A stretch of DNA of 64,000 nucleotides from Saccharibacter sp. EH611 (lineage in GTDB: Bacteria; Pseudomonadota; Alphaproteobacteria; Acetobacterales; Acetobacteraceae). Both the position numbers and the translations under genes were made by a program. The notes beneath the pieces were generated by a model. The model did not search any database, was not told the DNA's origin, and saw only the letters and a program-made list of their open reading frames with translations. Shown here one piece after another: positions 1-64,000 of the stretch (the stretch's first letter is position 1; the number at the start of each line of letters is the position of its first letter). The stretch lies in contig NZ_WVHP01000022.1 in the NCBI RefSeq assembly GCF_009834765.1, forward strand, positions 62,001 through 126,000, in the 5' to 3' direction.

Positions 1-1716
1 ATTGGTGGGATCGGCAAAGGTCACCTTGTGCGTGAGATTGATGCCCTTGATGGGATTATGGGCAAAGCGGCTGATCGGGCTGGTATTCATTTTAAGCTGC
101 TTAATCGCTCCAAAGGGCCTGCTGTTCATGGCCCGCGTGCGCAAGCGGATCGCTCTCTCTATCGTGCAGCGGTGCAGGAGCTGTTGCGCGCGACACCCAA
201 TCTTGTGATTGAGGCGGGGGCTGTGGGGGATCTGATCGTTGACGATCAGCGCGTGAGCGGTGTGGTGTGTGAAGATGGCCGTCGCTATCATGCGGGCGCT
301 GTGGTGATTACCAGTGGGACGTTCCTGCGCGGGGTGATCCATACCGGTGATGTCAAAGAAAAAGCGGGGCGTATTGGGGAAGCCCCCGCCACGCAGCTTG
401 GGGAGCGACTTGAGGCGCTTGGCCTTGCTATGGGGCGGTTAAAAACAGGCACCCCTCCTCGTCTTGCGCGCGATAGCATTGATTGGGAGAGCTTGCCTGC
501 TGATGTGGGGGATGAGGAGCCAGAGGCTTTTAGTGCGCTCACGTCTGAGCTGCCTCATCGTCAGCTGACCTGTCGAATTACCCACACAACGGCAGAGACC
601 CATCAGATTATTCGTGACAATTTGCATCTCTCCGCCATGTACGGGGGAGAAATTGTTGGGCGTGGGCCGCGCTATTGCCCATCTATTGAAGATAAAATCA
701 TTCGTTTTGCAGGGCGTGATAGCCATCAGGTTTTTCTGGAGCCGGAGGGACTGCCTGAAAATCCCGGCGGTGACTTGGTGTATCCGAACGGAATCAGCAC
801 GTCCCTGCCCGCTTCCGTTCAAGAGAAAATGATTGCCAGCATGCCGGGGTTGGAAAATGCCCGGATCGTGACACCGGGCTATGCGGTTGAATATGACTAT
901 GTCGATCCACGCGAGTTGCGTCCTTCTCTTGAGCTGAGAAAATTGCCGGGGCTGTATCTGGCTGGGCAAATCAACGGCACGACAGGCTATGAAGAAGCTG
1001 GGGCGCAAGGCTTGCTGGCTGGCGTCAATGCGGCGCGTGCTGTGGCGGGCAAAGAACCGCTGACGTTAGGTCGCCATGAGTCTTACTTGGGTGTGTTGGT
1101 TGATGATCTGACCTTGCATGGCATTAGCGAGCCGTACCGCATGTTTACCTCGCGGGCAGAATATCGTCTTCTTCTTCGAGCCGATAATGCGGATTTGCGT
1201 TTAACGCCTAAGGGAATTGAAGCGGGCTGTGTTAGTGATAAACGACGTCAGATTTTTGAAGAAACGGTGCGCCAGATTGATGTGGCGATAGAACGCGCGT
1301 CGGAGAAAATCTTTCTTCCACAGGATCTCAAAAAACAGGGGATCGAGGTGTCTCAAGATGGACGGCGGCGGAGCTTGCTTGATGTTCTTGCGACCCAAGC
1401 GCAGGACGAACAGGTGAAGGCCCTCGCCCCTTGGTATGCGCAGCTTCCTGAGCGTGTCCGCCGTCATGTGCAGACAGAAGCACGGTATGGGGGGTATCTC
1501 CGCCGGCAAGAGCGCGATATTGCTCAGCTACAAAGTGAAACGGGGCTGCAACTTCCCGATGATCTGGACTACAGTGCGATTGGTGGGTTAAGCCGTGAAA
1601 TGCAAGAGCGCCTTTCAGAAGCACGCCCACCTAACTTTGCAGCAGCGCAGCGTGTGCGTGGCCTAACGCCGGCTGCGTTGGTTGCTCTGCTTGCGCATGT
1701 CAGGAGTCGATCATGA
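1..1716 (+). CDS. mnmG: MnmG (GidA), tRNA uridine-5-carboxymethylaminomethyl modification enzyme, 5'-truncated by window edge
   Basis: FAD-dependent enzyme that works with MnmE to place the cm(nm)5 group on U34 of several tRNAs in the cytoplasm. The frame is open from base 1 and reads [17 protein letters not shown] before the first possible internal start (GTG 28), so the gene enters from the left and its N-terminal FAD-binding motif lies outside the window. Family hallmarks visible are [12 protein letters not shown], the SIEDKI and HQVFLEPEG stretches, and [18 protein letters not shown] followed by the C-terminal helical domain ending LAHVRSRS. The stop overlaps the rsmG start in an ATGA, so the two genes are translationally coupled. 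Identification is secure. Only the missing N-terminus is uncertain. Confidence 0.97.
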
Positions 1717-2291
1717 CAGGTGTTTCACGTGAAACGCATGAGAAACTAGAGCGATTTGCCGCCCTGTTAGAGCAATGGAATAGCCGCATTAACCTCATTA
1801 GCCCCCGCGATATGGCCCATCTTTGGTCGCGCCATATTGAGGATAGTGTGCAGCTGACGGCGCATATTCCTGCGGGGGCACGCATGATTGACCTAGGCTC
1901 AGGGGGTGGTTTTCCCGGTCTTATTCTTGCGATGGCGACGGGCAATCCGGTGACATTGATCGAATCCGACCAACGTAAATGTGCTTTTCTGCGTGAAGCA
2001 AGCCGACTATGCGGGGTAAAGACAACGGTCATTGCAAAACGAATTGAGGCTGCTGAGGTCGAGCCAGCGGATATTATCACCGCGCGTGCCCTCGCTCCAT
2101 TGTCGCGATTGCTCGGTTGGGCAGAGCCGCTTTTGAAAAAAGACGGGTTTTGTTTGTTTTTAAAAGGGCGAAAAGCCTCAGATGAGTTGACCGACGCTGC
2201 CCGTGACTGGCACATGACAACAGAAAGCTTCCCCAGCCAGTCCAGTGAGGACGGCGTTCTTCTTAAAATTAGTGAACTTAAACGTGTCTAA
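1713..2291 (+). CDS. rsmG: RsmG (GidB), 16S rRNA m7G527 methyltransferase
   Basis: SAM-dependent methyltransferase that makes 7-methylguanosine at G527 (E. coli numbering) of 16S rRNA. It is 192 residues, close to the family norm. The SAM-binding motif I is [13 protein letters not shown] (about residues 51-63), followed by [17 protein letters not shown], in which the acidic residue contacts the SAM ribose, and later [10 protein letters not shown]. The ATG overlaps the mnmG stop. The first codons encode MTGVSRET, and this VSRET stretch is the translation of a parS-like palindrome (listed separately). The 3' end overlaps the likely parA start. Order and spacing are the classic alphaproteobacterial mnmG-rsmG-parA-parB arrangement. 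Confidence 0.96.
1721..1736. promoter_or_regulatory. parS-like centromere site inside rsmG
   Basis: TGTTTCACGTGAAACG matches the widely conserved chromosomal parS 16-mer (TGTTTCACGTGAAACA) at 15 of 16 positions and is palindromic apart from the last base. ParB dimers nucleate here and spread. The site encodes V-S-R-E-T near the N-terminus of RsmG, so it is both coding and a centromere element. It lies about 1.3 kb upstream of parB. I saw no second copy when scanning the window for the CACGTG core. Confidence 0.85.
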
Positions 2292-3072
2292 AGAGCCTTC
2301 ACACAACACTCGAATTATCGCCATTGCGAACCAAAAAGGCGGGGTGGGAAAAACCACAACCAGCCTTAACCTTGCGGCAGCTCTTGCTCAGCATCAGCGT
2401 GTTTTGTTGGTGGATCTTGACCCGCAAGGGAATGCCTCAACGGGGCTTGGCGTTGAGTATGACCAGCGAAGCCGGGGGAGCTATAGTGCCCTTGTGGGCG
2501 ATGAAGAGCCTTCCACCCTTCCCCAACCCAGTGCGATTGAACAGCTTGACGTGATCCCTGCGAATGGAGACCTCGCTGGTGCGGAATTGGAAATTATGGA
2601 TGGGGAGCGCCGCGAATATCGCCTGCACGATGCGTTGCAGCAGGTGAAAGACCGGTATGATACGATCCTCATTGATTGCCCGCCGAGCTTAGGGCTGTTG
2701 ACACTCAATGCCCTCATAATCGCTCAAAGTGTTTTGGTGCCACTGCAATGTGAGTTTTTCGCTCTTGAGGGGATTAGCCAGCTTGTGCGCACGATCGATC
2801 GGGTGCGGCATGCCTTTAATGCAGACCTCCATCTCGAGGGGATCGTGCTGACGATGTATGACCGGCGGAATAATCTTTCCGCTTTGGTGGCGGAAGATGC
2901 GCGCGGTTTCTTCGGGGATCAAGTGTTTCAAACGCTGATTCCGCGCAACGTTCGTATTCCTGAAGCGCAAAGTCATGGACAGTCGGTGTTGACCTATGCG
3001 CGGCGTTCTTCAGGGGCGGAAGCCTATATGGCGCTCGCAGAAGAATTGATAGCGCGTCAGAAGAAGGGATAA
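2284..3072 (+). CDS. parA: ParA (Soj-type) chromosome partitioning ATPase
   Basis: Deviant Walker ATPase that forms a nucleoid gradient and moves ParB-parS complexes. The deviant Walker A motif is KGGVGKTTTSLNLAAAL. Next come VLLVDLDPQGNASTGLG (Walker A') and DTILIDCPPSLGLLTLNAL (Walker B), and the C-terminus is VRIPEAQSHGQSVLTYARRSSGAEAY. An upstream GTG at 2245 would give 275 residues. I prefer the GTG at 2284, which gives [20 protein letters not shown] (262 residues, the usual Soj length). No strong ribosome binding site is visible for either start, which fits coupling to rsmG, with which it overlaps by 8 bases. Confidence 0.95.
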   Translation: MSKEPSHNTRIIAIANQKGGVGKTTTSLNLAAALAQHQRVLLVDLDPQGNASTGLGVEYDQRSRGSYSALVGDEEPSTLPQPSAIEQLDVIPANGDLAGAELEIMDGERREYRLHDALQQVKDRYDTILIDCPPSLGLLTLNALIIAQSVLVPLQCEFFALEGISQLVRTIDRVRHAFNADLHLEGIVLTMYDRRNNLSALVAEDARGFFGDQVFQTLIPRNVRIPEAQSHGQSVLTYARRSSGAEAYMALAEELIARQKKG

Positions 3073-3076
3073 GGCG

Positions 3077-3973
3077 ATGGCCAAAAAGGGACCCCCACAA
3101 CGACTAGGCCGTGGGTTGGCTGCTTTGTTGGGCGATCAAGCGCCAGTTCTCGCACGGGCGGGTCATAAAACAGCGAAGGAGACGGACATCGTGAACCAGC
3201 CCGGCACTCTTGCTGTTGACTTGCTCGCGCCGAGCCCTTTCCAGCCGCGTGTGCATATGGATTCTGATAAGCTTAATGAGCTTGCGGATTCCATTCGGTC
3301 ACGTGGGGTGATTCAGCCTCTTCTTGTAAGACCAAATCCCGATAAAGAAGGTCACTATCAAATCATCGCTGGGGAGCGTCGCTGGCGGGCCTCGCAACGT
3401 GCGGGGCTGCATGAAGTCCCGGTGCATATTCGTATGCTTGATGATACGGACGCGATGGCAGCTGCAATGGTGGAAAACCTTCAGCGTTCTGATCTTAATC
3501 CGATCGAAGAAGCCGTTGGGTTGCAGCGTTTGCTGCAGGAATATCATCTCACGCAAGAAGAGTTGGCGGGCGCTGTTGGGAAATCACGTTCTCATATAAC
3601 CAACACGATTAGGCTGCTTAACCTGCCTCAAAAATTGTTGCAGCATGTGCGTGATGGGCTGCTTAGCGCTGGGCATGCGCGTGCTCTCCTCGGCCATCCA
3701 GACCCTGTTGCGGCGATGGCGGTTGTATTGGACAAAGGGCTCAATGTTCGCCAGACAGAAGCGCTCGTAGCGCAAGCTAATCGTGCAGTGGAGGGCGGCT
3801 CCTCTACTCAAGAGCGCGCCCCTGAAATTACACGGCTGGAAGAAGATCTTTCTTTGAAGCTGGGGCTTAAAACACAGATTAAATTTAACGGGAAAAGCGG
3901 TTCGCTTAAAATTAGCTATCGCTCTTTAGAGCAATTTGAAGAACTTATGCGTGTTTTACAGGCAGAACGTTAA
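3077..3973 (+). CDS. parB: ParB (Spo0J-type) chromosome partitioning protein
   Basis: CTPase and DNA clamp that loads at parS. It begins with the RLGRGLAALLGD signature (residues 8-19). The ParB/Srx CTP-binding region has PFQPRVHMD and the catalytic box IIAGERRWRASQRAG. The DNA-binding helix-turn-helix is around LAGAVGKSRSHITNTIRLLNLP, and a C-terminal dimerisation domain ends MRVLQAER. Length (298) is standard. It starts 4 bases after parA, preceded by AAGAAGGGATAAGGCG, which holds good ribosome binding sequence. It ends the operon. A short imperfect hairpin follows, but without a T-tract. Confidence 0.97.
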   Translation: MAKKGPPQRLGRGLAALLGDQAPVLARAGHKTAKETDIVNQPGTLAVDLLAPSPFQPRVHMDSDKLNELADSIRSRGVIQPLLVRPNPDKEGHYQIIAGERRWRASQRAGLHEVPVHIRMLDDTDAMAAAMVENLQRSDLNPIEEAVGLQRLLQEYHLTQEELAGAVGKSRSHITNTIRLLNLPQKLLQHVRDGLLSAGHARALLGHPDPVAAMAVVLDKGLNVRQTEALVAQANRAVEGGSSTQERAPEITRLEEDLSLKLGLKTQIKFNGKSGSLKISYRSLEQFEELMRVLQAER

Positions 3974-4033
3974 AAAAAGCTCTTGCGGTCTTTCGCAGAG
4001 GCTGCTAGAAAATCGCCAACGACTACCGGTTAT

Positions 4034-4109
<76 letters not shown>

Positions 4110-4172
4110 TAACCGGGTCGTTCCTTCCCTAAAAATCAGGATGCGAGCTAAAGCGACGCAGTAAGATAGACC

Positions 4173-4517
4173 ATGTTTCTTGTTAAGGTACTGATTTCAG
4201 GTCTTCTGATTGCGGTTGTTTCGAGTGTTGCGCGACGTCATCCTGGGTTTGGTGCGCTTATTGCAGCCCTCCCCCTTATATCTGTCTTGGGAATGGTGTG
4301 GCTATGGCTTGAAAAGCCAGACCCATCCCTGATGGCAAACCACACAGAGGCGACCTTTTGGTATGTCTTGCCGTCGTTACCGATGTTTTTAGTGATGCCC
4401 TTTTTATTACGGCATGGCATGGATTTTTGGCTCGTACTAGCCATTGGCTGTAGCCTGACCTGCGTGCTGTATTTGTTGGTCACATGGGTCGGTTCACAAT
4501 GTGGTTTGAAGCTCTAA
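4173..4517 (+). CDS. DUF3147-like small integral membrane protein
   Basis: 114-residue protein of unknown function with four predicted membrane helices: about residues 2-20 (LVKVLISGLLIAVVSSVA), 27-45 (GALIAALPLISVLGMVWLW), 64-80 and 86-107. The pattern LIAALPLISVLGMVWLW followed by FWYVLPSLPMFLVMPFLLRHGMDFWLVL is what I associate with the DUF3147 family, whose members are four-helix inner-membrane proteins. It stands alone between tRNA-Lys and the double-kinase gene, with 63 bases after the tRNA. No role can be inferred from context. Confidence 0.75.
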   Translation: MFLVKVLISGLLIAVVSSVARRHPGFGALIAALPLISVLGMVWLWLEKPDPSLMANHTEATFWYVLPSLPMFLVMPFLLRHGMDFWLVLAIGCSLTCVLYLLVTWVGSQCGLKL

Positions 4518-4573
4518 TGAAGCCCTCTATCTCTTTAGGGTAAAAAGCCATATCATCGCGCCTTTCACTAGGT

Positions 4574-6001
4574 ATGAGGCCCCGTTTTATGTGTGCAGAC
4601 CTCCCTCCCCTAACGCCTATTTCAGGACGTAAACAGCCCGTTATTGCTCTTATTGGGTGTGATGGGAGTGGGAAATCGACGGTTGGCTCTGTGTTGTTGG
4701 AAGAAATGTCCAAACAGCGCCCGACGGCCTTTTGTCATTTAGGCAAGCAAGCGGGAAATTTGGAGCGTGCCCTTGGTCCTGTTCCATTCATCGGTTCGTT
4801 GGTCAGTAAAAAAGCGAAGAGTGAAAATAAGCGGATACAAACGGGGAAGAAAGCAACCTCTGTTGCCATTATCACAGGCTTTATTTTGTCCATGCGTCGC
4901 GTTGTGCGTTTCTCCAAAATGCGTTGGTGGCATCGGCGAGGCTATGCGATTTTAACGGATCGTTATCCCCAAAATAGCCTTCCCGGCCCTATGGATGGCC
5001 CGACCGTTGCTAATCTGAACTTTACCCAGCATTGGGCGGGGCTATTAAGTCGTTTTGAGCGTGTGTTTTATGCACGTATGGCTCGTTTTAAGCCTGACTT
5101 AGTGATCCGATTGCATGTAGATATTGAAACAGCATTGCAGCGTAAGCCGGATCATGTGCGTTTTAAGCTTGAGCGTAAAATTAGTGATCTGCCGAAGCTT
5201 AGTTTTAATGGCGCTCCTATCTTAGAGCTTGATTCCACACAACCACTGGAAACAGTGCTGACGCACGCCAAAGAGGCTGTGGATCAGGTCTTGTCTCTCT
5301 ATCCAGCACCAGAATCTCAGCGCGAAGGGGTTCTTGTTTCTCTTGTCGGGTGTGATGGGAGTGGCAAATCGAGCTTAAGCGCGGATCTCGTAAAGTGCTT
5401 GGGGCGGATGCGCCCCACACTGTACGGCTATTTAGGGCTTGGTTCTGGTGACCTTGGCCGTCGTATCGGAACATGGCCGCTTATTGGGCCGTGGCTCGAA
5501 GGAAAGCTGACAAAGAAGGCAAAAAAGACACGAACAAAGGGAGAGAAAATTCCCGGTTTAATCACGGCCTTGGTTGTCTTCGGGTTTTCGTTGCTACGCT
5601 ATAAGCGGTTTCTTCACGTTAAAAAGGCCGTTGAGCATGGTCATTTTGTCATTACGGATCGCTATCCCCAAGATGAGATCCCTGGGCAATGTGATGGGCC
5701 TGGTTTGTCCGCCGCGCAGACGAATAATCCGATTATCCGTCTATTAGCGCGGATAGAGCGACGCTTGTATCAGAAGATCGCGGCTTATCGTCCTGATCTT
5801 GTGGTTGTTTTAGATGTTGACGTGGATACAGCGCTCAGCCGTAAGCCCGATCATGACCGGGACGCACTCCAGACCAAAATCGAGCTTATGCCTCAGCTTA
5901 CTTTTGGAGGAGCAGAGTGCGTTCATGTGGATGCGCGGCAGGCGTATTTGGCTGTGAAAGAGGATATTGTTGCGCAGCTACGCAAAAAGCGCCTGATTTA
6001 A
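4574..6001 (+). CDS. Tandem thymidylate-kinase-like protein (two P-loop kinase domains in one chain)
   Basis: 475 residues consisting of two clearly homologous kinase domains. Domain 1 has Walker A GCDGSGKST (residues 28-36) and DRYPQ (D129-R130-Y131). Domain 2 has GCDGSGKSS (259-267) and DRYPQ (D362-R363-Y364). Both end in the same pattern, TALxRKPDH (TALQRKPDH and TALSRKPDH), then K-I-x3-P-x-L-x-F-x-G-A. The DRY and Arg-rich lid motifs are those of thymidylate-kinase-like P-loop kinases, which phosphorylate nucleotides or related phosphorylated acceptors. Each domain also carries an insert with a short hydrophobic stretch (IITGFILSM, LVVFGFSLL) not expected in housekeeping dTMP kinase, so the substrate is probably different. 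An alternative ATG at 4589 has GAGG upstream and may be the true start. It converges on the CHAD-like gene with a 4 bp overlap. Confidence 0.8.
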   Translation: MRPRFMCADLPPLTPISGRKQPVIALIGCDGSGKSTVGSVLLEEMSKQRPTAFCHLGKQAGNLERALGPVPFIGSLVSKKAKSENKRIQTGKKATSVAIITGFILSMRRVVRFSKMRWWHRRGYAILTDRYPQNSLPGPMDGPTVANLNFTQHWAGLLSRFERVFYARMARFKPDLVIRLHVDIETALQRKPDHVRFKLERKISDLPKLSFNGAPILELDSTQPLETVLTHAKEAVDQVLSLYPAPESQREGVLVSLVGCDGSGKSSLSADLVKCLGRMRPTLYGYLGLGSGDLGRRIGTWPLIGPWLEGKLTKKAKKTRTKGEKIPGLITALVVFGFSLLRYKRFLHVKKAVEHGHFVITDRYPQDEIPGQCDGPGLSAAQTNNPIIRLLARIERRLYQKIAAYRPDLVVVLDVDVDTALSRKPDHDRDALQTKIELMPQLTFGGAECVHVDARQAYLAVKEDIVAQLRKKRLI

Positions 6002-6873
6002 TCAGGCGTTAACGCTTTAGAACGGGTGAGGAAAACCGTAATACGTTTGACAATCTCACGGGGGGCTTCAAAGCGGTCACGACGGTAATGTTGTGTGCCG
6101 TTGAGTTTCTTTTCGATCAAATCATCATGCATATCGCCCATCATGCCGTTAATGGTGGCGAGATATTCTGAGAGTTGGTTGAGAGCGTCGCTTGGGCGAA
6201 TGGTTCGTAGTGAATCATTATAAGCGACGCGCCGACTAATGATCTTGCGCATGATATGAAACTCATGGCCTGTTGTTGCATCCAGTGTTTCCATAAGCTG
6301 TGCGAGCTTAGCGTTCTGTTTGTGCTGATAAGCGAGCACGCCTTCTGGGCTATCTAGACGTAACGTAAGAAGCGATAGCTGGATGAGCCAATAAAAGGCT
6401 GGGGTTAAGGCAACCCAAAGGAAGCAGCCATTGATGAATGTGCTGAGACGTTGGTTGTTTTTAAAAGCGTCCTGCATATTGCCCATAATAATGGTGACGA
6501 TATGCAAAATGAGTGGATAACGATGTGCTTTACTGAGGTTCGCGCAGGCAAAGCGCATATGTTTGAACTTGGCCCGTGCGTATTTAAAGGCTCGTTGTTC
6601 ATCAACAGATGCATGGCCTGTGCATGCGATGCGTTTTGTGAGCGCTCGAAATTGCGGACGATGAACGCCAAACTCGAGCAGTTGCCAGCAGAGACGATAA
6701 TTCTCCATAATTTCTTCAGAAGTTGAGCGAGGCAGGACGTCTGAAGGAAGGGGCGTGTTGGGATGGGGAACGTCGTCAAGCAAGACATAGTTGAAGACAG
6801 TCTCAAGGGATTCTTGAGAACAGCGAGGGTTCTGTAAGCGTTTAAGGCGGGCAGGAAGGGAAAAAGGCAACAT
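5998..6873 (-). CDS. CHAD-like helical protein of unknown function
   Basis: About 291 residues from ATG 6873, or 295 from GTG 6885, which directly abuts the flippase stop. No signal peptide. The protein is helical and rich in His, Arg and Lys. A stretch near residue 203 (HEFHIMRKIISRRVAYNDSL) followed by LSEYLATINGMMGDMHDD has the H-x3-RK-x4-R-x2-Y ... L-x-x-x-N-x-x-x-G-x-x-x-D spacing of the CHAD domain, whose known members bind polyphosphate. An earlier segment (ARAKFKHMRFACANL ... MGNMQDAF) looks like a weaker second copy. This is a pattern match by eye, not a confirmed domain. It is the last gene of the minus-strand operon that starts with the PLP protein. Confidence 0.6.
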   Translation of the reverse strand: MLPFSLPARLKRLQNPRCSQESLETVFNYVLLDDVPHPNTPLPSDVLPRSTSEEIMENYRLCWQLLEFGVHRPQFRALTKRIACTGHASVDEQRAFKYARAKFKHMRFACANLSKAHRYPLILHIVTIIMGNMQDAFKNNQRLSTFINGCFLWVALTPAFYWLIQLSLLTLRLDSPEGVLAYQHKQNAKLAQLMETLDATTGHEFHIMRKIISRRVAYNDSLRTIRPSDALNQLSEYLATINGMMGDMHDDLIEKKLNGTQHYRRDRFEAPREIVKRITVFLTRSKALTPD

Positions 6874-6885
6874 ACTCACGAACAC

Positions 6886-8223
6886 CTAAAGAGCTTCTTC
6901 TCGTTCATGGGGAGGAATAATATGGCGACGACGGATGAAGGTGGCCATCGTTAGGATAAAGGTCAGGAAGGTGAGCCATACCATGCCTAACGCATAAGCG
7001 AGGCCCGCTCCGTTAAGGCCGTAATGACGGCTCATAAAGATCAGGAACGGAATATAGCAGGTTACGCTGATCAGTTGCACGACCATGATATATTTCGCCC
7101 GTCCTGCCGTATAGAGCACCCCTTCCATCGACAAGCCCGCCATAAAGAAAATAAGCGCTGGGGACATCCAGGCCATCAGGGGAGCGGCGCTGGCATAGCG
7201 ATGGCCAAAAAGACTAATCACAGGAGCGCCGCCGATATAGACGAGAGCCGTTGCGGCAACCCCAACGAGAGCGGAAAGAAGAGATGTGCGTAGAGCTAGT
7301 TTCCATGGCCGTATGGTGCGAGGGTCGAGGCGCACAACTTCTGGATAATAGCTTTTTTCAAGAAGTTTTGCTGGGCGTTGTACGGCATCAAGAAAGGTTA
7401 ACGCCAGCGTATACATACCAGAAGAGGCCGTCCCTAAAAGGCGACCAATGATGAGGTTACTGACAGGTTCCCAAGCTGTTTCGAGTAAGGTGGTGAGACT
7501 GGCTGTCCAGACAAACCCCCACATGCCTTTAGGCATGTGGCGAGCGGCTTCGAAAAGACTTGGTTTGAGAGCATCAAGCATCTTTCGACGTCGGAGTTCT
7601 ACGACGGCGCCTGCCCACATATAAAGCTGTCCTGCTAGGATTCCGGCATACCAAGCGAGGACAAAACCAGCTAATCCACCATGGAAGATCCACACAAAAA
7701 CACAGATGAGGGATCGGACAAAAGGAGTTGAGACCTGTTGGCGTGCGACGATATCAATACGGTCGAAAAGACGTAAGATCCCGTAAACACTAGAGGCGCC
7801 TATACCGGGGATGAGTGTGCAATAGAGCACGACAAGATGCTTATAACGGGCATGGATGCCAAGCTGATGACCAAAGAGAACCACGGCAATGATTCCGCCA
7901 ATCATCCCAACAAGCCCGGCGCTGACATCGAGTCCGACGGCGAGGCGAATAGCATTTTTAACGCGGTTCTTTTCCCCTTTCTGCCACGGTACCGATCCGT
8001 AATGCAGAACAACCTGCCACGATTGGAATTGCACAATGGCAGAGACGGATTCGATATAGGCCCCAATCATGGTGAGGGCCCCAAAGTCATGAGCGCTCAT
8101 GCCACGGCTGGCACAGGTAAGGGCGAGCAAGCCGAGCAAGGCCCCGATGAGTTTTCCTGACCCGAGCTTCCCCGTATTTTTCAGAATGGACGCAAAAAGA
8201 TCATCATGGAACCATTTTTTCAT
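6886..8223 (-). CDS. Lipopolysaccharide/oligosaccharide flippase-like membrane protein (MOP superfamily)
   Basis: 445 residues with about 12 hydrophobic segments, starting MKKWFHDDLFASILKNTGK. Features typical of Wzx/RfbX-type exporters are the N-terminal GKLIGALLGLLALTCASRGM, a central GRLLGTASSGMYTLALTFLDAVQRPAKLL and the repeated two-helix layout ending FLTFILTMATFIRRR. Such proteins flip undecaprenyl-linked glycans across the inner membrane. I use the ATG at 8223, which overlaps the upstream phosphatase stop as ATGA. An upstream start at 8274 is possible but would overlap more. Its setting in an operon next to dTDP-rhamnose genes supports a role in surface glycan export. Confidence 0.8.
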   Translation of the reverse strand: MKKWFHDDLFASILKNTGKLGSGKLIGALLGLLALTCASRGMSAHDFGALTMIGAYIESVSAIVQFQSWQVVLHYGSVPWQKGEKNRVKNAIRLAVGLDVSAGLVGMIGGIIAVVLFGHQLGIHARYKHLVVLYCTLIPGIGASSVYGILRLFDRIDIVARQQVSTPFVRSLICVFVWIFHGGLAGFVLAWYAGILAGQLYMWAGAVVELRRRKMLDALKPSLFEAARHMPKGMWGFVWTASLTTLLETAWEPVSNLIIGRLLGTASSGMYTLALTFLDAVQRPAKLLEKSYYPEVVRLDPRTIRPWKLALRTSLLSALVGVAATALVYIGGAPVISLFGHRYASAAPLMAWMSPALIFFMAGLSMEGVLYTAGRAKYIMVVQLISVTCYIPFLIFMSRHYGLNGAGLAYALGMVWLTFLTFILTMATFIRRRHIIPPHEREEAL

Positions 8224-8939
8224 ACAGTTTTTTCCCCGAAATCGGGAAGAGCATTTACGCTGATCACGCGCCAATAGCCAGCAATATGCTCAATGATGGA
8301 TACAGAAAGATTTTGGATGGTCAAATGTAGGGCCATATCGGGTGAACATTGTAAAGCATGTGCGAGAGCCATACGAATGGCTCCGCCATGGCTGAGGACA
8401 ACCATGTCACGTCCTGTATGGGTGTGCGCTAGACGCTCTAAACATGAACCAATGCGCTGTTTGACCTGATCCATACTTTCTCCTTCTGGAGGCGTTTCAT
8501 CTGCCGCAATAGACCAGAAAGGGTGCGAGGGTTTACTAAGGAGTGTTGGAAAGGTTGTGTGAGGCTCCCCACTCCATTGCCCCATTGATTGCTCGGTAAA
8601 GTCCGCATCTGTCACGATTGGCGTGGAGAAATGGCCTTCTTTTTGGATTGTCAGGCCTGTTTGATAGGCGCGTTGGAGAGGTGAGCTAAACCATAAGGCA
8701 TCATGTGGCAGGCGACGCGCAAGAGACGCGTAGGCTGGTTGATGGTCTTGTAAAGCGCGGGGGCAGAGCGGGACATCCAGTGTGCCATACATTGTGCGTC
8801 GCGCATCTTCCTCGACCACGCCATGACGGACAAGCCAAAAGCGCGTTGTTCCCGAAGGGAGAGTAGGCCCATCAATGAAATGAGCTTGCGGGTCTAAAGC
8901 TGGGCGGGTGTTCTGTGTCAAACGTGATGCCTTCATCAT
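8220..8939 (-). CDS. Histidine phosphatase family protein (phosphoglycerate mutase-like)
   Basis: 239 residues. The catalytic RHG motif is in FWLVRHGVVEEDARRTMYG (about residues 33-51), with the second conserved region SSPLQRAYQTG (Arg) and the C-terminal VVLSHGGAIRMALAHAL carrying the second catalytic His. Glu in FTEQSMGQWSGE fits the general acid. It is expected to remove phosphate from a small metabolite in the cytoplasm, as in the CobC/GpmB branch, but the substrate is unknown. Start and stop overlap the neighbours by 4 bases each (ATGA), so it belongs tightly to the PLP-phosphatase-flippase-CHAD operon. An N-terminal extension of about 30 residues precedes the core. Confidence 0.87.
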   Translation of the reverse strand: MMKASRLTQNTRPALDPQAHFIDGPTLPSGTTRFWLVRHGVVEEDARRTMYGTLDVPLCPRALQDHQPAYASLARRLPHDALWFSSPLQRAYQTGLTIQKEGHFSTPIVTDADFTEQSMGQWSGEPHTTFPTLLSKPSHPFWSIAADETPPEGESMDQVKQRIGSCLERLAHTHTGRDMVVLSHGGAIRMALAHALQCSPDMALHLTIQNLSVSIIEHIAGYWRVISVNALPDFGEKTV

Positions 8940-10972
8940 GGCTGTGATAGAGGCGCATAGCGAGGAATGGGGTCAGCTTCAAGAAGAGTAGTCCAATGAC
9001 GGAGAATAAGCTGCAATTTTTTCAACACACGCTGAACATCACGGCATTCACGCGCCATGCGTTGCGTGCTGTTGAGATGGCTATGAGAGGGCTCGCCTGA
9101 AACAAGACGCGCACCGGCACAGAAACGCAAAGCCCCCGCTGGGCTTCTAAGAGCGCTATGGGCTACAGGCACGGGTTGGCCGAGGACGCAAAACAGGGAG
9201 GGTTCCTCATCAGGTTCGGAAATCCATGGGCTGAGATCGGCATTGAGCCAGCGATGGAGGCGGCGTGCGTCTTCGAGGGACAGCGGGTGGTTGGGTGTTG
9301 TCGGGTCACGGACGAGGAAGGATAGAATGGTTGGAATACCATCCCATAGAGGGTCATTGCCGAGGGATGGTGGGGGGATTAAGTCTATCTGCGGGATATG
9401 GTCTAAGGCTTGTTTGACATAATCCATAAAATGGTCAAGCCGCGCGCGGATGGTTTCATTGGAATGGGCGAAGAGCGCGTCCATTTCTGCCAAAGCGGCT
9501 TCCCACCGGAATGCGAGGCCAAGATTATACCCTTCGCTGAGGGCGCTTTCATCGGCATGATCGGGCCATTCTGAACGATGGCTGTAATGGCGCAGTCCGG
9601 TGGGAAGTGATGTATGGCGAAGCTGGTCAACAAGGAAGCTGGGGACAAGGAGCGCCCCGCAGAATGGAGGGCCGGTAAAGAATTTGGAGCCGGTCAGCAT
9701 CACCATCATGCCGCGTTGAACCCATTGCGTCATGCGGCTAGGGCTGACACGGGCCTGACACGCATCAACGACGACGGTGATATGCTCGCCGAGCTGTTCC
9801 ATAAGTTCGTCGACGATATGAATGGAGGGGGCGACCATGCCCGTTTTCGATTGATCTAAGCGATGAAGAAGAACATGTCGTCCCTTCTCTGCTTCTTGGA
9901 GAGCAATCTGGCGGCATTCTTGGTCAATCTCTTCACGTGTGCGGCTTTTTCCGTCTTCAGTGCGGATAGCAATGGGAATAAGCGTGATGTCTTGAGGGAA
10001 ACCGTTAATCGGTTCGCCTTTATGCACATGGTCTGTGCAGGCACTGTCGGAGGCAAAATGTCGCCCCTGTGCGGCGAGTGGTACGCCACTGCCTGTTTCA
10101 TCTGGGGCAATGAGTAAGGTGCTTATGGGGCGGGAGGTGCGTATTGCAACCAGACTTAAGGCGGCAAGCTCGCAATCCGTTCCAGAGGCGTTGACAATAA
10201 CTTGGTCAACAGGGAGGCCGATATGGCGGCCAATGCGTTCTCTGACGGATACAAGGCAGTGATGTTGGACATCGTGAGCGTTATGATTGGACAGAAGCGC
10301 TATCATCATGGCCCGGCGTGCTTTTTCGGCACCGCCAAAGCCTCTTTCAGATAAGGAGGAAGCGGTTGATGAGCCAAAAGAGACCGCCCAAGGGCGAGGG
10401 CGATGCGAGCATGCGTAACGGTTAAGCCCCGTTTTTGTATCGACAGCGAGGCGGGAATCCCCTCCTCCACCCATCAATGTTTCCGTTGGCGCGAGAAGAG
10501 ACCAGAGAGCCATAACGGTCTGAACAGCGTCGTGGCGTTCAGCTGCGCTGGGCAGTGCCTTATCAGGAAGAAAGGCGCAGAGATCGGCGATCCGATGCAA
10601 AAGAGCGTCTTTATCAGGATGAGCTGAAGCAAAAGGAGAGAGAAAGAGCGGAAGTGGACAGGCGTCAGCAACATCAAGCAAATGGAACTGTGCGGCAATG
10701 CGTGCGCTGGCAAAGCTGGCGACCATCGGGGGGATACCAGCCTCAATGAGATAAAAAAGCTCAATCCCGTAGCGGATCAAGGTTGGAGATAATGTGTCAA
10801 AGCGTGGACTAGAGCCGCCAAGATGCAGGATGGCACCATGGTCTGTGTAGCGTAAGGAAAGGCCCATTTTTAGGTGGAGGTCACAGTCAATCTGAAGGCC
10901 TTCTGACATGACGAGAAGATCCGGTCTTTGAAGAACCTTTCTCAGCCTGGCTTCCAGATCGTCACGCTGCAT
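8936..10972 (-). CDS. Large PLP-dependent fold-type-I protein with N-terminal extension
   Basis: 678 residues. A class-V aminotransferase-like core starts near residue 195. NASGTDCELAALSLVAI (261-277) resembles the phosphate-binding SGTEANE loop. VVVDACQARVSP (D403) fits the Asp that pairs with the pyridine nitrogen. MLTGSKFFTGPPFCGALLVP places the Schiff-base lysine at K430. Residues 1-190 are an extra, mostly helical domain I do not recognise, and residues 440-678 contain the usual small domain. Reaction unknown: it could be an aminotransferase, lyase or decarboxylase acting on an amino acid or amino sugar. It is the first gene of the minus-strand operon, with GGAAAGGA upstream of its ATG. 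It is divergent from rfbB across a 224 bp gap. Confidence 0.75.
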   Translation of the reverse strand: MQRDDLEARLRKVLQRPDLLVMSEGLQIDCDLHLKMGLSLRYTDHGAILHLGGSSPRFDTLSPTLIRYGIELFYLIEAGIPPMVASFASARIAAQFHLLDVADACPLPLFLSPFASAHPDKDALLHRIADLCAFLPDKALPSAAERHDAVQTVMALWSLLAPTETLMGGGGDSRLAVDTKTGLNRYACSHRPRPWAVSFGSSTASSLSERGFGGAEKARRAMMIALLSNHNAHDVQHHCLVSVRERIGRHIGLPVDQVIVNASGTDCELAALSLVAIRTSRPISTLLIAPDETGSGVPLAAQGRHFASDSACTDHVHKGEPINGFPQDITLIPIAIRTEDGKSRTREEIDQECRQIALQEAEKGRHVLLHRLDQSKTGMVAPSIHIVDELMEQLGEHITVVVDACQARVSPSRMTQWVQRGMMVMLTGSKFFTGPPFCGALLVPSFLVDQLRHTSLPTGLRHYSHRSEWPDHADESALSEGYNLGLAFRWEAALAEMDALFAHSNETIRARLDHFMDYVKQALDHIPQIDLIPPPSLGNDPLWDGIPTILSFLVRDPTTPNHPLSLEDARRLHRWLNADLSPWISEPDEEPSLFCVLGQPVPVAHSALRSPAGALRFCAGARLVSGEPSHSHLNSTQRMARECRDVQRVLKKLQLILRHWTTLLEADPIPRYAPLSQP

Positions 10973-11165
10973 GTTCTGTCCTTTCCATCAATACTGGAGG
11001 CCCTTTTACCACTATCTCTCTAATCTCAAAGGGTGTTCTGGTCTGTGGTTCAAACTGTATAAGGTATGAGCGGCTTGAATTCGTTATCAGGGTTGCTTTT
11101 CTTATAGAGGGGATGGCGTTAATATAGTGCCATACGAACACAGTATTGATGCTAGTAACCAGTAA

Positions 11166-11196
11166 GGGGGAAACCCCTGCAAGGCGGGGGATAGGT
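11166..11196 (+). promoter_or_regulatory. G/C-block leader before rfbB with alternative pairings
   Basis: Just upstream of rfbB, GGGGG (11166-11170), CCCC (11174-11177) and GGGGG (11186-11190) lie in sequence, the last 6 bases before the ATG in ribosome-binding position. The CCCC block can pair with either G block, so a hairpin that frees or hides the ribosome binding region is possible. This is by-eye pairing only. No known riboswitch class is recognised, and the rest of the 224 bp PLP-rfbB gap shows nothing I can name with confidence. Confidence 0.3.
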
Positions 11197-12252
11197 ATGC
11201 GAATTCTATTGACGGGTGGGTGTGGTTTTATTGGCTCGGCCGTGGTGCGTCATCTGATTGAGTATACGGCCCACCATGTTCTCAATGTTGACTGCATGAC
11301 CTATGCAGCATCAGCTGAAAACCTGTCAGATCTTGCGTCTAACGCACGTTATACGCACTCATTGACCGATATTAGGGACGGTGCTGCTCTTCGGCGGGTT
11401 TTTGCTGAGTATCAGCCTGAGGCGGTGATGCATTTGGCGGCGGAAAGCCATGTTGACCGCTCTATTGATGGGCCGGATGCTTTTGTACAAACAAATGTAA
11501 TGGGCACTTATACGCTTTTAGAAGCAGCGCGTGGCTACTGGCATGCCCTCCCTGTGGAGAAGAAAGAGGCGTTTCGTTTCCTGCATATTTCGACTGATGA
11601 GGTCTTTGGACATCTCAGCAAAGAAGATCCTCCCTTCACTGAAGAAACGCCTTATGATCCACGAAGTCCTTATTCTGCGACAAAGGCAGCATCAGATCAT
11701 CTTGTGAGGGCGTGGCATAGCACCTACGGGATGCCAACTTTTGTGACGAATACGACCAATAATTATGGCCCGCGACATTTCCCGGAAAAGCTTGTCCCCC
11801 TTATGATCATCAAAGCGCTCAAGAGGGAGCGTTTGCCCGTTTATGGTCAGGGACAAAACATTCGGGATTGGTTATATGTGGAAGATCACGCTGAGGCGCT
11901 TGTCCGTGCGGTGGAGCGTGGTGTTCCCGGTCAGACTTATGCGATTGGCGCACGTCAACCTCATACAAATCTAGACGTCGTGCGTAAAATTTGTGCTATT
12001 GTTGACGAGTTGCGGCCTGACCATTTAGAGCCGCGTGAGCGTTTGATAGACTTTGTTTCGGATCGTCCTGGTCATGATTTTCGTTATGAGATTGACCCCT
12101 CTCATGCAAAGCGGAGCCTGGATTGGACGGCAACGCATTCACTTGACGCTGGGCTGAGAAAAACGGTTCAGTGGTATATTGATCATCAGTCCTGGTGGCA
12201 GATGATTATGGATCAGCGCTATAATGGCCAACGTCTGGGAAAGGGATCATGA
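11197..12252 (+). CDS. rfbB: dTDP-glucose 4,6-dehydratase
   Basis: Second enzyme of dTDP-L-rhamnose synthesis, converting dTDP-glucose to dTDP-4-keto-6-deoxyglucose with bound NAD. 351 residues in the extended SDR fold: [14 protein letters not shown] at the N-terminus binds [18 protein letters not shown] follows, then [10 protein letters not shown] (Thr/Asp/Glu catalytic group) and [12 protein letters not shown] (Tyr-x3-Lys). [17 protein letters not shown] is highly typical of RfbB. An in-frame ATG at 11146 exists, but the conserved start [13 protein letters not shown] at 11197 has a GGGGGA upstream and is preferred. It overlaps rfbA in an ATGA and leads the rfbBACD operon. Confidence 0.95.
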
Positions 12253-13178
12253 CAGAACTTGCTCCGCATGCAGCCCCGCATACAAAGGGTATTCTTCTCT
12301 CCGGCGGGTCTGGGACACGTCTTTATCCCATGACGCAGGCTGCCTCTAAGCAGCTTTTGCCTGTTTATGATAAACCGATGATCTTTTACCCGTTATCAAC
12401 GCTGATTTTGGCGGGAATACGGGAGATTATGGTGATTACCACCCCGGCGGATATGCCTCAATTTCAGCGGCTTCTAGGGGATGGGTCGGCTTTTGGTGTT
12501 GAGTTTACCTACCGGGTTCAGCAACGCCCAGAAGGGATTGCGCAGGCTTTTCTTATTGCCGAGGATTGGCTCAAGGGTTCCCATTGTGCGTTGGCCTTGG
12601 GTGATAACCTGATCTTTGCCGACCGGTTGGAGTTTATGTTGCTTAATGCAACACGGCGTCAGCGTGGCGCTACGGTCTTCTCTTATCAAGTACGTGACCC
12701 CGAACGGTATGGGGTGGTGACATTTGATGAGCAGGGTAAAGCGCTTGATATTGTTGAAAAACCTGAAGAGCCGGAGTCAAACTGGGCGGTAACAGGGCTC
12801 TATTTCTACGATGATCGCGTGTGTGAGATGGCCCATAAAGTGACACCGAGCCCACGTGGTGAGCTTGAAATTACCGACCTGAACCGTATGTACCTTGCAG
12901 AGGGTACGTTGCACGTGGATCATCTGGATCGCGGTTGTGCGTGGCTTGATGCGGGAACGCCGGATAGCTTGATGCAAGCTGGGACGTTTGTGCAGGCTAT
13001 TCAATCGCGACAAGGCTTATTGGTGGGATCACCGACGGAGGCTGCTTTCCGTATGGGCTTTCTCTCTGCAGAGAAGCTGCGTGAACGTGGGCAAAGTATG
13101 GCTAAAACAGAACTTGGGCGGATGTTGCTGAATGTCGCTGAGGGGAATAAACGCCCCCTAAAACGTAAAAAATCATAA
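12249..13178 (+). CDS. rfbA: Glucose-1-phosphate thymidylyltransferase
   Basis: First step of dTDP-L-rhamnose synthesis: dTTP plus glucose-1-phosphate gives dTDP-glucose. 309 residues. The nucleotidyltransferase signature [31 protein letters not shown] is near the N-terminus (the G-G-x-G-T-R loop and the lysine that contacts the phosphate), followed by LALGDNLIF (metal-binding Asp), [20 protein letters not shown] and [14 protein letters not shown]. There is a short extra N-terminal tail ([12 protein letters not shown]). It is coupled to rfbB by a 4 bp overlap, with 16 bases to rfbC. Confidence 0.96.
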
Positions 13179-13194
13179 TCAGGAGGCCATCATT

Positions 13195-13758
13195 ATGGAT
13201 GTTACCCCTCTTTCTCTTCCAGATGTCTTATTGATTACACCACGACGTTTTGAAGATAATCGTGGTTTCTTCTCTGAAACGTATAATCAAAATACCCTTA
13301 AAGAGATTGGTATTACCGCACCTTTTGTGCAGGATAATCAGAGCTTGTCGCGTCAAAAAGGCGTCGTGCGTGGTCTGCATTGCCAGCTTGAGCCTTACGC
13401 ACAAGGGAAGCTCATCCGGGCAACACGAGGGGCTATATGGGATGTCGCGGTGGATGCACGGACGGGTTCCCCAACCTACGGGAAATGGGCTGGTGCTGAG
13501 CTTTCTGCTGAAAACTGGTCTCAGCTCTGGGTGCCGCCGGGCTTTTTGCATGGCTTTGTGACATTAGAAGAAAATACGGAAGTGCAGTACAAGTGCACGT
13601 CGTTCTACAATAAAGACTCTGAGCGCGGCGTTAAGTGGGACTGCGCTGAGATCGGCATTGAATGGCCGATCTCAGCTGATGAGGCGGTTCTATCAGAAAA
13701 AGACCTCGCCTCTCCGTCCTTCTCTGCCGCTCAAGGGTGGTTTTCCTATAAAGGGTGA
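13195..13758 (+). CDS. rfbC: dTDP-4-dehydrorhamnose 3,5-epimerase
   Basis: Third step of dTDP-L-rhamnose synthesis: epimerises C3 and C5 of the 4-keto sugar, with no cofactor. 187 residues, the standard length. A cupin fold with RFEDNRGFFSETYN (substrate contacts), QDNQSLSRQKGVVRGLHCQ (catalytic His in RGLHCQ), DVAVDARTGSPTYGKW (catalytic Asp) and LWVPPGFLHGFVTLEE. An AGGAGG upstream of the ATG is a strong ribosome binding site. Its stop lies 5 bases before the preferred rfbD start. Confidence 0.96.
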   Translation: MDVTPLSLPDVLLITPRRFEDNRGFFSETYNQNTLKEIGITAPFVQDNQSLSRQKGVVRGLHCQLEPYAQGKLIRATRGAIWDVAVDARTGSPTYGKWAGAELSAENWSQLWVPPGFLHGFVTLEENTEVQYKCTSFYNKDSERGVKWDCAEIGIEWPISADEAVLSEKDLASPSFSAAQGWFSYKG

Positions 13759-13763
13759 GTGTC

Positions 13764-14654
13764 ATGACCGTTTCTTCCCCTCTTCTGGTGGTCGGTAAAA
13801 ACGGCCAGCTTGCGACATCGCTGCGTCATTTTGGCGGAGAGGCCGTTACCTGCGTTGGGCGGCCTGAGATTGATCTAGACCATCCGGAAAAATTTGCGGC
13901 CCTACTTGATCGTCTCAAGCCTTCCTTTGTGGTGAATGCAGCGGCGTGGACGGCTGTGGATGCCGCAGAAGAGGAGGAAGACGCGGCAGATCGTGCTAAC
14001 CATACGGGGCCAGCCCGTTTGGCGGAGGAATGTGCACGTCGTGATATTCCTTTCCTTCATGTGTCGACGGACTATGTGTTCAATGGCAAAAAGGGCCAGC
14101 CTTACACGGAGGAAGACCCTATCTGCCCAGAGAGTGCCTATGGTCGGACGAAAGCGGCTGGTGAACGAGCTATTTTAGCGACTGAGGGGAAAAATATCAT
14201 CCTGCGGACTGCTTGGGTTTATTCCCCCTATGGGAAGAATTTTGTGAAGACGATGTTGGCGCTGGGCACAAAGCACCCTGAGCTTCGTGTTGTTGGAGAC
14301 CAACAAGGCAATCCGACCAGTTCGGACGATCTCGCCCAAGCGATTTTGGCGATTGTTGGGACTGTCAAACGCACCGGGTGGAAGCCTTCTTATGGAGGGA
14401 TCTTCCATGCGACAGGCGGAGGGGATGCGGCGACATGGTTTGAGCTGGCACAGGCGACGCTTGAATGTGCCGAAGTTTACGGTCAGAAAATGCCCAAGAT
14501 GACCGCTATCGGCACGAAGGATTGGCCAACCCCCGCCCCTCGCCCCGCAGATTCACGGCTCGATAACAGCAAATTGGCACACACATTTGGTGTGACATTG
14601 CCAGATTGGCGGGCAACATTGGCCCAGACGGTCAAGCAGCTAAAGCAGCATTAA
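13764..14654 (+). CDS. rfbD: dTDP-4-dehydrorhamnose reductase
   Basis: Last step of dTDP-L-rhamnose synthesis: NAD(P)H reduction of dTDP-4-keto-L-rhamnose. 296 residues from ATG 13764. VVGKNGQLATSLRHF is the Rossmann G-x-x-G-Q-L motif. VNAAAWTAVDAAEEEED, HVSTDYVFNGKKGQPYTEED and YGRTKAAGERAI (Tyr-x3-Lys) follow, and RTAWVYSPYGKNFVKTML is strongly RfbD-like. A GTG at 13755 overlapping the rfbC stop is also in frame, but the ATG has GGGTGAG at better spacing. It completes the rfbBACD operon. A 48-codon ORF follows 4 bases later. Confidence 0.96.
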   Translation: MTVSSPLLVVGKNGQLATSLRHFGGEAVTCVGRPEIDLDHPEKFAALLDRLKPSFVVNAAAWTAVDAAEEEEDAADRANHTGPARLAEECARRDIPFLHVSTDYVFNGKKGQPYTEEDPICPESAYGRTKAAGERAILATEGKNIILRTAWVYSPYGKNFVKTMLALGTKHPELRVVGDQQGNPTSSDDLAQAILAIVGTVKRTGWKPSYGGIFHATGGGDAATWFELAQATLECAEVYGQKMPKMTAIGTKDWPTPAPRPADSRLDNSKLAHTFGVTLPDWRATLAQTVKQLKQH

Positions 14655-14658
14655 GGCG

Positions 14659-14805
14659 ATGAATCTTCGTTTTTGGAAGCGGCCGAAAAAAGACCCAAGC
14701 GCCGTGCCAGTTGTGGACATGAAGTTTTTGATTATCCTTCATGTCCTAATGCTCAGCTTTATTGCCTTTATCCATTGGAAGGTATCGACCATGCATGACT
14801 TCTAG
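14659..14805 (+). CDS. Small single-pass membrane peptide (48 aa) at the end of the rfb operon
   Basis: An ORF of 48 codons starting ATGAATCTTCGT, 4 bases after the rfbD stop, with TTAAGGCG as ribosome binding site. The product has a very basic N-terminus (MNLRFWKRPKKDP), a short linker, then one hydrophobic helix (KFLIILHVLMLSFIAFIHW, residues 22-40) and a short tail ending MHDF, so it would sit in the inner membrane with its N-terminus probably inside. I know no family for it. Its stop overlaps the convergent znuB stop by 4 bases. Position and ribosome binding site argue that it is real. A chance ORF cannot be excluded. Confidence 0.6.
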   Translation: MNLRFWKRPKKDPSAVPVVDMKFLIILHVLMLSFIAFIHWKVSTMHDF

Positions 14806-15626
14806 AGAAGTCTGCGTGTCTGGCGTAAGTGCTGGATGATGCTGGCGCTGATATAAAGCGCTACAGCTCCGATCCCGATCCAGAAAGCCACTGGGGCATC
14901 CGTATACCAAGAGAGGATAAGCCCACCCCAGGAAAGGCAGAGGGCGCTGACGAGAGAGAAAAGAAGGCCCTTTGTTGGGGAGAGCTCAAGGCGAAGGGCG
15001 GCAGATGCCGGGCCGATCATTAAACTAAAAGAGAGTAACGCGCCTGCGACTTCTGAGCATGCTGCAGTAGCAAAAGCGGCGAGCATCATAAAAAGCCGCG
15101 ACAACAAAGTGATGGGGACGCCGCGTGCTTGAGCAAGGTCAGGCGCAATGCTGCTAAAGAGCAGAGGGCGGCCAATGATTCCGAGCACGCTTATACAGAA
15201 GATGAGAATGCCCCCCAAAGAGAAAAGGGTGTGGGCGCTTAAGCCGAGCACGTCGCCAAAGAGTAATGTAGAGGCCTGATTAGAGGCGCTATTTGCCATA
15301 TGAAGGCACCAAACACCAATACCTAAGCTGGCGGCCAAAACGAGCCCTGTCATGCTTTCGCGACGAATAGGCGCGAAGGTGCCCCCCTCTCCCTTGCTTT
15401 CTTGGGCCATAAGCAGTCCAGCGATGAGGCTGGAGCCCATCATCCCCCATAAAGGAGCGATCCCTAGCCAGATAGCAGCGGCCGCTCCGCTAAAGCCAAT
15501 ATGAGGCAGGGCATGGGCAGCGAATGCTTGCCGGCGGAGTAACATAAACCAGCCGATGGGGCCTGCAAGAAGGGAGACGAGCAAACAGCCAACAAAGGCA
15601 TGTTGCATAAAGGGGAAGTCAAACAT
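14802..15626 (-). CDS. znuB: Zinc ABC transporter permease
   Basis: Inner-membrane permease of a metal-type (ABC-3 family) importer. 274 residues with about eight hydrophobic helices: MFDFPFMQHAFVGCLLVSLLAGPIGWFMLLRRQAF at the N-terminus, HIGFSGAAAAIWLG, and the typical C-terminal SFSLMIGPASAALRL. I start it at ATG 15626, preceded by GAGGGG and overlapping the znuC stop by 8 bases. A longer reading from 15686 would run through the end of znuC. The neighbouring Zur-type operator argues for zinc rather than manganese. Confidence 0.9.
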   Translation of the reverse strand: MFDFPFMQHAFVGCLLVSLLAGPIGWFMLLRRQAFAAHALPHIGFSGAAAAIWLGIAPLWGMMGSSLIAGLLMAQESKGEGGTFAPIRRESMTGLVLAASLGIGVWCLHMANSASNQASTLLFGDVLGLSAHTLFSLGGILIFCISVLGIIGRPLLFSSIAPDLAQARGVPITLLSRLFMMLAAFATAACSEVAGALLSFSLMIGPASAALRLELSPTKGLLFSLVSALCLSWGGLILSWYTDAPVAFWIGIGAVALYISASIIQHLRQTRRLL

Positions 15627-16278
15627 GGAGCTGCCCCTCTTCAAGCCAAATTTCGTGAGCGGGGCATGAAAAATCATCTGCTTCAAGCGCGCTATGCGCC
15701 GTCATGAGCAAGGCAATACCGTAACGGTTATAGAGCTCAGAAAAGAGGATTCTATTGGCGTTACGAGCTTGTGGGTCAAGGGCTGCGAGCGGTTCATCAA
15801 GAATGAGCAGACGTGGCTGATGGGCTAAAGCTTGAGCCAGAGCCACCCGTTGCCGCTCTCCACCTGAGAGCACGCCTAATGGGCGGTCTGCTAGATGGGC
15901 CGCTCCTGTGATGGTCAAGAGACGTAAGGCTTCGCGGCGTGGTGCACGTGACCATGAAAGCCCCCAATTTTTTCCGGAAATACAGGCGATGACGTGGCTG
16001 ATGACGGGTAACATCGGAGCGTGTTGTCCGGCTTTCTGAGGCATGTAGCCAATAAGGTGTCGGGCTTGCTTGGGAGGTTTATGGTCAAGCAAGAGGGTAC
16101 CAGTCTGGAGGGGGATAAGCCCAAGAATGGCGCGGAGAAAGCTGGTTTTCCCAACGCCATTAGCCCCACGTAAAATGGTAATCCCGTTTAGGGGGAGGTC
16201 AAAATCGGCATTATTGAGAACGGTACACGGCCCCACTTGGAGTAAAAGCTTACGGCCAACGAGACAGGGTGTGATCAT
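15619..16278 (-). CDS. znuC: Zinc ABC transporter ATP-binding protein
   Basis: 219-residue ATPase of the zinc importer. Walker A is GANGVGKTS (about residues 39-47), the Q-loop YMPQKAGQ, the ABC signature LSGGERQRVALAQALA, Walker B LLILDEPLAALD and the H-loop LLMTAHS. All motifs needed for ATP hydrolysis are present. It is shorter than E. coli ZnuC, lacking the C-terminal extension, which is common. It overlaps znuA by 4 bases and znuB by 8, so all three are one operon. Confidence 0.9.
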   Translation of the reverse strand: MITPCLVGRKLLLQVGPCTVLNNADFDLPLNGITILRGANGVGKTSFLRAILGLIPLQTGTLLLDHKPPKQARHLIGYMPQKAGQHAPMLPVISHVIACISGKNWGLSWSRAPRREALRLLTITGAAHLADRPLGVLSGGERQRVALAQALAHQPRLLILDEPLAALDPQARNANRILFSELYNRYGIALLMTAHSALEADDFSCPAHEIWLEEGQLHV

Positions 16279-17162
16279 GGTGTGGACTGTGATAAGGCGC
16301 GATCAATGGGATCCAGAATCGTGCTCATCCATTCAGCCCATGACAAGCCGGAAGGAAGCGTTTCGCCCAGACGTAGAACCGGCACAGAATGCGTTTGCGC
16401 TAGAGAAACCAGCCTGTCTATTTGTGGTGAGGTAACCGTTGGATTGACGAGCAAAAACCGTACTGTTTTTTGGGTGATCGCGCCCTCAAGTGCAGCGGTT
16501 TCGCGTGGGGAGACGCCAGAATCGTTCATAATGGCGTGTGCCCAGCTTTGGTCAACGACGTGTAGTCCAGCACGGTGGAGAAGACGCTCCCCTGCGGGCT
16601 CTGTTACAGCGATGGCCTGGCCATGAAAGCGGGCGTTAAGAGACGCTAAATGCTGTGTAATTGCGTCATAATGGCGCTGGAACGTGTTTAACCGTGCTTC
16701 AATGGCGGCCTTATGGTCAGGCGCTTGTGAGATGAGCCAGTGAGCAAAATGCTCTCCAAAGTGATAAACTGTGTCTGGGTCGAAGAAGAGATGCGGGTCA
16801 TCACCTTCTTTCCAAGAAGGCGCATAATCCGTTGCGACCATACGTAGCGGTGTGTTTTCTGAAAGAGGAAGCGCCCAATCATCATAGGTTGCGCCATTGA
16901 TCAGTGCAGCGTCAGCTTGTGCCAGTTGACGGGCCATAGAGGGTGTAGGGTGCAGATGGTGAGGGTCTAAATCTTGGCTGGTAATGAGGGCCTGCGTGGT
17001 GACACTCTCCCCGCCAATGTCTTGGGCAATACGGCACCAAACGCTTTCAACACAGACAATATGACGCGGAGCTGCATGAGCGACTGAAGAGGAGAAGCTC
17101 ATGAAGGCCCATACGCTCAGTGCGAAAATGGTCTGTAAGCCGCCATGGCGCAAAGAACGCAT
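16275..17162 (-). CDS. znuA: Zinc ABC transporter substrate-binding protein
   Basis: 295-residue periplasmic metal-binding protein. The signal peptide runs from basic MRSLRHGG through a hydrophobic stretch to AHA-A (about residue 31). The cluster A-I fold is indicated by SQDLDPHHLHPTPSMARQLAQAD (metal-ligand His), DPHLFFDPDTVYHFGEHFA and AVTEPAGERLLHRAGL. There is no long His-rich loop, only HHLH and DPHLFFD. The start has AAGGGG 6 bases upstream. It is first in the znuACB operon, and a 23 bp Zur-type palindrome lies 28-50 bases before the start codon. Confidence 0.9.
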   Translation of the reverse strand: MRSLRHGGLQTIFALSVWAFMSFSSSVAHAAPRHIVCVESVWCRIAQDIGGESVTTQALITSQDLDPHHLHPTPSMARQLAQADAALINGATYDDWALPLSENTPLRMVATDYAPSWKEGDDPHLFFDPDTVYHFGEHFAHWLISQAPDHKAAIEARLNTFQRHYDAITQHLASLNARFHGQAIAVTEPAGERLLHRAGLHVVDQSWAHAIMNDSGVSPRETAALEGAITQKTVRFLLVNPTVTSPQIDRLVSLAQTHSVPVLRLGETLPSGLSWAEWMSTILDPIDRALSQSTP

Positions 17163-17189
17163 GAAAACCCCTTCAGTTCCGGTTATAGG

Positions 17190-17212
17190 TCAATGTTATA
17201 TGGTAACATTGA
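17190..17212. promoter_or_regulatory. Zur-type operator upstream of znuA
   Basis: Perfect inverted repeat with 9 bp arms, TCAATGTTA and TAACATTGA, around a 5 bp centre TATGG. The core GTTATATGGTAAC closely resembles known proteobacterial Zur boxes (GTTATA-x-TATAAC type). It lies 28-50 bases upstream of the znuA ATG, where a bound repressor would block the promoter. No zur gene is in the window. Confidence 0.8.
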
Positions 17213-17291
17213 TCAACACAGAAAAGCTACTGCTTCAAGAAAGGAAGCGGTGAGAAAGAATTTTCTGGAGGGTAATTTCCTTAAAAGGAAA

Positions 17292-17367
17292 TGGTGGAGC
17301 CAATCGGGATCGAACCGACGACCTCCTGAATGCCATTCAGGCGCTCTCCCAACTGAGCTATGGCCCC
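17292..17367 (-). tRNA. tRNA-Ala (anticodon GGC)
   Basis: 76 nt on the minus strand. Acceptor GGGGCCA/TGGCTCC, D arm AGCTCAGTTGGGAGAGC, anticodon stem CCTGA/TCAGG with loop ATGGCAT (anticodon GGC), T arm GTCGGTTCGATCCCGAT. CCA is encoded (17292-17294). Confidence 0.97.
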
Positions 17368-17437
17368 ACGATAGCGCGACTAAAATCGCGCGTGTGCAGC
17401 CTCTATATCGAGTCTGCACAATGCTGGCAAGAGCAAA

Positions 17438-18055
17438 TTATGTTTTTAACCCGCCATGGCAGCGTAAGGCCTCAAGGAGTGGGAGGAGCGGAAGCCCAAG
17501 GATCGCGTCATAGGTTCCTTCATACTGCTCAAAAAGCTGTATCCCGATCCCTTCAAGGCGGTAACCCCCGACACAATAAAGGATTTCTTCACCATCAAGG
17601 GCTAGGTACTGGTCAAGGAAGCTATCAGAAAAGTTCCGCATGGTGAGGTGTGGAGAGCTGACATGCTCCCATAAGCAGCGGTCTCCTTGCCATAGTACAA
17701 CCGCACTATGGAGACTATGGGAGCGGCCTCGTAGTTGTTGAAGCTGTTGTTTGGCATGGTGGCGTGAGGAGGGTTTGGAAAAGATCGTGCCGTGGCAGTC
17801 AAGAATTTGGTCGGCAGCTATAATAAGTGCTTGAGAGGGGGAATCTTGCGCTGCTTTTTCTGCTTTAGCCCGTGCGAGCGACAGAGCCGTTTGTGCTGGG
17901 GAAAGCGCATTTTTTTCAGTTTCTTGTCGGAGGGAGGCTTCATCCACATCAACAGAGCGTGATGTTGCGTCAATCCCTGCCTGGCGTAAAAGGGTGCGCC
18001 GAATAGAAGACCCGCTGGCGAGAATGAGCGGAAATTGGGTTGGAAAGTAGGACAT
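17438..18055 (-). CDS. maf: Maf family nucleoside triphosphate pyrophosphatase (first of two)
   Basis: 205 residues. Maf proteins hydrolyse non-canonical or pyrimidine NTPs (dTTP/UTP or modified bases) to NMP. Hallmarks are LILASGSSIRRTLLRQAG (the A-S-x-S-x-R-R motif, residues 10-27), VDVDEASLRQE, ALSLARAKAEKAA, IIAADQILDC (catalytic Asp) and EEILYCVGGYRLEGIGIQLFEQYEGTYDAILGLPLLPLL. Conserved K in ARAKAEKAA supports an active enzyme. It is divergent from hemE across the candidate origin region. A second Maf paralogue is at 43522-44172, with which it shares the core motifs but little else. Confidence 0.92.
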   Translation of the reverse strand: MSYFPTQFPLILASGSSIRRTLLRQAGIDATSRSVDVDEASLRQETEKNALSPAQTALSLARAKAEKAAQDSPSQALIIAADQILDCHGTIFSKPSSRHHAKQQLQQLRGRSHSLHSAVVLWQGDRCLWEHVSSPHLTMRNFSDSFLDQYLALDGEEILYCVGGYRLEGIGIQLFEQYEGTYDAILGLPLLPLLEALRCHGGLKT

Positions 18056-18377
18056 GGTGCGCTTTTCTTTTAGAAGAGAAACAGAGCTGTCATAATTGAC
18101 GAGACTTGCAGAAAAAATAGGCCTGTACTGTTAGGAGGAGGTCTGGGCTATGGTGCATGATCGGAGATGTTGAACAAGAGTGATGTAAGAGTTTGTGTAT
18201 AAAAGTCTGTGGAAAAAATGGGAAAACTCTTTAATCCCTTGGAAAATCAAGTGATGTAGGGCTTTTGCTCTGTGGGTAAGTTGTGGTGTGTCGTAAGAAA
18301 GAGCTTTGCCGCAAAGCGCACAAACTCTGTTTCTATCATCATCGTATCGTTGTCTTTATGAATATTAAGTAGGTTGT
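18056..18377. other. maf-hemE intergenic region, candidate chromosomal replication origin
   Basis: 322 bp without a gene. TGTGTATAA (18194-18202) and TGTGGAAAA (18208-18216) both fit the DnaA-box consensus TTWTNCACA in the same orientation, 5 bp apart. TGTGGGTAA (18271-18279) is one mismatch away. AT-rich tracts flank them (GAAAAAATAG, AAAAAATGGGAAAA). In Caulobacter and several other alphaproteobacteria the origin lies beside hemE, and here parAB-parS is 15 kb away, also as expected. The hemE and maf promoters must be here too. By-eye base counts in a few blocks did not show a clear GC-skew switch, so this remains a candidate. Confidence 0.45.
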
Positions 18378-19442
18378 ATGACATTGGAAAACACGTCTTC
18401 CCCGTCCGTTAAAACAGGTCAAAAACCCCTCCTGCGGGCTTTGCGTGGTGAGGCCGTATGGCCCCCGCCAATGTGGCTGATGCGTCAGGCGGGGCGTTTC
18501 CTTCCCGAATTTCGCGCCATGCGTGAGAAAGCGGATTTTCTAACGCGCTGCATGACGCCTGACATCGCTGTGGAACTAACGTTGCAGCCTATTCGCCGGT
18601 ATCAGATGGATGGGGCGATCTTGTTCTCCGATATTCTGATCCTCCCTTGGGCGTTGGGACAGTCTCTGCGTTTTGAAGAAGGGCGCGGGCCGATTTTAAC
18701 GCCTATTCGGACGAAAGAAGACCTCGACGCCTTGGATGAAAATCGCGTGATGGAGGCCACAGCTCCTGTGCGTGAAGCGCTGCGTCGTTTGACGACTGAG
18801 CTTCCTGAGCACACGACGTTGCTAGGCTTTGCGGGCAGTCCCTTTACGGTATCGTGCTACATGGTGGAAGGCGGCGGATCGCGCGACTTCATGCATACGC
18901 GTCAGCTGATGCAAAAAGACCCTGCTTTGTATGATCGCTTAATAGAGCTGCTGGTGACCAATACAGCGAAAATGCTGTGCGGTCAGATTGAAGCGGGTGC
19001 GGAAGCAGTCATGCTTTTTGATTCATGGAGTGGGCTGCTGCCTCCTGAAGAATTCCGCCGCTATGTCATTGAGCCGACACGCCGGATTGTGGAAGAAATC
19101 CATCGGCATCACCCAGATACTCCTGTGATTGGCTTCCCGCGTTTGGGCGGTGTGATGGTTGCAGAATATGCTGAGAAAACAGGGGTGCAGACATTGGCGC
19201 TGGATACAAGTGCCGACATGACCAAAGTAGCGGGCATGGTGCCCGATACCCTCCCCTTACAAGGCAATCTTGACCCTATGACGGTGCTTAATGGTGGCGA
19301 TAAGTTGGTCAAAGAAGCCCGACGTATTCGTGATAGTATGAAAGGGCGGCCTCATGTGTTTAATTTAGGGCATGGTGTGATGAAGCAAACGCCGCCTGAG
19401 CATGTGGCGCTCCTTGTGGATACGATCCGGGATGTTTCATGA
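18378..19442 (+). CDS. hemE: Uroporphyrinogen decarboxylase
   Basis: Cytoplasmic heme pathway enzyme, uroporphyrinogen III to coproporphyrinogen III, with no cofactor. 354 residues, standard length. The N-terminal signature PPMWLMRQAGRFLPEFR (residues 33-49, Arg contacts with the substrate) is clear, followed by ILFSDILILPWALG with the essential Asp, LLGFAGSPFTVSCYMVEGGGS, FDSWSGLLPPEEF, LQGNLDPMTVL and NLGHGVMKQTPPEHV. Its stop overlaps the HAD gene start, and hemJ follows, so hemE-HAD-hemJ is a heme operon. Confidence 0.97.
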   Translation: MTLENTSSPSVKTGQKPLLRALRGEAVWPPPMWLMRQAGRFLPEFRAMREKADFLTRCMTPDIAVELTLQPIRRYQMDGAILFSDILILPWALGQSLRFEEGRGPILTPIRTKEDLDALDENRVMEATAPVREALRRLTTELPEHTTLLGFAGSPFTVSCYMVEGGGSRDFMHTRQLMQKDPALYDRLIELLVTNTAKMLCGQIEAGAEAVMLFDSWSGLLPPEEFRRYVIEPTRRIVEEIHRHHPDTPVIGFPRLGGVMVAEYAEKTGVQTLALDTSADMTKVAGMVPDTLPLQGNLDPMTVLNGGDKLVKEARRIRDSMKGRPHVFNLGHGVMKQTPPEHVALLVDTIRDVS

Positions 19443-20131
19443 GCATGACAGAGCTAAGAAATAACCTGAAACTGGTTGTCTTTGATTGCGATGGTGTGTT
19501 GATCGACAGTGAACGTCCCTCTTGCCACGCAACAGCACGTTTTGCGCGCTCGCAAGGGCTGGAGATGTCTGATCAAGAAGCGCTGGAACGCTTTGCAGGC
19601 AAGGCATTACCTCAAGTCACGCAGGAGCTTGAACGCTTATTAGGCCACTCTCTTCCACCCAATACAGCGGATATTCTTCGCCAAGGCTTGGTTGATTTGA
19701 TGGAAAAAGGGGCAGAGCCTGTTGAGGGGGCGATGGCGCTGCTTAAAGCTCTGACGGCGCAGCATGTGCCGATGCGGGTTGGGTCGAACTCCTCAGAGGC
19801 GGAAATGGAAGCAAAGTTCCGTCGCACGGGGATGGATCGGTATTTCACACCTGATCGTATTCATTCCGCGACAGACCGTAACCACCCAAAACCGGATCCT
19901 GACGTTTACCTTTATGCTGCCCAGCAAGAAGGGGTGACGCCGGCGGAAACGGTGGTGATTGAGGATAGTGACACGGGAGCTGATGCAGCGCGTCAGGCTG
20001 GGATGTCATGTATTTTATTACGTGATGACGGGTTGCCTCTGCCTCCTTATTGGCCGGTGGCGGGCTTTGTGCGTGTGCGCCATCTACGTGAGGTATTTCC
20101 ACTTTTGCAGGGTAAACTAACTTTGCTCTGA
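19439..20131 (+). CDS. HAD-superfamily phosphatase (subfamily IA, phosphoglycolate phosphatase-like)
   Basis: 230 residues. HAD motif I is VFDCDGVLIDSE (residues 15-26, nucleophile Asp and acid/base Asp). Motif II is RVGSNSSEAEM (Ser). Motif III/IV is HPKPDPDVYLYAA with VVIEDSDTGADAARQAGM. The helical cap between motifs I and II is of the PGP/beta-phosphoglucomutase type (GKALPQVTQELERLLG). The substrate cannot be told from sequence. Translationally coupled to hemE (ATGA overlap, with a second ATG two codons later). Confidence 0.9.
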   Translation: MSMTELRNNLKLVVFDCDGVLIDSERPSCHATARFARSQGLEMSDQEALERFAGKALPQVTQELERLLGHSLPPNTADILRQGLVDLMEKGAEPVEGAMALLKALTAQHVPMRVGSNSSEAEMEAKFRRTGMDRYFTPDRIHSATDRNHPKPDPDVYLYAAQQEGVTPAETVVIEDSDTGADAARQAGMSCILLRDDGLPLPPYWPVAGFVRVRHLREVFPLLQGKLTLL

Positions 20132-20159
20132 ACTCGTAACTGATAAGGGTGATCACGCT

Positions 20160-20606
20160 ATGACCATGTTTCTTATGATGCATTTAAGTTGGATTATCGC
20201 GTTGCATGTCATGGCGGTGATCGCGTGGATGGCGGGGATTTTCTACCTTCCTCGTCTTTTTGTGTACCATACTCAAGTGCAGCACGGTACAACGGAGAGT
20301 GATCGCTTTACGCTGATGGAGCGGCGCTTACTCAAGCAGATCATGGCGCCGGCCATGGTCGTGACCTTTCTGACAGGGAGCGCGATGGCCTCCTTGCCGG
20401 GCGTGGTTGATTGGCACGCGGGTTGGTGGTGGGCCAAGCTTGTGAGCGTTATTGGGATGTTTGCTTTTCACGGAACATGCGCGCGTTGGTGGCGTGGTTT
20501 TTCACAGGGGCGCAATGCCCATAGTGAGCGTTATTATCGTGTAGCCAACGAGGTTCCTACGATCTTAATGATGATCATTGTGGTGATGATTATTGTACGC
20601 CCTTAA
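20160..20606 (+). CDS. hemJ: HemJ protoporphyrinogen IX oxidase
   Basis: 148-residue inner-membrane enzyme that oxidises protoporphyrinogen IX in bacteria lacking HemG/HemY. Four hydrophobic helices. The conserved ALHVMAVIAWMAGIFYLPRLFVYH carries the His ligands, and RRLLKQIMAPAMVVTFLTG carries a conserved basic residue. The end ANEVPTILMMIIVVMIIVRP is typical of the family (formerly UPF0093). Located 28 bases after the HAD gene in the hemE operon, which strongly supports the heme role. A GC-rich hairpin immediately downstream ends the unit. Confidence 0.93.
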   Translation: MTMFLMMHLSWIIALHVMAVIAWMAGIFYLPRLFVYHTQVQHGTTESDRFTLMERRLLKQIMAPAMVVTFLTGSAMASLPGVVDWHAGWWWAKLVSVIGMFAFHGTCARWWRGFSQGRNAHSERYYRVANEVPTILMMIIVVMIIVRP

Positions 20607-20613
20607 ATGAGGA

Positions 20614-20636
20614 GGCGCCCCGTTTATTGGGGCGTC
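20614..20636 (+). terminator. Hairpin terminator after hemJ
   Basis: GGCGCCCC (20614-20621) pairs with GGGGCGTC (20629-20636, one G-T pair) around loop GTTTATT, followed by TGTTT. It sits 8 bases past the hemJ stop and overlaps the dedA stop on the other strand, so it could act in both directions, although the T-tract is short. Confidence 0.65.
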
Positions 20637-21253
20637 TGTTTACCACGTTCCTCGTCCCGTTTGGCTTTTTCAACAAGCGTATGTTCGTGGCGATGGAGGA
20701 AGAAGAGGCCGCTTAGCATACTTACGATGAGTAGGCCGCCAATGATTGGGCCGATAGGGCCAGAGAAATGGGTCATTTGGTCGCCAATTGTATAGGCGAC
20801 GAACACATAGCCTGCTCCCCAAATGATCCCGCCAAGAGCATTGTAAAACATAAAATGCTTCCAAGGCATGCGCGTCGCTCCGGCAAGGAGTGCGATAAAA
20901 ATGCGCAAAATAGCGAGGAAGCGACCAAACAGAATCCCTAATCCACCAAAACGGCGGAAAAGGTAACGGCCCAGCAGCAAGCGGTCTTCGTTAATGCCGA
21001 CTTTACTGCCATGACGTTCCAGCAGGCGGTAGCCAAAATAATGACCAATAAGATAGCCGATATTGTCGCCTAAAATAGCCCCGATGATGGCCGCACTCAT
21101 AATTCCTTCCATGGAAAGATGATGGGTGCGCGCGGCATAAACGGAGAGCAAAATTAGCAAGCTTTCAGCAGGAAGAGGAATGCCCGTGCTTTCAAACGTG
21201 ATGATGAGCCCGAGGACAATATAGGCATGCATCGGTGGGAGATGGGCAAGCAT
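20624..21253 (-). CDS. DedA family membrane protein
   Basis: 209-residue polytopic inner-membrane protein. The DedA/SNARE-associated (VTT) domain is recognised from FESTGIPLPAESLLILLSVYAA, AIIGAILGDNIGYLIGHYFGYRLLERHG, the GRFLAILRIFIALLAGATRMPWKHFMFYNALGGIIWGAGYVFVAY signature and the two-arginine G-R-F-x-x-x-x-R pattern. DedA proteins act in undecaprenyl-phosphate or phospholipid translocation and in proton-motive-force homeostasis. The C-terminal tail is charged (HRHEHTLVEKAKRDEERGKQ). No operon partner: it converges on hemJ and is divergent from the S9 peptidase. Confidence 0.9.
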   Translation of the reverse strand: MLAHLPPMHAYIVLGLIITFESTGIPLPAESLLILLSVYAARTHHLSMEGIMSAAIIGAILGDNIGYLIGHYFGYRLLERHGSKVGINEDRLLLGRYLFRRFGGLGILFGRFLAILRIFIALLAGATRMPWKHFMFYNALGGIIWGAGYVFVAYTIGDQMTHFSGPIGPIIGGLLIVSMLSGLFFLHRHEHTLVEKAKRDEERGKQTPQ

Positions 21254-21429
21254 GTCGAAAAGAGTATGCCCAATTGAGTCGAAGAAATGCCCAATAAGAT
21301 CAAAAAAATGCGACAGGGTTCGTACTCCTGCAAGAAAACGTGACTGCTATGACCGTGCCAGAACAGACAGTGTAGCCGGTTCATGCTACTGTAAGAGAGG
21401 CGCTGATCATAGAGAAAAGGCTCATTTTC

Positions 21430-23352
21430 ATGTCCTCATCACAGTCATTATCCGATCGTACCTCTTGGGTCAGTCCTGCCCTCATGGTGCAAAAAAACCG
21501 TGCCCTCTCAGAAGTACGCGCACAGAAAGGGTGGGTTTTTTGGTTAGAGCGCCGACCAGACGAGGCCGGGCGGAGTGTGGTGGTGGGGCGTGCACCTGAT
21601 GGGCACTGCCAAGATCTGACACCGCAAGGCAGTGATGTTGGTACTTCTGTGCATGTCTATGGTGGTGGTGCATGGGACGTGCGGGTGACAGAGCATGGCG
21701 TGGAGGTTGTTTATAGCGATCGACGTCAGGGTGGTGTCTGGTTTAGCCGTCATGGGCAGCCTTCGGTGGCGTGGTGTGCAGAAGCCCATCGTGATGGGCG
21801 CGTGTGCCATTATGCGGATCTCTGCTTTGCACCGTCAGCGATGACGGTGTTTTGTGTGCGAGAAACCCATCACGAGGGGCAAGAAACGGCTCAGATTGTG
21901 TCGATTACCGAGCAAGGAGATGAGCATGTTTGGGCAGAGGGAGCGGACTTTTACGCAGCCCCTCGTCCATCGCCAAATGGACGTTTCTTGGCATGGATGA
22001 TGTGGGATAATCCCCATATGCCTTGGACGGAAACACGTCTTGCCGTGACTGCTCTGACACGCGGTGCTTCTCCTACGGTTCTTGAGGGAGAGGCCGAATC
22101 CTGCAGTGTGATGGAGCCTTTCTGGGATGGCACGCGTCTTTACGCGCTTTCTGATCGCACGGTTGAGGGGCAAGAGCGGCTCTGGACACCGATTGCTTTT
22201 GACGAGGCACAAGGACGATGGGAGCCTGCGTTGCTTCCGCCAGCTGGCGCTGAAATTGGCCTTCCTGCGTGGGTCTTTGGGCAGCGCTCGTGCGTGCCGC
22301 TTGAAGGGGGCGGGTTGTTGGCTCGTGGCCTGTATCATGGTGTTGCACGGCTTTTGCGCTATGAGCCTGAGAGCGGTTGGCACATTTTGGCGTTTGAGGG
22401 AGCGCCGGAGACTGTGCCTTTCCCGTTGGAGGATGGCAGCGGTCGCGTGGCATGGCTGGATGCCCCGGCTGATTTGCCGCCTGCTGTAGCGCTGGGCGGA
22501 CTTGAAGGGCCGATTGAGCGCTTCCGCCTAGCATGGCAGGTGCCAGAAGGCGTGACGAAAGAGGATATTGCCACACCAGAAACCTTGCAGATTGATGTGG
22601 ACGATGACGGCCCAAGCCCCCTTTATGCGTTGTTCTATCCCCCAGCTCACGGAGCGCACTGTCTTCCAGCGGAGGAGACGCCGCCTTTGGTGGTGATCGT
22701 TCATGGGGGGCCAACAGGGCAAGCGCGGACGGATTTGTCCTTTAAAGTGCAATGGTGGACATCACGCGGCTTTGCGGTGCTGGATGTTAATTACCGTGGT
22801 TCCACAGGTTTTGGCCGTGCGTATCGAGAAGCGCTAGATGGGCAATGGGGCGTGCGGGATGTGCGTGATTGCTGTGCGGCGGTGCGTTATCTGATCGCAC
22901 AAGGGCGCGTTGATCCGGCCCGTTGCGTGATCCGTGGCAGTAGCGCTGGTGGGCTGACGGTGCTTTCGGCTTTGGCGCAGTCGGATCTGTTTGTTGCAGG
23001 CACGTCCCTTTATGGCGTGACGGATTTACGGGGGTTGGTCGCTGATACGCACCGTTTTGAAGCCCGCTATACAGACCGGTTGATTGCCCCATGGCCTGAG
23101 GGAGAAGCGGTGTATCGTGCACGCTCTCCCCTCAGTTGGCCGGAGAAGATCACAGCGCCTGTACTGTTCCTTCATGGAGGGGCCGATAAGGTCGTGCCGC
23201 TTTCACAAGCAGAAGCGCTGGTGGCACAGCTTGACGGTGAGCCGCAGCTCCATATTTATCCGCATGAAGGGCACGGTTTCCGGGCACCTGATGTGATTGT
23301 GGACTCGCTGCAACGTGAGCTGGCTTTTTATCAGCAGGTTTTTGAGGGTTAA
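21430..23352 (+). CDS. S9 family serine peptidase (prolyl oligopeptidase-like)
   Basis: 640 residues. The N-terminal half (to about residue 375) is a beta-propeller-like region rich in Trp and Gly repeats such as APRPSPNGRFLAWMMWDNP. The C-terminal alpha/beta-hydrolase has PPLVVIVHGGPTG (oxyanion region), VLDVNYRGSTGFGRAYREALDGQWG, the nucleophile GSSAGG, HGGADKVVPL (Asp) and YPHEGHGFR (His), the full catalytic triad of S9C acylaminoacyl/dipeptidyl peptidases. No signal peptide is seen, so it is probably cytoplasmic and cleaves short peptides. Monocistronic. Its stop overlaps the MATE gene stop by 4 bases. Confidence 0.92.
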   Translation: MSSSQSLSDRTSWVSPALMVQKNRALSEVRAQKGWVFWLERRPDEAGRSVVVGRAPDGHCQDLTPQGSDVGTSVHVYGGGAWDVRVTEHGVEVVYSDRRQGGVWFSRHGQPSVAWCAEAHRDGRVCHYADLCFAPSAMTVFCVRETHHEGQETAQIVSITEQGDEHVWAEGADFYAAPRPSPNGRFLAWMMWDNPHMPWTETRLAVTALTRGASPTVLEGEAESCSVMEPFWDGTRLYALSDRTVEGQERLWTPIAFDEAQGRWEPALLPPAGAEIGLPAWVFGQRSCVPLEGGGLLARGLYHGVARLLRYEPESGWHILAFEGAPETVPFPLEDGSGRVAWLDAPADLPPAVALGGLEGPIERFRLAWQVPEGVTKEDIATPETLQIDVDDDGPSPLYALFYPPAHGAHCLPAEETPPLVVIVHGGPTGQARTDLSFKVQWWTSRGFAVLDVNYRGSTGFGRAYREALDGQWGVRDVRDCCAAVRYLIAQGRVDPARCVIRGSSAGGLTVLSALAQSDLFVAGTSLYGVTDLRGLVADTHRFEARYTDRLIAPWPEGEAVYRARSPLSWPEKITAPVLFLHGGADKVVPLSQAEALVAQLDGEPQLHIYPHEGHGFRAPDVIVDSLQRELAFYQQVFEG

Positions 23353-24734
23353 GAACCGTATTTCTTCTCAAGATTGCCGATGACAGACAAAGCAGTCATC
23401 ATGGCCAGAGAACCAAAGACCACCACCCCCAAGGCTTGGCCGATCATCACGCCTTGGGGGCCGTAATGGGCTCCAATGGCGACAAAAGGAATGGTCCCCA
23501 AGGTGGCGCGGCCCCAGTTGAAGCCGGTGGAATAGAGCGGATGGCCGAGATTGTTAAAGGCGGTGTTGCTGACAAAAAGCAGGCCGATAAACATATAACT
23601 TGCCACCACCCAGCAGCAGAATAGTTTAACGAGCGCAATGCCGGCCCCCTGCACATGGAAAGCTTGGAGAATAACATTATGGGCTGCGGCAAAGAGGGCC
23701 CAAGCGAGCCCAACGCAGAGGGCGGTCAGCTTAAGGGCGGAGAGGAACGTTTCGCGCACGCGTGCTGGCTGCCGGGCCCCGAGATTTTGCGCCATAATGG
23801 GGCCGACTGAACCGGTAAGGGCAAAGACAAAAGCAAAAGCGACAGGCACCATACGGTCCACCACTGCCTGTCCTGAAACGGCCTCAAGGCCAAAGCGAGA
23901 CATAGAACGTGTGACAAAGAGATTACCGATGGGTGTCGCCATGTTGGTGGCGATGGCTGGCAGGGCAATTTTGCCAATGTCCTGACAGGAGATGGGGATC
24001 ATGCGGCGGCGTGGCCATTCCAACATATTATAGCCACGTAGGTTCAGAAAACCGCTGAGCGAAATCATGCAGCGCGATAAAACGGTGCTAATGGCCGCCC
24101 CTTCAAGGCCCATATGCAGGCCGAAAATAAGGAGCGGGTCGAGAATAGCGGTGCAGACCGCCCCCGTTAGCGTGACACGCATGGCGCGTTTCGCATCACC
24201 GACCGCGCGAAGAAGCGAGGAAAGGGCCATGCCTAGGCAAATGAGCGGAAGTGCTGGCGAAACGATGTGCAGAAAAGACGTGCCATGCTCTAAAGCGCCG
24301 CCATGAGCCCCAAGGAGCGCTAAAAGCGGGTGAGCAAAAAGGGCGGTTGTGCAGCCGAGAAGCAGGGTGACACCAACCATCACCACCAAAAAAGCCGAGG
24401 CCTGACGTCGGGCTCGATGGGAGCGGCAGGCCCCAATAAGCCGCCCTGTGCTGGCCCCTAAACCGATCGACATTCCCAGAGAGACCGCACTTTGAACAAA
24501 GCTTAGGGATGTTGCAAAGGCGATAGCGGCCGTCAGTGTTGGGTCGTGGAGATGTGAAATATAAAGGAAATTGAGCAGATCGACGAGAAAGACCGCCATC
24601 AATCCGATCGCCCCCGTTCCGGCCATGATGACGACATGACGCATAATGTTACCCTGCACGAAACGTGCACGAGTGGGAGCGCATGGTCCCTTAGGGCCGA
24701 TACTGGCGGAGAGAGGATGAGGGCGGTTCGCCAT
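23349..24734 (-). CDS. MATE family multidrug/sodium-coupled efflux protein
   Basis: 461 residues with about 12 transmembrane helices in two halves. Recognisable MATE elements are LVDLLNFLYISHLHDPTLTAAIAFATSL (N-lobe, cation-binding Asp region), the GLGASTGRLIGA loop, SGQAVVDRMVPVAFAFVFALTGSVGPIMAQNLGAR and SNTAFNNLGHPLYSTGFNWGRATLG. MATE proteins export cationic drugs using Na+ or H+. The start is uncertain: the first 30 residues before MRHVVIMAGTGAIG are hydrophilic, and an internal ATG at 24644 is also plausible. It may be co-transcribed after the small HMA protein, whose stop lies 83 bases upstream. Confidence 0.88.
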   Translation of the reverse strand: MANRPHPLSASIGPKGPCAPTRARFVQGNIMRHVVIMAGTGAIGLMAVFLVDLLNFLYISHLHDPTLTAAIAFATSLSFVQSAVSLGMSIGLGASTGRLIGACRSHRARRQASAFLVVMVGVTLLLGCTTALFAHPLLALLGAHGGALEHGTSFLHIVSPALPLICLGMALSSLLRAVGDAKRAMRVTLTGAVCTAILDPLLIFGLHMGLEGAAISTVLSRCMISLSGFLNLRGYNMLEWPRRRMIPISCQDIGKIALPAIATNMATPIGNLFVTRSMSRFGLEAVSGQAVVDRMVPVAFAFVFALTGSVGPIMAQNLGARQPARVRETFLSALKLTALCVGLAWALFAAAHNVILQAFHVQGAGIALVKLFCCWVVASYMFIGLLFVSNTAFNNLGHPLYSTGFNWGRATLGTIPFVAIGAHYGPQGVMIGQALGVVVFGSLAMMTALSVIGNLEKKYGS

Positions 24735-24817
24735 AATAGTGGGGTGTGCCTTGTGAGAGAGACATGAGGTCTGCTCCCCTTGCTGAGGCTGAGCCTTTGC
24801 GTGAGGGAGTGGCTTAG

Positions 24818-25039
24818 TTACGATTCACTGACAGTACCTTCAAAGCCAGCATCATCGACAAGAGAGCAGAGCGCTTCAGCTGTTGTTTCTGCTGGATTAT
24901 ACGTGACGGTAGCTTGGGACGGGTCGCGGGTGACGGTGACGCTCTCTACGGCAGGATTGGTCATAAAAGCCGTGGTGAGGGAGCTTACGCACCCATCGCA
25001 GGTTAGGCCCTCAAGGGCGATGCGAACTGTTTTGGTCAT
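24818..25039 (-). CDS. Heavy-metal-associated (CopZ-like) copper chaperone
   Basis: 73-residue HMA domain. The metal site is in LEGLTCDGCVSSL (Cys-x2-Cys, with Asp-Gly between), followed by the ferredoxin-like fold ESVTVTRDPSQATVTYNPAETTAEALCSLVDDAGFEG. Such proteins carry Cu(I) to ATPases or repressors. The start is ATG 25039 (AAGGAG upstream), with a TTG two codons earlier also in frame. It is divergent from the Met/His-rich secreted protein, copA and copB, which supports copper. No P-type ATPase or copper regulator is in the window. Confidence 0.88.
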   Translation of the reverse strand: MTKTVRIALEGLTCDGCVSSLTTAFMTNPAVESVTVTRDPSQATVTYNPAETTAEALCSLVDDAGFEGTVSES

Positions 25040-25070
25040 GATCAAATGACTCCTTGCGCTAAAAGATCAC

Positions 25071-25099
25071 TTGCCAAAGGGAGTGGGTCTTTCTTATGT
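25071..25099 (+). promoter_or_regulatory. Possible promoter of the copper operon
   Basis: TTGCCA (25071-25076) and TTATGT (25094-25099) are separated by 17 bases in the gap between the divergent HMA gene and the copper operon. No clear CueR or CopY operator was seen, so this is weak evidence. Confidence 0.25.
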
Positions 25100-25135
25100 G
25101 ATTCTATCAGCAGCTATACCATAAGGACACTCATC

Positions 25136-25516
25136 GTGGTCAGAAAGCTGACATATTTGGCACTGACAATGCTGGCCCTGCTGTCATTGCAGATAGGGCC
25201 GGTTACGATGACGCATGCCTCTACGTCATCTAACATGGTTTCGTCGATGCATTCTATGCATCATTCCATGGATCAGGCACATGGAGGATCTGACCTCCCG
25301 ACCATGATGCAGGCTGCAGCTGGCCAGCATCACGCTATGATCGGTAAATGTTGCGTGACCCATAGTGGAGTATGTGACCTTGTGCTGCTGTCTGATCATA
25401 AAGCGCTTTTTGCTTTGAGGGATGGTAAGCGTGCTCGTTTGTATGAGGCCTTCCACCATCAACCGACAGCCTACGTCCCTGCTTTATTAAGGCCGCCGAT
25501 CTCTTTTCTTGCGTGA
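25136..25516 (+). CDS. Secreted Met/His/Cys-rich putative copper-binding protein
   Basis: 126 residues from GTG 25136, which has AAGGA at good spacing. The longer frame from 25046 has no ribosome binding site. The N-terminus VRKLTYLALTMLALLSLQIGPVTMTHA looks like a signal peptide, so it is probably periplasmic. A metal-ligand-rich segment follows: SMHSMHHSMDQAHGG, MMQAAAGQHHAMIGKCCVTHSGVC. Methionine, histidine and a Cys-Cys pair are typical of copper-handling proteins, but I know no family for the whole. It is 52 bases upstream of copA and in the same direction. Inferred role: periplasmic copper binding or delivery to CopA/CopB. Confidence 0.7.
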   Translation: MVRKLTYLALTMLALLSLQIGPVTMTHASTSSNMVSSMHSMHHSMDQAHGGSDLPTMMQAAAGQHHAMIGKCCVTHSGVCDLVLLSDHKALFALRDGKRARLYEAFHHQPTAYVPALLRPPISFLA

Positions 25517-25568
25517 GTTGTTTTAACGCCCGGTTTTGGGCAAGCGTTCAGCAAGGAAAAAGAAGCGT

Positions 25569-27284
25569 ATGTCTTCGTTCTCTCTGTCTCGCCGTCACAT
25601 GTTGGCGGGTTTGGGGGCGGTTGGTCTCGTGCCTTCTGCTCTCGCTCATACGGCCTCTTCAGCAGAAGCGGTTTTTGAGCTTCATATCACGCGTCGTTCC
25701 GCTCAATTTGGAGCGGTAACGGGGCCTATCTATTGCATCAATGGCAGCTTCCCTGGCCCGACATTGCGTTGGAAAGAAGGCCAAGAGGTCACGATTCATG
25801 TCGTGAATCATTTAGATGAACCCACCTCTCTGCATTGGCATGGCATCCGCCTCCCTGCAGACCAAGACGGTGTGCCCGGGTTGAGCTTTGCGGGCATTCC
25901 CGCTGGGGGGCGCTTTACCTATCATTTCCCTGTCCAACAGAGTGGCACCTATTGGTATCATAGCCATTCTGGCGGGCAGGAGCCTAATGGTCTGTCAGGG
26001 GCTCTTATTATTGAACCGGCTGGTGAAGACCCGCTGCCGCCGTCTGAGCGTGATTATGTCATTTTCCTCAGTGATTGGAGTGACGTTCCGCCAGCGGATA
26101 TTATCAGCAACCTCAAAATGCAGAGCGATTATTATACGTTTCGCCAGCGGAGTGTGCAGAGCTTACCGCATGAGAGCCGTGTTGAAGGGGGCTTGGGACG
26201 CGCATTAGGAGACCGTTTGCGCTGGTCTCAGATGCGCATGGCCGCGACAGATATTTCAGATGTGAGTGGGGTTGTTTACCAGTATTTGCTCAACGGTAAG
26301 CGCCATCAAGAGCGCTGGGAAGGGCTATTTCACCCCGGCGAGCGGGTGAAGCTGCGTGTGATTAATGGCTCGGCTATGACCTTGTTTGATGTGCGCGTTC
26401 CCGGCCTTGAGATGGTCGTGGTGGAAGCTGACGGGAACCCCATTGAGCCCGTGACGGTGGATGAGTTTCGGATTGGTAATGGGGAAACCTATACGGTGTT
26501 GGTGCATCCTAAAGAGGACAAAGCCTATACCGTCTTTGCTCAAAGTGAAGACCGCACCGGTTTTGCGGCTGGTAACCTTGCCCCGCGGCCCTCACTGCAG
26601 GGCCCCATCCCTGAGATGGATCCGCGACCTGTGCGCGGTATGGCCGATATGGGAATGGGCTCTATGGGGGCTATGTCCGCTAAAGGAAAAATGGCCGGAA
26701 TGATGATGGGGATGGATGGGATGGAACGTCCCTCTTCTACTCTTCCTGCTGGTGAGGCTGAGGAAATTGATGACCCCGGCCCTCTGTCATTGACGGTGGA
26801 AAATCAGAACATCGCAAAGCACCCGTTGGATCGCACCATGAGCCCCGGCGATGGTCTGGAGAAAACGGGTCGGCGCGTGTTGTCCTATAGTCAGCTGCGT
26901 GCATGCAGACCGTCGCATGATCCACGCCCGCCATCACGAGAGCTTATTCTCCACCTTACTGGGAATATGGAACGCTATATCTGGGGCTTTAATGGGCGCA
27001 AATTCTCAGAATCAGGCCCGATCCGTTTAAGGCGGAACGAGCGCGTACGCTTTACGATTATCAATGATACGATGATGGAACATCCCTTGCATTTGCACGG
27101 TCTATGGGGGGAGCTTGAAAATGGCCAAGGGGAGTATCGCCCCTTCAAACATACGATTATCACCCAGCCGGGCTCCATCACGCGGTCGCTCATTACGGCT
27201 GATGCCCCGGGGCGCTGGGCCTATCATTGTCATCTGATGTATCACATGGATACAGGCATGTTTCGTATTGTGGAGGTGGTGTGA
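25569..27284 (+). CDS. copA: CopA multicopper oxidase (copper resistance)
   Basis: 571 residues. A Tat signal SRRHMLAGLGAVGLVPSALAHTA directs the folded enzyme to the periplasm. The copper-site motifs are all present: HWHG (H89, H91), YWYHSHSGGQ, HPLHLHGLWGEL, and HCHLMYHMDTGMF near the C-terminus (T1/T3 ligands). A Met-rich segment (about residues 358-385: ADMGMGSMGAMSAKGKMAG, then MMMGMDGM) is typical of CopA/CueO and binds Cu(I) for oxidation to Cu(II). I start at ATG 25569 with the Tat motif. The frame is open 11 codons further upstream. It is coupled to copB by a 1 bp overlap. Confidence 0.94.
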   Translation: MSSFSLSRRHMLAGLGAVGLVPSALAHTASSAEAVFELHITRRSAQFGAVTGPIYCINGSFPGPTLRWKEGQEVTIHVVNHLDEPTSLHWHGIRLPADQDGVPGLSFAGIPAGGRFTYHFPVQQSGTYWYHSHSGGQEPNGLSGALIIEPAGEDPLPPSERDYVIFLSDWSDVPPADIISNLKMQSDYYTFRQRSVQSLPHESRVEGGLGRALGDRLRWSQMRMAATDISDVSGVVYQYLLNGKRHQERWEGLFHPGERVKLRVINGSAMTLFDVRVPGLEMVVVEADGNPIEPVTVDEFRIGNGETYTVLVHPKEDKAYTVFAQSEDRTGFAAGNLAPRPSLQGPIPEMDPRPVRGMADMGMGSMGAMSAKGKMAGMMMGMDGMERPSSTLPAGEAEEIDDPGPLSLTVENQNIAKHPLDRTMSPGDGLEKTGRRVLSYSQLRACRPSHDPRPPSRELILHLTGNMERYIWGFNGRKFSESGPIRLRRNERVRFTIINDTMMEHPLHLHGLWGELENGQGEYRPFKHTIITQPGSITRSLITADAPGRWAYHCHLMYHMDTGMFRIVEVV

Positions 27285-28201
27285 TGACCCAGCTCCTTAA
27301 AATGCTCCCCCTTTTCACGATCCTTATGGCAACAGCGGCTCAGGCTGAAGAGCCAATGGGGGATAGAGGCTCAATGGAAGGGATGGATATGGGCGATATG
27401 TCTCCAAAGCCACCTTCTAAGCCTGCGTCAAAACGTCCTAAGTCGGAGAAGACAGTACCGGGCGCTGTTCAGGCACGGAGGCAACACCCAGCGCGTATTG
27501 TGCATAAGGCAGTTGATGCGCCAATGGCGGCCCCGATGGTGACACTGGGTGGTGTTATGCCCGTGATGGATCAAGCGCGGTGGTTCCACGGTATTCTGAA
27601 CGAGTTTGAAGGCCGGTATCAGGCTGGAGGTAAGAGTTCTCTTCGGTGGGATGGAGACCTCTGGTATGGCTCGGATTATAACCGGCTATGGGTTAAGAGC
27701 GAAGGCACGATGACTAAGGGAAAGGTGCATGATGGCAGTCATGAACTTCTCTATAGCCGGGCTATCTCATCGTACTTTAATCTCCAAACGGGTGTTCGGC
27801 TTGATATTGATTCAGGGCCAACGCGTCCGTGGGGTACCCTCGCGATTGAAGGGCTCGCGCTCTATCAATTTGATGTTCGTTTGGCAGGCTTTGTCAGTGG
27901 ACGCGGTGTTGCGGCTCGGTTGGGAGGATCCTACGATATTCTTCTGACGAACCGGCTGATTTTACAACCTCAGGTCGAGCTTAATGCCTATAGCCAGTCT
28001 GACTGGCGGCGCGGCGTGGGGTCAGGACTGTCGGATATCGATACGGGGCTGCGGTTACGGTACGAAATTTGGCGTAAAGTCGCGCCTTACGTGGCGGTTA
28101 CGTATGACAGCCCGCTTTATAAAGCGCGGCGCATTGCCCGGCAGCAAGGTGAAGGGGCTGCCCAAGCGCGCTTTACCTTTGGGATCAGGAGCTGGTTTTA
28201 G
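27284..28201 (+). CDS. copB: CopB outer-membrane copper resistance protein
   Basis: 305 residues, starting at the ATG that shares its A with the copA stop. The signal peptide is MTQLLKMLPLFTILMATAAQA-EE. A Met-rich start of the mature protein (MGDRGSMEGMDMGDMSPK) binds copper. The remainder is a beta-barrel, seen in alternating-hydrophobicity strands such as RWDGDLWYGSDYNRLWVKSEG, LQTGVRLDIDSGPTRPWGTLAIEGLALY, LTNRLILQPQVELNAYSQSD and a C-terminal aromatic FGIRSWF as in outer-membrane proteins. Its 3' end overlaps the convergent nhaA by 17 bases. Confidence 0.92.
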   Translation: MTQLLKMLPLFTILMATAAQAEEPMGDRGSMEGMDMGDMSPKPPSKPASKRPKSEKTVPGAVQARRQHPARIVHKAVDAPMAAPMVTLGGVMPVMDQARWFHGILNEFEGRYQAGGKSSLRWDGDLWYGSDYNRLWVKSEGTMTKGKVHDGSHELLYSRAISSYFNLQTGVRLDIDSGPTRPWGTLAIEGLALYQFDVRLAGFVSGRGVAARLGGSYDILLTNRLILQPQVELNAYSQSDWRRGVGSGLSDIDTGLRLRYEIWRKVAPYVAVTYDSPLYKARRIARQQGEGAAQARFTFGIRSWF

Positions 28202-29333
28202 CCGCAGGAGGGAAAGCGTTGCGGAGGACGGCCCATCCCGTGAGTGCGGAAAGACAGGAGCCGACCAGCACGCCGCAACGCCCTTCCATCAAGGCGGTTG
28301 GGTTATGATAGGCTAAGGATGTGATCAAGAGGCTCATGGTAAAGCCAATTCCGCAAATCATGCTCAGCCCGATAAGCGCGCGCCCTCGCAAGGTGGGGCG
28401 AGCGGCTTTGTTGCGTGTGGCGAGCCAGACAGCCCCGCTAATCCCTAATGGTTTGCCCAGCCAAAGCCCAAGAGCGGCCCCCAGAAACGGCGCGGAGAGT
28501 AGAACAGAGGCGGTGCAGAGGCGGAGGTCAATCCCTGTGCTGCTCAGCGCAAAAAGAGGGAGGACGACAAGTCCAACGGGTATGGCAAGCATGTGTGCAA
28601 GGCGGAGCCCTGTTTGGGGAGGGCAGCACAGGCCAAAGACAACGCCAGCGAGAGTGGGCTCCACACCAGCATGAAAGAGGGTGAACCAAAGGAAGAGTGT
28701 GAGGGGCAGAGAAAGCCAAAGAGCACTTTTCCCGATCCAGCTCAACGTGAAAAGGCCCAGAAATGGGGCTGCACTGAGGCCGAGCCATAGCATATGAGGC
28801 GTATGCCCATAAAAGAGCGCGAGGATGAGGATCGCGCCAAGGTCATCAAAAATGGCGAGTGCCAGAATAAAGGATCGTAAAGAGGCGGGAAGTCCCGGGA
28901 TAAGAGCAAGCATGGGCACGGTAAAAGCGGCGTCCGTCGCGGTGGGTACAGCCCAGCCGCTAAGGAGTGGCCTAGAGGGGATAAGGGAGCCGCATAAGAA
29001 CGCTATTAAAGCGGGGGCCAGCATGCCGCCTAAGGCCCCGATAAGGGGGAGGGTCGCTTCGCGCCGTCGGCTTAATGGCCCTCCGGGGCGCATATCTTGT
29101 CGGATATCTAACGCGAGCGCGGTAAAGAAGAGCGTCATGACGCCTTGGCTGATCCATCCTTCAAGCGAAAGCGGCAAGGATGGGATGGGAACGGCTATTA
29201 AACAGGCGTGATAAAATGTGCTGAACGATGAAGAGGCACAGAAAATACCAGCAAGAGCGCTGATGATAAGAAGACTTCCTGTGAGAGCTGGACGCGTTAA
29301 AGTTTTATAAAGTCGCGGGAGAAGGACTGACAT
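28185..29333 (-). CDS. nhaA: NhaA Na+/H+ antiporter
   Basis: 382 residues, about 11-12 membrane helices. Signature NhaA motifs are FFTALALDIRQDM, the GGMLAPALIAF region and WAVPTATDAAFTVPMLALIPGLPASLRSFILALAIFDDLGAILILALFYG, which contains the T-A-T-D unwound helix 4 and the twin Asp of the ion site (I-F-D-D). HAGVEPTLAGVVFGL is helix 8-9, and ISMICGIGFTMSLLI-type helix 11 reads LSMICGIGFTMSLLITSLAY. It exports Na+ for internal pH and salt control. Stop to stop with copB, overlapping by 17 bases, so antisense effects are possible. Confidence 0.95.
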   Translation of the reverse strand: MSVLLPRLYKTLTRPALTGSLLIISALAGIFCASSSFSTFYHACLIAVPIPSLPLSLEGWISQGVMTLFFTALALDIRQDMRPGGPLSRRREATLPLIGALGGMLAPALIAFLCGSLIPSRPLLSGWAVPTATDAAFTVPMLALIPGLPASLRSFILALAIFDDLGAILILALFYGHTPHMLWLGLSAAPFLGLFTLSWIGKSALWLSLPLTLFLWFTLFHAGVEPTLAGVVFGLCCPPQTGLRLAHMLAIPVGLVVLPLFALSSTGIDLRLCTASVLLSAPFLGAALGLWLGKPLGISGAVWLATRNKAARPTLRGRALIGLSMICGIGFTMSLLITSLAYHNPTALMEGRCGVLVGSCLSALTGWAVLRNAFPPAAKTSS

Positions 29334-29401
29334 AGACGGAGCTGATCACTTACATAGAAACGAGGCTATAATGACGCGCCATCATAAGAAAGGATAGAGT
29401 C

Positions 29402-30202
29402 ATGACACACCCGAAGAAAGTTCTTGTCACAGGCGGTACGTCTGGCATTGGCTTGGCGATTGCACAGCGCTTTGCCCGAGATGGGCATGATCTCGTCTTG
29501 ATTGGGAGCAACCCAACGCGTGATTATGGTTCTGCTGTGCGAGAGGTTCGTGTTGCGGCAGAAGAGGTCGGGTGTCAGCCGAATGTTATGGCGCATGGCG
29601 TCGATATTACAGACTTTGCTGCGGTTAAAAAATTACTCGCCCATGTTCATGATGAAGTGGGCACGTTCGATGTTCTCGTCCATAGTGCGGGTGTTTTCTT
29701 TGATACCCCTATTACTGATGAAACTCCCGATGCTTTTGTGCGTATGATGAATGTCAATGTAAATGGCATGTGGCATATCGTCCAAGCAGCGCTGCCTTAT
29801 ATGCGTCGGAAAATGGGGCAGACTAGTGGCGGTAAAATCGTCGCCATTTCGTCTATTTCCGGTTTTTATGGCTTTGCCAATTACTCTGGCTATAGCGCGA
29901 GTAAAGCAGCCGTGACATCTCTAACACGTTCTTTAGCGTTGGAGCTGGGGCCTCTGGGGATCAACATCAATGCAGTGGAGCCGGGTCGCGTCAAAACATC
30001 CATGCATGATGCGTTACTAAGCGACCCCGCGCAGGAGAATGTTTTGCGCGAGATTGCGGCATCAAACCCCAGCGGGCGTGCTTTCACGACCCCAGAGGAT
30101 ATTGCCAATGTCGTGGCCTTTTTAGCCAGTGAAGGAGCTATCGCGATGCATGGGGCTTCGTTAGTGGTGGATGAAGGGACGACGCTGGGCATTGTCTCGT
30201 AA
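29402..30202 (+). CDS. SDR family NAD(P)-dependent oxidoreductase
   Basis: 266 residues, classical SDR. The cofactor motif is TGGTSGIGLAIAQRFARDG (residues 10-28), then DVLVHSAGVFF (the N-A-G position has S-A-G), the catalytic Ser in IVAISSISGFYGF, and YSASKAAVTSLTRSLALEL (Tyr-x3-Lys). VEPGRVKTSMHDALL and the C-terminal DEGTTLGIVS resemble 3-oxoacyl-ACP reductase-like members. Substrate unknown. Probably monocistronic. The heat-shock-type promoter of htpG begins 28 bases after its stop. Confidence 0.9.
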   Translation: MTHPKKVLVTGGTSGIGLAIAQRFARDGHDLVLIGSNPTRDYGSAVREVRVAAEEVGCQPNVMAHGVDITDFAAVKKLLAHVHDEVGTFDVLVHSAGVFFDTPITDETPDAFVRMMNVNVNGMWHIVQAALPYMRRKMGQTSGGKIVAISSISGFYGFANYSGYSASKAAVTSLTRSLALELGPLGININAVEPGRVKTSMHDALLSDPAQENVLREIAASNPSGRAFTTPEDIANVVAFLASEGAIAMHGASLVVDEGTTLGIVS

Positions 30203-30229
30203 GCTTGCCGTCATTGTCCTGCTATAATA

Positions 30230-30260
30230 GTTGAAAATAGGAAAAGAATTCCCATATATT
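30230..30260 (+). promoter_or_regulatory. Sigma-32-type heat-shock promoter of htpG
   Basis: GTTGAAA (30230-30236) as -35, 14 bases, then CCCATATATT (30251-30260) as -10 match the RpoH consensus CTTGAAA / CCCATnT closely. It lies 85-115 bp upstream of the htpG ATG and in the same direction. It is flanked by an 8 bp inverted repeat (ATTGTCCT 30213-30220 and AGGACAAT 30272-30279). Confidence 0.75.
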
Positions 30261-30344
30261 ATGTGTTTTCTAGGACAATAATGCACAGATGAGGTTGCCT
30301 AACATTGGGACCTCTCTCGTGCGATTAAAGGAACACATAACGCG

Positions 30345-32213
30345 ATGAGCGATACACAGAACACGATGGAACAGCATCAATTTAGCGCTGAAGTTGGACA
30401 GCTTCTCGACCTAGTGGTGCATTCTCTTTACTCAGATCGTGAAATCTTCCTGCGCGAGTTGGTCGCTAATGCGGCTGATGCCATGGATAAAAGACGCTTT
30501 GAAGCGCAGACGGAGTCAGCTGTTGCGCTTCCAGAAGGGCCAACCATTCGCTTAGTGCCGAATAAGGAAGCGAAGACTCTGATCATCTCAGATGATGGTC
30601 TGGGGATGACGCGTGAGGAGTTGGTTCAAAATCTAGGCACCATTGCGCGCTCTGGCACAAAAGCCTTTGGTGAAAAGCTGAGTGCAGCGAAGCCGGAAGA
30701 TCGCCCAAGCCTGATCGGTCAGTTCGGTGTCGGGTTCTACTCGGCCTTTATGGTGGCGGATCGTGTTGAGGTGATTTCCCGCAAGGCTGGCACCAATGAC
30801 GCTTTTTCATGGCAGTCTGAGGGTAAAGGGGCGTATGCGTTAGGAGCAGCGCAGCGCGACCAAGCTGGAACGGATATTATTCTGCACATGAAAGAGGATG
30901 CTGAAGAGTTCCTCGATCCATGGCGCGTGCAGAGCATTATCCGCAAATGGGCTGATCATATTTCATGGCCGGTTGTTCTGCACGAAACAAAAGAAGACGG
31001 CACCAGCGAAGATAAAACCGTCAATGAGGGGACAGCTCTTTGGCGTCGTCCGAAGTCTGAGATCACGCCGGAACAATACACGGAATTTTACCGCCACGTC
31101 GCTCGGGCTTTTGATGAGCCTTATGCGACCTTGCATTGGCATGCGGAAGGGATGACAGAGTTTACGTCTCTGCTGTACCTCCCCGGGGCGCGTCCGATGG
31201 ACTTCATGGAGCAAAGCAGCCGTGAGAGCCGCATTCACCTGCATGTAAAGCGGATGTTCATCACAGATGAGGCGAACCTTGTGCCGAACTGGCTGCGCTT
31301 CGTTCAAGGGGTGGTGGATACAGAAGATCTACCGTTAAATGTGTCCCGTGAGATGCTGCAGGCGACACCTGTCTTGGCGCGTATTCGCAAGGCGGTAACC
31401 CGTCGTGTGCTCAATGAAATCAAGAACCGTGCGAAAGAGGCGGATCAGGCATTCACAACCTTCTGGGATAATTTCGGTCTCGTTATTAAAGAAGGGCTGT
31501 GGGAAGATTCTGAGTATCGTCAGGAAATTGCAGGGTTTGCGCGTTTCCATTCTACCCATAGTGATGAGCTCACCACGCTGGATGATTATATCAGCCGCAT
31601 GAAGCCAGAGCAGGATGCGGTCTATTATCTGGTGGGTGAGAGCCTAGACGCGCTGAAAGCTTCGGCTCAACTGGAAGGCTTCCGGGCACGCGGGCTGGAA
31701 GTGTTGCTGCTCTCTGATGCGGTGGATAGCTTCTGGCCAGAACGTCTCTATTCTTACCAAGACAAGACGTTCCGCTCTGTTGCGCAGGCGCATGGAGACC
31801 TTGAGAAGTTCGCTCCAGAAGGGGAGCTTCAGGGTGAGCCAGCTGAGATGGATAAGTTGGTTCCTGCATTGAAGGATGCTCTGGGTGAGGCAGTGAAGGA
31901 CGTGCGCAGCACGGTTCGTCTGACAGGTAGTGCCGTGGTAATGACCACTGAAGGTGGGCCAGATTTGGCAATGCAGCGTCTGATGCGCCGTTCTGGGCAA
32001 GCTATGCCACCTGTGCCGCCTGTGCTGGAGTTGAACCCGCGCCATCCGCTCATTCGTGCGTTGGCTGATCGTGTTGCGAAGGGTGAAAGCGTGACAGAAC
32101 ATGCACGTATTTTGCTCGACCTTGCCCGCGTTCAGGAAGGGGAATCCTTACCAGACCCAAGCGGTTTTGCTCGCAGTCTTGCCTCTTTGCTGGCTGGAAA
32201 AGTGGAAAGCTAA
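30345..32213 (+). CDS. htpG: HtpG, Hsp90 molecular chaperone
   Basis: 622 residues, standard length. The N-terminal GHKL ATPase domain has [24 protein letters not shown] (E-L-x-x-N-A-x-D-A), [27 protein letters not shown] and [17 protein letters not shown]. The middle domain has [16 protein letters not shown] and [16 protein letters not shown], and a C-terminal dimerisation domain ends [14 protein letters not shown]. It refolds stress-denatured proteins in the cytoplasm with DnaK. It is preceded by a sigma-32-type promoter and followed by a strong terminator, so it is monocistronic and heat-inducible. Confidence 0.98.
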
Positions 32214-32248
32214 AGAAAGCTTATTTTGTAGAGCATTATGGATGACGA

Positions 32249-32284
32249 AAGGGAGAGGGTCTGCAGGCCTTCTCCCTTTTTTGT
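32249..32284 (+). terminator. Rho-independent terminator of htpG
   Basis: AAGGGAGAGGG (32249-32259) pairs with CCTTCTCCCTT (32268-32278, one G-T pair) around an 8-base loop, followed directly by TTTTTTG, a strong terminator 36 bases after the htpG stop. Confidence 0.9.
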
Positions 32285-32816
32285 TTCTACAGTGGCAGGA
32301 TATGGTTGAGCTGATTGGCCGTTTTTAATGGTGAGGTAAAGGGTTATGAGATAGCGGCGATGTTTTGCGTGAGCAGAATAAACGCGATAAAGAGATGGAA
32401 ACATTTTGAAGGGAATACGCAAAAACAATAACCTATCGAAATCAAATCAAGGCATAGGGTTACGTGTTCATTTTTGGGCACCAAAAGAGCAGAGGGGAAC
32501 GATGATGCGTTTTTTTTCATATCGTGGTGCGACCGTCTGTCATCAAGAAAGATTAGGCTCGGTTCTGGGCCTTGCGACTGATTATCTCAAAGAGACGCTG
32601 CCATATACCAAGAGCTAAACCTAGAGGCGTAAGGGAGCGGCATGTCGCACCGCTTGGGAGCCGTTACAAAATCACGGAGGTCGTCTGTTAATGGTTCACG
32701 GATTTTCCTGATTAACAGCTCTTAGCAAGACCTGCTTTGATGAGAAAATCGGACGATACCATTGCTTATGACAAACCGTTATGTAGGGCGTTTGGTCATT
32801 TAATACCTCATAAACC
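32285..32816. other. Gene-poor intergenic region between htpG and yhaN
   Basis: 532 bp between the htpG terminator and the yhaN stop. No tRNA, repeat or strong hairpin is recognised. The only candidate coding sequence is a 38-codon ORF at 32502-32618 (listed separately). The area could hold a small RNA, but nothing here is diagnostic. Confidence 0.4.
32502..32618 (+). CDS. Doubtful small ORF (38 codons) between htpG and yhaN
   Basis: Starts ATGATGCGT after GAGGGGAACG, a good ribosome binding site. The product begins MMRFFSYRGATVCHQERL and ends LKETLPYTKS, with no signal peptide or membrane helix. I recognise no family. The Met-Arg-Phe-x-x-Tyr-Arg ... Arg-Leu-Gly spacing faintly recalls the first residues of fumarylacetoacetate-hydrolase-like enzymes, so a gene remnant is possible, but that is weak. 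The ribosome binding site is the only positive evidence. Confidence 0.25.
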   Translation: MMRFFSYRGATVCHQERLGSVLGLATDYLKETLPYTKS

Positions 32817-35800
32817 CTAGCTCTCGACTGATAGGGTCAGCCGTTGTGCTTTTTCTGGTGGAAGATGGTCTAACGTGGCAAGCTGATGGGTGAAGAAGAA
32901 AACCTGCGTGCGCTGTGACAGTTCGGCAAGTAGTTCCATCCCTGCCTTTGTGCGTTTGTCATCAAAGGTGATGAAAAGATCATCGGCAAAGAAGGGAAGA
33001 GAAATGCCTGCATCCAGTTTCTGATGAATGTCAGCAAGACGGAGGGCAAGATAAAGCTGATCGCATGTGCCTTCACTCATCTGTGGTAGGGGCACAGCTT
33101 CTTGTTTATCAGGGCGTAACCCAACGAAGGTGAGCGTCCCTTTATTGTCGCTTTCTAGGGCAAGTTCTGCGTATTCGCCTAAGGTGAGGCGAGAGAAGCA
33201 GGTGCTCGCTAATGTTAGGAAGGGGCCGTGCAGTTTCTCTTTTTGCTGGTACAACATATGTTGGAGAAGCTGATACTGCGCATGAAGAGAGACATACTGC
33301 TTTGCTTCTTCTTCAATGCGCGCTTTGAGGTGTTGTAATTCTTCAGCGAGTGCTGAAGCCTCGTCTTTCTTTTCAAGCTGTTCAAGTTCTTGTTGAGCGT
33401 GGAAGAGCTGCTTACTGACGATGCTTTTCTCGTTTTCTAGGCGAGCGCTTTCTTTATTGATGAGAGCCTTTTTTTCGTCCAGTTGCTCATAATCGAGCGT
33501 GCCAAGTGCTGCAGTAATGTCATCAAGGGAGCGCCCTCGTCCGGCATTGAGCAGAGCGCGTTTGGCTGCGTGATAGGAGGTTGCAAGCTGGGCTGTCTCG
33601 CTATCACGTTGGGCGGTTTTTAGGAGGTCATCTAGGGTGCTGCCTTCCGGAAGGCGGAGAAGGAAGCGTGAGAGACGATCGTCGAGTATCTTGGCGTCTT
33701 CTTCCAGCTCAATAAGCGCCTCTTCCCTATCTTTCTTTTGTTTTAAGAGAATGTCTCGTTGTTTATCATCGCGCTTTGCGGCTTCTAATGTTTTCTCTAA
33801 AGCATCAAGAGAGACTGCTTGGTGGCGTTCTAAGAGTTGGGTGCGTTGTTGGTGACGCTTGCGGCGTTCTGATTCTTTATTTTGTTTCTCTTCAGAAATA
33901 TATTGGAAGTCTTGTTGTGTTTTAATGAGTTCTTGATACGCAGGAAGAGCATCAGGGGAGAGGGTTAAAGGATAACCACTGTGTTGAGCTGCTTGAGTCC
34001 ATTCTTCGTGCCATTCTTTGCGCTCGCGCTCAGCATCTGCAAGATTAGCTTTGAGGGTGATAAGGTTTTTTTGTGCACTATGATGCTCTCTTACAGCATG
34101 ATCATAATGCTTTTGTTGTGAAGAAAGCTCTTCTATATTTCGTTTTGATATAGATATGATATGTGAAAGATCGCACTCTTTATGATGTGGGATGATCGCC
34201 TTAAATTGCTCTATGAGCTGATGGCGTTTGCGAGCAAGCTGCAGCATTTTTTCTTGCGTGTCATAGTACGCGTCATAACGCGCTAAAATAGCCGTGCGCT
34301 GCTGTCGCCATGTGGAAAATTGATGCGGAGTCAAAATGGGAAGGCCCGCTTCATTAAGGCGTTTGTTCCATTTTTCTTGTTCTTCTTGAAGGGCAGACAG
34401 AGCCGTTTTTTCTTCTTGCTGGGCATGACGGATGTCCAACGTTAGAAGTTCTTGTTGGCGGCGAATATCGCGCAAACGTGCGTCGATTTGGGCCGAGAGA
34501 AAACGCTGATCGGCAAGACGGTCGGTGTGATGAATTTGATTTTGAAGATTTTCCCAAGACGATAAGAATGTGTCTTTACTGATTTTATTTAAAAGATAAT
34601 CACGTTTTTGGCGAGCCTCTTTAAGTGTGGCTTCAGAAACCCATTCAGGAGCATGGCTGAATTGGTGATAATGTTGTTCATGACGATCATAGGCGTGTTG
34701 CGCTGTCATGGCCTTTTGGGAGGCTTCACGCGCCTGTTGTGTATAGGCGTTAAAGATTGAGAGAATGTTCTGACATTCTTCTTCACTTGGCGGTGTGAGA
34801 CGTTGCAGTTGAGTATCCGCCTCCTCAAATGTTCCTGTCCAAGGAGCTAAGGCTTCAAGGGATGTGATGATGGAGCGTTTTTGTGTTGCAAGCGTGCTCA
34901 TCAAGGTGTCATGCTCTGTATCAAGCTGAGCATATGGGATAGCGGTATTAAGCCAGTCCTTGAGGGCGTTTAGTTGCTCTATGTTAGGGGCTTGTGGCAG
35001 CTCTTCTGGGGGAGAGGCATAGGCAAGAGCGCGCTGACGTTCTTTAAGACGTGCGGTAATCTCAGCATACCTTTCTAATAAATCCGATAGTGGCTTTAAT
35101 TGAGCAAGTGTTGGAAAGCTGCTTTCTTCTGAGAGGGAAAGATGAGCGAAAAGCTCCGTCCTTTTTTGGTCAAGTTTAGTATAGGTTCTTTCTCTCTCTT
35201 GGAACTCTCTTTGATGTTGGGCGTCCTTAAGCGCTTCTTGGGAAAGAAGCATGAGAGTCTTTTCATCGTCAAGCAGGGATGGACGTGCACCAAGGGTGGC
35301 GAGTTCTTCCTTATTATTTTCAAGAAGAGCATTGTTTTTTGCAATCTGCTGATGAGAGCTATCACGAGCATCAAAAAGAGAAATGATTGTTTCTGATTCG
35401 TTTTTATCAAAAGCGGGTTGTGGTCGTTCATCAACGAGACGCTTTGCTTCTTGATAGCTGGCATAGGGGCCAATAAGTGCTTGGAGATGGGCGTATTCAT
35501 TGCTTTGTTGAATGAGATTACTATTTTGTATGTGTAATGATTTGTAGTGCTCATTGTGATTTTGAACGGTCGCTTGTGCTTCCTTGAGTTTTTGCGGAGA
35601 TGTTGTGGCGTCTCTTAGCGCTTTTTTCGTGTCATGATAATTCTTAATCAGTTCCTTTATGCGGGGATTCCGTCGTTTTTTGTCCCAAGAGTCACTTTTC
35701 TCCTTTTCTAGGGAGGCGATAATGTCGGAAAGGTTGTCAATATTCCCCAACTCTCTTGCAAGGTTGGTTGTTTCGGCATTTTGACGCTCATGAGCGACTT

Positions 35801-36215
35801 CTTTTCCGCCCTCAGCAAGGCGCGTATGGTCAAGGGCCCACGAGAGGAAGAATTCTTCGCGCGTTAATTGGCCATAGGCTTGTATAAGTAATGCTGGGTT
35901 GAGAGGTGTTGTGTCGTCTTTGTCAAAAAAATCGCCTCTTTTGGTGGCAGGGCGGCGGCGCCACGCTGTTTGTGTATGACCATCATGACTAAAGGTCGCG
36001 CCAAGGCGAATAAGGCTCGTGCTGTATTTCCAATTTTCGCCTTGCGTATGTTGATGAAAGCCGAACAGAAAGTCACGAAATGCGCGTAAGAGAGTAGATT
36101 TCCCTGCTTCATTAAGGCCGTAGATAATATGGAAGTCATGAGTTCCTGTAGGGAAGGAAAATGTTTTGTGCTCAAAACCGCCGTAATATTTGAGAGAAAA
36201 ATCATGGAAACGCAT
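32817..36215 (-). CDS. YhaN/SbcC-like AAA ATPase with long coiled coil
   Basis: 1132 residues, Rad50/SMC-type architecture. The N-terminal lobe has MRFHDFSLKYYGGFEHKTFSF and Walker A IIYGLNEAGKSTLLRAFRDFLFGF (GLNEAGKST, about residues 34-42). The middle, about residues 170-1000, is coiled coil rich in Glu, Lys, Gln and Arg. The C-terminal lobe has MSEGTCDQLYLALRLADIHQ (signature), LPFFADDLFITFDD (Walker B) and VFFFTHQLATLDHL. The truncated YGLNEAGKST and FADDLFITFDD forms are those of YhaN family proteins, partners of YhaO nucleases. Expected role: ATP-driven DNA end processing. Its start overlaps the yhaO stop by 1 base. Confidence 0.88.
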   Translation of the reverse strand: MRFHDFSLKYYGGFEHKTFSFPTGTHDFHIIYGLNEAGKSTLLRAFRDFLFGFHQHTQGENWKYSTSLIRLGATFSHDGHTQTAWRRRPATKRGDFFDKDDTTPLNPALLIQAYGQLTREEFFLSWALDHTRLAEGGKEVAHERQNAETTNLARELGNIDNLSDIIASLEKEKSDSWDKKRRNPRIKELIKNYHDTKKALRDATTSPQKLKEAQATVQNHNEHYKSLHIQNSNLIQQSNEYAHLQALIGPYASYQEAKRLVDERPQPAFDKNESETIISLFDARDSSHQQIAKNNALLENNKEELATLGARPSLLDDEKTLMLLSQEALKDAQHQREFQERERTYTKLDQKRTELFAHLSLSEESSFPTLAQLKPLSDLLERYAEITARLKERQRALAYASPPEELPQAPNIEQLNALKDWLNTAIPYAQLDTEHDTLMSTLATQKRSIITSLEALAPWTGTFEEADTQLQRLTPPSEEECQNILSIFNAYTQQAREASQKAMTAQHAYDRHEQHYHQFSHAPEWVSEATLKEARQKRDYLLNKISKDTFLSSWENLQNQIHHTDRLADQRFLSAQIDARLRDIRRQQELLTLDIRHAQQEEKTALSALQEEQEKWNKRLNEAGLPILTPHQFSTWRQQRTAILARYDAYYDTQEKMLQLARKRHQLIEQFKAIIPHHKECDLSHIISISKRNIEELSSQQKHYDHAVREHHSAQKNLITLKANLADAERERKEWHEEWTQAAQHSGYPLTLSPDALPAYQELIKTQQDFQYISEEKQNKESERRKRHQQRTQLLERHQAVSLDALEKTLEAAKRDDKQRDILLKQKKDREEALIELEEDAKILDDRLSRFLLRLPEGSTLDDLLKTAQRDSETAQLATSYHAAKRALLNAGRGRSLDDITAALGTLDYEQLDEKKALINKESARLENEKSIVSKQLFHAQQELEQLEKKDEASALAEELQHLKARIEEEAKQYVSLHAQYQLLQHMLYQQKEKLHGPFLTLASTCFSRLTLGEYAELALESDNKGTLTFVGLRPDKQEAVPLPQMSEGTCDQLYLALRLADIHQKLDAGISLPFFADDLFITFDDKRTKAGMELLAELSQRTQVFFFTHQLATLDHLPPEKAQRLTLSVES

Positions 36216-37456
36216 TAGAGAGCTCCTCCCTTTAAGCGATAAGTGAGCGCAGAGCGGGCATCGTCAAGAGTGTCTTCATCGTATGGTGACGGAAGAGCGC
36301 TTTTAATGTCATCGGGAAGTTGTGCGAGAAAAGCAGCGAATTCCTGATCCTTTTCTTTTGCGTTAATGAGGTCTGCCATAGCCTCTGTAAAACTTTGGTT
36401 GAGTGCTTCGTGGTGGAGAGTGGTTTCTGCCCGAGGTTCTGACGTGTTGATGATGATTTTTTCAATACCGAGAGAGCGCGTGTCTTCTTTGATGAGCTCT
36501 GGCAAAGCATGAAGCGTGTCTTTCCAGTCCGTTCTGCCACATAGGAAGCCGTGAAGGGACGTTCGTCCGGTGAGGGTGATCCGTACGACAAGAGAACGGT
36601 CAGGGTGCGCTGTAAAGACCTCTTTGAGGGCGTGTTGGACGCGTTCTTCAAGCTCGAAAGGGGCGTCTGCACCTGTGAGGTCGACCGTGATAGGGTTCCA
36701 GCGAAGCACATCGCAGGCAACGGGACGGACGTCGGTGATCTGTCCATTGTCAACGTCTGCAAGCATGACACCGCACATCCCTGTTTCTTGAATATGGCGT
36801 CCTTGCAGCACACCGGGATAGACAACCCATGAAGGCGTTTGTTGGACGATCTGAGCGCGGTGCACATGGCCAAGTGCCCAATAATCATAGCCCTTGCTGT
36901 TGAGCTCATCGAGCGTACAGGGGGCGTAACTGTCATGACCGTCCGAGACGCCTTCTAGGGAGGTATGAAGCACGCCGATGTTCAGGAAACCTTCGTGAGC
37001 TGCGGGGTAGTGTAGAGCGAAATCGTCTGGGACGTGACGTTTAGGAAAGCTGCGCCCATGCAGAGCGACATTCCATTTGTCGAGAAGAATGGTTTCTGCC
37101 TTTTGGGAGGAGAAATGATGCACGCCCTCGGGCATATGGAATTGTTGCTGAACAATGGAAACAGCGTCATGATTACCTGAGAGGGAGAAGACCTCAATCC
37201 CTGCTCTGGTTAATTGAGTGAGCATCTTCACCATAAAGAGGCCCGTATGGGAATCCTTCCACGGGCCATCATATAGATCCCCTGCGAGAAGGACGAAGGC
37301 GACCTTTTCCGTAATGGCGAGTTCAACGAGATTTTCGAGTGCACGGCGGGTTGCATGGCGGATCTCGTCTTTGGGCAAGCTGTCATACCGGTCAAGGCCT
37401 CGGAGTGGGCTATCAAGGTGGATGTCAGCGGCGTGAAGAAAGCGGAAGGACGACAT
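36215..37456 (-). CDS. YhaO/SbcD-like metallophosphoesterase DNA nuclease
   Basis: 413 residues, Mre11/SbcD family. The metal-site motifs are complete: HAADIHLDSPLRGL (D-x-H), LLAGDLYDG (GD), SLSGNHDAVS (GNHD), GVLHTSLEG (H) and ALGHVHRAQIV (GHVH). The C-terminal part (about residue 270 on) is a capping region. It forms the nuclease half of an SbcCD-like complex with the YhaN-type protein downstream, with which it is translationally coupled (TAATG). It begins 9 bases after the ferritin-like gene, so all are likely one operon. Confidence 0.9.
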   Translation of the reverse strand: MSSFRFLHAADIHLDSPLRGLDRYDSLPKDEIRHATRRALENLVELAITEKVAFVLLAGDLYDGPWKDSHTGLFMVKMLTQLTRAGIEVFSLSGNHDAVSIVQQQFHMPEGVHHFSSQKAETILLDKWNVALHGRSFPKRHVPDDFALHYPAAHEGFLNIGVLHTSLEGVSDGHDSYAPCTLDELNSKGYDYWALGHVHRAQIVQQTPSWVVYPGVLQGRHIQETGMCGVMLADVDNGQITDVRPVACDVLRWNPITVDLTGADAPFELEERVQHALKEVFTAHPDRSLVVRITLTGRTSLHGFLCGRTDWKDTLHALPELIKEDTRSLGIEKIIINTSEPRAETTLHHEALNQSFTEAMADLINAKEKDQEFAAFLAQLPDDIKSALPSPYDEDTLDDARSALTYRLKGGAL

Positions 37457-37465
37457 AAGGCTGTG

Positions 37466-37954
37466 TTAGCTTTCCAGCTCATCAAGAAGGGAAGGAAGGA
37501 CTTCTTTTAGGTCGCGCGAAGCATTTTTACTCATTTGTCGGAGCTCAGAAAGGGTCTGTGTTTCGCGGTCAAGGCCCTGTTTGTCAGCTAAGAGGCGTAG
37601 CAGCGCGAGAGAGGTGCGCTGGCGTGCAATGGCGCCTGCGAGGTTGAGCACGACACCGAGAAGATGGTGCGGTGTTTGGCCGGGTGGCAAGCAGGAAACC
37701 ATTGTATCCAGCATAGAAGAGACGGTGTCATGATCATCACGAGGCTTTTCCCCATGCTGGCGCAACATCCGGTTGATGTGTCGCGCTTGCTGGCGATTTT
37801 GCTCCAAAATGGTGGTGATCCATTGCTGCAGCGTTTTAGGAGCCTCGGGTCGGCTGAGGGCCTCAAGGAGATTTTCGCGTAGGCTTTCGGTTAAGAGCGT
37901 GTGGGCGTGAAGGTGTTCAATATAAGTTTCAGTCAGAGCATGACGGTTAGGCAT
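37466..37954 (-). CDS. Ferritin-like helical protein (DUF892/YciF-like), function unknown
   Basis: 162 residues, almost entirely helical, no signal peptide. LQQWITTILEQNRQQARHINRMLRQHGEKPRDDHDTVSSML has the E-x-x-x-Q-x-x-H/R-x-x-x-x-L-G-x-K-P-x-x pattern of DUF892 four-helix-bundle proteins, and AGAIARQRTSLALLRLLADKQGLD would be a further helix. DUF892 members are thought to resemble ferritins, and the metal-ligand set cannot be confirmed here. It sits between the SBF transporter gene (36 bases upstream) and yhaO (9 bases downstream). The ORF in another frame over it is a shadow. Medium confidence in family, low in function. Confidence 0.6.
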   Translation of the reverse strand: MPNRHALTETYIEHLHAHTLLTESLRENLLEALSRPEAPKTLQQWITTILEQNRQQARHINRMLRQHGEKPRDDHDTVSSMLDTMVSCLPPGQTPHHLLGVVLNLAGAIARQRTSLALLRLLADKQGLDRETQTLSELRQMSKNASRDLKEVLPSLLDELES

Positions 37955-37990
37955 AGAAAGATAGATCCGAGCGAAAGGGATGGCTATACG

Positions 37991-38956
37991 TTATGAGCTG
38001 CGTCGCTGCGCGTAATGGCGCGCGAGAACGGTGCAGACAAAAAGCTGAATTTGATGAAATAGCATAAGCGGCAACACGACAATCCCTGCGCCGGAAGGGA
38101 AAATGACGCTTGCCATAGGAACCCCGGTTGCCAATGACTTTTTAGAACCGCAAAATTGGAGCGAAATATCATTTTCAATCGTCTGTCCCATCAAGCGGCC
38201 CAGAGCAGCCGTGAGGCCTAAGATAATGGCGAGCAAGAGGCTATCTAATACAGCAACTTCTCCAAGTTGAATGAGCGGGATACGATGCCAGAGCCCTTGC
38301 AGCACAGCGGCACTGAAGGCGGCATAGACCATAACGATAATTGAGCCACGATCGGTAAAAGACAGCAGCACTTTATGTTTTTTGACGATTGGCCCAACCC
38401 ATCGTTGCACGAGTTGCCCGATAATGAAGGGCAGGAGAAGTTCACGACTGACATCAATGATCGTGCCAAGGCCAGACCCACTATCACTGCGATGGAGCAG
38501 TAAGCCTGCGAGGAGCGGTGTAAAGAGGATTCCCAGAATATTAGACACCGTGGCGGCACAGATAGAGGCTGGAACATTGCCGCGTGCAATGGATGTCAGA
38601 GCGATGGATGATTGCACGGTGGAGGGCAGGCAGCACAGGAAAAGCACACCTGTCCATAAATCAGGTTTAAGGAGCCCATTGGGGAAAATGACATGGCAGA
38701 GCGCGAAGAGGCCGAGTCCGATAAGGGGGAAAACGCCAAAGCTCATGATCAGCGTTGCCCCTTGTAAACGCCAATCTTGGAGACTCTCAACAATGGCATG
38801 GCGTTGTAATTTAGCCCCTTGGAAAAAGAACATCAGTGTGACCAACAAAGAGGTTAGACGTGAGAGCCAAGGTTGCAAAGAAGGCGGGCATGGGAGGAAA
38901 GACGCCAAGAGGACGGCACAGATCAAGGAAGTAAGAAATGGATCGAGGCGCTTCAT
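37991..38956 (-). CDS. Bile acid:sodium symporter family (SBF/YfeH-like) transporter
   Basis: 321 residues with 9-10 hydrophobic helices. Recognisable SBF-like parts: FFQGAKLQRHAIVESLQDWRLQG, LFLCCLPSTVQSSIALTSIARGNVPASICAATVSNILGILFTPLL (the P-S-T-x-x-S-x crossing motif) and FCGSKKSLATGVPMASVIFP near the C-terminus. Members of this YfeH-type subfamily transport organic anions in other organisms. The substrate here is unknown. It is the first gene of the minus-strand unit that ends with yhaN, and is divergent from the GH32 gene. Confidence 0.85.
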   Translation of the reverse strand: MKRLDPFLTSLICAVLLASFLPCPPSLQPWLSRLTSLLVTLMFFFQGAKLQRHAIVESLQDWRLQGATLIMSFGVFPLIGLGLFALCHVIFPNGLLKPDLWTGVLFLCCLPSTVQSSIALTSIARGNVPASICAATVSNILGILFTPLLAGLLLHRSDSGSGLGTIIDVSRELLLPFIIGQLVQRWVGPIVKKHKVLLSFTDRGSIIVMVYAAFSAAVLQGLWHRIPLIQLGEVAVLDSLLLAIILGLTAALGRLMGQTIENDISLQFCGSKKSLATGVPMASVIFPSGAGIVVLPLMLFHQIQLFVCTVLARHYAQRRSS

Positions 38957-39062
38957 GGCATTTTCCCGTGAGAATAAGGGGCCGTCAAAGAGAGAGCTTG
39001 CAAAAGCAGAGCAACTATAGTGACATCATCGCATTATGTGCAAAAGACGTGAAGGTCGTGTG

Positions 39063-40946
39063 ATGATGAATCGGCGTATGGCTCTGGGATCGTTTCTTGC
39101 GACAGGGGCACTCTTTGGGCGGGCATACGCGGGCTCTGCGACGAAGGGAGATGACGCACCGGCGCAGCCTAATAACGCGCATGGCGAGCCGGGTAATAAC
39201 CCCAATATTGCCTCTGCCCCTGTTGCGACGACACCGCAAGATGTCCTCTACCGGCCGACTATTCACTTTACGCCGCCAACAGGCTTTATGAATGACCCGA
39301 ACGGGCTCATTTTTGATGGTCATTATTATCATCTTTATTATCAGTATAATCCGTATGCGCCTTATGCAGGGCATGTGCATTGGGGTCATGCGGTCAGTAC
39401 AGATCTTTATCATTGGCAAGATCTGCCTACGGCTATTCAAGAAACAGAAGCCGGAGAGGCGTATAGCGGATGTGCGGTGTTAGACCGTGATAATAGATCT
39501 GGCTTGTTTCCTCCTCGGACATCACAAAACCCCCAGCCAGGGGCTGCGACGACGGCTGCGCAGGAAGCCGCGCAAGACCTCACGCCAGAATTGCAGAAAG
39601 GACGGCCTGTTGATCTCACTGCCAGTGAGCGTGAGGTTTTGGGGATAGAGCCATCCAAAGACGGGCTTTTTCATGAGCTATCGCATCCCGTTGCTGAAGA
39701 CATCTCTCCTGCTCCGATGGATACGGGTTTCCCTCCGATGGCCGGCGGGCTCGTCGCTCTCTATACGCGAGCAACGCCGCAACGTCAGACACAATATGTG
39801 GCGTGGAGTCCCGATGGGGGCCAAAGCTTTATTGATTACACCAAGAATCCCATTCTGGATATTGGGCATAACTCGTTCCGTGACCCTAAAGTGCTGTGGC
39901 ATAGTGATAGTGGAAAATGGGTGATGGTCGTGGTGCGTGCGCGCGACCATAAAGTGTCCTTTTATGGGTCGTTTGATTTATTGCATTGGATGCATCTCAG
40001 TGATTTCGGCCCTGCCGGTGTTATTGGGGTGGATTATGAATGCCCTTCCCTTATTGAAGTTCCCGTTGAAGGAGAAGGGAAGAATGACACGCGCTGGGTG
40101 TTGTTTGTGTCCGTTAATCCCGGCGGCCCTCAGGGGGGCAGTATTACGCAATATTTTGTTGGGCATTTTGACGGGGAGCGGTTTGAGCCTGAAGATACGG
40201 TTGTCGGTCTTACAGATTTTGCAAAAGATAGTTACGCTTTGCAAACATATGAAAATATGCCCGGTGGTGTGAAAACCTATTTCGCTTGGCTCAATAATTG
40301 GCAGTATTGCGAGGAAGTTCCTAACAAAAAATGGCGTGGGACGATGACGCTTCCTCGTCAAATTGTGTTGAGACGCGATGAGGCTGGGTGGTTGCGTTTG
40401 GTGCAAAATCCGTACCGGTTAGAAGCGCTCCGTTTGAAAGCCTTGCCTTTTAATAAAAAACGTCTTCCACAGCAAAGTAGCACGCAGGTGGCGATTCCGG
40501 TGATGCAAGCCGTAGAAGTGCTGTTGGATGTGACGATTGAAGACCGCGGCACAGTGGATCCAGATGGGGATCAGGGGCGTTCTGGACGTTTTGCGGCGAT
40601 CTTCTCGAACCGTCAGGGCGAGAGCTTGAGCATCGGTTTTGATGCGTTTTCAAGCCAAATGTGGCTCGATCGCAGTAATCTTCATGGCTTTAACCATCCC
40701 TTCTTTACAGGAAGCTTTTCGTCTCCTCTCGTGCCGGGCAGCAAGCGCTTTAAATGGCGGATCATTCTCGATGCCAGCACGTTGGAAGTGTTTGCCAATG
40801 ATGGGATGTCGGTTGGCAGTGCCCTCGTATTCCCGACGAACCCATTGGAGGTTTTAACGCTTCAAGTCACCAACGCAGCGGCGACGTTGCATCATGTCGA
40901 GATTTTTCCGCTTCGTGCGACGATGAATCGTTCCGTTGATGGGTGA
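39063..40946 (+). CDS. Secreted GH32 glycosidase (sucrose hydrolase/levanase type)
   Basis: 627 residues from ATG 39063 (GAAGG upstream). An earlier frame start at 39036 lacks a good site. The N-terminus MMNRRMALGSFLATGALFGRAYA resembles a Tat signal. GH32 active-site motifs are TGFMNDPNGLIF (nucleophile D78), SFRDPKVLW (transition-state stabiliser D274) and DYECPSLIEV (acid/base E326). A C-terminal beta-sandwich follows, including SSTQVAIPV and FKWRIILDASTLEVFANDG. It hydrolyses fructosyl bonds of sucrose or fructans outside the cytoplasm. Between YSGCAVLDRDNRSGL and GLVALYTRAT lies an extra segment of roughly 70 residues, rich in Pro, Ala and Glu, which is why D78-D274 is unusually far apart. 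Confidence 0.92.
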   Translation: MMNRRMALGSFLATGALFGRAYAGSATKGDDAPAQPNNAHGEPGNNPNIASAPVATTPQDVLYRPTIHFTPPTGFMNDPNGLIFDGHYYHLYYQYNPYAPYAGHVHWGHAVSTDLYHWQDLPTAIQETEAGEAYSGCAVLDRDNRSGLFPPRTSQNPQPGAATTAAQEAAQDLTPELQKGRPVDLTASEREVLGIEPSKDGLFHELSHPVAEDISPAPMDTGFPPMAGGLVALYTRATPQRQTQYVAWSPDGGQSFIDYTKNPILDIGHNSFRDPKVLWHSDSGKWVMVVVRARDHKVSFYGSFDLLHWMHLSDFGPAGVIGVDYECPSLIEVPVEGEGKNDTRWVLFVSVNPGGPQGGSITQYFVGHFDGERFEPEDTVVGLTDFAKDSYALQTYENMPGGVKTYFAWLNNWQYCEEVPNKKWRGTMTLPRQIVLRRDEAGWLRLVQNPYRLEALRLKALPFNKKRLPQQSSTQVAIPVMQAVEVLLDVTIEDRGTVDPDGDQGRSGRFAAIFSNRQGESLSIGFDAFSSQMWLDRSNLHGFNHPFFTGSFSSPLVPGSKRFKWRIILDASTLEVFANDGMSVGSALVFPTNPLEVLTLQVTNAAATLHHVEIFPLRATMNRSVDG

Positions 40947-41032
40947 AGGAGAGCCTGTTTCATTGCTGATGCTCTCTTTGGAGCGATGTGTATTATTATC
41001 GTAACAAAGGAACAGCTGGTACTAGGGCGCCG

Positions 41033-41083
41033 TTTTCCATACGGCTCTCGCAACAGGTGTGTTCATCAGAGCTGTATGGAAAA
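41033..41083. repeat. Long inverted repeat between the GH32 and aldo/keto reductase genes
   Basis: TTTTCCATACGGCTCT (41033-41048) and AGAGCTGTATGGAAAA (41068-41083) are complementary over 16 positions with one G-T pair, with a 19-base loop. There is no T-tract beyond either arm, so it is not a standard terminator for either gene, although a role in the end of the GH32 transcript or mRNA stability is possible. No second copy was noticed in the window. Confidence 0.75.
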
Positions 41084-41096
41084 AGACCGTTGTTGA

Positions 41097-41957
41097 TCAG
41101 ATAACGGCTAAAGGTTCTTTGTGACGAGGTGGCGGGAACGCGCGGTCAAGTGCTGCGAGGTCGGCTTCTGTCAGCTGAATCTCGGTCGCGGCGCGATTAT
41201 AATGTTGGTGATGTGGCGTTGCAGCTTTGGGAATGGGGATAACATTAGGGCGGCGCAGTACCCACGCGAGAGCAATCTGCGCGGGAGTCGCGGGGCCAAG
41301 AGATGTTTCATGCTGCTGAGCAATCTGTACCAACGTGGCGCTCTTGAGAAACGCACCGCCCTGCCCAAGGGGGCAATAGGCCATGCTGGCGACATGATGG
41401 CGGGCATCGCGTTCTTGCAGGTCATATTCTGTGCCACGATAAATCAGACTGTAAAGAATCTGGTTCACCATCGCCTGAGGGTTAATGCGATCCAGAGTAT
41501 TCATGTCGTCTGTATCAAAGTTTGAGACACCCCAGCGTTTAATGAGGCCCTCTTTTTGCAGTGTTTCAAAGGCTCCAATCGTTTCTTCTAGCGGTGTGCT
41601 GCTGCGCCAATGAAGGAGGTAGAGATCAAGGCTATCTGTTTGAAGATAGCTCAGTGAACGCTTACAGGCTTTAATCGTGCTGTTATAATCTGCATTAGAG
41701 GGTAGGACTTTGCTGACGAGATACACATCATCACGCCGTCCACGAATAGCCTCACCGACGACGGATTCAGAGCGACCAGAGCCGTACATTTCAGCCGTAT
41801 CAATGAGGCGAAGCCCGCTATCAAGCCCTTCTTGGAGGCTGCGCACTTCGTCTTTACGGCGTGCGGGGTCATCGCCCATACGCCATGTGCCCATACCGAG
41901 CCGTGGAATGGAGGTGCCATCGCGAAGTGTTATGGTGGGAAGGGTCGAGGCTGCCAT
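41097..41957 (-). CDS. Aldo/keto reductase
   Basis: 286 residues, TIM-barrel AKR. DTAEMYGSGRSESVVGEAI carries the catalytic Asp and Tyr, LVSKVLPSNADYNST the Lys, and LYLLHWRSSTPLEETI the His. WGVSNFDTDDM and IPIPKAATPHHQHYN (NADPH binding) complete the signature. It reduces aldehydes or keto sugars with NADPH. The N-terminal extra stretch is short. Located after a tRNA-Phe on the same strand, with no obvious operon partner. Confidence 0.93.
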   Translation of the reverse strand: MAASTLPTITLRDGTSIPRLGMGTWRMGDDPARRKDEVRSLQEGLDSGLRLIDTAEMYGSGRSESVVGEAIRGRRDDVYLVSKVLPSNADYNSTIKACKRSLSYLQTDSLDLYLLHWRSSTPLEETIGAFETLQKEGLIKRWGVSNFDTDDMNTLDRINPQAMVNQILYSLIYRGTEYDLQERDARHHVASMAYCPLGQGGAFLKSATLVQIAQQHETSLGPATPAQIALAWVLRRPNVIPIPKAATPHHQHYNRAATEIQLTEADLAALDRAFPPPRHKEPLAVI

Positions 41958-42071
41958 AGCGGAAGCTCCTTATGTCGAGACTGTCATAGAAAGACTCTAG
42001 AACATGATCAGGACAGGAGAACGCTTTTACTCTTTTTCTTCAAGCAAAGAATAATTTGTAGGGAAATTAAA

Positions 42072-42147
42072 TGGTGCCCGAGGGCGGGATCGAACCACCG
42101 ACACTGCGATTTTCAGTCGCATGCTCTACCAACTGAGCTACTCGGGC
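42072..42147 (-). tRNA. tRNA-Phe (anticodon GAA)
   Basis: 76 nt on the minus strand. Acceptor GCCCGAG/CTCGGGC, D arm AGCTCAGTTGGTAGAGC, anticodon stem TGCGA/TCGCA with loop CTGAAAA (anticodon GAA), T arm GTCGGTGGTTCGATCCCGCC. CCA is encoded (42072-42074). Confidence 0.97.
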
Positions 42148-42265
42148 ACCGGGCAAGGCTACGAATAAGAAGCACCTGCTGTGATGAGGGGTTTACCTCA
42201 TGATGGGGAGGGGATCAACCCTCTATCTGATGTTTTCTGCTCAGGAGGGAAAAGAACGTAGCGTG

Positions 42266-42469
42266 TTACCGGTCATTTTGTTGGTGAGCGGCAGCTTTGT
42301 GCGCTTGGGCGAGCTCTTCTCGGTCGGCAGGGTCGTCATTATCTTGGCGGAAAGAGGGTACGCGATAATCGCCTTTAAACCAGCGACCAAGATCAATTTG
42401 AGCGCAGTGGTCTGAGCAAAAAGGACGATAATTTTGAGCAGTTGGTTTTTTGCAGATGGGGCAGCTCAT
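42266..42469 (-). CDS. yacG: YacG, zinc-binding DNA gyrase inhibitor-like protein
   Basis: 67 residues. MSCPICKKPTAQNYRPFCSDHCAQIDLGRWFKGDYRVP has the four-Cys zinc site (CPIC ... CSDHC) of YacG, which in E. coli binds GyrB and inhibits gyrase. The C-terminal tail is charged (DDPADREELAQAHKAA). The start ATG 42469 overlaps the rng stop (ATGA). Last gene of infA-maf-rng-yacG, the usual alphaproteobacterial order. Confidence 0.9.
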   Translation of the reverse strand: MSCPICKKPTAQNYRPFCSDHCAQIDLGRWFKGDYRVPSFRQDNDDPADREELAQAHKAAAHQQNDR

Positions 42470-43521
42470 GACAGGTTCCAACAGCAAGAGGAAGAGGGTG
42501 GGGCAACATGCAAAGCCAGAGGCTGGCAGCGAGTGCGTACACATTCTGACAGCGCATCTGGGTCTTCTTCAAGGGCGTGTACGATCTCAGGCGGAGCGTG
42601 GAGCGTCTGGCCGGGGAGGTTGTCACGTATAATTTGGCGCAAAATGGCCAAACCCTGCCCATGAGGAGAGCGCATGAGTTCGTGAAGCGGAGGGCGACGG
42701 CGCGGGCGGGTGAGTTCGAGGAGCCCCGATGGGGTGACGCCCGTGACCCGGGGTTGTAAGGGGTCTTTTTCCTGCTCAACCGCTTTTTTGAGGAAGGGCA
42801 CAAGGGCAGGGCGTTTGCGACTGCGGACACCAGCGGGATCAATTAAAAGTGTGCCGGAGAGATTGCGCAAGCGAATGTGTCGCAACAGCTCAGGAAAGCA
42901 GGCCACATTTGTCGCGAAGTCGGGATGCGATGCGGAATCAAGGTCAATCGCTGTGAGAGCGGGTGTGGGAGAAAAATGTGCGATGAAAGGCCCAAGGGAA
43001 GCGGAAGGCTGCATGAGGGCATCCCACTCTCCTTCAAGGACAGTATCGAAACTTTTGGGAACCCGTTGAACGCGGGATTTGAGAGCAGCAGGGAGGGCTG
43101 CCGCGACGGTCATATCATCGACGATAATAGGAGCGTGAGGAGCGCGTTCTACCAGTTCTTCAAGAGCAGAGGGGCCGCATTGTAGAAGGCGTGGTTCCGT
43201 GGCCGGAGGAAGGGAGGCTGGGCGAGCAATGGGTTTAAAGCGAGCACCCTTGCCATTTTGTGCACAACGGATGAGCTGCGCGCAGAGCAACGAGCCTTCT
43301 GTTATCTTCTTCCGTGAGGTCAGGAAGCCATCGGCCCCCTGATCTGTTTGGATAAAGGCTCCATCAAGGGACGGGACGACAGTTTTGACGCGGACGTCAT
43401 AAATATTGCCCCAGCCATCGGGGGCGCCTGGGCGCCAGAGGGCGACATCAACAAGCGTGTCGTCCTCGAGCAAAGCAATGCGAACTTCTCCCGGGGAGCC
43501 AGAAAGCCGCAGCTCTATCAT
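42466..43521 (-). CDS. rng: Short ribonuclease E/G-like protein
   Basis: 351 residues, much shorter than E. coli RNase G (about 490). The N-terminal S1-like region has IYDVRVKTVVPSLDGAFIQTDQGADGFLTSR. The catalytic region has ALTAIDLDSASHPDFATNVACF (first Asp) and SGTLLIDPAGVRSRKRPALVPFL (second Asp). The zinc-link CPxCxG motif of RNase E/G is not intact. LHELMRSPHGQGLAILRQII appears to be its degenerate equivalent. This short form is common next to yacG in alphaproteobacteria. Role: probably RNA processing or decay, activity unproven. It starts directly after the maf stop. Confidence 0.88.
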   Translation of the reverse strand: MIELRLSGSPGEVRIALLEDDTLVDVALWRPGAPDGWGNIYDVRVKTVVPSLDGAFIQTDQGADGFLTSRKKITEGSLLCAQLIRCAQNGKGARFKPIARPASLPPATEPRLLQCGPSALEELVERAPHAPIIVDDMTVAAALPAALKSRVQRVPKSFDTVLEGEWDALMQPSASLGPFIAHFSPTPALTAIDLDSASHPDFATNVACFPELLRHIRLRNLSGTLLIDPAGVRSRKRPALVPFLKKAVEQEKDPLQPRVTGVTPSGLLELTRPRRRPPLHELMRSPHGQGLAILRQIIRDNLPGQTLHAPPEIVHALEEDPDALSECVRTRCQPLALHVAPPSSSCCWNLS

Positions 43522-44172
43522 TTAAGGTAGCCAACGTGCGTGAGCGGGACGTGGTTGCCCGCGAAGGAGTTGGGCTGTTTCAAAGAGCGGAAGTCCCACA
43601 ACCCCAGATGCGCTACCACTGATCTGGCGGATATAGGCCGCGGCTGCTCCTTGGAGGGCATACCCACCTGCTTTGCCGCGCCAGTCTCCTTGGGCGATGA
43701 GCGCGTCAATCTGCTGGGAGGTCAGGCGGTTGAAAATAACAGATGTTTCCACCAGCCGTGCATTATGATGCCCCTCAGGCCAAGCAGCACTTGGGCAGCA
43801 TACGACCGAGGTAAGCACTTTATGACGCCGCCCCGAGAGCAGAGAGAGACAGTGCCGTGCCGTGTCTTCATCAAGCGCTTTAGGGAGAATGCGACGCCCG
43901 ACCGCGATGACCGTATCGCTCCCGAGAATGAGGGCTGGTTTAGTCGTCTCACGAGCAATTTTTTCTGCCTTTTCGCGCGCCATACGAGCCGCGTAAGGAC
44001 GGGGGAGCTCCCCAGCCTGTGGCGTTTCGTCAATGTCAGCAGGGCGAATCTCATCAGGAGGCAGGCCGATTTGCTCAAGTAAAGCCAGTCGCCGGGGGGA
44101 GGCGGATGCTAAAATGAGAGCCGGGCGCTCCCTTGTGGGGACGGCAGAAGATGCGGTCGAAGAAGCCACCAT
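43522..44172 (-). CDS. maf: Maf family nucleoside triphosphate pyrophosphatase (second)
   Basis: 216 residues from ATG 44172 (GAGGG upstream). An upstream frame extension to 44235 would enter infA. Motifs: ALILASASPRRLALLEQIG (A-S-x-S-P-R-R), DIDETPQAGELPRPYAARMAREKAEKIA, LILGSDTVIAVG (catalytic Asp) and GKAGGYALQGAAAAYIRQISGSASGVVGLPLFETAQLL. The N-terminal linker is Ser/Ala-rich. It sits between infA and rng. It hydrolyses NTPs to NMP, probably dTTP/UTP. The other Maf at 17438 is a diverged paralogue. Confidence 0.92.
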   Translation of the reverse strand: MVASSTASSAVPTRERPALILASASPRRLALLEQIGLPPDEIRPADIDETPQAGELPRPYAARMAREKAEKIARETTKPALILGSDTVIAVGRRILPKALDEDTARHCLSLLSGRRHKVLTSVVCCPSAAWPEGHHNARLVETSVIFNRLTSQQIDALIAQGDWRGKAGGYALQGAAAAYIRQISGSASGVVGLPLFETAQLLRGQPRPAHARWLP

Positions 44173-44194
44173 AGAAGGCGAAGCCCTCTCGTGC

Positions 44195-44413
44195 TTATTT
44201 AAAGCGGAAGGTGATGCGACCTTTGCTGAGGTCATAAGGGGTCATTTCCACATTCACGCGGTCACCAGCGAGGACGCGAATACGGTTTTTGCGCATTTTG
44301 CCGCTTGTATGGGCCAAAATAGTATGTTCGTTATCGAGAGTAACGCGGAACATGGCATTAGGCAGAAGTTCAGAAACTGTGCCGGTGAATTCGATAAGAT
44401 CTTCTTTAGGCAT
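44195..44413 (-). CDS. infA: Translation initiation factor IF-1
   Basis: 72 residues, the exact family length. Sequence [20 protein letters not shown] ... [23 protein letters not shown] ... [11 protein letters not shown] is a textbook S1-type OB-fold IF-1. It binds the A site of the 30S subunit with IF-2 and IF-3. The start is MPKEDLIEF, with GAGG/AAGGATAC upstream. It heads the infA-maf-rng-yacG operon. Confidence 0.98.
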
Positions 44414-44591
44414 GGGTATCCTTGGCCAGAAGGAGGGTGGAATAATGTTCATGCAACAACGAAGACATAATTGAGACAGCCTTCATCACAGCATAATTTG
44501 TCGCATTATGTGCGACGCTCATCGCCTGACGTCAAGAGAAATAGGCTTAAGCGCGTTGCTTTACCTGATTTTAGCGCCTGACTGTTGCTTC

Positions 44592-45236
44592 TTAACGAGG
44601 GGAAGCAGAGAGCGGTAGGCGAGCTTTTGCTTCCCAGCAATACCATGTGAGGGTAGAGCGGTGAGGGGCAAAAAGGGTCGTTTTTTGAAGAAGCTCTGTA
44701 GGGGTAGGGCGGTGAGCGAGCTGTTTGAGGCGGCGCCAGCCCTCGCGCACGCCGAGGTCATGAGCTGGGAAAATATCGGGTCGGTGAAAGGTGAACAAAA
44801 GCAACATTTCGGCTGTCCAACGGCCAATGCCCTTAAATTGTGTAAGTGTATTGATTAAGGCGTCATCACTCCACGTGATGGCTTCTTGCAAAGAGGGAAG
44901 TGAGCCATTGTGTTGAGCGGTGGCGACCCGTTGGATGGTGTCGATTTTTGCTCGGGAAAGGCCGCAGCCTCGTAACGTTTCATAAGAGAGCTGCGCGAAC
45001 TGTTCTGGGGATGGAGGGCGCGATGGGTCGTGAGGGTTGAGAGCACAGAGACGGCTAAAGATAGCACGCGCTGCGGCATTATGGAGTTGCTGGCCCGTAA
45101 TGGCTTTGAGCAGGGATGTATAAAGGGAGGCTTCAGGGGAGGGTGTTGAATCAACACGAAGGGGGCATGGGCCGATAATGTTGATAAAGCGAGCAAGGTC
45201 TGGGTCTGTCTGAAAAGCAGTGGGGAGAGAAGACAT
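44592..45236 (-). CDS. DNA-3-methyladenine glycosylase (AlkA-like, HhH-GPD)
   Basis: 214 residues. The helix-hairpin-helix and catalytic loop are LTQFKGIGRWTAEMLLLFTFHRPDIFPAHDLGV (G-I-G-x-W-T-A ... D-x-G-V with catalytic Asp). SLLKAITGQQLHNAAARAIFSRL is typical of the family. It excises alkylated bases (3-methyladenine) in base excision repair. Lacks the iron-sulfur cluster of EndoIII. Monocistronic by context: 178 bases separate its stop from infA. Confidence 0.92.
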   Translation of the reverse strand: MSSLPTAFQTDPDLARFINIIGPCPLRVDSTPSPEASLYTSLLKAITGQQLHNAAARAIFSRLCALNPHDPSRPPSPEQFAQLSYETLRGCGLSRAKIDTIQRVATAQHNGSLPSLQEAITWSDDALINTLTQFKGIGRWTAEMLLLFTFHRPDIFPAHDLGVREGWRRLKQLAHRPTPTELLQKTTLFAPHRSTLTWYCWEAKARLPLSASPR

Positions 45237-45347
45237 TGCGTTAAATTAATCCATTAAAACGTGGAGAAGTCCGGATATTTCAAAAGGGACTAATGACAAT
45301 ACGGTCTTTTCTAGGGCACAAGGAAGTGTCATAACTATGATCCTGTT

Positions 45348-46370
45348 GTGCCCCTCTTTTTATCGGTGGAAAAACGCCTTGTGACGTTATCGGATGTTGC
45401 CCCAAAGCGCTACCGTGAGCGTTTGAGTGAATATGTGGCTGTCCCATCAGGGCTCGAGATGGCGCGTACCCCTATGGTGCGTCCTCAGTTGGTGGTGGAC
45501 ACACCATTGGTGGGCACAGCTTTTCTCTCACTTTTGGTGCATATCTTTTTGTTTTGGCTGTTTTCAGCAGTACCATCTCAACCGCATGGCTCACCTCAAG
45601 GTATGGATCAGCCGCAGGTGGATATGGTGTTCGATACGCCACCGGTAAAGCATAGTGAGCAAGGGCCGCGATCACGTGAGGATGGCGGTGGGTCATCGTC
45701 TCCTGCTGCATCCTCAACAGAATCATCGCCAACAGCTGTTGCTCCGACGACGCAGCAACCTTCTTCGGCACCGAGTGTGCCGTCTCCATCGGGCGAGCTC
45801 GCGGATGCCCCTGAGACTTCTCATGCGATTACACCTGCAACGCCCAAACATACGCATAAAGCACGTCCCTCTCCGACAAAGCATCGCACGCAGGCGCATC
45901 AGGACAATAATCCTTTTGCTCATCCGATGGATCTCTCCTTTAGTGGTGAGCCGTCTCCCCATCCACGTCATCGCGGACGCCGTGGTGGCTCTGGTGGGCC
46001 GATTGACCTGTCAACGGGGCCTCTCAGCCTGAATGGCCAGGTGAATGCCCCCTATAAAACGCAAAATAGCGTGAAAGGGGTGAGCTCGGATTATGGTGAG
46101 GAGATTGATCGTTGGGTGCGTACGCATATGTTTTATCCCGATGAAGCCCGTAATGCTGGAGAGGATGGCCCGTCTTCTGTTCATGTTGTTATTAACCGCA
46201 GCGGGCGGGTGACAGCTGTGCGTCTTTCGGGGCAATCAGGGTCATATTCGCTTGATGCAGCAACGGTTGGTATGTTCCAAGGGGCGCAGTTGCCTCCAGT
46301 GCCGCCAGATATGGCAGGGGATCATTTTGATCTTGATGTAACGATTAACTACATCCTGCTTCATCGTTAA
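45348..46370 (+). CDS. TonB-like energy transducer
   Basis: 340 residues from GTG 45348. An in-frame ATG at 45459 (after MARTPMVRPQLV) is an equally possible start. One membrane helix (TPLVGTAFLSLLVHIFLFWLF, about residues 51-71), then a Pro/Ser/Thr-rich periplasmic linker of about 150 residues, then a C-terminal TonB-type domain DRWVRTHMFYPDEARNAGEDGPSSVHVVINRSGRVTAVRLSGQSGSYSLDAATV. It would transmit proton-motive force to outer-membrane receptors, but no ExbBD or receptor gene is in the window. A lipoprotein gene follows. Confidence 0.85.
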   Translation: MPLFLSVEKRLVTLSDVAPKRYRERLSEYVAVPSGLEMARTPMVRPQLVVDTPLVGTAFLSLLVHIFLFWLFSAVPSQPHGSPQGMDQPQVDMVFDTPPVKHSEQGPRSREDGGGSSSPAASSTESSPTAVAPTTQQPSSAPSVPSPSGELADAPETSHAITPATPKHTHKARPSPTKHRTQAHQDNNPFAHPMDLSFSGEPSPHPRHRGRRGGSGGPIDLSTGPLSLNGQVNAPYKTQNSVKGVSSDYGEEIDRWVRTHMFYPDEARNAGEDGPSSVHVVINRSGRVTAVRLSGQSGSYSLDAATVGMFQGAQLPPVPPDMAGDHFDLDVTINYILLHR

Positions 46371-46437
46371 TCAGAGTAGAACCCTTTTGAGGGTATGATG
46401 GATGCCCGCATTGATAGTATCGGATCATAGAGTGGCT

Positions 46438-47421
46438 ATGCGTTTTTGTCGTACCCTGTGCGTTTTGATGCCTTTGCTTGGATTGCCGGGCTGTTTGAGT
46501 GTGTCGCATCCTTTTGCCAATCCCGGGCAAGAGGCGCGCCGCTTAACGCAGGATAATCTTCCACCATCGCGGCTTTCTGTGCCGGTTCCCGTGCCGGTTA
46601 ATGCTCCGTGGCGCCCGGCCACTGCGCGCTGGGCGAAAGATGTTGTTGTTGCGCTGCTCGGGCAGTCAGTTCCGGCAGTGTCTCAGAACCCTAAGCCAGG
46701 TGATTGGTGGGTGCGTCTTGGGGCAAAACATGCGCCTGATGGTGGTGTGATCCCACGCTATGCCATTGTGGGGCCGGACGGGCGCGTGCGGGCGCGCGGT
46801 GAAGGCGCGGAGATTGATCGTGCTGGTTGGCTGGCGGCAGACCCTGATGCGCTCAATACGGTAGCTTTACAGATGGCGCCTGATATTGCGCAGAATCTGA
46901 CAGGGATCCAAGCTGATTTGATGCATAGCGACCCTCATAGCTTGATGAATAGAGCAGCGCGGGTCTATTTTGCTGGCGTGCAAGGTGCGCCGGGGGATGG
47001 CAATGTGGCGCTAGGGCGTGCGTTCTATACGCTCTTCCCTGATACGCGTAATACCGTGCAAACATCGGCTAAAGGTGCGGATTATACGGTTAAGACGACG
47101 GTCAAGATTGCGCCACTTCCTACCGCACCTAAAGCCAAAAATGCTGAGCAGCTCGTGACGATTATCTGGCATGTTTTAACTCCCAAAGGGCAGGAAGCGG
47201 GTGCTGCAACGCAGGTGCATGGGGTGCCGGCTCATTCGCTCGATGGGGCATGGGGTGATGTCGCTGAAGCCGCAGCTCAGGAGGCCGCGGGTGCTGTGCA
47301 TACGATCATCACGAATTATTCAGGGCGTGACCATAAGTCACTTCCACCGCAAACGGGGGTGGATAAAGACGATGATGATATGCCGCTTATGCATACGTCG
47401 CCTACGAGCCCTGCACGTTAA
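46438..47421 (+). CDS. Putative lipoprotein of unknown function
   Basis: 327 residues from ATG 46438. The signal peptide MRFCRTLCVLMPLLGLPGC ends in an L-P-G-C lipobox, so it is lipidated, probably periplasmic or outer-membrane facing. The mature part has ARWAKDVVVALLGQSVPAVSQNPKPGDWWVRLG, VGPDGRVRARGEGAEIDRAGW and an acidic, Pro-rich C-terminus (TGVDKDDDDMPLMH). I recognise no named family. It follows the TonB-like gene by 67 bases and precedes prs, so it may be co-expressed with the former. Confidence 0.75.
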   Translation: MRFCRTLCVLMPLLGLPGCLSVSHPFANPGQEARRLTQDNLPPSRLSVPVPVPVNAPWRPATARWAKDVVVALLGQSVPAVSQNPKPGDWWVRLGAKHAPDGGVIPRYAIVGPDGRVRARGEGAEIDRAGWLAADPDALNTVALQMAPDIAQNLTGIQADLMHSDPHSLMNRAARVYFAGVQGAPGDGNVALGRAFYTLFPDTRNTVQTSAKGADYTVKTTVKIAPLPTAPKAKNAEQLVTIIWHVLTPKGQEAGAATQVHGVPAHSLDGAWGDVAEAAAQEAAGAVHTIITNYSGRDHKSLPPQTGVDKDDDDMPLMHTSPTSPAR

Positions 47422-47513
47422 TAAAGACCGATCTGTCGAGAAAGCCATGACAGAGAGAGGGTAGGCTGGTAGAAGGAAGGCGCTCTTTTGCCAGTCTGTG
47501 AGAATGCCTGATT

Positions 47514-48446
47514 ATGAAAATCGTCGCCTGTAACAGTAACATCCCGTTAGCCACGGCGGTGGCTAAAGAACTCGGCCTCCCTCTGTGTAAGACCATGATC
47601 CGGCGCTTCTCTGATGGTGAAGTGTTTGTTGAGATTCAAGAAAATGTGCGTGGAGAGGATATGTTTGTCCTCCAAAGCACATGCACACCGACCAATGATA
47701 ATTTGATGGAATTATTGATCGTTCTTGATGCTCTACGTCGTGGCTCTGCACGCCGTATTACGGCTGTGATGCCGTATTTTGGCTATGCTCGGCAGGATCG
47801 TAAGTCCGGCCCGCGCACGCCTATTAGCGCCAAATTGGTCGCGAACTTGCTGACAGAAGCCGGTGCGAGTCGGATTCTGACCATGGACTTGCACGCGATG
47901 CAGATCCAAGGCTTTTTTGATATCCCAACCGATAACCTCTACGCGGCTCCTTTGTTCGTGCGCGATATTATGGCGCGTCATGCTGATCGTGACTTGATGG
48001 TGGTTTCGCCAGATGTGGGCGGGGTGGTGCGCGCTCGTCAGCTTGCTCGTCGTCTCAATGTCGATTTGGCCATTATTGATAAACGGCGTGAGCGCGCTGG
48101 TGTCTCTGAGGTGATGAACGTTATTGGAGACGTGCGCGGGCGCTATTGCGTGTTGGTGGATGATATTATTGATAGTGGTGGATCACTCTGTAATGCTGCA
48201 GAGGCACTCATGCGTTATGGGGCTGCCGGAGTGGAGGCTTATGTGACGCATGGTGTGTTGACCGGCAATGCATGTGAACGTGTGACAGAAAGCCCGATCA
48301 ACATGTTGACCCTGACAGATAGTATTCCGCCAACAGAAGCCTTGACGCAATCACCAAATATCCGTCAGATCACAACAGCTGATCTGTTAGGACGTGCTAT
48401 CCGTGCGGTGTCGGATGAAAGTTCCGTCTCGACATTATTTGATTGA
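47514..48446 (+). CDS. prs: Ribose-phosphate pyrophosphokinase (PRPP synthase)
   Basis: 310 residues, family length. [76 protein letters not shown] (ATP flexible loop), [22 protein letters not shown] and the PRPP site [20 protein letters not shown] are all present. It makes PRPP from ribose-5-phosphate and ATP for nucleotide, His and Trp synthesis. A histidine phosphatase gene follows 43 bases later. Confidence 0.97.
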
Positions 48447-48489
48447 GGCAGGTCGTTTGACCTGATCGATGAGGGAGTAAATCACGGCC

Positions 48490-49089
48490 ATGTCTCAACT
48501 GCTTGCGCGCCCCTATTGGTTTTTGCGCCATGGGGAAACAGAGTGGAATGCTCGCCATTTGTCACAAGGGCGGACGGATATTCCTCTTAATGATACGGGC
48601 ATTGCTCAGGCGAAGCGTGCAGGAGAGGCGCTAGCTGCTCTTTTTGCTCAGGGAGAGCGTCCTTTTTCTTATATTGTGGCCTCTCCTTTGATGCGGGCTT
48701 ATGTCACGGCTGAATATGTGCAGCAGGCCATTAAAGAGAAGGCTGGCGTTGAGCTCCCTCTTACACATGATAGAGACCTCCAAGAGGTGTGCTTTGGTGT
48801 GCAGGAAGGCAAGCCTATGGGGGACTGGTATAATCCTTGGATTGAAGGACATTTTGTTCCTGAAGGAGGAGAATGCTTTGAGGAGCTGACCGCGCGTGCT
48901 GTTCAAGGCGTTAATCGTGCTCAAGAGCAGGCTGAAGGGGTTCCTCTTATTGTGGCTCATGGTGCTCTTTTTCGGGCGCTTCGTTATGCGATGGGGCTTG
49001 AGGTGAATGTCCGTTTAGCCAATGCGGTTCCTGTGAAGGCCTACCTTGATGGTCAGCAATGGGTGTTGGAGCAGAGCCTTTCTGTGTAA
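48490..49089 (+). CDS. Histidine phosphatase family protein
   Basis: 199 residues. The RHG motif is WFLRHGETEWNARHLSQGRTDIPLNDTG (residues 11-38), then VASPLMRAYVTAEYV, a Glu-containing DLQEVCFGVQEGKPMGDW and VAHGALFRALRYAMGL with the second His. It belongs to the phosphoglycerate-mutase-like branch, a small-molecule phosphatase of unknown substrate. It is not closely similar to the phosphatase at 8220. It follows prs and could be co-transcribed. Confidence 0.9.
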   Translation: MSQLLARPYWFLRHGETEWNARHLSQGRTDIPLNDTGIAQAKRAGEALAALFAQGERPFSYIVASPLMRAYVTAEYVQQAIKEKAGVELPLTHDRDLQEVCFGVQEGKPMGDWYNPWIEGHFVPEGGECFEELTARAVQGVNRAQEQAEGVPLIVAHGALFRALRYAMGLEVNVRLANAVPVKAYLDGQQWVLEQSLSV

Positions 49090-49103
49090 CGGCGTGATCG
49101 TTG

Positions 49104-49140
49104 GTTTCTCTCCTATTGTCAGGGAAAAGGGGAGAGAAAC
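49104..49140. terminator. Inverted repeat after the prs-phosphatase unit
   Basis: GTTTCTCTCC (49104-49113) and GGAGAGAAAC (49131-49140) form a perfect 10 bp stem with a 17-base loop, 15 bases after the phosphatase stop. No T-tract follows, so terminator activity is inferred from position. Confidence 0.5.
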
Positions 49141-49164
49141 ACGGATACGGGGTTAGGGCGTTTG

Positions 49165-49998
49165 CTACTTTTGAGCTCTCTTTGCTGTGAGGCGAATAAG
49201 ACGGTCGAACAGACGATCTGAGAGAAGACGTCGGAAGAGAAGTAAGGGTTTAGCGCCTAAGCCTGCGACATACCGTGTTTTTGGCCGATCTGTCGTTACG
49301 GCCTTGACGATGGTGTTGGCGATGAGTTCAGGAGCTGATTGATAGCGGCGGCTGAGTGTGCCGGTTATTGTTTGGGCCATCGCGTGTGCCTGGGCAGCGT
49401 AGGGCCCGTGACCAGAGGTCTTGAGGAGTTTTGCTGCGGCAATGTCGGCCCATTCTGTTTTGATACCTCCGGGTTCAATAATGACGACATGAATGCCGAA
49501 GGGCGCCACCTCTAGGCGTAAGCAGTCGCTGAGCCCTTCAAGGGCGAATTTACTGCCATGATACCATCCACCAAGTGGTGTATAAATTTTCCCACCGATA
49601 GACGAGACGTTGATGATGGTGCCAGATTTTTGCGCGCGCATATGGGGCAGGGCAAGTTGTATGAGGCGCATAGCGCCAAAAACGTTAACGTCGAACTGGG
49701 CCCGTGCTTCCTCTAGAGAAATATCCTCAAGGGCGCCGTAAGCGCCATAGCCTGCATTGTTGACCAGAACGTCAAGACGACCGGATTGTGTCATAATATG
49801 GGTGATCGCCGCGTGTCGGGAGGTTTCGTCCGTTACATCTAACGAGAGTATATGAATCCCTAAACGGCTCATGGGCTCCATACGTTCAACACGCCGCGCA
49901 GCTGCGTAAACGATGTATCCTTGTTGGAGAAGCTTTTTGGCGGTGACTTCACCAATACCGGAGGATGCGCCAGTGACGAAGGCAACTTTATAGGACAT
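49165..49998 (-). CDS. SDR family oxidoreductase
   Basis: 277 residues. FVTGASSGIGEVTAKKLLQQG (cofactor), VLVNNAGYGAYGAL (NNAG), INVSSIGGKIYTPLGGWYHGSKFALEGLSDCLRLEV (Ser and Tyr-x3-Lys as Y-H-G-S-K) and IEPGGIKTEWAD match the classical-SDR group annotated as oxidoreductases acting on retinol or steroid-like substrates. Substrate unknown. The C-terminus is basic (LIRLTAKRAQK). It stands alone between the prs unit and the efflux block. Confidence 0.9.
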   Translation of the reverse strand: MSYKVAFVTGASSGIGEVTAKKLLQQGYIVYAAARRVERMEPMSRLGIHILSLDVTDETSRHAAITHIMTQSGRLDVLVNNAGYGAYGALEDISLEEARAQFDVNVFGAMRLIQLALPHMRAQKSGTIINVSSIGGKIYTPLGGWYHGSKFALEGLSDCLRLEVAPFGIHVVIIEPGGIKTEWADIAAAKLLKTSGHGPYAAQAHAMAQTITGTLSRRYQSAPELIANTIVKAVTTDRPKTRYVAGLGAKPLLLFRRLLSDRLFDRLIRLTAKRAQK

Positions 49999-50155
49999 GA
50001 AATAAGGTCTTCCTCAGACGGTTAACCTCTTTTGTGCGAGAGGATGATGTCCCGTCACGAGAGAGTCTCCCATAAGGTGGATGTTTTCAATTGTCGATCA
50101 AGAAAATGATGGTGGTGTATCCATAACGTTGCTGTGATGCGTGATGGAGAGAGGC

Positions 50156-51751
50156 TTAGGGAGTGGCTTCATAGGGGTCGGTGATACTGTTTTGAACGGC
50201 GTTAGCATCACCGAGAGAGCCTGTGGCAAAGGCAAGGGAGGCGGCGGCGATGAGGGTTGTGTAATAGCTATCTGAGCGCATGATCGTGGCGTTAAAGAGG
50301 GATGTTTGTAGATCGAGAAGGCGCGTGACGGACCCTTCCCCCGTGTTATAGCTTGCTAAAGCGGCATCAAATGCTGTTTGGGCTGTGTGTTCAATTTTTT
50401 GGGCAGCTTGGTACGCGCTCACGCCTGTATGAAGCGTATTCTCTGCTGAGACAATGGATTGGACAGAATGGTAGCGTGTATCACGCAATTGGGCATCAGC
50501 ACTATCGGCTTGGTCTTTACTCCGTTTGAGCTGTGCTTGCCGCATACCGCCATCAAAAATAGGCATTGTAATTTGCCCTAAAATAAGGCCGCCAAAGCCA
50601 TTGCCATTTACGCTCAACGGGGAGCTTCCAAGGCCGGAAAGGCCAAGATGGCCAACGCCGTAAGCTGCATTACCAGAAAGGGAGACTTTGGGAAGAAATT
50701 CAGCTCGAGCCGCTTGGATTTGACTGCGAGAGGCGCGAGCTTTGGCGTAGGCGGCAAGAACATCAGGGCGACGGGCAACGGACTCTTGCACCATTTTTTC
50801 ACTCAATGTGACGTCATGAACAGTTAAAGCGCGGTCGGCTTCCTTTTGAAGAGAGAGACGAGTTGTTGGAGAGATACCCATGGCTGTCATCAAGGCGAGG
50901 TAGTGGTTTTCTAGATCGCCACGTGTCTGGACTAAGTTAAGTTCCGCTTGTGCTGTGGCTTGTTCAGCGCGTGCTGTATCAATAACGGTGGCTTGCCCGT
51001 TTAGGAGGCGGGCTTTTACAGCACGTTCAATCGCGCGCGTGTTATGGAGTGCTTGTTCGATCAGGTGAATATGCGCCTCAATAGCGATGGTGAGATAGTA
51101 TGCTGAGGTTACCTCATAAACAACTTTTTGATGGGCTCCTGTAAAAAGAATATTGCTCGCTAATGAATTTTGTTGAGCCGCGCTTATACTGGCAGAGCGT
51201 TTTCCGAAATCAAACAGAAGCCAGCTGAGCGAGAGTGCTTGGACTTCCCCTTCTCCTGAAAGGCGTGGGCTGCCATGCATGGTGGAGTTGCTGATATGCG
51301 TGTTGAGATGGCCGTACCCGCCTATAACGCTGGCGGTGAGTTGAGGGAGATAGGCTGCCCGGGTGAGACCTGTCGCTAATGCACTGTCACGGGCTGCATT
51401 CCACGCAACACGCGTTGTCGGACTGCTAGATTGAGCAATATCAACCAACTCAGGGAGGGAGTAACTGTGGTCGGGGGGTAAATGGAGCGGCGTGTCTTGG
51501 TGTGGCAGGGTGTAGTCTGTCGGAAGACGGTATCCCGGTGGTAAAGCCAGCCCTTTATGGTGGTGAAGATGCTGGGATTGAGGGGGCGTGATCATGCCAT
51601 GCTCATCACTCGTAGCGGCCCATGGCTGATCTGGTGCGGGGGGAGCATCATGGAGTGACGTTGTCGCGCAACCGCAAAGGAGGCAGAAAAAAGCGCTTGG
51701 GAAGAGAGTAGAAAGAGCGTGTTTCATGAGATGTGTAATCTTTGAGAGCAT
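50156..51751 (-). CDS. mdtP: MdtP-like TolC-family outer-membrane factor (lipoprotein)
   Basis: 531 residues. The signal peptide ends in a lipobox (FFCLLCGC), so it is an outer-membrane lipoprotein channel. The rest has the two TolC/OEP repeats, seen in YLPQLTASVIGGYGHL, LSWLLFDFGKRSASISAAQQ, FLPKVSLSGNAAYGVG and ITMPIFDGGMRQAQLKRSKDQ. The last part has the usual helix, ASYNTGEGSVTRLLDLQTSLFNA. The start may instead be ATG 51727. Last gene of the ytcA-mdtN-mdtO-mdtP operon. Another TolC-family gene at 55129 belongs to the Czc system and is a separate paralogue. Confidence 0.85.
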   Translation of the reverse strand: MLSKITHLMKHALSTLFPSAFFCLLCGCATTSLHDAPPAPDQPWAATSDEHGMITPPQSQHLHHHKGLALPPGYRLPTDYTLPHQDTPLHLPPDHSYSLPELVDIAQSSSPTTRVAWNAARDSALATGLTRAAYLPQLTASVIGGYGHLNTHISNSTMHGSPRLSGEGEVQALSLSWLLFDFGKRSASISAAQQNSLASNILFTGAHQKVVYEVTSAYYLTIAIEAHIHLIEQALHNTRAIERAVKARLLNGQATVIDTARAEQATAQAELNLVQTRGDLENHYLALMTAMGISPTTRLSLQKEADRALTVHDVTLSEKMVQESVARRPDVLAAYAKARASRSQIQAARAEFLPKVSLSGNAAYGVGHLGLSGLGSSPLSVNGNGFGGLILGQITMPIFDGGMRQAQLKRSKDQADSADAQLRDTRYHSVQSIVSAENTLHTGVSAYQAAQKIEHTAQTAFDAALASYNTGEGSVTRLLDLQTSLFNATIMRSDSYYTTLIAAASLAFATGSLGDANAVQNSITDPYEATP

Positions 51752-51765
51752 CGGCTGGAAAGGGT

Positions 51766-53580
51766 TTATTTGGTCTGCGGCTGTTTGTTTAAGAAATGAT
51801 GGAGCGCAGGTGGGGCTTGATCCTTGGGGTAAGGGAAGCTGAGTAAATCTTCCATAAGTGTGGTCGCCTGAAGAAGTTGCGTGCGGTAGAATGCGCGCTT
51901 CTGTTGCGAGGGATTGAAGGGCTGAGGTTCAAGGGTAGCATGAAATAAAGATTGCTCTGTCGCACCGATGAGTTCTTGTGCGCGTGAGGCGAGGACAATT
52001 TTTTCAAGTTCTGTAGAGGCAGTGTGTTCGCCATGGAGCAGCTTTTTGATTTTCTTTAGTTTGTCATCAAGCGTATGAGCAGCACTTTTGGGCCAAAAAT
52101 GTGTATAGACAACGTAGCTAATCAACAGCCCTATAAGAATACCGATAACCCGATCACGGGGAACTGTAATATCAGTCGCGGGTGTAAAATGGGTAAGGTC
52201 GGAGAGGAAAAAGGCCAACATAATTTGTAGCCCTGCATAACTAATGCGCGGATCGCCATATTTAATCCATCCCCCAAAGATGAGCACACAGCCAATCATC
52301 AGAAGAAGCTGGGCGATATTGGTCAGGTGTTGCAAAATAAGAATGATTCCCAAAATAGCTAACGAGCAGCCAATAAGGGAACCAATAATACGCAAATTTT
52401 GTTTCACACGAACTTCCCCGATGGTGGGAAGGGAGACCACAAAGCACGTAACGATACAGGTGTGAATTCCTGGCCAGTTGAGGGCTTTGTAGGTCACAAT
52501 ACTGAGTAACACCGCAAGAGTACCCTTGAGGGCAAAATGAATATGGTCAATGTTTGTAAATGCATCGGGCAGGAAGAATTTAGGCGGTGGGGGAGAGGGG
52601 GGCAATGTTTCTTCTGATGGGTCACTAAAGCGAGCCATCATAGCGCACATTTTGCCTAAAATTGGGTGTTCAATGGAGGGGGGCGTTATATGACGAGGAT
52701 AGGCATCTTCATCAAAACAGTGCGCCATATCGTCTAATAACTGGGCGAGCTTTTCCTTTTCTTCTTGATGCGTGGTGGTGTGATGGCGGGCCATATTGTC
52801 GGCGAGTGTTAAAAGGCCAAAACTGTGAATAGCCGATTGGCGAAGGCAGTTGAGATCATGAGGAGACCAAAGCTTTTCTTTGGTCGCTAAAGCAATATTT
52901 GTGAGCATGCCTGATGTTCCTTGGTGGAGGACATCATGCACTTCTTCATTGAGGGTATGATCTGTTGGAGAACGCATCAGTCGGGCGGCCAACTGAAGGC
53001 GATAAGAAATGCGCTCCATCAGAAGTGTGCGTGGTGAGGGGGAAACAAGGAGGCCAAAGACGATAATAATGAGGGCCGAAATCATAATGTCCCACCAAGA
53101 ATAAAGGACAAAGCGGGCAATCTTATCGCCGTTAGAGACGCTATCCAGTGTGATCAGTAAGTATGAAAGAATAATCCCACAAACAATGCCGATCATTTTC
53201 AATTTACTAGCGGAGCCTAAGAATAGAAATAAGAAGCTAAGCGCCAAATTAATAAAAAGGGTCATGAAGTCATTATTAACCCTTAATATAGCGCCAAGAA
53301 GCGTCAGGAAAGATGAGAAGGTGAAGAAGATAATAATGGTTTTGCCGATCGCAAGATTTGTCATACGATCTTCTTGCCAGACCCCAGCGACGATAATGGG
53401 AATCAGATCCATCGCTGGAAGTTGCCATGTTTCGCCAATGAGAATCCCAAATAGGGCTGCAACAGTCATGCGTAGCGTAAAGCCCAACCGTCCCGGCGTT
53501 GGACGGGTGATGAGCCGTCTGGCCCGCCCCCATGAAAGGTGAGCGGGTTGAATGATGGGTTTAATGACAGGCTGCGCCAT
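51766..53580 (-). CDS. mdtO: MdtO-like FUSC-family inner-membrane efflux protein
   Basis: 604 residues from ATG 53580 (MAQPVIKPIIQPAH), which overlaps the mdtN stop by 20 bases. A longer frame to 53652 would read into mdtN. Two membrane blocks of about five to six helices each are separated by a cytoplasmic domain: first LGFTLRMTVAALFGILIGETWQLPAMDLIPIIVAGVWQ, second HFALKGTLAVLLSIVTYKALNWPGIHTCIVTCFVVSLPTIGEVRVKQNLRIIGSLIGC, as in the FUSC/AaeB group. In E. coli the MdtO homologue pairs with MdtN and MdtP. Exported substrate unknown, likely aromatic or cationic compounds. Confidence 0.85.
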   Translation of the reverse strand: MAQPVIKPIIQPAHLSWGRARRLITRPTPGRLGFTLRMTVAALFGILIGETWQLPAMDLIPIIVAGVWQEDRMTNLAIGKTIIIFFTFSSFLTLLGAILRVNNDFMTLFINLALSFLFLFLGSASKLKMIGIVCGIILSYLLITLDSVSNGDKIARFVLYSWWDIMISALIIIVFGLLVSPSPRTLLMERISYRLQLAARLMRSPTDHTLNEEVHDVLHQGTSGMLTNIALATKEKLWSPHDLNCLRQSAIHSFGLLTLADNMARHHTTTHQEEKEKLAQLLDDMAHCFDEDAYPRHITPPSIEHPILGKMCAMMARFSDPSEETLPPSPPPPKFFLPDAFTNIDHIHFALKGTLAVLLSIVTYKALNWPGIHTCIVTCFVVSLPTIGEVRVKQNLRIIGSLIGCSLAILGIILILQHLTNIAQLLLMIGCVLIFGGWIKYGDPRISYAGLQIMLAFFLSDLTHFTPATDITVPRDRVIGILIGLLISYVVYTHFWPKSAAHTLDDKLKKIKKLLHGEHTASTELEKIVLASRAQELIGATEQSLFHATLEPQPFNPSQQKRAFYRTQLLQATTLMEDLLSFPYPKDQAPPALHHFLNKQPQTK

Positions 53581-54613
53581 AGAGTATTTCAACATCAGCT
53601 GTAGCGCCCACACGTAGAAGGTCTGGTGCTGTTGATGGATCGAGACGAACACGGACAGGGAAACGCTGGGAAACGTGCACCCAATCCATCTGGCGCTCTA
53701 CATAAGGAAGATTTTGGGGCTGGGAAGCCATTTGGTCGGTTTTAACCCCCCACCCAATGCTTTCGACGTGTCCCTTAATGGGGGTTTGCCGGTCAATCAT
53801 CGAATAAACGGTTGCACAGGCTCCAGGTTTAACGGGGCGTAAATTAATTTCACGAATATTTGCAATGGCGTACCAATCATCACTGCTGACGATCGTGAAG
53901 AGGATTTGATTGGCTGCGAGGACTTCCCCTTCTTTGACATCTAAACTCGTGATGTAGCCATTAACGGGCGAACGAACGGTTGTTTGCCTAATATTATAGT
54001 GTGCGCGTTCTACTGCCGCTTGTGCTTCATCACGAGAGGCGAGAGAACGTTTTAAGTCACCAATAGCGGTGTGAGAGGCTTCATCTGCATGGCGAGCTTC
54101 TGAAAGGGCGTCATTGGCACCGTTGAGCTTTGTGAGGGCTTGGTCATACTCTTGCCATGAGATGTAATGTTTTTCCGCAAGAGGTTTAAGACGTGTGACG
54201 GTGCGGCTGAGGAGATCTCGCTCATCCTCGGCATTATGCAACCGCTTTAGGCTAGACGCTGCATTGTTGACGCGTACCTTGAGTTGACGTTCAGCTTCTT
54301 CAAGGTTGGCTTGAGCAAGGCCGAGATTGGCTTCAGCTTGGTGTAAGGCAATCTCATAAGGTTCTGGATCAATTTGGTAGAGAAGATCGCCTTTATGGAC
54401 GAACTGATTGATCCGGATGGGGAGTGTCTTGAGGCGTCCGCCGACGAGCGCACCGGCATGGACGGTGTCGGCATATAATGTGCCGCTATCGGTCTCTGGA
54501 TGATGATAGGAATCATACTCGACATAGAAAGCAGCTCCGAGGGCTGCTGCGATGCAAAGAGCTGCAATAATAAGCCCAAAAGGCTTTTTGCCAGAGAGGT
54601 GGACACGTTCCAT
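53561..54613 (-). CDS. mdtN: MdtN-like HlyD-family membrane fusion protein
   Basis: 350 residues. The N-terminal helix LIIAALCIAAALGAAFYVEY anchors it in the inner membrane. ADTVHAGALVGGRLKTLPIRINQFVHKGDLLYQIDPEPYEIALHQAEANLGLAQANLEEAERQLKVRVNN has the lipoyl half-motif and hairpin, and RSPVNGYITSLDVKEGEVLAANQILFTIV is the second lipoyl half, followed by the beta-barrel. It links MdtO to the outer-membrane MdtP. Spacing: 3 bases from ytcA. Confidence 0.9.
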   Translation of the reverse strand: MERVHLSGKKPFGLIIAALCIAAALGAAFYVEYDSYHHPETDSGTLYADTVHAGALVGGRLKTLPIRINQFVHKGDLLYQIDPEPYEIALHQAEANLGLAQANLEEAERQLKVRVNNAASSLKRLHNAEDERDLLSRTVTRLKPLAEKHYISWQEYDQALTKLNGANDALSEARHADEASHTAIGDLKRSLASRDEAQAAVERAHYNIRQTTVRSPVNGYITSLDVKEGEVLAANQILFTIVSSDDWYAIANIREINLRPVKPGACATVYSMIDRQTPIKGHVESIGWGVKTDQMASQPQNLPYVERQMDWVHVSQRFPVRVRLDPSTAPDLLRVGATADVEILYGAACH

Positions 54614-54616
54614 AAA

Positions 54617-54925
54617 TTAGGCTCCGAAAAGACAAACCCATAGGATAAGCCCGACAAGACTCCCGAGGGATACGTAGGTAAAAAGTCGGAGACTTAAGAA
54701 GGAATCAATATTGAGAGCGAGAAATAGCGCACGAAAGAGAATCGCACTAATCACCCCAACAAATAGGCAGGTGAGCCAGCCGGGAAAGTAAGCACCTGCT
54801 ATGGGAAAGCTGGTCGCACCCTGTAAAAAACATCCTCCTAGGACAAGAGGAAGGCCAAGTGGGAAGGCGGTACGAACGATCGGCCAGACGGTTGGCATGT
54901 TCTGTGGAGAGCGGTCGTGAGGCAT
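54617..54925 (-). CDS. ytcA: YtcA-like small lipoprotein/membrane protein
   Basis: 102 residues. A signal-like N-terminus ends in LPLVLGGCF (lipobox with Cys about 32), followed by TSFPIAGAYFPGWLTCLFVGVISAILFRALFLALNIDSFLSLRLFTYVSLGSLVGLILWVCLFG, two helices with the S-F-P-x-x-G-A-Y-F-P motif I associate with YtcA. In E. coli ytcA heads the ytcA-mdtNOP group exactly as here. Function unknown. An internal ATG (54898) is an alternative start. Confidence 0.8.
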   Translation of the reverse strand: MPHDRSPQNMPTVWPIVRTAFPLGLPLVLGGCFLQGATSFPIAGAYFPGWLTCLFVGVISAILFRALFLALNIDSFLSLRLFTYVSLGSLVGLILWVCLFGA

Positions 54926-55038
54926 TCAGGCTTTCAAGGAACAAAGGACACGGCCTCTTTATTGCCACCCCGGAGAGAAGGAGAGCGGTGAAAGGTAGAG
55001 GCGCGTCAGCAATGACGATATTCCTGTCTCTCAAAACA

Positions 55039-55052
55039 TGACCAATTGGTCA
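55039..55052. promoter_or_regulatory. Palindromic operator-like site upstream of ytcA-mdtNOP
   Basis: TGACCAATTGGTCA is a perfect 14 bp palindrome, of the size and symmetry of TetR-family operators, and lies 114-127 bases upstream of the ytcA start within the 203 bp gap. No TetR or MarR gene is in the window. A-rich sequence (AAGAAAAAAATATCA) follows, which could contain the promoter. Confidence 0.5.
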
Positions 55053-55128
55053 AGAAAAAAATATCACCCCCTCATGATAGGAAGGTTTCCTTGTAGGAGG
55101 TGCTGGAATGACGGAGCTGAATAATATG

Positions 55129-56673
55129 TTACCAAGGGAGAAGAGATTTTGAGAGCTCTTTGGCATCTTTGGGAGACATGCCGAGATCGTTACGATGCCA
55201 CCATCCACCGCCAAGGGATTGGAATAATCCGACCGTATCGGAAAAACGAGCGACTTTATCTTGAGCAACAGAAAGCTCGTCTTGAGCAACGGCGAGCTGG
55301 GATTGGAGGAGGTCAATTTCGCTATTATCGCCAAGGCGGTGTTGGGCCTGGGCGATTTTATAAGACTCTTGCGCGGCTTCGAGCCCTTTTTGGTCGGCAA
55401 GTAAGGTGTCGCTGTCAAATTCTACGGCATGCAGGCTATTGGCGACATCACCGATCGCACTGATAACCGTTGATTTATAATATTCGTTGGCTTGTAGGAG
55501 GTTATCGCGTGCTTCACGTTGGGCATGCAGGAGTGATCCCCCTTGGAAGATCGGCTGTGTAACAGTGGCGGCGATATCCCAGTTGCCATATCCAGGTTTA
55601 AAGAATTGGCTCATATGGCCGACCGCTTGGCCCGGTAAAGCACTCAGCTGCACATTGGGCAGACGGTTGGCAATGGCGATTCCCACCTGTGCGGCGGCTG
55701 CTTGAATTTGAGCGCGGGCGGCTTCGACATCAGGGCGGTGTGAAAGCAGAGTGGCAGGAAGTGTGACGGGGAGCTTTTCTGGGAGTGTAAAGTCATCTAG
55801 CTCAAAAACGGGTAGATCCACATTGGGGGTGCTGCCAATCAGCGTTGCGATTTGGTCACGTGTCTGAGCAAGCTGGTTTTTGAGAGGTGGAAGATCCGCT
55901 TGAATTTGTGCTAAAGCGTCGCGCTGGACGAGGAGGCTTTGGCGAGAGACATCGCCCGCGCCAAATTGATGCCCGCCAATAGCGAGCATTTTTGTTTGCT
56001 CTGAAATTTGAGCTTCTTTCGCACGGATTTGTGCGCGTAATCCAGCTTCTGTAATTGTGGCTGTGACGAGGTCGGACACCATCGTGAGGGCCGTCGCTTC
56101 AAGCTGGGCATGTTGGATGTCTGCTTGTGCTCCGCCTGCTTTAATGGCTTGGCGTGTCCCTCCCCAAAGGTCAGGCACATAGCCGATATTGAGCTGAGCT
56201 GTATGGAGGTTATACAGCCAGCTATTATTGTTTGGGACAGGGGAGAGCGTTTTAGAGGTTTTATTGCGTGAGGGAATAAATTGGGCTGAAATGCTTGGAT
56301 AAAGGGCAGCCCCTTCCACGCGTCGTTGTTCCCAAGCCGCCTTAAGAGAATTTTGCATAGCCTTTAACGATTGGTTATTGGCCAAGGCTTGCTCAACAAG
56401 CTGGTTAAGCTTGGGGTTTTTGAAGATTTCCCACCATTTCCCGGGAATATCCATCCCTGTCACAAAGTCCTGACGCCGAAGGATAGAGCTTCCTGCCGTA
56501 CGGCCAGCCGTATGGGCCATAGGTTGGGCTGTATAGCCGGCCTTATCAGGCAATGGCGGGGGATCGCCTTTAGGCCCCACCATACATCCGCTGAGAGCGC
56601 AGAGCAGAAGAGGAATTCCCCAACGTGCCTTGTGGGTGGAAAGAGGGGAGGTGTGAACCAAAGGATGGGACAT
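55129..56673 (-). CDS. Outer-membrane efflux factor (NodT/OprM type) of the Czc-like system
   Basis: 514 residues from ATG 56673, starting 1 base after the czcA stop. The signal ends in a lipobox (LLLCALSGC). OEP repeats: FVTGMDIPGKWWEIFKNPKLNQLVEQALANNQSLKAMQ, PSISAQFIPSRNKTSKTLSP, LPNVQLSALPGQAVG, VTQPIFQGGSLLHAQREARDNLLQANEYYKSTVI, as in RND outer channels. It forms the trans-envelope exit of CzcBA. It functionally equals CzcC but sequence-wise looks nearer to the OprM/NodT group. It is followed by the ytcA-mdtNOP unit on the same strand after 203 bases. Confidence 0.88.
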   Translation of the reverse strand: MSHPLVHTSPLSTHKARWGIPLLLCALSGCMVGPKGDPPPLPDKAGYTAQPMAHTAGRTAGSSILRRQDFVTGMDIPGKWWEIFKNPKLNQLVEQALANNQSLKAMQNSLKAAWEQRRVEGAALYPSISAQFIPSRNKTSKTLSPVPNNNSWLYNLHTAQLNIGYVPDLWGGTRQAIKAGGAQADIQHAQLEATALTMVSDLVTATITEAGLRAQIRAKEAQISEQTKMLAIGGHQFGAGDVSRQSLLVQRDALAQIQADLPPLKNQLAQTRDQIATLIGSTPNVDLPVFELDDFTLPEKLPVTLPATLLSHRPDVEAARAQIQAAAAQVGIAIANRLPNVQLSALPGQAVGHMSQFFKPGYGNWDIAATVTQPIFQGGSLLHAQREARDNLLQANEYYKSTVISAIGDVANSLHAVEFDSDTLLADQKGLEAAQESYKIAQAQHRLGDNSEIDLLQSQLAVAQDELSVAQDKVARFSDTVGLFQSLGGGWWHRNDLGMSPKDAKELSKSLLPW

Positions 56674-56674
56674 C

Positions 56675-59600
56675 TTATTCTTCTCCCTCGCTTTGAGCAG
56701 CGGTTTTGGTGCGACGAGCAACATATTCTTCTAAATGGCAGAAGCTGACGGGAAGAATGAAAAGAGTCAGCAAGGTTGCAATGCCCAGCCCACCGACCAC
56801 AACAGTGGCGAGGCCGCGTTGAACGTCAGTGCCAACCCCCGTTGCGACGGCGGCGGGAAGCATCCCGACGCTTGCCACTGTAGCTGTCATCAGCACAGGG
56901 CGGAAACGCTCGGTTGCTCCTATGCGTGTTGCGGTGCGAATATCGTGCCCTTCCTCGCGGTGGCGGTTAATGCTGGAGACCATGATAATCCCATTTTGGA
57001 TCGCCACACCAAAGAGGGCGATAAATCCAACGGCTGTTGCGATATTGAGCGTTTCTTGGCGCAGATGCAGGGCAATCAGCCCGCCTAAGGTCGCTAGCGG
57101 CACAATGCTGAGAATAAGCACAGCTTGGCGGATTTTCTTAAACTCTGCATAGAGGAGGCCGAGCATGACGGTGAACATAATGCTCAAGGCGATAATGAGG
57201 CGCTTTTGTGCTTCTTGCGCTTGTTGGAAAGAGCCGGCCCATTCCAAACGATAATGTTGATGGTCAAAAGAGACATCCCGGTCAATCCGCGCTTGGGCGT
57301 CCGCGAGATATTGGGACATGGGGCGGCTGCCATTATCAACCTGGAGGGTAATTTCTCGTTCGTTCATTTCATGAGCGATGTTGCTCTCTCCCATATGAAG
57401 CTTGATGGAAGCAACATCACCAAGGGTAACCACCGCGCCGTCTGATGTGGCGAGTGGAAGCTGCTTAATCATCTCGAGGTTTGAGCGATGAGGCGTATCG
57501 ACATGAAGGGTCGCATTGTAAAAACGATCGCCTTCAATCACCGTCGTTAACGGCCCATCTCCAATAGCGTTATTAATAACATCGGAGACGTCAGACACAT
57601 TAAGGCCGTACCGTGCAGCCTGACGGCGGTTAGCTGTAATAGCGATTTGCGGAATGGGCGGTTCTTGGAAGATGGCGGCTTGAACTGTCCCCGGCACTTG
57701 CCAGAGTGTTTTAACGACATGCTGCCCAATACGGCGCAACTCGTTAAAATCATCACCGTAAATACGCATGACCAGAGGGCTATGAGCGCCGCCCATGAGG
57801 TCACTGATATTATCTTCCATCGGCTGGCTGATCGAAAAGCTGATACCGGGAATCTTGGACAAACGCGCACGAAGACGCGTGACCAGCTCTGCCTTACTTT
57901 CTCGGTCAGGCCATTTGTCATAAGGGATAAGCCCGACAGGCACTTCCATATGGGACGGCGTCCATGGATCAGTCCCATCATCAGAGCGTCCAAGCTGGGT
58001 AATAGCGTACGATGTTTCAGGGAATTCGCGGACAGCATGGCGCACTTCGGCTGCAATTTCCTGCCCTTTTTCAAGAGAAATACCGGTTGGCATTTGCACT
58101 TGAAGCCATAACGCTCCTTCATCCAGAGGAGGCAAAAATTCTCGTCCCGTGCTTACACCAAGAATAATGACGAGTACTAAGGCGACACCAGCGACGGAGA
58201 AAACGGCGTAGGAATGACGCAGGGCTGTTTGTAGAGCTGCGTCATAACGGTGATGGAGCCATTCAAGGGGACGATTATGCCATGTCTTATGGGGCTTACG
58301 AAGCGCGAGGAAGGTGAGCGTTGGAGTGAGGGAGAGCGCGCACAGTAAGGCGCCTAGGAGAGCAAAGCTCACCGTATAGGCCATGGGGCGGAAGATTTTT
58401 CCTTCACTGCCTGAAAAAGCAAAAAGTGGGCTGTAGGCAACAATAATGATGAGGGTAGATGCGAAAATGGCCCGTCCTGCACGGCGGGTCACATCAAGCA
58501 CCGTCTTAGAATCAAGGGGCGCTGAGGCGTGTTCTTCACGAATACGAAGAATAACCTCTGTTACCACAATAGCCCCATCAACGATCACGCCAAAATCTAC
58601 GGCGCCGAGGGAGAAAAGATTGGCCGCCATGCCGCAAGAGCGCATGAGGATAAACGCGAAAGCGAGCGCAAAGGGAATGGTGACAGCGGTAATAGCGGCG
58701 CTTCGGAGGGAACCGAGAAAAAAAGAAAGGATGACGAGGACAAGAATAATCCCTTCCGTAATCGTTTCCCCAACTTTAGCGGTGGTGTTCTGAACCAGAT
58801 TATCGCGGTCAATATAAGGGACGATGCGCATATGCATCGGGGCGAGCTTTTTTTGGAGTTTGTCGATTGTTTTGTGCAGATTGTCCAAAACGAGGGAGGG
58901 ATTCTCCCCGCGTAGCATGGTGACAACGCCTTCAATCGTATCGGGGTTGCCGTTCTTGCCGAGCATCCCTTCACGGACTTGATGGCCAAACTCAACATGG
59001 CCGAGATCACGCACAAAAACGGGGATACCATCATGATGAGCAACAACAATGTCGCTAAGATCGGCAAGAGAATGGATCTGGCCAATTCCACGAACAATGT
59101 ACGATTGTTCTCCTCGGGTGACGCGCCCCCCACCTGCATTCACATTGCTGTTGCGGATCGCATTCATAATGTCGCTTAAAGCGATGCTGTAGCGAATAAG
59201 AGCATTGGGGTCGAGAATGAGCTGATATTCGCGTGTGAAACCACCGAAATTATCAATATTCACAATGCCAGGGATCCGCTGAAGCGTTGGGATAACTGTC
59301 CAGCGTTGAACATCTGACAGTGCCATGAGATTTTGGTCGTCAGATTCAAGCGTATAGCGATAGATCTCGCCACTGGGGCCAGAAATGGGGCCAAGAGAAG
59401 GTTGTGCACCATTGGTGAGCTGGAGGCTGGCAAGCTGTGTTTGCACTTGCTCACGAGCCAGGTAGATGTCCGTCCCTTCACGGAAAATAAGCGTGACGAG
59501 GGAGAGGCCAAATGTGCTGCTTGACCGGCTTTCTTCTACACCGGGGACGCTTGCAAGGCCGCGTTCAACGGGTGTTGTAACCTGTTTTTCCATCTCTTCG

Positions 59601-59776
59601 GCGGCAAGGCCGGGCATTTGCGTGGTGACCAGCACGCTGGTTGGGCCAATGTCAGGATAGGCCTCAACAGGAATTTGCTTCCACGCGATAGCACCGGCGA
59701 TCGCGAGGAAGAGGGAGAAGAAGAAAACAGCTTTCCGACGTTCAAAACACCAGGAGATAAAGCGTTCAATATGCAT
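56675..59776 (-). CDS. czcA: CzcA/CusA-type heavy-metal RND efflux pump
   Basis: 1033 residues, inner-membrane proton antiporter with 12 helices. HME-RND signatures: EAYPDIGPTSVLVTTQMPGLAAEEMEKQVTTPVE, GGFTREYQLILDPNALIRY, the TM4 proton-relay LFSLGAVDFGVIVDGAIVVTEVIL (D-F-G-x-I-V-D-G-A) and GVSTGREFLPPLDEGALWLQVQMPTGISLEKGQ. It moves Co/Zn/Cd or Cu/Ag from periplasm or cytoplasm to the outside. Metal specificity cannot be set from the sequence seen here. Same operon as czcB (16 bases) and the outer-membrane factor. Confidence 0.94.
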   Translation of the reverse strand: MHIERFISWCFERRKAVFFFSLFLAIAGAIAWKQIPVEAYPDIGPTSVLVTTQMPGLAAEEMEKQVTTPVERGLASVPGVEESRSSSTFGLSLVTLIFREGTDIYLAREQVQTQLASLQLTNGAQPSLGPISGPSGEIYRYTLESDDQNLMALSDVQRWTVIPTLQRIPGIVNIDNFGGFTREYQLILDPNALIRYSIALSDIMNAIRNSNVNAGGGRVTRGEQSYIVRGIGQIHSLADLSDIVVAHHDGIPVFVRDLGHVEFGHQVREGMLGKNGNPDTIEGVVTMLRGENPSLVLDNLHKTIDKLQKKLAPMHMRIVPYIDRDNLVQNTTAKVGETITEGIILVLVILSFFLGSLRSAAITAVTIPFALAFAFILMRSCGMAANLFSLGAVDFGVIVDGAIVVTEVILRIREEHASAPLDSKTVLDVTRRAGRAIFASTLIIIVAYSPLFAFSGSEGKIFRPMAYTVSFALLGALLCALSLTPTLTFLALRKPHKTWHNRPLEWLHHRYDAALQTALRHSYAVFSVAGVALVLVIILGVSTGREFLPPLDEGALWLQVQMPTGISLEKGQEIAAEVRHAVREFPETSYAITQLGRSDDGTDPWTPSHMEVPVGLIPYDKWPDRESKAELVTRLRARLSKIPGISFSISQPMEDNISDLMGGAHSPLVMRIYGDDFNELRRIGQHVVKTLWQVPGTVQAAIFQEPPIPQIAITANRRQAARYGLNVSDVSDVINNAIGDGPLTTVIEGDRFYNATLHVDTPHRSNLEMIKQLPLATSDGAVVTLGDVASIKLHMGESNIAHEMNEREITLQVDNGSRPMSQYLADAQARIDRDVSFDHQHYRLEWAGSFQQAQEAQKRLIIALSIMFTVMLGLLYAEFKKIRQAVLILSIVPLATLGGLIALHLRQETLNIATAVGFIALFGVAIQNGIIMVSSINRHREEGHDIRTATRIGATERFRPVLMTATVASVGMLPAAVATGVGTDVQRGLATVVVGGLGIATLLTLFILPVSFCHLEEYVARRTKTAAQSEGEE

Positions 59777-59792
59777 GGGCCGTTCTCCCGGC

Positions 59793-60911
59793 TTAGTTGT
59801 CGTTTAGTAAGATAGCACCATGGGTGATAATGCGGTCATGGTCGCTTAAACCAGAGAGAACACTGACATTATCCCCTTCATCGTACCGGATACCAATCGT
59901 ACGACGTCGATAGACATTGGAGGCGGTTTCAACAAAGACAGAAACTTCATCATTATTCATGAGAAGTGCTGTTTTAGGGATTTGCAGATACGGTTGGCTT
60001 GGGACACTGAGAGACGCTGTTGTGAATTGACCAGGACGCAAAATAGCCTGTGCGTTTGAACAGCGCAGGTACAGGTTCAAACGCCGTGTGTCTGTGCGTA
60101 AGGTCGGGTCACGCGTTGTGATAGGGCCTGAGCATGTTTGTCCGTCAAAAGGTGCGCTCAATGTCATGGTTGGGCGAAGCTCTGACAGCATGCTTTCAGG
60201 CACGCTGGCAGAAATCCACACATCTTGTGTATCAACAAGGGTCATCAGTGCTGATGTTGGGTCAGTCACATTTTGCCCAACACCAATGGAAACGGTACCG
60301 ATCGTGCCTGTAAAGGGGGCAATAATGGGTTGGTACCCTTCTGCACTGCTGGCCCCAAGAGCCTGAAGGCGTTCTTGAGCGCGGTGTGCTTCTGCTTGTG
60401 CTTGCTCGAGGTCATTTTGGGCAGACTGCATGTCTTTTACCGCATTGCCTCCAGCTGACAGAACTGCTGTTGCACGACGGTAAGCCTTGCGGGTGAGGGC
60501 TAGGGTTGCTTGGGCTTTGCGTTGGTCTGACCATGCTTGGGCAAGGTCTCCAGAATACAATATCGCGAGGACGTCGCCTTTTTGGACAGTTTGTCCCGGT
60601 TGCACATGGATATCGGCAATGCGGCCAGAGACAGGTGTATAAATATTAATACTTCGTCCGGGGACAGCAATGACTTGGGCAGGCAGCTCAATGTGATGCG
60701 GTGAGGAGGAAAGCGTAACAGGTTCGATGATTAAGCGTTGATGGAGAGGGCTGTTGGCTCTCACACGAAGCGTGTCACCATCTTGCATGACCATAGGGGC
60801 TTCAGGCGAGGCCTCATGTGGGTGATGAGTGAAACGCCAGAATTGCAAACCGCCGAGAACGATCAGCAGAAACAGCACGATCAGAGTGATAAGTGAACGC
60901 GATGCGCGCAT
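59793..60911 (-). CDS. czcB: CzcB-like membrane fusion protein
   Basis: 372 residues from ATG 60911 (AGGAA upstream). The frame extends to 60947 but the internal start fits better. The anchor helix RSLITLIVLFLLIVLGGLQFW is followed by VPGRSINIYTPVSGRIADIHVQPGQTVQKGDVLAILYSGDLAQAW (lipoyl half), an alpha-hairpin AQAEAHRAQERLQALG, IIAPFTGTIGTVSIGVGQNVTDPTSALMTLVDTQDVWISASVPES and a C-terminal domain. It starts the czcB-czcA-outer factor operon. No metal-binding Met/His-rich extension is present. Confidence 0.9.
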   Translation of the reverse strand: MRASRSLITLIVLFLLIVLGGLQFWRFTHHPHEASPEAPMVMQDGDTLRVRANSPLHQRLIIEPVTLSSSPHHIELPAQVIAVPGRSINIYTPVSGRIADIHVQPGQTVQKGDVLAILYSGDLAQAWSDQRKAQATLALTRKAYRRATAVLSAGGNAVKDMQSAQNDLEQAQAEAHRAQERLQALGASSAEGYQPIIAPFTGTIGTVSIGVGQNVTDPTSALMTLVDTQDVWISASVPESMLSELRPTMTLSAPFDGQTCSGPITTRDPTLRTDTRRLNLYLRCSNAQAILRPGQFTTASLSVPSQPYLQIPKTALLMNNDEVSVFVETASNVYRRRTIGIRYDEGDNVSVLSGLSDHDRIITHGAILLNDN

Positions 60912-61050
60912 GTCATGGTTCCTGCTTCTGTGATCAGAAAGACGCACTCTTCTGCCATGATATGGATATTATGTCACGGTTCTATAACTGAAACATTTGT
61001 CATGTTTGGTGGAGATAATCGGTAGTAACATGACAGTTTGTTTAAATAAC

Positions 61051-61084
61051 AAAAAGGCAGACTCTTATCAGAGAGTCTGCCTTT
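61051..61084 (-). terminator. Rho-independent terminator of ompW
   Basis: AAAGGCAGACTCT (61053-61065) and AGAGTCTGCCTTT (61072-61084) form a perfect 13 bp stem with a six-base loop. Read on the minus strand the stem is followed by TTGTT, giving a TTTTTGTT tail. It lies 27 bases after the ompW stop. Confidence 0.9.
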
Positions 61085-61110
61085 CATGGTTTGCGGGTAT
61101 TCTCAAGACC

Positions 61111-61959
61111 TTAGAAGCGGTAGCCGATACCAGCTGCAACAACTGTTGGGTTGATGCTGTCATGTGCATGTACGCGACCAACAGCACCAGAGTTGTGATG
61201 GTTGATGTGGATGGGCGTATCAAGCAGGACAATCTGTTTGATATCGAAGTTGAAGAACCAGTTGCCAACCACTTGATAGTCAAACCCAAGGTTGAAGCTT
61301 GGCCCAACGGTTGGGTTAAGCTTCAGCTTGTTAAATGTGTTATTGCCCAAGCCAAGATTGTTGTGGGCAGCACTGGTATTGTGGAAGAAGGCCACCGTGA
61401 TCCCGATACCGGCATAAGGGTTAAAACGTTTATGCGGGCGGAAATGCCAAGCCAATGTTAGGGTTGGTGGAAGCACCCAGAAGCTACCAACATCGACATT
61501 GCCTGCTTTGGTTCCGACAGCCTTGGCTTCATGACGTGTGGAAGCAGCGATGGCGTCAAGGGAGATATGGTCAGTGAAGAAATATTCAAAGGTGAATTCA
61601 GGAGCCGCTTGGTTCGTTGCATTTAAGTGCCCTTGGCGCCCATTGAGGGGGGCTGGGGCATTACGAAGGTTCACAGATGAATGGGTATTGTTGGTAATCA
61701 GACCCATTGCCGAAAGACGAACAATGAAGTCCCCCTTACCGAGGCCAACCTTCGTGCCCGGGCAATTCGCGAAGAGGCAGTTTGCAGGGTAGCGCGTCTT
61801 AGGAGCTTGGACATGAAGGTTCACATCCGGAGCGGCTTGCATAGGGCTGGTTGTGGCAGCTGTGGCACTTGTCGTTTGAGGGGCGTCAGCCAAAGCAAGA
61901 GAGGAAGAGGCAAGCAGTCCGAAAGCGGCGCAAGCCGTTCTAAAAAGTGAGCGTTTCAT
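61111..61959 (-). CDS. OmpW-family outer-membrane protein
   Basis: 282 residues from ATG 61959 (MKRSLFRTACAAFGLLASSSLALADAP, a signal peptide cut after A-L-A-D). An eight-stranded barrel is suggested by PEFTFEYFFTDHISLDAIAASTRHEA, PTLTLAWHFRPHKRFNPYAGIGITVAFFHNTS (the F-x-P-Y-x-G-x-G motif of OmpW), NPTVGPSFNLGFDYQVVGNWFFNFDIKQIVLLDTPI and the C-terminal VAAGIGYRF. Longer than E. coli OmpW (about 212 residues). The extra is an N-terminal region with a Cys pair (ANCLFANCPGTKVG). Divergent from the FNR gene, with an FNR box 91-104 bases upstream of its start. Confidence 0.88.
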   Translation of the reverse strand: MKRSLFRTACAAFGLLASSSLALADAPQTTSATAATTSPMQAAPDVNLHVQAPKTRYPANCLFANCPGTKVGLGKGDFIVRLSAMGLITNNTHSSVNLRNAPAPLNGRQGHLNATNQAAPEFTFEYFFTDHISLDAIAASTRHEAKAVGTKAGNVDVGSFWVLPPTLTLAWHFRPHKRFNPYAGIGITVAFFHNTSAAHNNLGLGNNTFNKLKLNPTVGPSFNLGFDYQVVGNWFFNFDIKQIVLLDTPIHINHHNSGAVGRVHAHDSINPTVVAAGIGYRF

Positions 61960-62049
61960 AGCGCGGTGATGTCCTGACCCTAAGTACGGTAATATCTTGA
62001 TGAAACCAGACGATGTTGATGCAAAGAGCATTAAGCTTTTTTAAGTTCC

Positions 62050-62063
62050 TTGATCTAGATCAA
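62050..62063. promoter_or_regulatory. FNR/Anr-type box in the ompW-fnr intergenic region
   Basis: TTGATCTAGATCAA, a perfect TTGAT-N4-ATCAA anaerobox. It lies about 91 bases upstream of the ompW ATG and 97 upstream of the fnr ATG, so it could serve either. The adjacent gene encodes an FNR-type regulator whose recognition helix should read this site. Confidence 0.85.
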
Positions 62064-62075
62064 AAATTATATAAA

Positions 62076-62096
62076 AACCGATAACTGTTATCGGTT
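62076..62096. promoter_or_regulatory. 21 bp perfect palindrome of unknown regulator between ompW and fnr
   Basis: Arms AACCGATAAC (62076-62085) and GTTATCGGTT (62087-62096) with a single central T. It lies 13 bases after the FNR box. It is not an FNR box and I cannot assign it to a named regulator. It looks like a dimeric repressor site and overlaps the likely promoter region of fnr. Confidence 0.75.
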
Positions 62097-62159
62097 GTGT
62101 TATTTTTGCACCAGCGACTACTCCCGGTAGAAGGGGATAAATGATTATAGGGAACAGGC

Positions 62160-62900
62160 ATGGTGACATCCATTACCAGCGATGCAGTACGTGAGCGATG
62201 CGCCCACTGCCCTGGCCGGTCGCACAGTATTTGTAATGTGATTGACGATGATGATCTACCAATATTGGTAGCGGAGTCTGCGCGGGTACAGGTCGCAAAG
62301 GGACGCGCTTTTATTGAAGAAGGCGCACCAGCACATGAGTTTTATGTTCTCACAGAAGGGCGCGTAAAACTTTTTAATCTCCTTCCTGATGGTCGGCGTC
62401 AAATTGCAGGCTTTGCAGACTGTGGTGACTTTCTAGGGCTTGCAGCGGTAGATCACTACGCTTTTAGTGCTGAAGCGATCTGTGACGTAACACTTTGTCG
62501 TTTTTCGCATTCGGGGATTGAGCGTCTTACGCAGCGTTTTCCCCATTTAGAGCATCGGTTGCGAGATGAAGCGTCGCGTGAATTAACTATTATGCAACGT
62601 CGGTTGGTTTTATTAGGGCGTAAGACAGCACGTGAACGTCTTGCAACTTTCTTGATTGAGCAAAGTCTTCCCCCTTGTTGTACGGCATCTGACTTATTGG
62701 AAAAGGAAGAAAAACCGATTAAAATCAAGTTGTTAATGTCCAGAACAGATATTGCTGATTATCTTGGCATGACGATTGAGACGGTGAGTCGCACCTTGGG
62801 GGTTTTCAAGAAAGAAAAACTGATTACGGTACAGGGGGTAACGGCAGTAACGTTATTAGCGCCGCAGCGTCTTCGTGCTATCGCTGAAGGTAACGGCTAA
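62160..62900 (+). CDS. FNR-family oxygen-responsive transcription regulator
   Basis: 246 residues, Crp/Fnr family. The N-terminal cluster RCAHCPGRSHSICN supplies C14, C17 and C25, and C108 (in SAEAICDVTLCRF) matches the fourth cysteine of FNR, so a [4Fe-4S] oxygen sensor is likely. The cNMP-like barrel has GRAFIEEGAPAHEFYVLTEGRVKLFNLLPDGRRQI and the dimer helix HRLRDEASRELTIMQRRLVLLG. The DNA-binding helix-turn-helix has MSRTDIADYLGMTIETVSRTLGVFKKEKLI. The E-T-V-S-R recognition helix matches TTGAT half sites. Divergent from ompW. Regulates under low oxygen. Confidence 0.92.
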   Translation: MVTSITSDAVRERCAHCPGRSHSICNVIDDDDLPILVAESARVQVAKGRAFIEEGAPAHEFYVLTEGRVKLFNLLPDGRRQIAGFADCGDFLGLAAVDHYAFSAEAICDVTLCRFSHSGIERLTQRFPHLEHRLRDEASRELTIMQRRLVLLGRKTARERLATFLIEQSLPPCCTASDLLEKEEKPIKIKLLMSRTDIADYLGMTIETVSRTLGVFKKEKLITVQGVTAVTLLAPQRLRAIAEGNG

Positions 62901-62950
62901 GCTCTGGTCTCATTGCTGCCGTTTTGTATTTTTTTAACGAGGAGAATGTC

Positions 62951-63454
62951 ATGAACATTCGTGCTCTTTTTTCTGCGTCAATTCTTGCGTCATCTTTGGC
63001 TGTGCTTCCACAGGCCCATGCTGATGATAACGGCATTTTTTCATCAATTGCTTCTGCAAGCAACAAGCTTCAAAATCAGTATAATAATCTGACCAACCTT
63101 GAGCAGAACCATGAAAAGACGTTGGATGCTCTCAAAGCGAAGTATGAAAATGCTTCTGAGAAACAGCGCGCTAAACTCAAAAAGCGTATCAATTCTGTGC
63201 AATCCAAGATTGATGCAGAGAAAGAGAAGCTGAACGCTAAGAAAGAGAAGCTGAACCAGCTGAAGGACAAGATTCAGAACGCACCAGATGATGTGCGCCA
63301 GAAAGCGCAGAGCCAGCTGAACAACTGGAAGTCTCAGGGGAAGAATCAGGTTGATTCTCTGAAGAACCAGGCACAGGGCCAGGTTGACCAAGCCCAGCAG
63401 AAAGCACGCAATGCGGCTACCGGTGCGGTTGGAAAGGCTTTGGGCGGCCTATAA
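62951..63454 (+). CDS. Secreted coiled-coil protein of unknown function
   Basis: 167 residues from ATG 62951 (ACGAGGAGAATGTC upstream). Signal peptide MNIRALFSASILASSLAVLPQAHA-DD. The mature protein is one long amphipathic helix rich in Lys, Gln, Asn and Ala with heptad-like Leu (KLQNQYNNLTNLEQNHEKTL, EKEKLNAKKEKLNQLKDKIQ) and a Gln/Ala/Gly-rich end (QGQVDQAQQKARNAATGAVG). No cysteine. I recognise no family. It is followed by a strong terminator. It begins 51 bases after fnr, so it may share its promoter or have its own. Confidence 0.8.
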   Translation: MNIRALFSASILASSLAVLPQAHADDNGIFSSIASASNKLQNQYNNLTNLEQNHEKTLDALKAKYENASEKQRAKLKKRINSVQSKIDAEKEKLNAKKEKLNQLKDKIQNAPDDVRQKAQSQLNNWKSQGKNQVDSLKNQAQGQVDQAQQKARNAATGAVGKALGGL

Positions 63455-63496
63455 GAAAGCCTCAGAGAGTTTTCTCTCGTTAAAAGTTTTCTCGGA

Positions 63497-63534
63497 CAAG
63501 GGCGTCTTCCAGAGGGAGGCGCCCTTGCTCTTTT
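63497..63534 (+). terminator. Terminator after the coiled-coil gene
   Basis: CAAGGGCGTC (63497-63506) pairs with GGCGCCCTTG (63518-63527, one G-T pair) around an 11-base loop, followed by CTCTTTT. It lies 43 bases after the stop and before the riboswitch. Confidence 0.85.
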
Positions 63535-63573
63535 GGAGGCTTTTAACCATATAGAGGGAAGACGAAACTTAGA

Positions 63574-63722
63574 CGTTCTCGGGGCAGGGTGAAAATCCCT
63601 ACCGGCGGTGAGAGCAGTATATATTGCTTAAGCCCGCGAGCGCTCTTCAGTTTGACTGGAGAGGACAAGCAGATCTGGTGTGATTCCAGAGCCGACGGTG
63701 ATAGTCCGGATGAGAGAGAACG
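63574..63722 (+). ncRNA. FMN riboswitch (RFN element) of ribD
   Basis: Conserved RFN blocks in order: GGGGCAGGGTGAAAATCCCT, ACCGGCGGTGA, AGCCCGCGAGCG, AGATCTGGTGTGATTCCAGA, GCCGACGGTGATAGTCCGGA and TGAGAGAGAAC, with closing stem CGTTCTC/GAGAACG. It binds FMN and is expected to repress ribD when FMN is plentiful. The reading frame across it is a shadow. Between it and ribD is a further 116 bp expression platform (see the hairpin). Confidence 0.97.
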
Positions 63723-63813
63723 CTCTCCGACCTATGAAGGTTGGTCGTGTTGGGGTGTGTCCTCAGCTCGTGCTGACATTTATGGGGGAGGAAGGCGTAC
63801 CGTCGCCGCGGAC

Positions 63814-63831
63814 GTCCCTAAAGGTAGGGAC
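63814..63831 (+). promoter_or_regulatory. Hairpin overlapping the ribD ribosome binding site
   Basis: GTCCCT (63814-63819) can pair with AGGGAC (63826-63831) around AAAGGT. The AGGGA in the second arm is the likely ribosome binding site, 7-8 bases before the ATG, so this looks like the sequestering hairpin of the riboswitch expression platform. No T-tract follows, which favours translational over transcriptional control. Confidence 0.55.
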
Positions 63832-63838
63832 AGAGATC

Positions 63839-64000
63839 ATGACCGTGTCTCAGCAGACACAGTGCCAGGATCAGACTGAAGCCATACGAGCAGGCTTTGA
63901 GTTGGCACTTAAAAAGACGATTCCCACATTAGGTGCGACTGCGCCTAACCCATCTGTTGGCTGTGTGTTGCTTGACCAAGAGGGTCGTGTGCTCAGCGTT
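63839..64000 (+). CDS. ribD: RibD, riboflavin biosynthesis deaminase/reductase, 3'-truncated by window edge
   Basis: The first 54 codons are open to the last base. The start ATG 63839 (MTVSQQTQCQDQTEA) is preceded by AGGTAGGGA. The stretch TAPNPSVGCVLLDQEGRVLSV is the conserved N-terminal RibD cytidine-deaminase-like motif (A-x-P-N-P-x-V-G-C-V). It catalyses the deamination and reduction steps after GTP cyclohydrolase II in riboflavin synthesis. The FMN riboswitch directly upstream confirms the assignment. The zinc motif and reductase domain lie beyond the window. Confidence 0.93.
   Translation, partial: MTVSQQTQCQDQTEAIRAGFELALKKTIPTLGATAPNPSVGCVLLDQEGRVLSV

Follow-up and report, generated by a model that had tools for sequence, protein, structure and literature searches.

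The five genes in Table 1 form two units and no single pathway: a module made of a double kinase (KIN2), a CHAD-like protein (CHADL) and a MOP-type flippase, and a pair made of a PLP-like protein and a histidine phosphatase. The link between the module and serine palmitoyltransferase (SPT), the first enzyme of sphingolipid synthesis, is strong, and the module likely represents a dedicated phosphorylation-and-flipping branch of the bacterial sphingolipid pathway, with a chemistry that we infer. The genes lie in a window of 64,000 nt, the whole stretch of DNA that was analysed, from Saccharibacter sp. EH611 (GCF_009834765.1, contig NZ_WVHP01000022.1, positions 62,001 to 126,000).

Table 1. Features of the locus, with positions counted within the window
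Feature	Position	Strand	Description
KIN2	4574-6001	+	two fused thymidylate-kinase-fold P-loop kinases
CHAD-like protein (CHADL)	5998-6885	-	all-helical, predicted CHAD-type fold, without Pfam family
MOP-type flippase (YghQ homologue)	6886-8274	-	Pfam Polysacc_synt
Histidine phosphatase, branch 1	8220-8939	-	His_Phos_1, 144.1 bits
PLP-like protein	8936-10972	-	motifs presumably of fold type I

The initial annotation had described four overlapping or abutting minus-strand genes that converge on a double kinase beside a complete rhamnose operon, and this layout was recovered throughout. All five open reading frames were found with the junctions as claimed. The PLP-like and phosphatase genes overlap by 4 bp, the CHADL gene directly abuts the flippase gene, and the 4 bp convergent overlap is the TTAA common to the 3' ends of the KIN2 and CHADL genes. 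Inspection of the flippase reading frame identified an alternative ATG at 8223 that is likely the true start; it gives a protein of 445 aa, close to the length of its relatives, and the phosphatase/flippase overlap is 4 bp (ATGA) provided that the flippase begins there. The rhamnose operon is rmlB-A-C-D, with every gene above an NCBIfam cut-off. Because the order kinase/CHADL/flippase/phosphatase is repeated in acetic acid bacteria with small genomes, such as Saccharibacter and Bombella, and the core of the set is found again across Proteobacteria, the arrangement is more than chance.

Association of the core with serine palmitoyltransferase

In total, 94 CHADL relatives were confirmed in genome contigs by a scan that requires either of two short motifs in a gene and may therefore miss unusual relatives. 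The best 80 of the 94 were kept as the locus set, each locus extending at most 10 kb each way, and all counts out of 80 refer to this set. SPT was present in the genomes of all 71 of these loci that were examined for it (71/71), being encoded in the same cluster in 32, located by genome search in 38 and split as a two-piece SPT over two contigs in 1. Of the 39 CHADL genomes searched, 38 had an SPT above the NCBIfam cut-off and the 39th had it in two pieces, versus 2 of 14 control genomes above the cut-off. The in-cluster SPT of the remaining 32 loci shared at least 56% identity with E. coli SPT, and most of these SPT-containing clusters (32/80) also include further ceramide genes and an additional LptF/LptG. 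Kinases accompany CHADL in 80 of 80 cases, linked in 68 and, for the remaining 12 loci, elsewhere in the genome (13/13 searched). Linkage of the flippase gene to CHADL was seen in 60 of the best 80 loci, not in all, and in 55 the two lie within 100 bp of each other; LptF/G genes occur in 35/80. DgkA-like and PAP2-like genes were each found in 9/80, with three representatives checked in Pfam.

Within Acetobacteraceae, SPT was found in 11/11 CHADL genomes versus 48/150 overall, with a p value of 1.5e-6 if the genomes are treated as independent, although these counts share ancestry. The kinases strongly matched the same 11 genomes as CHADL. These counts need caution because even the PLP gene shows a link to SPT, which is present in 22/41 genomes with the PLP gene versus 26/109 without it (p 0.0008); we take this association to reflect shared ancestry. 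CHADL is absent from 37 of the 48 SPT-positive Acetobacteraceae, so the module is optional. Six acetic acid bacteria without CHADL have a flippase homologue in the same gene run as acpR-spt, and 41 of 44 Acetobacteraceae having the flippase are SPT-positive.

The window genome carries its sphingolipid genes on other contigs, and the separate position of the spt locus is a point against the proposed branch. These contigs contain aasR-acpR-spt, a DAGK_cat lipid kinase, LptF/LptG and a CerS homologue. Its SPT scored 600.5 bits against an NCBIfam cut-off of 500, and the DAGK_cat kinase (53.2 bits) is encoded about 1 kb from spt. No match to the ceramide reductase CerR was found within the examined stretch of the window genome (L164). 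A role for the kinases of the module as a stand-in for a missing ceramide kinase was considered and rejected as needless in the window genome, given the DAGK_cat gene beside spt. DAGK_cat kinases were found in 41/44 genomes, a count that is non-discriminating because the CpgB type was not separated from other DAGK_cat kinases.

The PLP-phosphatase pair and the rhamnose operon

The phosphatase was matched in 147/150 Acetobacteraceae and is general in the family; it falls below the cut-off of the alpha-ribazole phosphatase CobC equivalog TIGR03162 (99.4 bits versus 162.9). Among the best 80 of the 94 CHADL loci it occurs in 14 (L077-L090), all of Saccharibacter/Bombella type. The PLP gene is found in 41/150 Acetobacteraceae and adjoins the phosphatase gene on the same strand in 20 of the best 30 genomes, as counted by eye. 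It is present in 1 of the best 80 CHADL loci and in 2 of the 11 CHADL-bearing Acetobacteraceae genomes, the window genome included, the other 9 being without it. No match to the PLP protein was obtained in Pfam, NCBIfam or PDB sequence searches; it shows conserved TGSK and DACQ stretches, from which we take it to be of PLP fold type I. The PLP-like protein and the phosphatase are an older acetic-acid-bacterial pair, and the PLP protein probably stands outside the sphingolipid module as a passenger from this pair. The idea that the PLP protein might itself serve as the SPT was rejected, since the true SPT is encoded elsewhere in the genome and the PLP gene is absent from 9/11 CHADL genomes of Acetobacteraceae.

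The reading that came with the initial annotation has all five genes act in a pathway that makes or edits a building block, phosphorylated and containing an amino group, for a surface polymer linked to rhamnose. Several observations agree with this reading, namely the rmlBACD genes that adjoin the set in the window and in several relatives, the distant kinase relatives in exopolysaccharide-type clusters (judged by eye), the MOP-type flippase, and a GT4-type glycosyltransferase in 5 of the best 80 CHADL loci, of which one representative was checked. However, two loci, L058 (putatively Bombella dulcis) and L059 (putatively Acetobacteraceae bacterium B3987), keep the kinase, CHADL, flippase and phosphatase genes with no adjoining rhamnose operon, and genome G117 shows the PLP-phosphatase pair beside the rhamnose operon with the kinase and CHADL genes on other contigs (L065-L067). 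Because G117 keeps the pair there and the core elsewhere, the adjacency of the pair to the rhamnose operon looks like older synteny. Considering also that the core tracks SPT across Proteobacteria and that the PLP gene occurs in only one of the 80 loci, we regard the rhamnose-polymer reading as highly improbable. What stands of the earlier interpretation is an unusual, conserved and envelope-related set that combines kinases with a flippase; its placement of all five genes in one pathway beside rhamnose is not supported, as the kinases and CHADL follow SPT and not the rhamnose genes. Scattered homologues, which had been named in advance as evidence against it, were seen in part for the PLP gene, whereas the core forms a conserved neighbourhood.

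Kinases, CHAD-type protein and flippase

KIN2 matched Pfam Thymidylate_kin with 37.5 bits (cut-off 27) and, in line with the proposed double kinase, contains a full Walker A motif at residue 28 and another at residue 259. Its N half (about residues 13-242) falls on the YghT side of the kinase tree and its C half (243-475) on the YghS/YghR side, the two being separated by one branch with a support of 100. The AF2 model of the C half has a pLDDT of 92.5, with thymidylate kinases as the best PDB matches. More remote relatives of the kinases (E 4e-23 to 1e-7) were found in four genomes without CHADL (G017, G067, G078 and G088), and three of these four lie within exopolysaccharide-type clusters, judged by eye. 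The flippase scored 34.6 bits against Pfam Polysacc_synt (PF01943; gathering cut-off 28.2), which is a general polysaccharide family.

The AF2 model of CHADL is all-helical with a pLDDT of 93.9. Structure comparison with VIA-align placed 6qv5 first (Z 13.2), followed by 6qva (12.8), 6qv7 (12.6) and 3e0s (12.1) over 219-225 residues, at a level where helical bundles with Z under about 13 can reflect a common arrangement. The next entries were PptA (11.2), which we take to be a CHAD protein, ygiF (9.2) and then 8.3; lower entries, including GPCR fusions and other helical proteins, were rejected as noise at Z of about 8 or less. Because a clear Z gap separates the CHAD entries from the others, the modelled CHADL fold is assigned to the CHAD type, with two four-helix bundles. 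Foldseek returned 6qv5 and 6qva with probabilities of 0.95 and 0.91, the remaining displayed rows being at most 0.16, with a best E of only 0.11. The CHAD-like call of the initial annotation thus agrees with the predicted fold, with no match to Pfam CHAD (PF05235) in CHADL, in the window genome or in 11 CHADL members at E 10. NCBIfam and PDB sequence searches with CHADL gave nothing useful, and hhalign against 20 CHAD sequences gave a P of 0.0013 but a probability of 18.6 (reversed control, P 0.25).

An alignment of 58 CHADL rows shows invariant basic, His and Asp residues. Its invariant positions H109, H121, D139, H210, H253, D254 and Y267 look richer than a pure binder would require, which would suit a scheme where a separate head-group transferase uses an activated donor, a nucleotide or sugar phosphate, supplied by the kinases, with CHADL as the transferase or its partner. 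The thymidylate-kinase fold with its DRYPQ and RKPDH motifs and an NTP_transf_3 protein within the spt locus of the window genome also point in this direction. We know of no CHAD-fold enzyme, which counts against CHADL as a transferase, and the kinase substrate in this scheme is presumed; we consider the donor scheme rather unlikely.

A second possibility is that the sphingolipid module is regulatory or protective, with the kinases and CHADL sensing polyphosphate or nucleotide state and controlling the synthesis or transport of ceramide lipids instead of building a head group. The CHAD-type fold and conserved basic residues of CHADL would fit such sensing, as CHAD domains bind polyphosphate according to passages of PMC6537752, and no glycosyl- or phospho-alcohol transferase was a regular neighbour of CHADL in the loci inspected. 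However, the kinase motifs are kept in 55 aligned sequences that represent both sides of the kinase tree, and the flippase gene next to CHADL (55/80) and the LptF/G genes in its loci (35/80) fit synthesis and transport, so that a regulatory role appears quite unlikely.

Proposed branch and comparison with known systems

In the phosphorylation-and-flipping branch that we favour, ceramide would be made and phosphorylated by the sphingolipid genes on the other contigs of the window genome. The two kinases of thymidylate-kinase fold, ancient paralogues that are joined in KIN2, would then phosphorylate ceramide phosphate or its head group, and the basic core of CHADL would bind the phosphate-rich head group as a scaffold, a carrier or possibly an enzyme. 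The flippase would carry the lipid over the inner membrane, LptF2/LptG2 would send it outward, and the phosphatase may trim it. A more specific version, a sphingolipid whose head group is a di- or oligophosphate, would extend ceramide phosphate by two or three successive NMP-kinase-type steps with CHADL, as a CHAD-fold protein specialised for phosphate chains, holding the product and PAP2 or histidine phosphatases trimming it, followed by flipping and passage through the second LptFG to the outer membrane. We hold this version to be very doubtful; if it were true, its genes would be in most E. coli and lost from laboratory K-12.

According to the cluster annotation, the E. coli homologues are yghT, yghS and yghR for the kinases, yghQ for the flippase and an unnamed gene for CHADL, and they share one cluster with ceramide genes and a second lptF/lptG. 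Of 5426 complete E. coli genomes, 4103 contain CHADL, and K-12 has an IS5 at the expected place of CHADL and spt. The count indicates that a ceramide cluster equipped with kinases, a flippase and export permeases of its own is carried by about three quarters of the complete genomes of the species, and the sphingolipid link gives a likely pathway for the K-12 unknowns yghQ, yghR, yghS and yghT together with a conserved protein without a Pfam family. Variants of yghQ are described in chlorhexidine-adapted K-12 (PMC8170033), and yghQ/R/S/T genes are mentioned in a silkworm mutant screen (PMC9278758) and in a Shigella sonnei inversion list (PMC12795559); the passages considered from these three papers make no link between yghQ/R/S/T and sphingolipids. 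No assignment of the kinases or CHADL to sphingolipids was found in the literature covered, which included passages of PMC11087976.

Among known proteins, thymidylate kinase (dTMP kinase) resembles KIN2 in fold, Walker A and DRY motif. However, the KIN2 family consists of paralogue pairs marked by the motifs DRYPQ..DGP and RKPDH, and KIN2 falls below the cut-off of the dTMP kinase equivalog TIGR00041 (52.3 bits versus 83.25). CHAD domain proteins (6qv5, 6qva; passages of PMC6537752) share with CHADL the helical fold and, by eye, two basic HxxR/KxxR-type stretches, whereas CHADL forms a family of its own, has 12-13% identity to these two structures, lies beneath Pfam detection and is tied to SPT.

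The ceramide genes aasR-cerR-acpR-spt-cerS are described for E. coli BL21 and Caulobacter in passages of PMC9386255 and PMC11324152; the module lies in the same cluster in E. coli, and the window genome has aasR-acpR-spt and the CerS homologue. These passages treat ceramide synthesis and Caulobacter head-group genes and are silent on the genes for the kinases and CHADL. The ceramide phosphoglycerate branch of Caulobacter comprises the ceramide kinase CpgB/CC_1160 with CC_1161, CC_1159, CC_1158, CC_1153 and CC_1152, and a potential flippase, CC_1166 (passages of PMC11324152 and PMC10331486). A sphingolipid flippase as such is thus no new idea, CC_1166 having already been proposed. The likeness to the Caulobacter branch extends to a phosphate-bearing sphingolipid, a second LptF/LptG, a proposed flippase and, in the window genome, a DAGK_cat kinase about 1 kb from spt. 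The difference lies in the kinases, which are of the thymidylate-kinase fold here whereas CpgB is of the DAGK type, and in CHADL, which has no counterpart in the Caulobacter passages.

Two gene units beside the rhamnose operon

The five open reading frames, their 4-bp overlaps and the rmlBACD operon of the window all match the initial annotation, and a Saccharibacter floricola contig (L077; L numbers denote compared loci) is 93.4% identical to the window across 16.9 kb. The most likely start codon of the flippase is the ATG at 8223, which yields an ATGA shared with the phosphatase stop. However, the proposal that all five genes serve one pathway for a phosphorylated, amino-containing building block of a surface polymer was not borne out. 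Two units were found instead, with the PLP-like protein (41 of 150 Acetobacteraceae genomes) and the CHAD-like protein CHADL (11 of 150) overlapping in two genomes, the window's own included. The same 11 CHADL genomes gave strong matches to the double kinase KIN2 (best E-values of at most 6e-49), and four distant matches fell outside them.

The PLP-type family, without match in Pfam, NCBIfam and PDB, often adjoins a histidine phosphatase in its Acetobacteraceae carriers. Counted by eye with the best-listed phosphatase among the matches listed, 20 of the 30 best PLP genomes had a phosphatase gene at most 350 bp downstream of the PLP gene and on its strand. The phosphatase family as such was matched in 147 of 150 genomes. 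In Acetobacter sp. AN02 (genome G117), the PLP-phosphatase pair adjoins the rml operon, with CHADL and three kinases on other contigs (L065-L067). Bombella dulcis (L058) and Acetobacteraceae bacterium B3987 (L059) showed the order parAB-KIN-CHADL-flippase-phosphatase; neither has an rml operon next to this set, nor a PLP gene at that place. These layouts suggest that the placement of rml and the PLP gene is older synteny, the conserved core being kinase, CHADL and flippase.

Coordinates of the genes and features discussed
Feature	Sequence	Coordinates	Strand
KIN2, two fused kinases	window	4574-6001	+
CHADL	window	5998-6885	-
Flippase	window	6886-8274	-
Histidine phosphatase	window	8220-8939	-
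PLP-like protein	window	8936-10972	-
Distant kinase relative	L070	6674-8317	
Distant kinase relative	L071	7848-9383	
Distant kinase relative	L072	6341-7921	
GINT1_N and inositol-monophosphatase-family genes	L164, window genome	14828-16643	
IS5	L196, E. coli K-12 (NC_000913.3 3130146-3131340)	2147-3341	

Association of the core with sphingolipid genes

Motifs from a CHADL alignment were used to scan one genome per species across 84,980 species, and 94 relatives were confirmed in Acetobacteraceae, Zymomonas, Sphingomonas, Azotobacter, Enterobacterales, a Desulfuromusa MAG and others. For the best 80 of the 94, flanks of at most 10 kb contained kinases in 68 loci and a flippase in 60, of which 55 lay within 100 bp of CHADL. 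Where no kinase was linked (12 loci), the genome had kinases elsewhere in every case (13 of 13 genomes searched, with that of L116 as the thirteenth). Pluralibacter gergoviae (L105 and L123) and Carnimonas nigrificans (L116 and L145) carry two CHADL loci apiece, and a gammaproteobacterial MAG (L117) has two CHADL genes near each other. In Commensalibacter (L119, L128, L133, L152), a PAP2 phosphatase gene adjoins CHADL at the position of the flippase in many other genera.

Serine palmitoyltransferase (SPT) was checked for 71 of the 80 loci (all except L079, L082, L083, L084, L086, L088, L089, L093 and L129). It lay inside the cluster in 32 loci, with at least 56% identity to E. coli SPT. Genome searches for 39 further loci found SPT above the NCBIfam cut-off in 38, the remaining genome having it split in two pieces on two contigs, as compared to 2 of 14 control genomes. 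Best SPT scores in Acetobacteraceae were bimodal (at least 359 versus at most 258 bits), and the upper group gave 48 SPT genomes among 150, including all 11 CHADL genomes and 41 of 44 flippase-positive ones, counts that have ancestry in common and are not independent; the PLP gene is also linked to SPT, more weakly (22 of 41 carriers versus 26 of 109 others). By coordinates, 15 of the 44 have a flippase homolog no more than about 12 kb from spt; the six inspected hold it in one run with acpR-spt, aasR and one further gene intervening in four. The kinase-CHADL-flippase core belongs with the sphingolipid genes. Because 37 of the 48 SPT genomes lack CHADL, it is one option among several.

The E. 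coli cluster comprises yghT, yghS, a third kinase, flippase, CHADL (annotated "hypothetical"), ytfJ, lptF, lptG, spt, acp, an epimerase-type gene (cerR), a fatty acyl-AMP ligase (aasR) and yghO, with ceramide gene names following excerpts of PMC9386255 and PMC11324152. Among 5426 complete genomes, CHADL was matched in 4103 and SPT in 4088, and a 9-kb cluster query was at least 80% covered in 4042. K-12 MG1655 keeps yghT, yghS, yghR, a shortened yghQ and yghO, with IS5 between the last two in place of CHADL through the ligase, leaving yghR/S/T/O as orphans.

Kinase pairs and the CHADL fold

The kinases have the thymidylate kinase fold, and KIN2 did not reach the dTMP kinase score. In a midpoint-rooted FastTree phylogeny of 122 domains, from which 20 near-duplicate loci and fragments shorter than 180 residues were excluded, a single branch with support 100 separated the KIN2 halves, the N half grouping on the side of YghT and the C half on that of YghS and YghR; 44 of 52 loci, the window counting as one, hold at least one kinase from each side. 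Among loci inspected, two kinases are usual in alpha-proteobacteria and three in Enterobacterales. Conservation across 55 rows covers Walker A, DRYPQ, RKPDH and a lysine; of the 166 domains with 180 residues or more, one, which is truncated, lacks Walker A. By eye, distant relatives in three large Acetobacteraceae genomes occupy exopolysaccharide-type clusters (L070-L072), where Wzc-like and asparagine-synthase-like genes precede the relative, which is extended at its N terminus; a second P-loop protein stands behind it in L070 and L071. These relatives possibly form a separate exopolysaccharide system.

The confident CHADL model (pLDDT 93.9) matched CHAD domains best, with a gap to background and a Z near 13, the tool's warning level for helical bundles; Foldseek E-values were weak and profile comparison suggestive only. 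In one CHAD protein, the binding of polyphosphate requires His29/Arg32/Arg36 (excerpt of PMC6537752), and K101/R104/K108/H109 and H210/R213/K214 of CHADL, matched by eye, repeat a similar pattern. CHADL is, as modeled, a CHAD-fold protein outside PF05235.

Putative pathway and comparison with Caulobacter

Another contig of the window genome carries aasR-acpR-spt followed by a 313-aa protein that matches no Pfam family, a lipid kinase of the DAGK_cat type, a metallophosphoesterase, LptF and LptG. Next come a fatty acid hydroxylase and an NTP_transf_3 protein, then one GINT1_N and one inositol-monophosphatase-family protein; these last two perhaps hint at a head group that bears a sugar or inositol. 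A CerS (YghO) homolog lies at G000:C18 of this genome (33% identity).

With ceramide synthesis genes present, ceramide would be phosphorylated by the DAGK_cat kinase or a DgkA-like protein (9 of 80 CHADL loci, one checked), after which the paired kinases may add phosphate to the lipid or to its head group. Judging by its fold, CHADL could handle the phosphate-rich group, and family and neighborhood point to export by the flippase with LptF2/G2. A PAP2 phosphatase is encoded at 9 of the 80 loci (two checked). Against this reading stand the 37 SPT genomes of Acetobacteraceae that lack CHADL and the exopolysaccharide-type setting of the distant kinase relatives. As described in an excerpt of PMC11324152, the Caulobacter head-group branch is built on other genes, and a flippase, CC_1166, has already been proposed for it.
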